Assembly (NCBI GenBank): GCA_015491955.1
Contig: WGFZ01000090.1
Span: forward strand, 1-34,804
DNA: 34,804 nt
Direction of reading: 5' to 3'
Origin: Nitratifractor sp.
GTDB lineage: Bacteria; Campylobacterota; Campylobacteria; Campylobacterales; Sulfurovaceae
Notes under the pieces: model-generated
Told to the model about the DNA's origin: nothing
Seen by the model: the letters and a program-made list of their open reading frames with translations, nothing else
The model's database searches: none
Shown: positions 1 to 34,804 of the stretch, in pieces
Layout of the letters: every line of letters begins with the position of its first letter
Numbering within the stretch: the first letter of the stretch is position 1
Program-made: the position numbers and the translations under genes

Positions 1-59
1 AACCTCTTCTCCTCCCACTCCCCACTAAACTCTTTAAATCTAAGTTTTGGCACTCTCAT
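1..59 (-). CDS. hsdS: Type I restriction-modification specificity subunit HsdS, N-terminal fragment (runs off the window)
   Basis: Reverse complement of 1-59 reads MRVPKLRFKEFSGEWEEKR, the typical HsdS N-terminus (PKLRF.EF...W). AAGGA Shine-Dalgarno just upstream; hsdR lies upstream on the same strand. Not in the supplied ORF track. Confidence 0.85.
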   Translation of the reverse strand, partial: MRVPKLRFKEFSGEWEEKR

Positions 60-148
60 TCTAATCCTTCGTAACGGTAAGATTGCTCTATCCCTTTAAT
101 ATTGACAAATGTCATATAATATACTATAATACAGTCATATTTAGCCAT
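56..148 (-). CDS. Micro-ORF of 30 aa (MAKYDCIIVYYMTFVNIKGIEQSYRYEGLE), stop overlapping the hsdS start (ATGA)
   Basis: Open frame from ATG at 148 to TGA at 58-56; the TGA overlaps the hsdS ATG (59-57). No homology recognised; could be a leader peptide, a remnant or chance. Confidence 0.3.
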   Translation of the reverse strand: MAKYDCIIVYYMTFVNIKGIEQSYRYEGLE

Positions 149-159
149 TATGGCACCTA

Positions 160-177
160 CCTCTGCTTTAGCAGAGG
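160..177. repeat. Near-perfect inverted repeat (8-bp arms, 2-nt loop) around the stop codon of the MazF-like ORF
   Basis: CCTCTGCT-TT-AGCAGAGG; the minus-strand stop TAA (170-168) sits at the apex. No U-tract follows. Confidence 0.7.
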
Positions 178-554
178 AACTCAATAAACTTCTTTTTTAA
201 GTCTATGAAATCTTTTCTGTTTATTTTTCCATGATATTTTAATAATCTTTTTGAATTAACTGTTCTTATTTGATTAAACATTGCATAAGAGTATTTTTCT
301 CTATAATAAAACTCAAAAAAATAATTACCTTCTTTCTTTTTTGAAGTAAGAGGAATACCTATAAAATAGTTATGCCCCAATTTTTTTAAAACCAAAATAG
401 GTCTTAAAAATATATCCCCCTTACCATAACTTTCATTGCCAATATTTCTACCAATAGAGGTTAAGTAGATATTACCCTCTTTAATATTGATATTTTTTTC
501 TAAGCTATTGAGTTCTTTTTTAACTTTATTCCATTTATCATAAATCTTATCCAT
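168..554 (-). CDS. PemK/MazF-like toxin-family protein
   Basis: 128 aa; GDIFLRPILVLKKLGHNYFIGIPLTSKKK...YAMFNQIRTVNSKRLLKYHGKI matches the MazF/PemK pattern (G.I....RP.LV......IPLTS......Q.R.......G.I). Family call from memory of motifs. Confidence 0.7.
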   Translation of the reverse strand: MDKIYDKWNKVKKELNSLEKNINIKEGNIYLTSIGRNIGNESYGKGDIFLRPILVLKKLGHNYFIGIPLTSKKKEGNYFFEFYYREKYSYAMFNQIRTVNSKRLLKYHGKINRKDFIDLKKKFIEFLC

Positions 555-585
555 TAAGCACCTTTAAACCTTTTCAAACCTTGAC

Positions 586-837
586 TTAGTCATATCTACA
601 ACCTTTTAACTCTTCTATTTGATGCTCTCTATTAAAGCCCATATATTTGAGTGGGATATTATAATCTTTTACAATAGAGTAAAAATCATTTAAAAAATTA
701 TGATTATCTGAAATAGTATGAAGTAAATAATCAAACATAACAATGCTATGATAGATTTTAAATTTTTTGGGTCTTTGTATGTTTTCTAAATGTAAAATCT
801 GTTGATTGACATCTAAAGGAGGTTTATTATATTTCAT
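586..837 (-). pseudogene. Short ORF resembling the joined N- and C-termini of an Abi_2/AbiD-AbiF family protein (apparent internal deletion)
   Basis: 83 aa. N-term YNKPPLDVNQQILHL resembles the Abi_2 N-terminal (Y.KPPL...EQQI..L); C-term IYHSIVMFDYLLHTISDNHNFLNDFYSIVKDYNIPLKYMGF resembles the Abi_2 C-terminal (LL..I.....F...L.......I.L..MGF). Full-length members are about 300 aa. Confidence 0.45.
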
Positions 838-944
838 TGACGTCCCCTCTCTTTGAGCATACTAAAAGCATAGGCTTGAGGGACTCTATTGGTGTTATTA
901 TAAATATAATGTATTATTTTACTTAGTTTGTCAAGATTAGCCAT
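834..944 (-). CDS. Micro-ORF of 36 aa (MANLDKLSKIIHYIYNNTNRVPQAYAFSMLKERGRQ) between hsdR and the Abi-like ORF
   Basis: ATG at 944 overlaps the hsdR end (stop TAA at 939-937); TGA at 836-834 overlaps the next ATG at 837 (ATGA). Overlap at both ends suggests translational coupling. Confidence 0.35.
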   Translation of the reverse strand: MANLDKLSKIIHYIYNNTNRVPQAYAFSMLKERGRQ

Positions 945-3870
945 CATAAACCTCCAATCCTGATATATCTCTACCCTTTGCCATTTTTCTAAGTAGTGGA
1001 CTAAGCTCTTTCATTAGAGACTCCTCTTTTACTCTTCGCTCTTTCCAGCCAAGATTTAAAGGAGCTAAGAGGTCAGTTAATGCTTGAGCATCAAATATAT
1101 ATCTATCTAATATTCTATTAACAAAACTTTTAAGACTATCTATATCAAGATTATACTCTTTAGCTAAATTATCTAAGGTATTACTATTTTTTATATCTTT
1201 AAAGAGTTCATACCCCTTCTTTATCTCATCTTCGCTTAATCCCTTACCTATCTCTAAGCTATTGATATAGGATATTAACTCCTCTTGTTCATCTAGGAAG
1301 TTTGCATCAGATTTTAGTAAGTTTATAAGTTTCTCTTTGCTTATCTTTTGATTTTTTGGATTGCTTGAAGTGTATTTAGCCACAATACTCATAATATAAT
1401 CATAATCTATAATAGTAGAAGCAAAAAGCACAAGTTCAAAATCAAGCTCTTGAATCTCTTTTGAAGTATCTTCTTGATTATCTTGTCTATCTTTTAATCT
1501 TTTAGCAGTCTCAAGGTACATAGATTTAAAGGCTCTTAAATCATCTCTTGAGATTAGGCTCTCTATGGTCTCTAACTCTTTAGGCTTTAAATCGCTTCGT
1601 TGGTCTAATTTACTCTTTAGGCGTTGTATCTCTTTGAAAGTATTTATAAACTCTGCCCTTGCCACATCGCCTCTTAGATTTGCCACATCTTGAGGTCTAT
1701 TTTGCAATCCATTAGCTAACATAAATTTTTCTAACTTTCCTATTGCCTCTTTAAATTTATCTATAGTCTCAGATACACTCTCAACTAACCATATCTTTTT
1801 TGATTGATTAATATCTTCACCAGAAAATAGGGCAATAGCCTCATCTACTGCATTTTCTTGAGAACGAAAATCTAAAATATTACCGTAGGGTTTAGTATCA
1901 TTTAATACTCTATTGGTTCGTGAAAAGGCTTGAATAAGTCCGTGATATTTGAGATTTTTATCTATATATAGGGTATTTAGGAACTTACTATCAAAGCCAG
2001 TTAATAGCATATCTACAACGATAGTGATGTCTATTTTCTCTTTATGAGCTAAATCACTATTTGGGTATTTATGATTTTTGATACGAGTTTGCACATCTTG
2101 ATAGTAGCTATCAAAGTTATTTATTGAGTGGTTTGTTTTAAAGACTCTATTATAGTCATCTATAATCTCTTGAAGTGCCTCTTTTTTAGATTCTGGCTCT
2201 ATTTTATTGTCTTTGGCTTCTGTTGCTAAGTCCTCTTGCAACTGCTTTATATCTCTATTTCCCTCAGCAGGTGGAGAAAAGATACAAGCGATATTTAGAT
2301 TATGCTCTTTTGTTTTAAAGAGTCTAAAATACTCTATGGCATCATTAATACTAGATGTTGCAAATAGGGCATTAAACTTTTTATTGGCTGTTACTTTATC
2401 GTGTTTATCTAATATCTCATCTACTATTAAGTTTTTTGAAACTCTGATACTATCTGTCCCTTGGCTATCTAGCTTAAAGTAGTCTATATGAAATCTAAGC
2501 ACATTACCATCATCTATAGCATTTGTGATAGTGTAGTTGTGTAACTCTTTTTGAAAAATATCCTTAGTAGTTTTAAAACTTCCATTATTATCTTCTAAGA
2601 TTACCATTTGTGCATTTTCTTCAAAGATTGGTGTTCCTGTAAATCCAAAGAGTTGAGCATTTGGAAAAAAATCTTTTATCGCTTCATTATTTTTACCAAA
2701 TTGGCTTCTATGGCACTCATCAAAAATAAATACAATCCGCTCATTTGCCAATGGTTTTAATCTCTCTTTGTAATTATTTTTATTTGAGTCATCTAAGGCT
2801 AATCCCAACTTTTGAATAGTGGTAACGATAACTTTATCTTTATAATCTCTTGAGAGTAGTCTCTTGATAAGAGTATGGGTATTTGTATTCTCTTCTACAC
2901 AATTTTCTTGAAAGCGATTAAACTCTTCTCGTGTTTGGCGGTCAAGGTCTTTTCTATCTACTACAAAAAGTACCTTTTTAATATTATCATTATCTTTTAA
3001 GAGAGTAGAGGCTTTAAAAGAGGTTAGAGTCTTTCCACTTCCTGTAGTATGCCAGATGTAACCATTTCCTCGGTTGTCATCTATACACTCAACTATCGAC
3101 TCTACTGCATAGATTTGATATGGTCTCATCATCATAAGCTTTTGCTCACTCTCTACCAACACCATATAACGGCTTATCATCTGAGCTAATTTACATTTAG
3201 ACAAAAAGGCTTTGGTAAAATCGTAGAGTTGGGTAATTTTTTTGTTCTTTTTATCAGCATATTGATATATAGGTAAAAATCTCTCATCAGCATCAAAATG
3301 GAAGTGTTTATTATCATTATTTGCAAAGTAGTAGGTGTTACTACGATTTGAGACAATAAAGAGTTGCATAAAGCAAAGCAGTGTATTGGTATAGCCATTA
3401 CCTAAATCATTTTTATAGTTGATAATTTGTTGAATTGCCCTTCTTGGGCTAATCTGTAGAGTTTTAAGCTCTATTTGCACCAATGGCAGACCGTTTATCA
3501 AAAATATCACATCATAACGATGAAAACTATCTTTGGTATTTATTTTAAGTTGATTTATCACTTCAAAAGAGTTTTTGCACCAATCTTTTATATTTACTAG
3601 TGTGTAGTGTAGTGGTGTACCATCATCTCGCTCAAGAGTATTTGTCTGTCTTAAAAGTTTTGAACTCTCAAATATATTGGGAGTTATAATTTGCTCTAAG
3701 AGCCTATTAAACTCATTATCACTTAGCTTAACACGATTTAACTCTTGGAATTTTTGTAGAAAGTTTTGCTCTAAGGTTTCTCTATCTCGAATATCTGGTC
3801 GATAGATGTATTTTAACTCTTGAAGTTGATTTATAAACTCATCTTCTATATTTCTCTCTTTAATTTCCAT
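937..3870 (-). CDS. hsdR: Type I restriction endonuclease subunit R
   Basis: 977 aa; nuclease motif region YDVIFLINGLPLVQIELK, Walker A HTTGSGKT, FIFDECHRS, FGFTGTP, and DMLLTGFDSKFLNTLYIDKNLKYHGLIQAFSRTNR. Confidence 0.97.
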   Translation of the reverse strand: MEIKERNIEDEFINQLQELKYIYRPDIRDRETLEQNFLQKFQELNRVKLSDNEFNRLLEQIITPNIFESSKLLRQTNTLERDDGTPLHYTLVNIKDWCKNSFEVINQLKINTKDSFHRYDVIFLINGLPLVQIELKTLQISPRRAIQQIINYKNDLGNGYTNTLLCFMQLFIVSNRSNTYYFANNDNKHFHFDADERFLPIYQYADKKNKKITQLYDFTKAFLSKCKLAQMISRYMVLVESEQKLMMMRPYQIYAVESIVECIDDNRGNGYIWHTTGSGKTLTSFKASTLLKDNDNIKKVLFVVDRKDLDRQTREEFNRFQENCVEENTNTHTLIKRLLSRDYKDKVIVTTIQKLGLALDDSNKNNYKERLKPLANERIVFIFDECHRSQFGKNNEAIKDFFPNAQLFGFTGTPIFEENAQMVILEDNNGSFKTTKDIFQKELHNYTITNAIDDGNVLRFHIDYFKLDSQGTDSIRVSKNLIVDEILDKHDKVTANKKFNALFATSSINDAIEYFRLFKTKEHNLNIACIFSPPAEGNRDIKQLQEDLATEAKDNKIEPESKKEALQEIIDDYNRVFKTNHSINNFDSYYQDVQTRIKNHKYPNSDLAHKEKIDITIVVDMLLTGFDSKFLNTLYIDKNLKYHGLIQAFSRTNRVLNDTKPYGNILDFRSQENAVDEAIALFSGEDINQSKKIWLVESVSETIDKFKEAIGKLEKFMLANGLQNRPQDVANLRGDVARAEFINTFKEIQRLKSKLDQRSDLKPKELETIESLISRDDLRAFKSMYLETAKRLKDRQDNQEDTSKEIQELDFELVLFASTIIDYDYIMSIVAKYTSSNPKNQKISKEKLINLLKSDANFLDEQEELISYINSLEIGKGLSEDEIKKGYELFKDIKNSNTLDNLAKEYNLDIDSLKSFVNRILDRYIFDAQALTDLLAPLNLGWKERRVKEESLMKELSPLLRKMAKGRDISGLEVYDG

Positions 3871-3901
3871 ACATCAAGCTCCCAATTTTAATAAAAAGAC
3901 A

Positions 3902-3907
3902 ATTATA
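3902..3907 (-). promoter_or_regulatory. Putative -10 (TATAAT) of the hsdR promoter
   Basis: Minus-strand TATAAT, 31 nt upstream of the hsdR ATG; no clear -35 recognised. Confidence 0.45.
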
Positions 3908-3990
3908 CATATTTTTATTCATTATATATTAAGCTAACTATTCCTTAGTCTATTAGACTCACTTTTCTTAAATATTTTTTCAAAAAACTC

Positions 3991-4019
3991 TTGACAAGTA
4001 TTAAAAAACTCACTAAAAT
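3991..4019 (+). promoter_or_regulatory. Sigma70-type promoter of groESL (TTGACA-17 bp-TAAAAT)
   Basis: TTGACA at 3991-3996 and TAAAAT at 4014-4019, followed by the AGGAGTGAAT Shine-Dalgarno and groES ATG at 4051. Confidence 0.8.
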
Positions 4020-4050
4020 ACCGCAAAATAAAATTAAAAAAGGAGTGAAT

Positions 4051-4317
4051 ATGAACTTCAAACCTCTAGCAAATCGTGTTCTTATTGAAAGAGAAGAAGA
4101 GGTAACAACAACAGCCTCTGGAATTATCATTCCTGATAATGCAAAAGAGAAACCTCTACAAGGTAAAGTATTAGCAGTAGGTCCTGATGCTAGTGAAGAG
4201 GGAATAAAAGAGGGTGATACCGTTGTCTTTGCAAAATATGCAGGTAATGAGATTGTTCTTGACAATAATGAGTATCTGATTATGAGTAGTGATGATATTT
4301 TAGGTATCTTAGCTTAA
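4051..4317 (+). CDS. groES: Co-chaperonin GroES
   Basis: [44 protein letters not shown]...[26 protein letters not shown]; true start at 4051 (the track's upstream extension covers the promoter). Confidence 0.97.
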
Positions 4318-4379
4318 TAGCTTTTTTAGATAAAGAAGATTTAGAAAATATTTTTATAGAAAATTAAAGGAGTTAAAAT

Positions 4380-6023
<1,644 letters not shown>

Positions 6024-6157
6024 TTCCCCTGCCCTACCAACCTCTTCTCCTATTTAATAAACAAATTATCTTATACCTCTTTTTTAATATAACTCCATAC
6101 ATTAGTTATTTAATAGTAAAATATCTTTTTTTAAATCTATATTTAAGGAGAGATATA

Positions 6158-6763
6158 ATGAGCCAAGAAAAAGAAGATAGCAAAGAGCCTATAAAAATTC
6201 AGAAAGAGACAGCAAAAACTTCTAAACATATCTCGATATTAGATGATCAGTATCTTCCTAGAATGATGGCAGCTGGAGGATATGTTATGCTAGGTATTAC
6301 AACTATTCTTTTGCTAATTCTAGCTTTCAAATATTTCCAAATGGGTGATAATATACCACAAATGCCAAAAGGAGAAAGTAAAGTCTCTTTTATTATTCAG
6401 CACTATACAATGGAACTTTTTATACTGTCTGGTGCTTTAATCTCTATGAGCCTTGCTCTAAAACTTCTCTTTGGTGCTAGTCCTAGACAAGTTATTCCAG
6501 ATAAAGATAGAGAGTTACTTGAACCACTCATAAAAGAAGCAAATAAAGAAGCTATAAATCAATATGCAATTTTAAGTGGCCTTAGCGGATTTACTGGAGT
6601 ATTTCAAAAAATTGGCTTCTCTGGTCTGCCACTAGCTACAGTTATGCTAACTCTTATATTCTCATTTCTATCATTTCAGAATCAAAACTTTATGGAGTTA
6701 GCTAAATTAACTCTTGGTGCATTTATAGGCTCTTTTGTACAAAAAGGACAAAACAACAGATAG
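6158..6763 (+). CDS. Hypothetical membrane protein (several predicted TM segments)
   Basis: 201 aa with hydrophobic segments (MAAGGYVMLGITTILLLILAF, MELFILSGALISMSLALKLLFG, LPLATVMLTLIFSFLSF); GGAGAG Shine-Dalgarno. No family recognised. Confidence 0.75.
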   Translation: MSQEKEDSKEPIKIQKETAKTSKHISILDDQYLPRMMAAGGYVMLGITTILLLILAFKYFQMGDNIPQMPKGESKVSFIIQHYTMELFILSGALISMSLALKLLFGASPRQVIPDKDRELLEPLIKEANKEAINQYAILSGLSGFTGVFQKIGFSGLPLATVMLTLIFSFLSFQNQNFMELAKLTLGAFIGSFVQKGQNNR

Positions 6764-6787
6764 TAAACAAACCAATAAGTAAAATAG

Positions 6788-6815
6788 GTTCTTCAAAGCT
6801 AAGTATTTGAAGAAC
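6788..6815 (+). terminator. Hairpin downstream of the membrane protein gene, possible terminator or 3' stabiliser
   Basis: GTTCTTCAAA-(8 nt)-TTTGAAGAAC, perfect 10-bp arms; no strong U-tract. Confidence 0.45.
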
Positions 6816-7100
6816 TACTCCATTATTTTACATTTTATCTGTAACATATAGTTAAAAATTCTCTAAGGAAAAGAGTAGTTAAACTTACCTGAATCCAATT
6901 TACTTAGATAAAAATATACAAAAGTCTATCTAAAAACAAAGTCAATATTTTTTATTCTAAATGTATCACTAATAAAGAAGATATAAGAACCATAAAAAGC
7001 TCATTAATAAACTGACGTGATTTAAATGATTAAATAGTTTTGTGGAGTAGGCTTATTAAATTTATCTATATGTTAAAAAAGAAAAAAAGATTTTCTCTTC

Positions 7101-7547
7101 TTATTTCTGATTTGCCCAATCAAAATATGTTTTAGCTTTTAGTATTTGAGGATAGCTAAAGTTATGCTCACCATCTTTATTGGTTACCACTATCCCCTCC
7201 TCATCTGCACTCTTTAATATACCTTTTAGCTTCTGACCTCCAACAATCTTAAGCTTAATCCTCTCACCAATTGCACTCATAAAATGCTTTGCTTTTCTTA
7301 GATTTCTCTCAATACCAGGAGAGCTAACCTCTAAAAAGTAGTTACCACCTACTGGTGGGTGAACATCTAGTAGTGGAGAAATGTCATTAGATATTTCAGC
7401 ACAAAGGTCTAAATCTACTCCTCCATCTTTTATGATAGATATACGGTAGATTGTATTATCATTCTCTTTTACTATTTCAGCATCATAGAACTCTGCCCCA
7501 TAGCTATTTACAATCTTACTAATTTGCTCTTCAAGAGACATCACCAA
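7101..7547 (-). CDS. rimP: Ribosome maturation factor RimP
   Basis: DLCAEISNDISPLLDVHPPVGGNYFLEVSSPGIERNLRKAKHF is a RimP signature; context rbfA/infB. Confidence 0.95.
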   Translation of the reverse strand: MVMSLEEQISKIVNSYGAEFYDAEIVKENDNTIYRISIIKDGGVDLDLCAEISNDISPLLDVHPPVGGNYFLEVSSPGIERNLRKAKHFMSAIGERIKLKIVGGQKLKGILKSADEEGIVVTNKDGEHNFSYPQILKAKTYFDWANQK

Positions 7548-7896
7548 TCTCCTTTTCTATCTTTGCAAAAAGCTTATCGATACGACTAATCCTATCTAAT
7601 TCATCATCAAATTCAAATGTAAGATTAGGAGCTCTATACCAGCCCTCTGCCTCTTTTATGTAAGTTTTAAGATAACTAGCAACTTTTCTTAGTCGTCTTA
7701 AAATCTCTGTATGATCTTTTTCTTCAATACCAGTAGGATCTAAAAATACTCTAGCATCGTAGCGTCCTCTTGAACAAAGAACCTCTGTAACACTTAGAGT
7801 ATTTATATATGAATCATCAAGACTCCCCAAAGCTTCAGGGATTAACTCTCTTAATATAGACTCTGTACGTTTACGTTTAATCTGGGCTTGATTCAT
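7531..7896 (-). CDS. rbfA: Ribosome-binding factor A
   Basis: 121 aa; start [26 protein letters not shown]..., context between infB and rimP. Confidence 0.9.
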   Translation of the reverse strand: MNQAQIKRKRTESILRELIPEALGSLDDSYINTLSVTEVLCSRGRYDARVFLDPTGIEEKDHTEILRRLRKVASYLKTYIKEAEGWYRAPNLTFEFDDELDRISRIDKLFAKIEKEIGDVS

Positions 7897-10499
7897 AGAC
7901 TAGCTTGTTCCTCTACCTCTTTAAAGGTCTCTATTACATCGCCAACTTTAATATCATTGAAGTTATCAAGCATAATACCACACTCAAAGCCACTTCTTAC
8001 CTCTTTTGCATCATCTGTAAATCGTTTTAGTGAGCTAATTTTACTTGTATATATAACAACACCATCTCTAATAAGTCTAGCTCCAGAGTTTCTCTCTATT
8101 GTACCTTCAGTTACCATACAACCAGCAATAGTTCCAACTTTAGCAACACTAAATGTATCACGTACTTCAGCTTGACCTGTTACCTCTTCACTAATAACTG
8201 GACTCATCATACCGCCAAGTAGAGCTTTTACATCATCTAATAAGTCATAGATGATAGAGTAAGCCTTAATCTCTACACCCAAATCCTCTGCTTTTTTCTT
8301 AACTGCTCCAGTAGGACGTACATTAAAGCCAAGAATGAGAGCATTTTCACTAGCATCTGCTAGGATTACATCACTTTCAGTAATTCCACCTACACCACCG
8401 TGAATAACTTCAACCTTAACCTCTTCATTTTTAAGTTCAGTTAGTGCCGATTTAATAGCTTCTAAAGAGCCTTGAACATCAGCTTTAACAACCAAAGGAA
8501 GCTTTTTAATTTTACCCTCTGCAATCAAACTTCCAAGCTCATCGATAGAGACTTTTGTACTCTTAGATAGCTCTTTTGCCCTTGAATACTCTTTACGTTT
8601 ATCAGCTAACTCTTTTGCCTCTTTTTCACTATCCATTGCAACAAGAACTTCACCTGCTTGAGGTACTTCATTTAGTCCAACAACTCCAACTGGAGTACTA
8701 GGTCCAACCTCTTTAGCTCTACTTCCATTATCAAGTATTAGAGTTCTTACACGACCATAAGTATTTCCAACAATCACATTATCACCAACTCTTAAAGTTC
8801 CATTTTTGATAATAATATTAGCAACTGCTCCTAATCCTTTTTGGATAGAACTCTCAATAACAATGGCTTTAGCTTTACGGCTAGGGTCTGCTACAAGCTC
8901 CATAACTTCAGATTGGAGGATAATGGTCTCAAGAAGGTCATCAATACCTTCACCAGTATGTGAAGAGACACCTATAAACTCATACTCTCCACCCCAATCA
9001 ATAGGTAAAATTCCAATCTCAGATAGTTGAGATTTTACATTATCTATATTTGCAGTAGGTTTATCAATTTTAGTAATGGCGATGATAATAGGTACACCAG
9101 CAGCTTGAGCGTGAGAGATTGACTCTTTTGTCTGAGGCATAACTCCATCATCAGCAGCTATAACAATAATAGCAATATCTGTAGCTTGAGCCCCTCTAGC
9201 ACGCATCTCTGTAAATGCTGCGTGTCCAGGAGTATCTATAAATGTAATTTTATGACCATCTTTTTCTACTTGATATGCTCCAACGTGCTGAGTAATTCCA
9301 CCTGCTTCTTTAGCAGCAACTCTAGTAGAACGAATATAATCAAGTAGTGAAGTTTTACCGTGGTCAACGTGTCCCATTACTGTAATTACAGGTGGACGAG
9401 GCTCTTCTATACTATCTACTTGAGCATCATAGTTTGCTACATAATCAAGTGCATCAAGTGGGTTAATTGTCTCAACTTTAACATCGAACTCTTCAGCTAG
9501 AATTTCAATAGAATCCTTATCTAAGAAATCATTTTTAGTAACCATTGTTCCAAGAGTAAAGAGTACTTTAACAACTTCACCTACGCTCTTACCAACCTTT
9601 TCAGCAAATTCATAAACACGTACATCTTCTGGTATTTTTACCACACTAACCTTCTCTTCACTCTCTTGTTTAGTATATTTTCTTTTTCGACCACCTCGAC
9701 GAATATTTCTACCACCTGAACGATTATTAAAATTACGTTGAGCGTTTCCACCAATACCTTGAGCAGCACGACGTTTAGCCTCTGCTTTTCTACGCTCTTC
9801 TTGACGCTGTTGCTCTTCAAAAATTGTTTTATCAGAAAAATCTAATAAAACTACCTCTTGCTCTTCAAAGAGTTCAACAGAGCCTCCTAAATCTCTCTCA
9901 TTCATAATCTCAAGTTTTTCACCTGTAGATTTTGCTTCAGCTGGACTCTTTTTCTTTTTCTTCTTAGAAGAGGCACGAGGTGAGACATTACTTAAAGAGA
10001 TTTTTTTATCTTTATTTATAGTTGGTCTTGCCTTTTTAACGATAGTAATTCCACGCTTTTTTAGAGGAGCACGTCTTATAGTACTCTTCTTTTCACCATC
10101 TTCTGTACTCTTTACAGTTGCAGTAATACCCTTACGGACTGTTACTTTCTTCTTAGGAACGGTTGCTTTCTCTTTTGAATCTGAAGTCTCATCTTTTTCA
10201 GGAGTTTTACTCTCTAGCTCTTTAGTCTCTAGCGAGTCTATTTTAGTTTCACTAGTAGAAGTCTCTTTTTTAGGACTCTTTTTTACTGAAGAGGATACTT
10301 TAGAAGACTCCTCTTTGGAAGTAGAATTAGGTAATTTACCTGTCATAATGTAATCCATTAGTATCGCGGCTTGATTGAGTGTTACAGAACTAGTGGCTGC
10401 TTTGACATCAAGCCCAATCTCTTTTGCTCTCTTTAGCATATCACTATTGGACATTCCTGCCTCTGCTGCAATCTCTTGTATCCTAACTTTATCACTCAT
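7893..10499 (-). CDS. infB: Translation initiation factor IF-2
   Basis: 868 aa; [38 protein letters not shown]; charged N-terminal domain. Confidence 0.99.
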
Positions 10500-10737
10500 T
10501 CGTGTAACACTCCTTTAATAGCTTAACAAACTCTTCTTCCTTGAAATGGAAGCGTTTTGATAACTGTTTAATCCTTTTCGCATCTCTACTACAAGCTTGA
10601 CAGATATAACTACTTCTACCATATCCACGATATGGGATAATCTGAGTATTTTCAAACTGTACTCTGATTAATGTATGTTGATATTCTCTGTTTCGACAAG
10701 CAATACACATTCGAATAGGATATTTTTTCATTGACAT
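10492..10737 (-). CDS. YlxR-like (DUF448) RNA-binding protein
   Basis: 81 aa; KKYPIRMCIACRNREYQHTLIRV...GRSSYICQACSRDAKR; upstream of infB. Confidence 0.85.
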   Translation of the reverse strand: MSMKKYPIRMCIACRNREYQHTLIRVQFENTQIIPYRGYGRSSYICQACSRDAKRIKQLSKRFHFKEEEFVKLLKECYTNE

Positions 10738-10750
10738 TATACCAAAAAAC

Positions 10751-11635
10751 TTAGAACTTTCCTACGACACCAATATTATCGATACCCTGTATTAAGACTC
10801 TAAATTGTGGAAAATGTTTGGACAAAATATTGGCAAGTTTATCTGCATCATCAGCATAGACTAAATTGAAAAATGTTGAACCACTTCCAGATAGTGTACT
10901 CATCAATGCACCATTTTCTAAAGCTAATTTCTGAACTTCAAATAGCTCTGGCATAACCCTCATACGACGCTCTTGATGAATCTTATCTTTTGAAGCAATA
11001 CGTAAAAGTTCCCAAGACTCACTCATAAAAAGGGCTGTCATATAAGCAGCTCTTGAGAGTGAATATACCATCTCCTCTTTAGAGTAGTGTTTTGGCAAAA
11101 TATGCCTAGAGCGATTAGTAGATATTGTGCGATTTGGTATAACTAAAACTGCACGTAGGTATGCAGGAAGACGCCTTTTTTTACTATAAACTCTATCACC
11201 CTCTAAACAAGCAACATTAAATCCACCCATTACAGCTGGAGTAATATTATCTGGGTGTGGTTCATAACGTAAAGCTGTATTTAAGATTTTACGTTTATTA
11301 TATTTCACTCCAGATGCAACATACGCAGATGTGATAGCTGAAACAATTACAGCAGAAGAGCTTCCAAGCCCCCGAGATATTGGAATACGATTTGTAAACT
11401 CAAAACGAAAAGTGGGGGCTTTTCCACCACTAAGACGGCGATACTGCTCTTTAAATATATGTAAAAATAGTGAATTTCTCTTAATCTTTGGGTTATTAGC
11501 ACCCTCACCCTTTGTAGATACACTCAAAAAACTAGATGGTTTTATAACAATCTCATTTCTTAAATCAACAGCTAGTCCTAAAGTATCAAAACCCGGACCT
11601 AAATTGGCACTTGTTGCAGGTACACTAATAAACAC
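10751..11635 (-). CDS. thrB: Homoserine kinase
   Basis: [28 protein letters not shown]...[17 protein letters not shown] kinase motifs. Confidence 0.95.
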
Positions 11636-11644
11636 ATAGAGCCT

Positions 11645-12115
11645 TTATACAGCAGGGAGTCTATAATCTGGTCGATTATCTGACTCTCGTATCAAACTAT
11701 CCAAAGATAGAGGGAATGAAAACTCCTGCAAAATATTTTCCTTAAGAGGTTGTGTAATTATAGTATCTTTTACTTTGACAAAATAGAGTTTTCCCATTGC
11801 TTTTATAGGACGTCCACCATTTAAGCTAAAAGCACTAATGCCAAAGAAGGGGATTCCCTTAAGGATATATAGTGTCTTTAGAGCTATATAGCTTAATTTT
11901 ATACCCATTTGACTACCTGGACCATTTATATATAAAATCTCTGTGGGAGCATCTTTCGTATTTAAAAGTCTATCAATCTCTAATATGAGTTTATCAGAGA
12001 TATACCCCTCAAGCATCCACTCTTTAAATAGAGTATTATCTTTATATAGAGCAAAGCCCAATGGAGTACTAATAGTATTAATTACAAGTGTTATTTTAGG
12101 CAAAGCTATACTCAT
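11645..12115 (-). CDS. TsaB-like (shortened) tRNA threonylcarbamoyladenosine biosynthesis protein homologue
   Basis: 156 aa; ITLVINTISTPLGFALY and INGPGSQMGIKLSYIALKTLYILKGIPFFGISAF correspond to degenerate TsaB ASKHA motifs; located between lpxC and thrB. Confidence 0.6.
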   Translation of the reverse strand: MSIALPKITLVINTISTPLGFALYKDNTLFKEWMLEGYISDKLILEIDRLLNTKDAPTEILYINGPGSQMGIKLSYIALKTLYILKGIPFFGISAFSLNGGRPIKAMGKLYFVKVKDTIITQPLKENILQEFSFPLSLDSLIRESDNRPDYRLPAV

Positions 12116-12980
12116 ATTGAGGAGTATGTAGCTGTTCTAATGCCACTATTTCGTAGTTTTTAGAATCTGCAAAAAGCTTTTTAGTAAGTAGATGGTTTAG
12201 TTTATGACTTCCAGCAAAAGAGCGATAACGTCCTATTAAATTGTAACCAATTACCATCATATCCCCCATAGCATCAAGAATCTTATGACGAACAAATTCA
12301 TCAGGGTATCTTAAACCCTCAGGATTTAATACTCTATGCTCATCTAAACCAATTGCATTTTTTAAACTTGCACCTAGAGCTAAATTTTGACTCTGAAGAT
12401 ATTGAATATCCTTAGCAAAACCAAAAGTTCTTGCTCTAGAAATATCTTCTATATAACTCTCTAATGTAAAATCAAAACTAAAATTTTGCTTCCCTATGGC
12501 TGGGTGTTTAAAATCTATCTCAAAATCAAAGCCAAGGTTTTTTGAAGGCTCTAATCTAACAAATTTATCACCCTCTCTAATCTCAACAAGACGACGAATC
12601 TTTAGAAAACGCTTTGGTATATTTTGAGTACGGATACCAGCCTCTTGTAGAAGAAGACAAAATGAGATAGAGCTTCCATCCATAATTGGCATCTCATTAC
12701 CTTTTAGAATAATTCTAAGGTTATCTATTCCATAAGCATATAGTGCAGATAAAAAATGCTCTATTGTTGAGACAAACCCCTCTTTTACTCCAATTACTGT
12801 TGCCATTTGTGTATCAACTACACTAGATGGGTTTAGAGGAATGCTAACACCTATATCACTTCTATAAAATATTATTCCACTATCAGCATCAAGTGGTTCA
12901 ATCCTTAAACGGATAGATTCACCTTTGTGGAGTCCTATCCCTACTACTTCTGTAGCTTTAGCAATAGTACGTTGATACAT
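12096..12980 (-). CDS. lpxC: UDP-3-O-acyl-N-acetylglucosamine deacetylase
   Basis: MYQRTIAKATEVVGIGLHKGESIRLRIEPL...STIEHFLSALYAYGIDN...EFVRHKILDAMGD. Confidence 0.98.
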   Translation of the reverse strand: MYQRTIAKATEVVGIGLHKGESIRLRIEPLDADSGIIFYRSDIGVSIPLNPSSVVDTQMATVIGVKEGFVSTIEHFLSALYAYGIDNLRIILKGNEMPIMDGSSISFCLLLQEAGIRTQNIPKRFLKIRRLVEIREGDKFVRLEPSKNLGFDFEIDFKHPAIGKQNFSFDFTLESYIEDISRARTFGFAKDIQYLQSQNLALGASLKNAIGLDEHRVLNPEGLRYPDEFVRHKILDAMGDMMVIGYNLIGRYRSFAGSHKLNHLLTKKLFADSKNYEIVALEQLHTPQYEYSFA

Positions 12981-13032
12981 TCCTCTCCTTTACTCCATTA
13001 AGGAGTATTATAACAAAAGTAGCTATAAAATT

Positions 13033-14448
13033 TTAATGATGTCTTCTTCTACGTCCAATAATTCGATTTGCTGTTTTGAACACATTATTAATGTGGCTAT
13101 TTATCCAATTTTGTTTCATCCAATCCATTGGCCAAACCTCCACACCTTGAATAAGGATTCCAAAATGCAAGTGGTCTCCTAGTGCTAAACCTGTAGTTCC
13201 TGTACGAGCTATAACTTGACCTCTGCGTACTCTATCCCCATCTCCTACTAATATTGATGAGCAGTGTCCATATATGGTATATAGACCAAAACCGTGGTCT
13301 AAAATTGGCATATTCCCATATATACCATTACGTCCTACAAATACAACTGTTGCTGGATTTGAGCTAATGATAGGAGCTTGTCTCACACTAGCAAGGTCAT
13401 AACCTAAATGGTACGAGCGGGATACTTCATGGTTACGGTCATTATAGTAGTAGTGTCGTTCATCTCCAAAATCAGCAACACGTGCTGCACTTTTGAGTGG
13501 ATAGAAGGCGTGAAGACGCCAACGAGAAAAGTTTACTGCTGTGGGATTGGCGGTATAGTGGTGAATTAACTTTTCATTACGAATACGTATCTTTTCATTA
13601 ACAGCTTTAAAGCGTTTTAATGGATTACGTATAGAGGAGATATCAGCATAACGAGTTGAAAAACTTTTGATTTTACCATTTAAGAATCTATCACTTAAAT
13701 GTATCCAAGATATACGAAACTTTCTTGTAAGTCTCTCAAATGCAATCTGCTGTTCACTGCGATTACCAGCCTCATCAATAGCAACAACTTTAGGATCAAA
13801 AATTTTATCACGAAATGGCCATGCTAAGAGAGTAGCCCAATACCCCTTAACCTTATATTTAACTACTTTAAAGTGTTTTTTACCAATTTGAACATAGACA
13901 TCTTTTAAGTGTTTATCAGTTGCCCTAAATATAACTAACCCACTTCCACCTTTAACTATGCTAGGACTCCAAGCGACTATTCCTATACTAGGAGGCTCAG
14001 TATCTACTAAAATCTTTGCCTCTTTTAATGTACGATTACCTTGCCAAAAATTCCAAAGACTACTATCTCTAACCTCCACTTTTAAACGCCAAGATTTCTT
14101 TTTGAGGTCAAGACCACTATGTGCAGGAATTGTTACAAATATTTCACTATTTTTCTTATTGGCAGGAAACTTTCCAGAAGCTATCGTTATCTCTTTATTC
14201 CCATCATCTAAGAGTACTTCGTAACTTCCCAATCCTTGATTATCACCCATCCATATCTTAATCTTTTTACCCGGAGCCCAAAAAAAGCTCTTATCCAACT
14301 CTACACGAGGAGCTATCCGTTCAAAGCGAGGAGAGATATAGACATAAGCTACCACTCCTGCAATAGATAATAGAAATATAAAAAATAGAATAAATCCACC
14401 ACCACCTCTTTTTTTACGTCTGCTTCTATAGTTATATCTGCGTTGCAT
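13033..14448 (-). CDS. M23 family metallopeptidase (LytM/peptidoglycan DD-metalloendopeptidase), membrane-anchored
   Basis: 471 aa; N-terminal TM anchor; HLGYDLAS...GNMPILDHGFGLYTIYGHCSS...GTTGLALGDHLHFGILIQG. Confidence 0.95.
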   Translation of the reverse strand: MQRRYNYRSRRKKRGGGGFILFFIFLLSIAGVVAYVYISPRFERIAPRVELDKSFFWAPGKKIKIWMGDNQGLGSYEVLLDDGNKEITIASGKFPANKKNSEIFVTIPAHSGLDLKKKSWRLKVEVRDSSLWNFWQGNRTLKEAKILVDTEPPSIGIVAWSPSIVKGGSGLVIFRATDKHLKDVYVQIGKKHFKVVKYKVKGYWATLLAWPFRDKIFDPKVVAIDEAGNRSEQQIAFERLTRKFRISWIHLSDRFLNGKIKSFSTRYADISSIRNPLKRFKAVNEKIRIRNEKLIHHYTANPTAVNFSRWRLHAFYPLKSAARVADFGDERHYYYNDRNHEVSRSYHLGYDLASVRQAPIISSNPATVVFVGRNGIYGNMPILDHGFGLYTIYGHCSSILVGDGDRVRRGQVIARTGTTGLALGDHLHFGILIQGVEVWPMDWMKQNWINSHINNVFKTANRIIGRRRRHH

Positions 14449-15433
14449 TATTGGTAATAACTCCTTCTTTTTTAATAAATTCCAAAATTTTATCTTTTAA
14501 CTCTTCTTTATCTTCATAATCTTTAGAATCAACTTCAAATCCTGCTGAGAGTATATGCCCTCCTCCACCAAAATATTTGGCAATAGGTAGGAGATTCACT
14601 CTATTAGAGCGTAGTGATACTTTGTAGCTATTTAAACGCTCTACAAGCAATATAGCTATATCAACTGTTACTAAAGACTTGGCATACTCTACAATACCAT
14701 CTATATCACTATATTTAGCTCCTGTTACTTCAAAATCTTCTCTAGTAATTTGCATTGTGGCTATTTTTGCATCTAAATGAAGCTCTAATGATTCAAGAAC
14801 ACGTCCCAATATTCTCAAAGATGCCAAAGAGCGTCTAAGCATAGCTTGAGATATAGCACCTACATCTATCCCAATATCAATTAACTCTTGTGCCATCTCA
14901 AAACTATATTTATTAGTATTAGATGTTGTGAAATATCTAGTATCAGATATTAGTGCTGTATAAAATGCCTCTGCACTACTGTATGGTATCTCAAATATTG
15001 GTTTAAAAAAGTTATATGCTACTTCTGAACTACTTACAGCCTCTGCTCTAATAATATTTAACACTCCAAATTCTGTATTACTTATATGGTGGTCAATATT
15101 TATAATATCACGTCCATTTAAATCAAAACCTAATCTATCTAAACTTCCACAATCACAAGATATTATTAATGAATCTTTATACTCTATTCTCTTTTTTATC
15201 TTATAAAATCCATCAAGAAAGTTTAAATGAATAGGAAGTGTAGGCGTTGCATTAGCAATCTCCACACGATAACCCATATTTTTTAGAAGATGATACACTC
15301 CCAAAGATGTACCAATAGCATCTGCATCTGGATATATATGAGAAAGGAGTGTTATTGAAGAGTATCTCTCCAAAAGTTTAAGAAAATGCTCCCTATCCTC
15401 ATTGGAAAAGAAGATACCTCTGTTGGAGTCCAT
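14432..15433 (-). CDS. DHH/DHHA1 family phosphoesterase (NrnA-like)
   Basis: SHIYPDADAIGTSLGVYHLL, NIDHHISNTEFG, FGGGGHILSAGFEV; likely start MDSNRG at 15433 rather than the track's 15463. Confidence 0.9.
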   Translation of the reverse strand: MDSNRGIFFSNEDREHFLKLLERYSSITLLSHIYPDADAIGTSLGVYHLLKNMGYRVEIANATPTLPIHLNFLDGFYKIKKRIEYKDSLIISCDCGSLDRLGFDLNGRDIINIDHHISNTEFGVLNIIRAEAVSSSEVAYNFFKPIFEIPYSSAEAFYTALISDTRYFTTSNTNKYSFEMAQELIDIGIDVGAISQAMLRRSLASLRILGRVLESLELHLDAKIATMQITREDFEVTGAKYSDIDGIVEYAKSLVTVDIAILLVERLNSYKVSLRSNRVNLLPIAKYFGGGGHILSAGFEVDSKDYEDKEELKDKILEFIKKEGVITNNATQI

Positions 15434-16266
15434 TACTCTACTTTCATAGATAAATCTTGCCAAGTAGCTTGGTGTATTATACTACCAGAACTAATAGCAT
15501 CAACTCCTGTTGTGGCAATTTTACGAATAGTTTCAAGAGTTATATTTCCACTCGCCTCTAAAAGAGTATGAGCGGAGTTTCTATTTCTCCAAGCTACTAC
15601 CTCTTTAATTGTCTCTAAATCCATATTATCACACATTACAATATCTGCTCCAAGACGCATAGCCTCTTTTGCCATATCAAAATCTTCACACTCAATCTCA
15701 ATCTTAGTAGTAAATGGAATTTTAGCTCTTACATCTTTCATAAACTTTTCAAGATTATCAATAGTACGTAAGTGGGTATCTTTTAGCATCAAACAATCAT
15801 CAAGACCCATACGGTGATTTTGTCCACCACCACATCTTACGGCATACTTCTCAAAAGCTCTCAATGCTGGACGAGTCTTTCTTGTATCAAGTAATCTACA
15901 CTCTAATCCTTCAAGCTTGGCTACATATTTAGCCGTTAAAGTTGCTATTGAAGTAGCGTGGAGTGCTAAATCTAAAATTGTCCTCTCAAGGGAGAGTATA
16001 TCTTTTGAATCTCCCTCAATATCAACAACTCTATCACCCTCACTAAAAGAGTCTCCATCTTTTTTATACCAAGATAGTTTCAATCCATATATATTTGCTA
16101 ATGCCTCAATATATTCAGCCCCAGCAAAGATGCCATCACTCTTAGCAAGGATATAGGCACAAATTACAGAAGAGCTACTAACTCTAGTAAATAAATCACC
16201 TCTACCTAAATCTTCATCAACTACTAAACGTATAAAATTTTCAATTAAATTTTGACTAACACTCAT
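15433..16266 (-). CDS. nadC: Nicotinate-nucleotide diphosphorylase (carboxylating)
   Basis: DEDLGRGDLFTR, LDTRKTRPALRAFEKYAVRCGGGQNHRMGLDDCLMLKDTH. Confidence 0.97.
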   Translation of the reverse strand: MSVSQNLIENFIRLVVDEDLGRGDLFTRVSSSSVICAYILAKSDGIFAGAEYIEALANIYGLKLSWYKKDGDSFSEGDRVVDIEGDSKDILSLERTILDLALHATSIATLTAKYVAKLEGLECRLLDTRKTRPALRAFEKYAVRCGGGQNHRMGLDDCLMLKDTHLRTIDNLEKFMKDVRAKIPFTTKIEIECEDFDMAKEAMRLGADIVMCDNMDLETIKEVVAWRNRNSAHTLLEASGNITLETIRKIATTGVDAISSGSIIHQATWQDLSMKVE

Positions 16267-17258
16267 TTGACCTCCAACATACGCTCAAGTGCTAAACGAG
16301 CATAATAAACAGTCTCATCATCAACAAATATCTCATTAATTGGTGCTTCATCTTCAATAGATTTTAAACTAAGGTATAGGTCTTTTAGAGTTGTTTCATT
16401 CATTGTAGGACACTCTGGTTTTGTTGAAGAGAGTACATAGGTATTTCTCTTTCTCATACGATTTACCAAATTGTACTCCGTCCCAACAGCAACCTTTTGT
16501 TCTATATCAAGCTCATTCACATATTTAATAAGTTGTGAAGTTGAACCAACGAAATCAGATACCTCTACAACTTTAGGATCGCACTCAGGGTGAACAGCTA
16601 TTTTAATATCTGGATATTTTTGGCGATAGAAATTGACATCATCAACACTAAAGAGCTGATGTACAGAACAAAATCCATTAAAGCAAAGTATATCAGAGCC
16701 TTTAATATCACTCCCCTCCTCTCCTACAATACAAGATTTTAATCCCATCATATTGGCAACATTTTGACCAAGGCATCTATCTGGTACAAATAGAATCTTT
16801 TTACCACTTAATAAGCCTTTTTCAATAATCTTGACAGCATTAGAGCTAGTACAAACCATTCCACCCATCTTTCCAACTTTTGCTTTAACACTTACATCTG
16901 AATTTATATATGTGATAGGGAGAATATCCTCACGACTTACACCAGCTTTTTCAATGATTTCAACTGTCTCATCATAATAACTACCATCAATCATTCTAGC
17001 CATAGCACAACAAGCAACCTTTGGCATTAGTACTCTCTTTTTAGGGGCAATAACCTTAACACTCTGCCCCATAAAACCAACACCACAAAAGACTACCCAA
17101 GGATTCTCATCTACTTTACAACGACGAGCTAATTCAAGACTATCACCAATAATATCAGCCATCTCAAATACTTCATCTCTTTGGTAATAGTGTCCTACAA
17201 CAGTAACTGGAAGTGCATCTTTTAATCGCTCAATTTCCTTACGATAATCAATACCCAT
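16263..17258 (-). CDS. nadA: Quinolinate synthase
   Basis: VTVVGHYYQRDEVFEMADIIGDSLELAR, HPECDPKVVEVSDFVGSTSQLIKYV, GTEYNLVNRM; adjacent to nadC. Confidence 0.97.
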   Translation of the reverse strand: MGIDYRKEIERLKDALPVTVVGHYYQRDEVFEMADIIGDSLELARRCKVDENPWVVFCGVGFMGQSVKVIAPKKRVLMPKVACCAMARMIDGSYYDETVEIIEKAGVSREDILPITYINSDVSVKAKVGKMGGMVCTSSNAVKIIEKGLLSGKKILFVPDRCLGQNVANMMGLKSCIVGEEGSDIKGSDILCFNGFCSVHQLFSVDDVNFYRQKYPDIKIAVHPECDPKVVEVSDFVGSTSQLIKYVNELDIEQKVAVGTEYNLVNRMRKRNTYVLSSTKPECPTMNETTLKDLYLSLKSIEDEAPINEIFVDDETVYYARLALERMLEVK

Positions 17259-17392
17259 TATTTAGAACCTTTTTTTAGGAAGTTTTTGAATTATACAATA
17301 TTACTTTTTGGGTAAAATAATACCCTTAAAACAGACTTCTATCTACTTTGATAGTAATTGAAAGGCTTTTTGTGAGTGAACTTGTATCTAAT

Positions 17393-18004
17393 ATGAATAT
17401 TCAACTATATCTTTTTTCTTATATTCTTGCTGGGATTCCCTTTGGTTATATTCTTGCTAAGAGTTTTGCAGGAGTAGATATTAAACAAGAAGGTAGTGGT
17501 AATATCGGAGCTACAAATGTATTGAGAGTAGTTAAAAAACATAAGCCCTCCCTTGCAAAAAAGCTTGGAGCTACTACTTTGTTTCTTGATGCTATTAAGG
17601 GGATTGTTGTTTTACTTATAGCCAAAATGCTAGGGGCATCTCCATCTGTACTTTGGACCATTGCTATTTTAGCTGTCTGGGGACACTGTTTTAGTATTTT
17701 TTTAAACTTTGAAGGTGGAAAGGGTGTGGCTACTGGATTTGGAGTATTACTATTTTTACTTCCTATCCCTTCTCTAATAGCTCTTGTAGTCTGGGCTATC
17801 TGTGCAAAGGGACTCAAAATATCTTCACTATCTTCACTCATCGCCATTGTAGCACTTATTATTGCTAGTTATATTTTATATCCTAATGGACTTTATGGTA
17901 TTGGTACACACGCTCCTATATGGGTTATCTCTATTACTATTTTTTATAAACATATACCAAATATTATTAGAATATTTAAAAAAGAGGAGAGTTCTATTGT
18001 ATGA
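17393..18004 (+). CDS. plsY: Glycerol-3-phosphate acyltransferase PlsY
   Basis: SYILAGIPFGYILAKSFAGVDIKQEGSGNIGATNVLRVV, FLNFEGGKGVATGFGV; likely start at 17393. Confidence 0.95.
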   Translation: MNIQLYLFSYILAGIPFGYILAKSFAGVDIKQEGSGNIGATNVLRVVKKHKPSLAKKLGATTLFLDAIKGIVVLLIAKMLGASPSVLWTIAILAVWGHCFSIFLNFEGGKGVATGFGVLLFLLPIPSLIALVVWAICAKGLKISSLSSLIAIVALIIASYILYPNGLYGIGTHAPIWVISITIFYKHIPNIIRIFKKEESSIV

Positions 18005-18333
18005 CAATAGAGATTAAAAATTTAGAGATAGATGCTATCATTGGTATCCTTCCAAAAGAGCGAAAAGAGTCTCAATCTATATTAGTAGATTTATATGCAC
18101 AATATGATTATTTAGATGGAGTATATGTTGATTATGCCAATTTAGCCAATTTGATTGAGACCACTCTTATCAAAGAGAAGTTTGAGTTGATTGAAGAGGC
18201 TCTTTTAAATATTAAAGAGCAGATATTTAAACTATACCCTATTATATATACTCTAGAACTTCGTATTCAAAAGCCCAATATAATAGATAATTGTTTTGTT
18301 GGAGTCTCTCAAAAATGGGAAAGAGATAGATGA
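18001..18333 (+). CDS. Dihydroneopterin aldolase-like (FolB family) protein
   Basis: 110 aa; MTIEIKNLEIDAIIGILPKERKESQSILVDLYAQY...VDYANLANLIE pattern; overlaps the plsY stop. Confidence 0.8.
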   Translation: MTIEIKNLEIDAIIGILPKERKESQSILVDLYAQYDYLDGVYVDYANLANLIETTLIKEKFELIEEALLNIKEQIFKLYPIIYTLELRIQKPNIIDNCFVGVSQKWERDR

Positions 18334-18387
18334 TAAAGATAGAAAATATTTAATTTTTTACTATCCATTCTCAATACTCTATATTTG

Positions 18388-18396
18388 TGCTATAAT
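18388..18396 (+). promoter_or_regulatory. Extended -10 element (TGCTATAAT) upstream of the two-component operon
   Basis: TGCTATAAT about 35 nt upstream of the response regulator ATG (18431). Confidence 0.55.
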
Positions 18397-18430
18397 TAAA
18401 AAAATCTTAAACTGAATAAAGGCTTAATCG

Positions 18431-19102
18431 ATGCGTATTCTAATCATCGAAGACGAAGTAACTTTGAGCAAAATGCTTTCAGAGGGACTTAGAGAGTTTG
18501 GTTATCAAAATGATGTTGCTAAGAGTCTAGCAGATGGTCGTTACTACATAGATATTCGTAACTATGATTTGGTTTTGCTTGACTGGATGCTTCCAGATGG
18601 AAATGGTATCGATATAATTCCTGAAATAAAAGCAAAAAGACCAAAAACAGCAGTCATTGTTTTATCTGCTAGAGATGATAAAGATAGTGAAATTCAAGCT
18701 TTAAAAATAGGTGCAGATGACTATATAAAAAAACCATTTGATTTTGATATTTTACTTATGAGAATCGAGGCTAAACTTCGATTTGGAGGAAGTAATATTA
18801 TTGAAATTGATGACCTCATTATAAACCCTGAAGAGGAAAAAATCATCTATAAAGGTGAAACTATTGAGCTAAAGGGAAAACCATTTGAAGTCTTAACACA
18901 CCTTGCTATGCATAAAGACCAAATTGTCTCAAAAGAGCAACTTCTTGATGCAATTTGGGAAGAGCCTGAGCTTGTTACTCCTAATGTTATTGAAGTAGCA
19001 ATAAATCAGATACGCCAAAAGATGGATAAGCCTCTAGGAATTGTTACTATTGAGACTGTTCGACGACGTGGTTATAGATTTTGTTTTCCACAAAAAGCTT
19101 AA
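18431..19102 (+). CDS. OmpR-family response regulator
   Basis: MRILIIEDEVTLSKMLSEGL...DLVLLDWMLPDGNG...KIGADDYIKKPFD plus C-terminal winged helix ending in RRRGYRF. Confidence 0.95.
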   Translation: MRILIIEDEVTLSKMLSEGLREFGYQNDVAKSLADGRYYIDIRNYDLVLLDWMLPDGNGIDIIPEIKAKRPKTAVIVLSARDDKDSEIQALKIGADDYIKKPFDFDILLMRIEAKLRFGGSNIIEIDDLIINPEEEKIIYKGETIELKGKPFEVLTHLAMHKDQIVSKEQLLDAIWEEPELVTPNVIEVAINQIRQKMDKPLGIVTIETVRRRGYRFCFPQKA

Positions 19103-20382
19103 GACTCAACTTTCTAATTAAACTTACTGCCTCAATGGCAGTACTACTAACGCTATTTTCTGTTATCTTATATAACTATATAAATTTTAGTTTAGAGAAA
19201 AATATAAGAAACTCTCTTATAAAACAGGCTAATTATCTCTTTGCTAAATATGATAATTTAGAAGAAGCTTTAAAAACTCAGCAAAAACTACTAAATAAAA
19301 CACTAAAAATTAATGCAGATATTATCAAAGCTCCAGAGTCATCTTATCGTCCAAGATATTTTAAACAGATAAAAAAAGATAATCACTACTATCTACAGGC
19401 ATTTTTCCCATACAGTTTTCAGCAACAACGTTATCTAGTTCTAACTACTGATATTACTCAACAAAAGCATTTTCAAAATGAGGTTTTTCACTCAATCATT
19501 CTACTAAATATTTTAACAATGGGACTCATTATTCTTTATGCCTTCTTCCTATCTAAAATGCTATTATCTCCTATAAAATTCTTCTCTCAAAAATTAGAAA
19601 AGATGAATGAAAATATTCTTGAACCTATTGACCTTACTAAAATACCTTTAGAGTTTAGACCATTAGGAGCTTCTATTAATCAACTAGTATCTAGGATAAA
19701 GAGCTTTTTGCTATATAAAAAGGAGCTATTTGTAGGAGCAGCTCACGAACTAAAGACTCCATTAGCTGTAATAAAGACAAAAGCACAAGTTACACTCTTA
19801 AAGAGAAAAAAATCTCCCGAACTTTTAGAGAGTGTTATAAAAGATAGTATTATTACAGTTGATGATATGAATAAAATTATTGAGTCTTTTTTAGAGTTTG
19901 GACGTGCTGAAGGGGCTCAATTTGAAAAGCCTATAGTATTAGACCTTATTGCTTTTTTACAAAAAAAGGTATCTGAATTTTCCCTATTGGCTGAAAGTTC
20001 AAATAAAAAACTATTGGCTAGGTTAAATCCCAAACAAATCTCTATAATAATTCAACCTCTTTTACTCTCTCAAATACTTCAAAATCTTATTCAAAATGCT
20101 CTGCGATTTACCCCAGAGGGTGGAAAAGTATATATATTTAGCTATGTTAAAGATAATAAATTTATTATAAAAATTAGAGATGAGGGGGGAGGAATTGATG
20201 AGAATATTGACATTTTTGCTCCATTTAAACGCTCTTCAAACTCAAAAGGAGCTGGGTTAGGACTATTTTTAGTCAAGAGTGCTGTAGATGCTCTTGGAGC
20301 AGATATAGAGCTTAAAAATCGTAAAGATGGTAAAGGTTGTGTTGCTACCTTTAGCCTCCTAGTTGAAAAAAGTGGCTCTTAA
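19081..20382 (+). CDS. Sensor histidine kinase
   Basis: GAAHELKTPLAVIKTKAQ (H box), LIQNALRFTPEGGKV (N box), DEGGGID, GAGLGLFLVKS; two TM segments; TTG start overlapping the response regulator (start uncertain). Confidence 0.93.
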   Translation: MFSTKSLRLNFLIKLTASMAVLLTLFSVILYNYINFSLEKNIRNSLIKQANYLFAKYDNLEEALKTQQKLLNKTLKINADIIKAPESSYRPRYFKQIKKDNHYYLQAFFPYSFQQQRYLVLTTDITQQKHFQNEVFHSIILLNILTMGLIILYAFFLSKMLLSPIKFFSQKLEKMNENILEPIDLTKIPLEFRPLGASINQLVSRIKSFLLYKKELFVGAAHELKTPLAVIKTKAQVTLLKRKKSPELLESVIKDSIITVDDMNKIIESFLEFGRAEGAQFEKPIVLDLIAFLQKKVSEFSLLAESSNKKLLARLNPKQISIIIQPLLLSQILQNLIQNALRFTPEGGKVYIFSYVKDNKFIIKIRDEGGGIDENIDIFAPFKRSSNSKGAGLGLFLVKSAVDALGADIELKNRKDGKGCVATFSLLVEKSGS

Positions 20383-20462
20383 TCTTTTAATTACCTCTTT
20401 TACTTAAGCTTTCATTAGCTATAACTCGAAACATAAAAAACCTATAAAGTGAGGATTTAAAT

Positions 20463-20714
20463 ATGGCACTACTTATTACTGAAGAGTGTATTGCTTGTGA
20501 TGCTTGTCGTGAAGAGTGTCCAAATGAGGCTATTGAAGAGAATGACCCTATATATATAATTGACCCAGATAGATGTACAGAGTGTGTAGGTTTCTTTGAT
20601 GAGCCTCAATGTATAGCAGTATGTCCTGTTGATTGTATTATTCCTGACCCAGACAATGTAGAGAGTGCAGAAGAGTTAAAGTTTAAATTTGACCAACTCC
20701 AAGGAGAACTATAG
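20463..20714 (+). CDS. 2x[4Fe-4S] ferredoxin (YfhL-type)
   Basis: ECIACDACREECPNEAIEENDPIYIIDPDRCTECVGFFDEPQCIAVCPVDCI. Confidence 0.95.
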   Translation: MALLITEECIACDACREECPNEAIEENDPIYIIDPDRCTECVGFFDEPQCIAVCPVDCIIPDPDNVESAEELKFKFDQLQGEL

Positions 20715-20721
20715 ACTCAAT

Positions 20722-22212
20722 ATGCCTAAACGTACTGCTATCATAGATATTGGCTCTAACTCTGCTCGTTTAGTGATTTTTCAACGTACAAGTCGCTATG
20801 GATTTCACCTAATTAATCAACAAAAGAGTAGAGTAAGAATAGGAGAAGGTGCCTATGAAGCAGGTGGCTATCTTCAAGACATAGGTATTGAACGTGCCTT
20901 TAATGCTCTACACTCATTTAAACATACGATTAAAGAGTACAAAGTAGATAGAGTCTATACCGTTGCAACGTCTGCTTTACGTGATGCCCCTAATCGTGCG
21001 GATTTTATAAGACTTATTCGTAAACATCTTGGGATAAATATTAAAGTAATTGATGGTATCCAAGAGGCGAAATATGGTGCTATTGCGGCATTAAACCTTC
21101 TACCTTTTAAAGATGCAATTACTGTAGATATTGGTGGAGGTTCTACCGATATGACACTTATTGAAAATGGTCATATCATTCAGAGTATCTCACTAAATCT
21201 TGGAACTGTTCGTCTTAAAGAGCTTTTTACAGATACAAAACGCAATAATAGTGAAGCAAGAGAGTATATTAGAAATCAGCTAAAGAGTATTCCTGAAACA
21301 TTTAAAAGCTCTCTTGTTGTGGGAATTGGAGGCAGTGCTAGGGCATTAGGTAGAGGGGTGATGTTACAAAATAATTACCCCTTTGATAAAATCCACGCCT
21401 TTAGATATAGTGTGGCAAAAAATAGAGATTATTTTAAAAAAGTTATAAAAGCCTCTATAGATGAATTAGAACAATTATCTATCAAAAAAAATCGTTTTGA
21501 TACTATTAGAGAGGGTACACTAATCTTTTCTGAACTTTTAGAGTATTTTGGTAGCAAAGAGGTGCTAACAAGTGGAGTAGGAGTAAGAGAAGGTGTTTTT
21601 CTTGCCAATCTTCTAAGAAATGACAAAGGTCGTTTCCCTCCTATGATAAATCCATCTATTAGAAGTATAAAGGATCGTTTTGACCTTCTAAAACTTCCAG
21701 AGGGTAATAAAGAGTATATAGGTAAGCAACTTTTCAAGATAATTGAGCCACGTTTTGATAGTACAAAAGAGTATCAAGAGTTACTCATAAAAGCTCTTAG
21801 CCTATCTAATATTGGAAAAGTACTTACTATTTACAAAGAACATCAACATGCCTTCTATATTGCAATGCAAGAGCTAAACTTTGGTTTTACCCACTCTCAA
21901 ATGCTTACTATTGCTATTTTAATGAGGTCTAAGGGAGATAGATTATATTACAAACCTCTATATAGAGAGTACAAATCACTTCTCCCACCAAAAACAGTAA
22001 TAAAATGGCTCAGTTTTGCATATAGCCTAACTCTTATACTCTATGAAAACTCTTCAAATGCAAAAATTACTTTTAATTGGGAGGGTAGTACACTAAAAAT
22101 TAGAAGTGATAAGAAACTATATCTAGCTAATGAAGAGATTAATAGTTTAAAAACACCAAAAGGGATTAAAGTCATTTTAATAGATAATAAGGCGATGAAC
22201 CTCATTAGCTAA
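20722..22212 (+). CDS. Ppx/GppA exopolyphosphatase / guanosine pentaphosphatase family protein
   Basis: MPKRTAIIDIGSNSARLVIF, VATSALRDAPNR, DIGGGSTDMTLIE; start at 20722. Confidence 0.93.
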   Translation: MPKRTAIIDIGSNSARLVIFQRTSRYGFHLINQQKSRVRIGEGAYEAGGYLQDIGIERAFNALHSFKHTIKEYKVDRVYTVATSALRDAPNRADFIRLIRKHLGINIKVIDGIQEAKYGAIAALNLLPFKDAITVDIGGGSTDMTLIENGHIIQSISLNLGTVRLKELFTDTKRNNSEAREYIRNQLKSIPETFKSSLVVGIGGSARALGRGVMLQNNYPFDKIHAFRYSVAKNRDYFKKVIKASIDELEQLSIKKNRFDTIREGTLIFSELLEYFGSKEVLTSGVGVREGVFLANLLRNDKGRFPPMINPSIRSIKDRFDLLKLPEGNKEYIGKQLFKIIEPRFDSTKEYQELLIKALSLSNIGKVLTIYKEHQHAFYIAMQELNFGFTHSQMLTIAILMRSKGDRLYYKPLYREYKSLLPPKTVIKWLSFAYSLTLILYENSSNAKITFNWEGSTLKIRSDKKLYLANEEINSLKTPKGIKVILIDNKAMNLIS

Positions 22213-22230
22213 ATATAAAAAATTTAGCTA
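22206..22230. terminator. Hairpin spanning both stop codons of a convergent gene pair; possible bidirectional terminator
   Basis: TAGCTAAAT-(ATAAAAA)-ATTTAGCTA, 9-bp perfect arms; contains the plus stop TAA (22210-22212) and minus stop TAA (22226-22224). Confidence 0.5.
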
Positions 22231-22619
22231 TTAGAGAGTGAGGATATAGCATTTGGAAAAACTACTCCATCTATTCCAAAACGTGCAACCCTCTCAATAC
22301 CTCGTTCATCATCAATTAAAACGAGAATTTTCATATCAAATAGATACTCATCTGCAAGTTTTTGTACAATAATTGCCTTTTCAAGCTGACAAAAGACATA
22401 ATTAGCACCAACTGCATTAATAAGTAGTACCTCTTTTATTGAACCTGCTGTTACTGCAAATTTAAGGTCATTCTTTTTACAATGCTTTGCAAGTTCAATA
22501 GAGTCCCCTAATGGTTCAAGTAGCAAAATATCATTTGGATTTGTATTTGAAATATCCTCTAATGAGAATACTCTTACAAAACGTGGGCTATCAACCAAAG
22601 GGTGTCCAAAAATTAACAT
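22224..22619 (-). CDS. Hypothetical protein, alpha/beta
   Basis: 131 aa ORF with codon bias and Shine-Dalgarno consistent with coding; family not recognised. Confidence 0.7.
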   Translation of the reverse strand: MLIFGHPLVDSPRFVRVFSLEDISNTNPNDILLLEPLGDSIELAKHCKKNDLKFAVTAGSIKEVLLINAVGANYVFCQLEKAIIVQKLADEYLFDMKILVLIDDERGIERVARFGIDGVVFPNAISSLSNS

Positions 22620-22646
22620 ATATACTCCTTATTTAATTTAAATCTT

Positions 22647-22874
22647 TTATGCTTTAGAGAGGCACTCTTGAGAACAATACCATTTACCTCTATAATATAT
22701 TGCATCTTTTTTAACAACATAAGTAGAACATTCACTACACTCAACAAGAGTTTCACTATCTTGAGAGTTATCATTACTATCTATTGAATCTCTCTTATCT
22801 GCTAAAATCCTACCTCCAAAAAATCGATAGATAGCATACAACAAAGCACCTATAATCAATAATTTCAATAACAT
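22647..22874 (-). CDS. PP0621-like small membrane-anchored protein with a C-terminal Cys4-type metal-binding motif
   Basis: 75 aa; N-terminal TM; LVECSECSTYVVKKDAIYYRGKWYCSQECLSKA. Confidence 0.75.
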   Translation of the reverse strand: MLLKLLIIGALLYAIYRFFGGRILADKRDSIDSNDNSQDSETLVECSECSTYVVKKDAIYYRGKWYCSQECLSKA

Positions 22875-22929
22875 ATTATCTATTCCTCTCTTGTGTGCTT
22901 ATTGAGTATTATACTTTAATTTCTTGAGA

Positions 22930-23568
22930 CTACTTCTTTGGTATAAGTAAAAGATACTGTCTTGTAGCACGTTTTATAATCTCTACTTTAAGTTCTCTTT
23001 TTAGAGATTTAACCTCTTGGCTAACACGACTCCCTTTATAAAATAGATAACTACTATTTTGATTTGAAATCTCTTTTGTTAAATCCAATAGCATATTTGT
23101 ATCACTAACTGCTCGAGAACTAATTAGATTAAATGGTGGCTCTTTTAACTGCTCAACTCTTTTACGAACGACTCTAACATTATCCAACTCTAACTCTAAA
23201 GAGGCATAACGTAAAAATGAGGAGCGTTTATTAAGTGGTTCACACAATAGAGTTGGTACATCGTCCCAAAAACAAGCAATAATTAAACCTGGAAATCCAG
23301 CTCCTGTTCCTACGTCAAGTAAAGATTTAGGCTTAGGTATAAATTTTAGTGGATATAAAGAATCTATAATATTTTCAAGTATAGCATCAAAGGAGCTATT
23401 ACTTGTAAGATTGTGAATACTATTCCACTCTCTTAATATTTGAGTAAAACGCTTTAGACGCCAAATCAACTTATCATCACTATCTAAACTAAATTTCTCC
23501 AAGTTATCAATTAAAGATTTTTGGAAATACTCTTGCTTATCTTCCACTATCTCAACCTCTTTACTCAA
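22930..23568 (-). CDS. rsmG: 16S rRNA (guanine(527)-N(7))-methyltransferase RsmG
   Basis: [30 protein letters not shown]...[16 protein letters not shown]...ISSRAVSD. Confidence 0.93.
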
Positions 23569-24131
23569 AGTAGATGTCCCATCTGCTCTTTTTTTGTCTT
23601 GAGATAATTCTCATTATATGGGTTTGAATCAATAATAAGTGGAACACGCTCAACAATCTCAATATTACGTAAAGACTCAATCTTATGCGGATTATTCGTA
23701 AGTAAACGCATCTGTCTAATACTAAAATGCTCTAAAATAGTCTCTACAATATCATAGGTTCTCTCATCAGCTTTAAATCCAAGTTGATGATTTGCTTCAA
23801 CTGTATCAAGTCCTTTATCTTGTAGAGCATAGGCATTTACCTTATTTAAAAGTCCAATATTACGCCCCTCTTGCCTGTGATAAATAAGCATTCCTCCCTC
23901 TTTAGAAATCCTTTCAAGAGAGGCTTGAAGTTGCTCACCGCAATCACACTTAACAGAACCTAAAGCATCTCCAGTAAGACACTCAGAGTGTACACGAACC
24001 AAAGGAACTGGAGGGATTGGCTCAGTAAACATCGCTAGATGCTCCTTTTCATCTTCCTTAAATGCTTGGATTTTAAAGGTGCCATATCGTGTTGGTAATG
24101 TAGCTATTTTGGAAATTTTTATCTTTTTCAT
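23565..24131 (-). CDS. ribA: GTP cyclohydrolase II
   Basis: [25 protein letters not shown]...[22 protein letters not shown]...[12 protein letters not shown]. Confidence 0.96.
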
Positions 24132-24210
24132 AGATGGTATTATACCCCAGCAAGGCTACCGAGAGATAAAAACGAGTAAAATTATTAAAATTCTACAAAA
24201 GGGAACTAAA

Positions 24211-25182
24211 ATGTTTACTAGATTTAGAAGAAAAAGGCTATCTCCTGTACTAAGAGACCTACTCCAAGAGACACATATAACTACTAATGATTTTATATAT
24301 CCTCTATTTATTCGTAGTGGAGAGGGTATTAGAAATGAAGTAAATTCTATGCCAGGAGTATTTCAATTAAGTATTGATGAAGCTATCAAGGAGTGTTATG
24401 AGTTAAAGGAGTTGGGCTTAAACTCTATAATCTTATTTGGTATTCCAGATACTAAAGATAGTGTGGGTTCTGATGCTCTTTGTGAACATGGAATTATTGC
24501 ATCAGCTATTAGAGAAATAAAAAAGGCTCACCCTGATATATTTATTGTTACTGACCTCTGTTTTTGTGAATATACAGACCACGGTCATTGTGGAATTTTA
24601 GACCCTATACTTGAGACAGTAGATAATGACTCTACACTTATTAATCTTGGCAAACAAGCTATTATTCACGCTAAAGCAGGAGCTGATATGATAGCTCCAA
24701 GTGGAATGATGGACGGAATGATTACATCAATTAGAGATTCCCTTGATAAGGCTAATTTTGAACATATACCAATTATGAGCTACTCTACCAAATTCTCCAG
24801 TTCGTGGTATGGACCCTTTAGAGATGTAGCAGAGAGTAGTCCTAGTTTTGGGGATAGAAGAAGCTATCAGATGAATCCTGCTAATAGGCGTGAAGCAATT
24901 ATGGAGAGTTTAGCAGATGAAGCAGAGGGTGCTGATATTCTAATGGTTAAACCAGCCCTTGCATACTTAGATATTATTAGGGATATTAGAGAATCTACTC
25001 AACTACCATTAGCAGTTTATAATGTCAGTGGAGAGTACTCTATGCTAAAGATGGCTCAAAAGGCTGGAGTGATTGATTATGAAAAGGTTATGATGGAGAC
25101 TATGTTAGCCTTTAAACGTGCTGGTGCTGATATTATTATTAGTTATCACGCTAAAGAGGTAGCAAAACTCTTAAAGAGATAG
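24211..25182 (+). CDS. hemB: Delta-aminolevulinic acid dehydratase (porphobilinogen synthase)
   Basis: [68 protein letters not shown]; start 24211, not the track's 24079. Confidence 0.97.
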
Positions 25183-25236
25183 AGTTATACAATAAAATAT
25201 ATATCTAAAATTTAAGCTTTTAAAGGGATTAAAGAT

Positions 25237-26598
25237 ATGGACGTTAAATCCTATACTGAAAATGTTTTAAAATTTATAAAAGAGTGTTCACCAGGACAAG
25301 ATGAGTTCTATCAAGCCTCTACTGAAGTATTTGAAAGCCTTATACCAATACTACAAGAGGATAAGAGGTATCAAGATAACTCTATTTTAGAGAGAATAAT
25401 TATGCCAGAGCGTACCATTATATTTAGAGTTACTTGGATTAATGATAGTGGTAAAATTCAGACTAATTTAGGCTACAGAGTACAATTTAACTCTGCTTTA
25501 GGCCCATACAAAGGTGGTTTAAGATTTCACCCATCTGTTAATTTAGGAATTATTAAATTTCTAGGATTTGAGCAGATTTTCAAAAATGCCCTTACTGGTT
25601 TAGGAATAGGTGGAGGTAAAGGGGGAAGTAATTTTAACCCTAAAGGTAAAAGTGATGCAGAGATTAACCGCTTTTGTCAAGCCTTTATGAGTGAGCTATA
25701 TCGTCATATTGGAACAACAAGAGATATTCCAGCTGGAGATATTGGTGTAGGAGCAAGAGAGATTGGATACCTCTTTGGACAATATAAACTTCTTACTGCA
25801 AATTTCGAGGGTGTAATGACAGGAAAAGGTGTTGGCTGGGGAGGCTCTTTTGGACGGAAAGAGGCTACTGGATATGGTTCTGTATATTTTGCTGAACATA
25901 TTTTAAATAGACACGATAATCAACTAAAGGGAAAAATTTGCTGTGTATCAGGAGCAGGAAATGTAGCGACTTATACCATCGAAAAGCTAAAGAGTATGGG
26001 GGCTATTCCTGTAACTTGTTCAGATAGTAGAGGTACTATATATCACCCCAAAGGTATTGACATTAAGACCCTCAAGGCAATAAAAGAGGTAGGTCGAGAG
26101 TCATTAGAGAAATATGCCGAGCTTCACCCAGACTCTACATATATACCAGTACATAAATATCCAGAAGGTGGACACGCAGTTTGGTCAATTCCTTGTGATA
26201 TTGCCTTTCCAAGTGCTACACAAAATGAACTAACTCTAATTGATGCTAAAAATTTAGTAAAAAATGGCTGTATCTTGGTAAATGAGGGAGCGAATATGCC
26301 AACAACACCTCAAGCACTTAGCTACCTTAAAGAGAATAAAATACTATTTGCTCCTGCTAAAGCTGCAAATGCAGGAGGTGTTGCGGTTAGCCAACTTGAG
26401 ATGGCTCAAAATGCAAGTATGCAACACTGGAGCTTTGCAGAGGTAGATACAAAACTATTTGCAATTATGAAGAGTATCTTTGAAACTGCCGATGAGACAG
26501 CAAAAGAGTTTGGACAAGAGGGGAATCTCTTAATGGGAGCAAACATTGCAGGATTTAGGAGAGTTGCCGATGCTATGATTGATGAGGGTGCTGTATAA
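25237..26598 (+). CDS. gdhA: NADP-type glutamate dehydrogenase
   Basis: GYRVQFNSALGPYKGGLRFHPSVN, KNALTGLGIGGGKGGSNFNPKGKSDAEINRFCQAFM, GAGNVATYTIEKL. Confidence 0.98.
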   Translation: MDVKSYTENVLKFIKECSPGQDEFYQASTEVFESLIPILQEDKRYQDNSILERIIMPERTIIFRVTWINDSGKIQTNLGYRVQFNSALGPYKGGLRFHPSVNLGIIKFLGFEQIFKNALTGLGIGGGKGGSNFNPKGKSDAEINRFCQAFMSELYRHIGTTRDIPAGDIGVGAREIGYLFGQYKLLTANFEGVMTGKGVGWGGSFGRKEATGYGSVYFAEHILNRHDNQLKGKICCVSGAGNVATYTIEKLKSMGAIPVTCSDSRGTIYHPKGIDIKTLKAIKEVGRESLEKYAELHPDSTYIPVHKYPEGGHAVWSIPCDIAFPSATQNELTLIDAKNLVKNGCILVNEGANMPTTPQALSYLKENKILFAPAKAANAGGVAVSQLEMAQNASMQHWSFAEVDTKLFAIMKSIFETADETAKEFGQEGNLLMGANIAGFRRVADAMIDEGAV

Positions 26599-26619
26599 AA
26601 AATTGGTAATGTTGAGCTA

Positions 26620-26651
26620 ATAGGGATTTATGAGTTTCTAACAATCCCTAT
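26620..26651. terminator. Hairpin between convergent gdhA and nirA, possible bidirectional terminator
   Basis: ATAGGGATT-(14 nt)-AATCCCTAT, perfect 9-bp arms; T/A-rich flanks, no immediate U-run. Confidence 0.45.
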
Positions 26652-26661
26652 ATAGTAAAAA

Positions 26662-28560
26662 TTATAATTTTTTTAATTCTACTAATATCTCTGTAAAGAC
26701 CTCATAACGACCACTAGTTGGAGCAATCATCTTCATTATAATATTGTTTAAATCATCACCTATATTTTTATTTAATCTCTTGATAGGAGTAGCTGGAGTC
26801 TTTTGGATTGGATTATAATTATAAGTTCCTTGATAAGCATTTTCACCTGAGAGTTTTTTATAAATTTCAAGACCTAATATAAATATCTCATTTATCTCTT
26901 GAGTTTGAGTCCAACTCCTATTAAAGGTAACTCCTTCTACTCCTAAACTCTTAGCAACCTCAACATTCCAACGTAAAATAAATTCAATTGCCCCCCTTGA
27001 GTAGCGTCTCAAGACTACACTTTCAAAATCTTCAAAGCTCTCTCTATCTTCTCTTAAATCTCTATATCCTTTAACAAGCTCTAATATATAAAAACGAGCT
27101 TTAGTTAAAGGTACTGTTCTTAAAATATCATACGCCTCTTCTTGTGTACGTGTAGATTTTCCACCAAGTTGAATATGTACTCCAAAGACTGTCTTACCAT
27201 CTTCTTTTGCCTTACAGCCAATAAAGCCAATATCACCCAATTCGTGAACTCCACACCCCTTTACACACGCCGACCAGTGCATTCTAATAGAAGCATCAGA
27301 TGGGAGTGGACACTCTTTCCCAAGAAATTCAGCCATCTCAATAGCATCAGCCTTATTTGGAATAACACCAAAGGGGCATAAATCAACTCCAGCACAAGCT
27401 ACTAATTGGTTAAAGTATGGAGTTGAAGAGTTTGCATAACGATTATATGGCTTTTTCTCAAGTACACTTGGTATCTTCTCTTTTTTAATACCAATAATAT
27501 ATATATTTTGTGTAGTTGATATATTTAGAAGTCCACTCCCCTCATCTTTTGCAAGTTCACTAGCCTCTATCATAGCTGTACCACTAAATATTCCTGAAGG
27601 AACTACCATATTAAGAGCATAAGAGCCATCTTTTAGAGCGATTCTTCCATCTCTCTCCTCTGTTCTAGGAGTTTTAACAAGAGTCTCACCAGCTCTAGTA
27701 AAGTTTCGCTCTGCCATCTCTTCAATAGCCTCTATAACTATTTTCATTCCAGCCTCTTTTATAAGATAGTGCAGACGATTTTTATTACGACTATCTCTAA
27801 AACCATATTTTTTATAGGTCTTAATGAGTGCCTCATAGAAAGGGATAACTTCATCTTCACTCAAAAATATATCTGCACTATTAGCAATAGCTCCAACCTT
27901 TCCACCTAGATATACATTAAATCCATACTCACCATCTTTAATAGCAAGAGCAAAACAGCAATCGTGAGCAAATAGATTACAACGGTTAGTAGTAGAGCCA
28001 CTAATAGATGTATTAAATTTTCTAGGAATTGTGGCTATCCACTCCTCATTTTTAAGCCAAAGATTTTGCATCTGTTCAATTAGAGGCATAACATCAATAA
28101 TATTATCATAGGCTAATCCATTTAAGGGGTCAGCTACAATATTTCTAAAATTATCTACTCCTGTTTGCCAACTAGTAATACCAACACTCTCTAAGCCCTC
28201 TATTACTCTAGGAATATCTTCAATCTTTAAGTGTCTAAACTGAACTTGGGCTCTAGTTGTCAAATCCATATAATCCTCTCCATAACTCTTGGAGAGTTCT
28301 CCTAAAACTTTTGCCTGTTCACTATTTAAACGTCCTGCTGGAATACGAATACGCATCATAAAACGCTCTGGAGTTGCTGGACGGTCAAAAACTCCAAAGC
28401 ATTTAAGAAAATAATCCTTATCCTCTTTAGAGATTGAACTATATCCCTCTTTGGCGTAAGTTTGCAATGCTTCCCACGCCTCTTTATAGCTACGTGTCTC
28501 TTTTAATTTTTCTATTTTATTTATCTTTGTATGTCTAGCAGTGATAGTCTCTAACTTCAT
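26662..28560 (-). CDS. nirA: Ferredoxin-type nitrite/sulfite reductase (siroheme, 4Fe-4S)
   Basis: 632 aa; NTSISGSTTNRCNLFAHDCCF, VACAGVDLCPFGVIPNKADAIEMAEFL, HWSACVKGCGVHELGDIGFIGCKAKEDGKTVFGVHIQLGGK. Gene symbol inferred from the adjacent nitrate transporter. Confidence 0.88.
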   Translation of the reverse strand: MKLETITARHTKINKIEKLKETRSYKEAWEALQTYAKEGYSSISKEDKDYFLKCFGVFDRPATPERFMMRIRIPAGRLNSEQAKVLGELSKSYGEDYMDLTTRAQVQFRHLKIEDIPRVIEGLESVGITSWQTGVDNFRNIVADPLNGLAYDNIIDVMPLIEQMQNLWLKNEEWIATIPRKFNTSISGSTTNRCNLFAHDCCFALAIKDGEYGFNVYLGGKVGAIANSADIFLSEDEVIPFYEALIKTYKKYGFRDSRNKNRLHYLIKEAGMKIVIEAIEEMAERNFTRAGETLVKTPRTEERDGRIALKDGSYALNMVVPSGIFSGTAMIEASELAKDEGSGLLNISTTQNIYIIGIKKEKIPSVLEKKPYNRYANSSTPYFNQLVACAGVDLCPFGVIPNKADAIEMAEFLGKECPLPSDASIRMHWSACVKGCGVHELGDIGFIGCKAKEDGKTVFGVHIQLGGKSTRTQEEAYDILRTVPLTKARFYILELVKGYRDLREDRESFEDFESVVLRRYSRGAIEFILRWNVEVAKSLGVEGVTFNRSWTQTQEINEIFILGLEIYKKLSGENAYQGTYNYNPIQKTPATPIKRLNKNIGDDLNNIIMKMIAPTSGRYEVFTEILVELKKL

Positions 28561-28610
28561 TATATATACCTCTGATTTTATATCTTTTATTCTTAGAAGT
28601 ATATTTAAAA

Positions 28611-28629
28611 ATTGATTGATTGATTGATT
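28611..28629. repeat. Short tandem tetranucleotide repeat (ATTG x4 + ATT) in the nirA/narK divergent intergenic region
   Basis: ATTGATTGATTGATTGATT read directly. Confidence 0.9.
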
Positions 28630-28700
28630 AAAAAATAGACATATAAACTATCATTTTATATACTACAATTCTAGCACTTATAATTTGAGGAGTGATAGTT

Positions 28701-29978
28701 ATGAAGTTTGGTGAACTAAAAGAGGCTGGACATTTTCCAACACTCTTAGCAGCTTTTTTATATTTTGATTTTAGTTTTATGGTCTGGACAATGTTAGGAC
28801 CATTAGCTACAGAGATTAGTCAATCTATGGCTCTACACGGTTTTACTATAGATTCTAATCAAAAGGCAACTCTACTAGCTATTCCTATTTTATCTGGTGC
28901 AATTTTGAGAATTATTCTTGGATTTGGAGTAGATAAGATTGGAGCTAAAAAGACAGCTTTAATATCTCAAGCCATTGTAATTGCTTCGCTCTTTTATGCA
29001 TATTTTCGTGGTGAGAGTATTACATATAATGAACTATTAGCTGTAGCTTTTGGTCTTGGTTTTGCAGGAGCATCATTTGCAGTAGCCCTACCTCAAGCTG
29101 GGCAATGGTACCCACCTAGACTACAAGGCTTAGTTCTTGGATTAGCTGGAGCTGGAAATATTGGTGTAGTTCTTGACTTTATATTTGCTCCAAAGATTGC
29201 TCAACTTTGGGGTTGGCAAATGGTCTTTTTAGTAGGTGCAGTACTCTCTACATTTATATTTATAATGTATGCAATTATGGCAAAAGATGCTCCTGCTAAC
29301 ATATATAAACCAAATCCTAAAAAATTGAGAGATTATGCTAAGCTTCTTGGAGATAAAGATACTTGGTGGTTTAGCCTCTTTTATGCTGTTAGTTTTGGTG
29401 GTTTTGTTGGATTTGCTAACTATATGAAAGTATATTTAATGAATACATACCAAGTAGATATGAACCATTTTGGTCTTGAATACCTTAATGAGCCTAACGT
29501 TAAAGTAGTTGCTGGATATTTTGGAGCTATATGTATCTTTGCTGGTGCTGTTTTACGTCCCGTAGGTGGAAATGTGGCTGATAAAATGGGTGGAGTAAAA
29601 AGTCTATATATCTTCTTTGGTCTAGTGGCAATCTTAGCAGTTATTAATGCTACACTTGTTCATAACTTCTATCTTGCTATATTTGTACTTTTCCTTATTA
29701 TGGCAAATCTTGGAATGGCAAATGGTGCAGTATTTCAACTAGTACCTCAACGCTTTGGTAAAGATATGGGTATTATGACTGGTATTGTCGGTTGTGCAGG
29801 AGGACTAGGAGGAACTGCTCTTATTAAGACTCTAGGTTGGTCAAAGGGTGCTTTTGATGGGTATGGTGCAGGATTTTTTATCTTTGCTGGAGTTGTAGCT
29901 ATTGCTATACTTGGTATTAGCCTTGTTAAGACTCGTTGGAGAACAACTTGGGGTGTTAGTGCTGGAGGGCGTATCTAA
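28701..29978 (+). CDS. Nitrate/nitrite transporter, MFS (NarK/NasA type)
   Basis: Start MKFGELKEAGHFPTLLAAFLYFDFSFMVWTMLGPL; QAGQWYPPRLQGLVLGLAGAGNIGVVLD; AVLRPVGGNVADKMGG. ATG at 28701 with GAGGAG Shine-Dalgarno preferred over GTG 28692. Confidence 0.92.
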   Translation: MKFGELKEAGHFPTLLAAFLYFDFSFMVWTMLGPLATEISQSMALHGFTIDSNQKATLLAIPILSGAILRIILGFGVDKIGAKKTALISQAIVIASLFYAYFRGESITYNELLAVAFGLGFAGASFAVALPQAGQWYPPRLQGLVLGLAGAGNIGVVLDFIFAPKIAQLWGWQMVFLVGAVLSTFIFIMYAIMAKDAPANIYKPNPKKLRDYAKLLGDKDTWWFSLFYAVSFGGFVGFANYMKVYLMNTYQVDMNHFGLEYLNEPNVKVVAGYFGAICIFAGAVLRPVGGNVADKMGGVKSLYIFFGLVAILAVINATLVHNFYLAIFVLFLIMANLGMANGAVFQLVPQRFGKDMGIMTGIVGCAGGLGGTALIKTLGWSKGAFDGYGAGFFIFAGVVAIAILGISLVKTRWRTTWGVSAGGRI

Positions 29979-30004
29979 AATATATAACTTTTAAAAGGAA
30001 TCTT

Positions 30005-31636
30005 ATGTCCTCTCTTTTTAAAACTTCTAGTTTCGGTCTAGCAAAAGGCAAGGAGGTAATCAGTGATGATTTTGCCTCTGTACGTATATTTGATGAGCTA
30101 TGTATCGCTGTACTTTGTGATGGTGTTGGTAGTGCTATGGCTGGAGCTAAGGCATCTCGTAGAGCTGTAAATTACCTAATAAATAACTTTAAAGTTCGCC
30201 CTAAGAGTTGGAGTATAGAGAAATCTCTACGCCATTTTATTAAAAATATTAACTCTATTTTATACCAAGAGGGTATTGAAGAGTATGAGCGTCCTGAGTA
30301 TGTTACAACTTTGAGTGTTGTTGTGATTGAGGGAAATCGTCTATATGGAGCGAATGTAGGGGACTCTCCTATATTCCTACTTAGAGATGATAATCTTATA
30401 CGTCTTAGTGTTCCTCACGTAAGTGATGAGAAGGGAATGGAACACGTCTTAACCCAAGCAATTGGACTTGATGAGAGCGTAGATATATTCTTTTTTGAAA
30501 ATAATCTCCATACAAAAGATAGGCTACTTATTACTAGTGATGGACTTGAAGCTGTTTTTGATGAAAATGAGATAAAAAATAGGATTCCAAATGGTGCAAT
30601 ATCTTTAATAAAAGATGCTAGTAAAGAGCTAAAAGATGATTTACCAGATGATACAACAGCCATTATAATTGAGATTCAAGGGGAGTCTCGTCGTCAGCAT
30701 CTAAAAAAGATAGATTTACCTATTCCAAAGAGTCTAAAAAAGGGTGAAGTGGTTGATGGATACTCTCTAATTCGCCCTCTTATTCAAAATGAGAGAACTT
30801 GGCTTTGTGAAAAGAAGGGTGTTAGATATGTATTAAAATTTCCTCCTATTGAGGCTATAGATGATGAGGTTTATCTTGACCTATTTGTAAAGGAGGCGTG
30901 GAATGCTTCACGTCTTAAAGCTGGTTTTTTTCCAAAGGCTGTTATTCCTGTTAAACGTAGCCTAAGATACTATGTAATGGAGTATATTGATGCTCCAACA
31001 CTAAAAGATGAAATATCCAAAAAACCTCTGCCTATTGAAGATAGTGTAAGTTTAGGGAAATTTCTTCTTCACGCCTCTAGTTTTCTACTAAAGTATGACC
31101 TAGTACACGGCGATATTAAACCTGAGAATATTCTAGTACTACGTCGCCACGGAAAGAGAGTATATAAGCTTATAGATTTTGGCTCTATTGTTGAGATATT
31201 CTCTCTAGCCACACGTGCTGGGACTCCAAGTTACTTAGCTCCAGAGCGTTTCATAGGTGAAAGTATTAGTGAGCAGACAGAGCTTTTTGCTATTGGAGTA
31301 ACACTCTATGAGGTTTTAAGCAAAAAGTTCCCTTATGGAGAGATTGAACCTTTTCAAAATCCAAACTTCAAAACACCTCGACCTCTTCGTACTCTAAATC
31401 CTCTTGTACCAAATTGGTTGGAATCGGTAGTAATGCGGGCAGTAGAAAAAGATAAAAATAGACGTTATGAACTCTATAGTGAGATGGAGTATGAATTGAC
31501 ACACCCACAAAGGGTACGACCATACTATCCAAAAAATACAACTCTACTACAAAGAGAACCTATTAAAGTATATCGATGGGCTTTTACTATATCTATGCTT
31601 ATAAATATAATTTTAATTTTTATACTAATTCATTAA
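30005..31636 (+). CDS. PP2C-type phosphatase / Ser-Thr kinase fusion with C-terminal TM anchor
   Basis: PP2C motifs AVLCDGVGSAMAG, YGANVGDSPIFLL, LITSDGLEAVF, DLPDDTTA; kinase motifs VLKFPP, LVHGDIKPENILV, LIDFGSI, GTPSYLAPERF; C-terminal WAFTISMLINIILIFILIH. Confidence 0.93.
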   Translation: MSSLFKTSSFGLAKGKEVISDDFASVRIFDELCIAVLCDGVGSAMAGAKASRRAVNYLINNFKVRPKSWSIEKSLRHFIKNINSILYQEGIEEYERPEYVTTLSVVVIEGNRLYGANVGDSPIFLLRDDNLIRLSVPHVSDEKGMEHVLTQAIGLDESVDIFFFENNLHTKDRLLITSDGLEAVFDENEIKNRIPNGAISLIKDASKELKDDLPDDTTAIIIEIQGESRRQHLKKIDLPIPKSLKKGEVVDGYSLIRPLIQNERTWLCEKKGVRYVLKFPPIEAIDDEVYLDLFVKEAWNASRLKAGFFPKAVIPVKRSLRYYVMEYIDAPTLKDEISKKPLPIEDSVSLGKFLLHASSFLLKYDLVHGDIKPENILVLRRHGKRVYKLIDFGSIVEIFSLATRAGTPSYLAPERFIGESISEQTELFAIGVTLYEVLSKKFPYGEIEPFQNPNFKTPRPLRTLNPLVPNWLESVVMRAVEKDKNRRYELYSEMEYELTHPQRVRPYYPKNTTLLQREPIKVYRWAFTISMLINIILIFILIH

Positions 31637-31659
31637 AGGTTTAATCTATTTAGATTTGA

Positions 31660-31684
31660 AAGCAAATAGTATATAAATTTGCTT
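31660..31684. other. Inverted repeat between the kinase gene and mnmH
   Basis: AAGCAAAT-(9 nt)-ATTTGCTT, perfect 8-bp arms, just upstream of a TATAAT box. Confidence 0.5.
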
Positions 31685-31689
31685 CTAGC

Positions 31690-31695
31690 TATAAT
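31690..31695 (+). promoter_or_regulatory. Putative -10 box (TATAAT) for mnmH
   Basis: GCTATAATAGC about 33 nt upstream of the 5'-most open in-frame codon of mnmH; no clear -35. Confidence 0.5.
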
Positions 31696-31727
31696 AGCAT
31701 CAAACTTTTTTGATAAAAGGATATTAA

Positions 31728-32840
31728 ATCGTATCAAGTTCTCTTCCCCTAATTAGTGATTTCAAGTCTATAGTTACTCAAAATCGTCCACTTATTGACC
31801 TAAGAGCTCCTGTGGAGTTTGCTAAAGGCTCTTTTCAAAATAGTATAAATCTTCCTCTATTAACTGACAAAGAGCGTGAGATAATAGGGACAACCTATAA
31901 ACAAAAGGGGAATAAAGAGGCGGTAGCCCTTGGACACAAGATAGTTAGTGGAGATATAAAAGAGAAAAGAATTAACTTATGGATAGATTTTATAAAAGCC
32001 AATCCTAACGCTTATCTATTTTGTTGGAGAGGTGGTCAGCGTTCAGCAATTGTTCAAGAGTGGTTGGCTGATAGGGGAGTTATTATTCCTCGTTTAAAAG
32101 GTGGATATAAAGCCTTTAGAAACTATCTAATTAAAGAGAGTATATCTATTAGCTCATCTAGTAAAATCTATAATATTGCAGGTCGTACAGGAAGTGGAAA
32201 GACTCTACTTTTAAAAGAGTTTCCTCAAGCAATAGACCTTGAAGGAATAGCTCACCATAGGGGTTCAGCTTTTGGACGATATGCTCTAGCTCAACCGAGC
32301 CAAATAAGTTTTGAAAATAATCTTGCTTATGAGTTAATTTTACATAATGAACATAAATATCCTTGGCTCATTATTGAAGATGAGAGTAGAAATGTTGGTC
32401 AAAGATATATCCCACCTGAAGTATTTAATTCATTCAAAAATGCCAAATTAGTACTTCTTGAACGTCCACTTCAAGAGAGAATAGATATTATATATGATGA
32501 TTATATTATCTACTCTCAACAAGAGTATGAAGAGGCATATAACAAAGGTCAAACACCATATACTTGGTATGAGGTAATGCAGTATAACTTTCAAAGAATA
32601 CGCAAACGCCTTGGAGAAGAGCGTTATAAACGACTTATTAAACTTCTTGAAATAGCTTGGAATGAACAAATTTGTAGAGGCAATAGAGAACTCCACAAAG
32701 ATTGGATAGAGACCCTACTTGTAGAGTACTATGACCCTATGTATGATTATCAAATTAAAAAGAAGATCGAGCAAATTATCTTTAAGGGGAATCAAGAGGA
32801 GATTTTAGAGTTTTTCTCCTCTCTTGAGACTAAGAGATAA
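31728..32840 (+). CDS. mnmH: tRNA 2-selenouridine synthase MnmH (SelU/YbbB): rhodanese domain plus P-loop domain
   Basis: In-frame translation from 31728: (I)VSSSLPLISDFKSIVTQNRPLIDLRAPVEFAKGSFQNSINLPLL...FCWRGGQRSAIVQEWL...GRTGSGKTLLLKEF. In-frame stop at 31725-31727; the track's GTG at 31812 would cut the conserved PLIDLRAPVEF. Start codon unresolved. Confidence 0.88.
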   Translation: MVSSSLPLISDFKSIVTQNRPLIDLRAPVEFAKGSFQNSINLPLLTDKEREIIGTTYKQKGNKEAVALGHKIVSGDIKEKRINLWIDFIKANPNAYLFCWRGGQRSAIVQEWLADRGVIIPRLKGGYKAFRNYLIKESISISSSSKIYNIAGRTGSGKTLLLKEFPQAIDLEGIAHHRGSAFGRYALAQPSQISFENNLAYELILHNEHKYPWLIIEDESRNVGQRYIPPEVFNSFKNAKLVLLERPLQERIDIIYDDYIIYSQQEYEEAYNKGQTPYTWYEVMQYNFQRIRKRLGEERYKRLIKLLEIAWNEQICRGNRELHKDWIETLLVEYYDPMYDYQIKKKIEQIIFKGNQEEILEFFSSLETKR

Positions 32841-33873
32841 TTAATGCCTTCTCTTGTGGTGCTATAACCTCTGCTATAACAGTTGTCTCTTCATACCCCT
32901 CATCTATTAAAGAAGATACTAAAGCATCTGCTTGATTTGGATTTATAGCAATTAGTAATCCTCCACTTGTTTGAGCATCATAAAATATAATATCATCGTC
33001 TGTATCTATATCCCATCTACTCTTAGGTGATATATAACTCCTATTATTATAAGTTCCTGCTGGAATTATTCCCATATTAGCCATCTCTAGTGCTTCTGGT
33101 ATGATAGGAAGCTTATCAAACTCAAAATGGATACTAACCCTACCCTCTCCACTCATCTCATAAGCGTGTCCTGCTAAACCAAAGCCTGTAACATCAGTAC
33201 AAGCACTCACATCAAAATCTCTCATCAATAATGACGCTTTATAGTTCAACTTAGCTAAAGTATTGGCAATATATCTTATACGACTCTTAGATAAGAGGTC
33301 AGCTTTTATAGCTGTTGTTAATATCCCCATACCAAGAGGCTTAGTAATAATTAGAACATCTCCAACTCTTGGAGTATCGTTTCTATATATCTGCTTAGGG
33401 TTAGCTAAACCTGTTACACTCAGACCATAAGTCATCTCTGGTGCTTCAATAGTATGCCCACCTACAACAACACCCCCACACTCTTTTACTTTACTAGCAC
33501 CTCCAGCAAGAATTTCAGCAAGTACCTCTTGAGGGTGGTTACAGCCATCAAATCCAACAATATTCATAGCCGTAAGTACATCAGCACCCATAGCAAAAAT
33601 ATCACTAAGACTATTAGCTGCCGCAATTTGACCATAAAAGTATGGGTCATCAACAACAGGTGTAATAACATCAAGAGTTTGAACTAAAGCTCTATTCTCA
33701 TCTAGCCTAAAGACTCCTGCATCTTCGCTACTTCCAATACCAACAATTAAACGCTCATCATCGCTCTTTATCTCTGCTAATATATGTGAGAGATCCGCCG
33801 GACCCAATTTAGCAGCTCAACCAGCAGCTTTGACGAACTTTGTTAGTCTATGAGTATTATCTAACTCTCTCAT
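32830..33873 (-). CDS. selD: Selenophosphate synthetase, selenoprotein with in-frame UGA (Sec19)
   Basis: From ATG 33873-33871: MRELDNTHRLTKFVKAAG[TGA=U]AAKLGPADLSHILAEIKSDDERLIVGIGSSEDAGVF...; UGA at 33819-33817 sits at the catalytic Cys position of SelD. The track's 33807 start is an artefact of the UGA. Confidence 0.95.
33795..33815 (-). promoter_or_regulatory. Candidate bacterial SECIS stem-loop immediately downstream of the selD UGA
   Basis: CUGCU-AAAUUGGGUCC-GGCGG (minus strand) can form a 5-bp stem with G-U pairs and a loop containing GGG; folding not computed. Confidence 0.45.
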
Positions 33874-34080
33874 ACAATACCTCTATTTAAAGTTAAGAAT
33901 CATATAACTATTTAAAATTGGAGTATATTTAACTTAAGCTTATTTAAAAGAGTAATAAGCAAAATAAGTATGATAAAATTTCACCCGATGCATTTGCTCA
34001 AGGTTTGAGCTAACATAGTATGCCAATATTTGACAACTATTCCTATATTTGCACCAATTATATATTATAGAAGGAATAAA

Positions 34081-34804
34081 TATGCAAAGACGTGATTTTT
34101 TTAAAACTATCTCTATTGCTACTATTGCAGGACTTACTACTACACAAATACCATTATTAGCTAAAGAGATTAGTCCCAAAACACAAGAGAAAATATCAGA
34201 TGAAAAACGACGCTTTCACGTTGTATATGATTTTGATATAAAAAATCCAAATGGTAAAGGGGCTTATCCTGCCCAGCTTTGGAATCCTATGCCATATAAA
34301 GCTCCTTGGCAAAATGTAAGAGTCTTAAACTTTAATGGAGACTATGATAGCTTTAATATAAATGATGATAATAGTTATGATGCTAATATCTTCTATGCAA
34401 AATGGGATAAATCCAATAAGAGTAAAAGAGTTCATATAGAGATGGAGATTGAGACTAGTTATCGTCAAGTTCCAATTAAAGATATAGAGATAGCTAGTAA
34501 AAAGAATCTTCCTATTCCATCTGAGGTTAAACGCTTTTTAAAGCCAACTACTCACATTCCAACTAATGGTAAGCTAAAAGCTAAAGCCAATGAGCTTACA
34601 AAGGGAGTTAGTGATAGGTTTGAGAAGGTAAAAAGAGTCTATGATTGGGTAACAAAGACTACATTTAGAGACCCAAAGGTTGTTGGTTGTGGAAGTGGTG
34701 ATGCTGGTAAAATGATGAATAGTGGATATTTTGGTGGTAAATGTACCGATATTAGCTCTTTATTTGTAGCTCTTCTTCGCTCTTGTGGTATTCCTGCTAG
34801 AGAG
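34081..34804 (+). CDS. Transglutaminase-like (cysteine protease fold) exported protein, 3' truncated by the window edge
   Basis: ATG at 34081 with AGAAGGA Shine-Dalgarno: MQRRDFFKTISIATIAGLTTTQIPLLAKEI... (Tat-like RRDFFK signal) ... VKRVYDWVTKTTFRDPKVVGCGSGDAG...GGKCTDISSLFVALLRSCGIPARE. Not in the ORF track because it is open at the edge. Confidence 0.88.

Follow-up and report, generated by a model that had tools for sequence, protein, structure and literature searches.

A predicted tRNA 2-selenouridine synthase gene, mnmH (selU), in a 34,804-nucleotide stretch of a Nitratifractor sp. genome (hereafter the window) lacks any canonical start codon compatible with its conserved N-terminus. Comparison with relatives suggests that, in the simplest history, this anomaly is a single G-to-A difference at 31733, the last base of a start codon that was GTG in the ancestor. 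Either the difference is real and leaves initiation weak at best, or one base was assembled wrongly. We lean, at slightly less than even odds (probability of about 0.45), towards a genuine, recent substitution of the start codon, after which ATC 31728 or GTA 31731 would still support weak initiation. The finding rests on one base in one draft genome.

Read directly, the mnmH frame is open for 370 codons, from ATC 31728 to a TAA at 32838-32840 (Table 1). The codons that follow the TAA at 31725-31727 are ATC GTA TCA AGT TCT CTT CCC CTA ATT AGT GAT TTC AAG TCT ATA GTT ACT CAA AAT CGT CCA CTT ATT GAC CTA AGA GCT CCT GTG; none before this last one, GTG 31812, is an ATG, GTG, TTG or CTG. Re-reading bore out the sequence, frame, coordinates and codons given in a preliminary description of the locus, which had reported the missing start. 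That description did not list codon 2 (31731-31733), and this is the codon homologous to the start of the nearest relatives.

Table 1. Features around the mnmH start and the adjoining selD (positions in the window)
Feature	Position	Strand	Basis or remark
TATAAT, putative -10 box of the mnmH promoter	31690..31695	+	Position shared with relatives
Shine-Dalgarno-like AAAGGA	31716..31721	+	Aligned with AAAGGA of relatives
TAA stop in the mnmH frame	31725..31727	+	Bars any upstream in-frame start
mnmH/selU ORF, predicted tRNA 2-selenouridine(34) synthase	31728..32840	+	Translation, family models, alignment
ATC, near-cognate codon, possible residual start	31728..31730	+	Read directly; aligned with non-start ACC in nearest relatives
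GTA at the GTG-start position of nearest relatives; start-codon substitution or miscall	31731..31733	+	Alignment with relatives
GTG, first canonical in-frame codon, residue after LRAP in conserved motif; unlikely start	31812..31814	+	Invariant D24/R26 would be lost
selD, convergent with mnmH	32830..33873	-	Translation with TGA=U; ATG at 33873

The protein itself is intact. It gives a full-length family match to MnmH equivalog models above their cut-offs, NF008751 (474.6 bits, cut-off 361) and TIGR03167 (332.6 bits, cut-off 219.75), in line with the MnmH/SelU identity first proposed for it. The rhodanese cysteine is residue 99 (32022), in C99-W-R-G-G-Q-R-S; the CxxG is present and the cysteine is invariant in 56 of 56 sequences. 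The corresponding catalytic residue, C97, is required in Salmonella (PMC4830565). The translation also contains the Walker A P-loop GRTGSGKT. Family models, cysteine, Walker A motif and SelD supply all point to MnmH/SelU with the predicted 2-selenouridine synthase activity. Like the known MnmH/SelU (YbbB), the window gene is full-length above the curated cut-off, has the rhodanese cysteine and P-loop and adjoins selD, but it differs in having no canonical start upstream of the conserved N-terminus. We saw no decay over the 370 open codons: none of the 51 otherwise invariant columns is changed, and the two changes among the 77 columns conserved at ≥95% also occur in some other members. Identity to the orthologue of G007 lies mostly at codon positions 1 and 2 (0.70 and 0.81, versus 0.32 at position 3). 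When the window-G007 identities are set against those between G007 and G012, mnmH (66% versus 77%) is not accelerated in this lineage relative to selD (77% versus 86%) or nadA (85% versus 94%). This intactness limits the time since any loss of function; a weak start and a very recent null allele look identical by this measure.

We gathered mnmH orthologues from 12 other genomes of the genus, from the family (57 matched of 175 genomes searched) and beyond, and tabulated their in-frame start codons against the window gene. Each of the 55 distinct relatives examined has a canonical start (ATG, GTG or TTG) that is reachable from its conserved N-terminus, and a non-canonical start was kept in none of them. 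The nearest relatives of the window protein (G007, G002 and G001) share 65-66% of its amino acids; searches of the genus, the family and the genome contigs gave no relative above 66% and no conspecific. In these three genomes, no start other than a GTG aligned with window codon 2 occurs from codon -15 to codon 12, and the nucleotide alignment reads AAATC-GTA in the window versus AAACC-GTG in the relatives. GTG also occupies this position in G012, G011 and G003, and ATG or TTG does so in several other members of the family. No close relative has codon 1 as its sole start, or an ATC-only start. The comparison of orthologous start codons, which the preliminary description had called for, thus identifies a GTG homologous to GTA 31731-31733. 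The first few mnmH codons are variable in the family: in L013 (from the same record as L047) the ATG lies at aligned codon 4, straight after an in-frame TAG. We also observed that in L031, L054, L056 and L057 the gene is apparently extended N-terminally by ~15-27 codons (...TADEIEAIKKLDLPLTDDF), with a start further upstream; the predicted extended start overlaps or abuts the 3' end of a selD-like upstream frame (...IGETVARGEHLVEVL-stop).

The leader upstream of this codon is conserved. Both elements noted before, AAAAGG at 31715-31720 and the TATAAT box, are real, and the latter occupies an equivalent position in close relatives. In the window it begins at -38 relative to codon 1; the three nearest relatives have it at -40, and most other loci of the genus 22-44 nt upstream of codon 1. 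The GCTATAAT box is invariant upstream of the mnmH start in nucleotide alignment A1. Between the end of the AAGGA core and GTA 31731 the distance is 9 nt, against 6 nt to ATC 31728, and in same-genus relatives the Shine-Dalgarno ends 8-10 nt before the GTG, as read from the tabulated codons. By homology, this spacing favours GTA 31731 over ATC 31728. Shine-Dalgarno scoring used the standard anti-Shine-Dalgarno sequence because the host's own 16S rRNA, like infC, was not found in this 73% complete assembly. The region across the start has no special RNA structure beyond that of shuffled sequences (z -0.62), and the window has no Rfam match. Since the GTG of relatives aligns with the GTA, and the distances of TATAAT and AAGGA to the GTA/GTG codon are maintained between window and relatives, the comparison favours an ancestral GTG at 31731-31733 whose last base, 31733, went from G to A, and argues against ATC 31728 as the ancestral start. 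The start first proposed, ATC 31728, was therefore probably off by one codon. ATC 31728 could still be the codon used at present, because it lies one codon upstream and would pair slightly better with the initiator tRNA.

The reading we prefer, a real substitution with residual initiation, can be set out as follows. In an AT-rich lineage or strain, the ancestral GTG of an otherwise intact mnmH would have become GTA. With promoter and Shine-Dalgarno unaltered, the 30S subunit would still be positioned over ATC-GTA, and fMet-tRNA could initiate at a low rate on the in-frame near-cognate pair ATC 31728 / GTA 31731. IF3 would oppose, and probably limit, this initiation, the product of which would be essentially full-length MnmH. 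The sequences themselves show that a canonical start is missing, that GTA is homologous to GTG, that the leader is conserved and that the protein is intact; we infer both that the base at 31733 is real and that weak initiation persists. The mechanism is proposed by analogy with infC, which starts with ATT in E. coli and ATC in Streptomyces, and with Streptomyces sigR, which has a GTC start under IF3 control (PMC5472188). As in infC, a near-cognate codon follows a Shine-Dalgarno-bearing leader; however, the infC start is conserved and autoregulatory, whereas the mnmH state is found in one genome only and its ancestral codon appears to be GTG. Streptomyces sigR shares with the window gene a non-canonical GTN-class codon at the start position, but it has a very strong Shine-Dalgarno and experimental proof, while the mnmH case is known from the sequence of one genome and its codon is not conserved. 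A third parallel, cited in PMC4607533, is C. jejuni selD, which reportedly begins with a rare CUG codon. By the names of relatives, it belongs to the same phylum as the window gene, and to the same pathway, although both gene and codon differ. On that citation, selenium genes with unusual starts are already on record for Campylobacterota.

Should the base be real, gene callers would miss MnmH or shorten it by 28 residues, including invariant parts of the rhodanese domain. The locus would then be a neat single-base example with which to ask if initiation at GUA or AUC is sufficient for a tRNA-modifying enzyme. If the base is wrong, the locus illustrates how the miscall of one base can pass for exotic biology.

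A first alternative, unlikely but a serious contender, is that the change is real and mnmH is a very recent start-loss null allele: the gene would not be usefully translated and would decay, and the tRNA would lack selenouridine, with selenium retained for selenocysteine proteins. The start is indeed lost, and selA and selB, present on another contig of this genome, together with a selD that itself contains selenocysteine, justify a selenium metabolism with or without MnmH. The gene also seems dispensable, since it is missing from most genomes of the family, with 57 of 175 matched. However, there is no further lesion over 370 codons, the invariant columns are unchanged and mnmH is not accelerated, although these observations bound only the age of a loss.

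A second alternative, which we also regard as unlikely while taking it seriously, is that the true organism has GTG and the base at 31733 is an assembly, consensus or sequencing error. The source is one unreplicated draft genome, 73% complete and in 101 contigs, which leaves room for such an error; the one-base change would account for everything, and all relatives have a canonical start. We surveyed a sample of this genome (20 stretches, ~267 kb) containing 201 ORFs with 120 or more codons, with a method blind to lost starts that have another start codon close by. The first ATG, GTG or TTG lies at least 20 codons after the upstream stop in 10 of the 201, and only mnmH among these has a conserved N-terminus before its first start, N-termini being judged by eye. 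In the others, also by eye, either an ATG stands where the N-terminus is expected or the frame is not a gene. Likewise, no missing start was seen among the other genes of the window, whose frames are open with plausible starts. With no further case in the sample or the window, the assembly is not generally poor or broadly error-ridden, but one base may still be wrong. The change is also in the direction expected of a real substitution, because the genome has drifted towards AT (34% GC versus ~57-59% in the nearest relatives).

The list of options in the preliminary description, namely rare initiation, start-codon loss and sequence error, was the right one, except that a dedicated ATC start at 31728 is disfavoured by the alignment of the ancestral GTG with 31731-31733. 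That MnmH is truly translated from GUA, or from the AUC-GUA pair, as a rare natural GUA-class start with a dosage set by IF3 stringency, seems rather improbable. The literature we searched contained no paper on GUA initiation. Start-codon measurements on 64 codons in E. coli were reportedly made by Hecht in 2017. A selected AUC start at 31728, placing MnmH under IF3 control like infC, is far less credible still. Its codon is in frame directly after the stop, 6 nt past AAGGA, and Streptomyces infC provides a known case of AUC as a near-cognate start (PMC5472188). However, ATC 31728 is not the ancestral start, the Shine-Dalgarno spacing matches GTA better by homology, and an ATC-only start was seen in no close relative, so that a sign of conservation is absent.

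Translation from GTG 31812, the earliest canonical in-frame codon, into a 342-aa protein is the least credible reading of all, because it would drop D24 and R26, invariant in 56 of 56 aligned sequences including distant ones; it would also cut away the beginning of the rhodanese fold, the nearby Shine-Dalgarno match is too weak to be useful and no relative starts there. The alignment with PDB 3g5j, a rhodanese-domain relative of solved structure, begins at residue 8 of the long form. Other candidates were rejected: TTG 31710 is separated from mnmH by the TAA at 31725, TTG 31679 is in another frame, would require a frameshift, overlaps the promoter box and has no support, and the internal ATT 31752 and ATA 31770 lack a Shine-Dalgarno at a usable place.

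The convergent arrangement of mnmH and selD is also found in G007, G012, G009 and G011. In the window, selD has an in-frame TGA at 33819-33817 of the minus strand, at the selenocysteine position (KAAG-U-AAKLGPADL), and a plain ORF caller misplaces its start to TTG 33807. A 53-nt fold around this TGA is no more stable than those of shuffled sequences. Upstream of mnmH, by eye, lies a single gene (30005-31636) resembling a protein phosphatase 2C-Ser/Thr kinase fusion with a C-terminal membrane segment, itself directly preceded by a NarK-like nitrate transporter gene (28692-29978).
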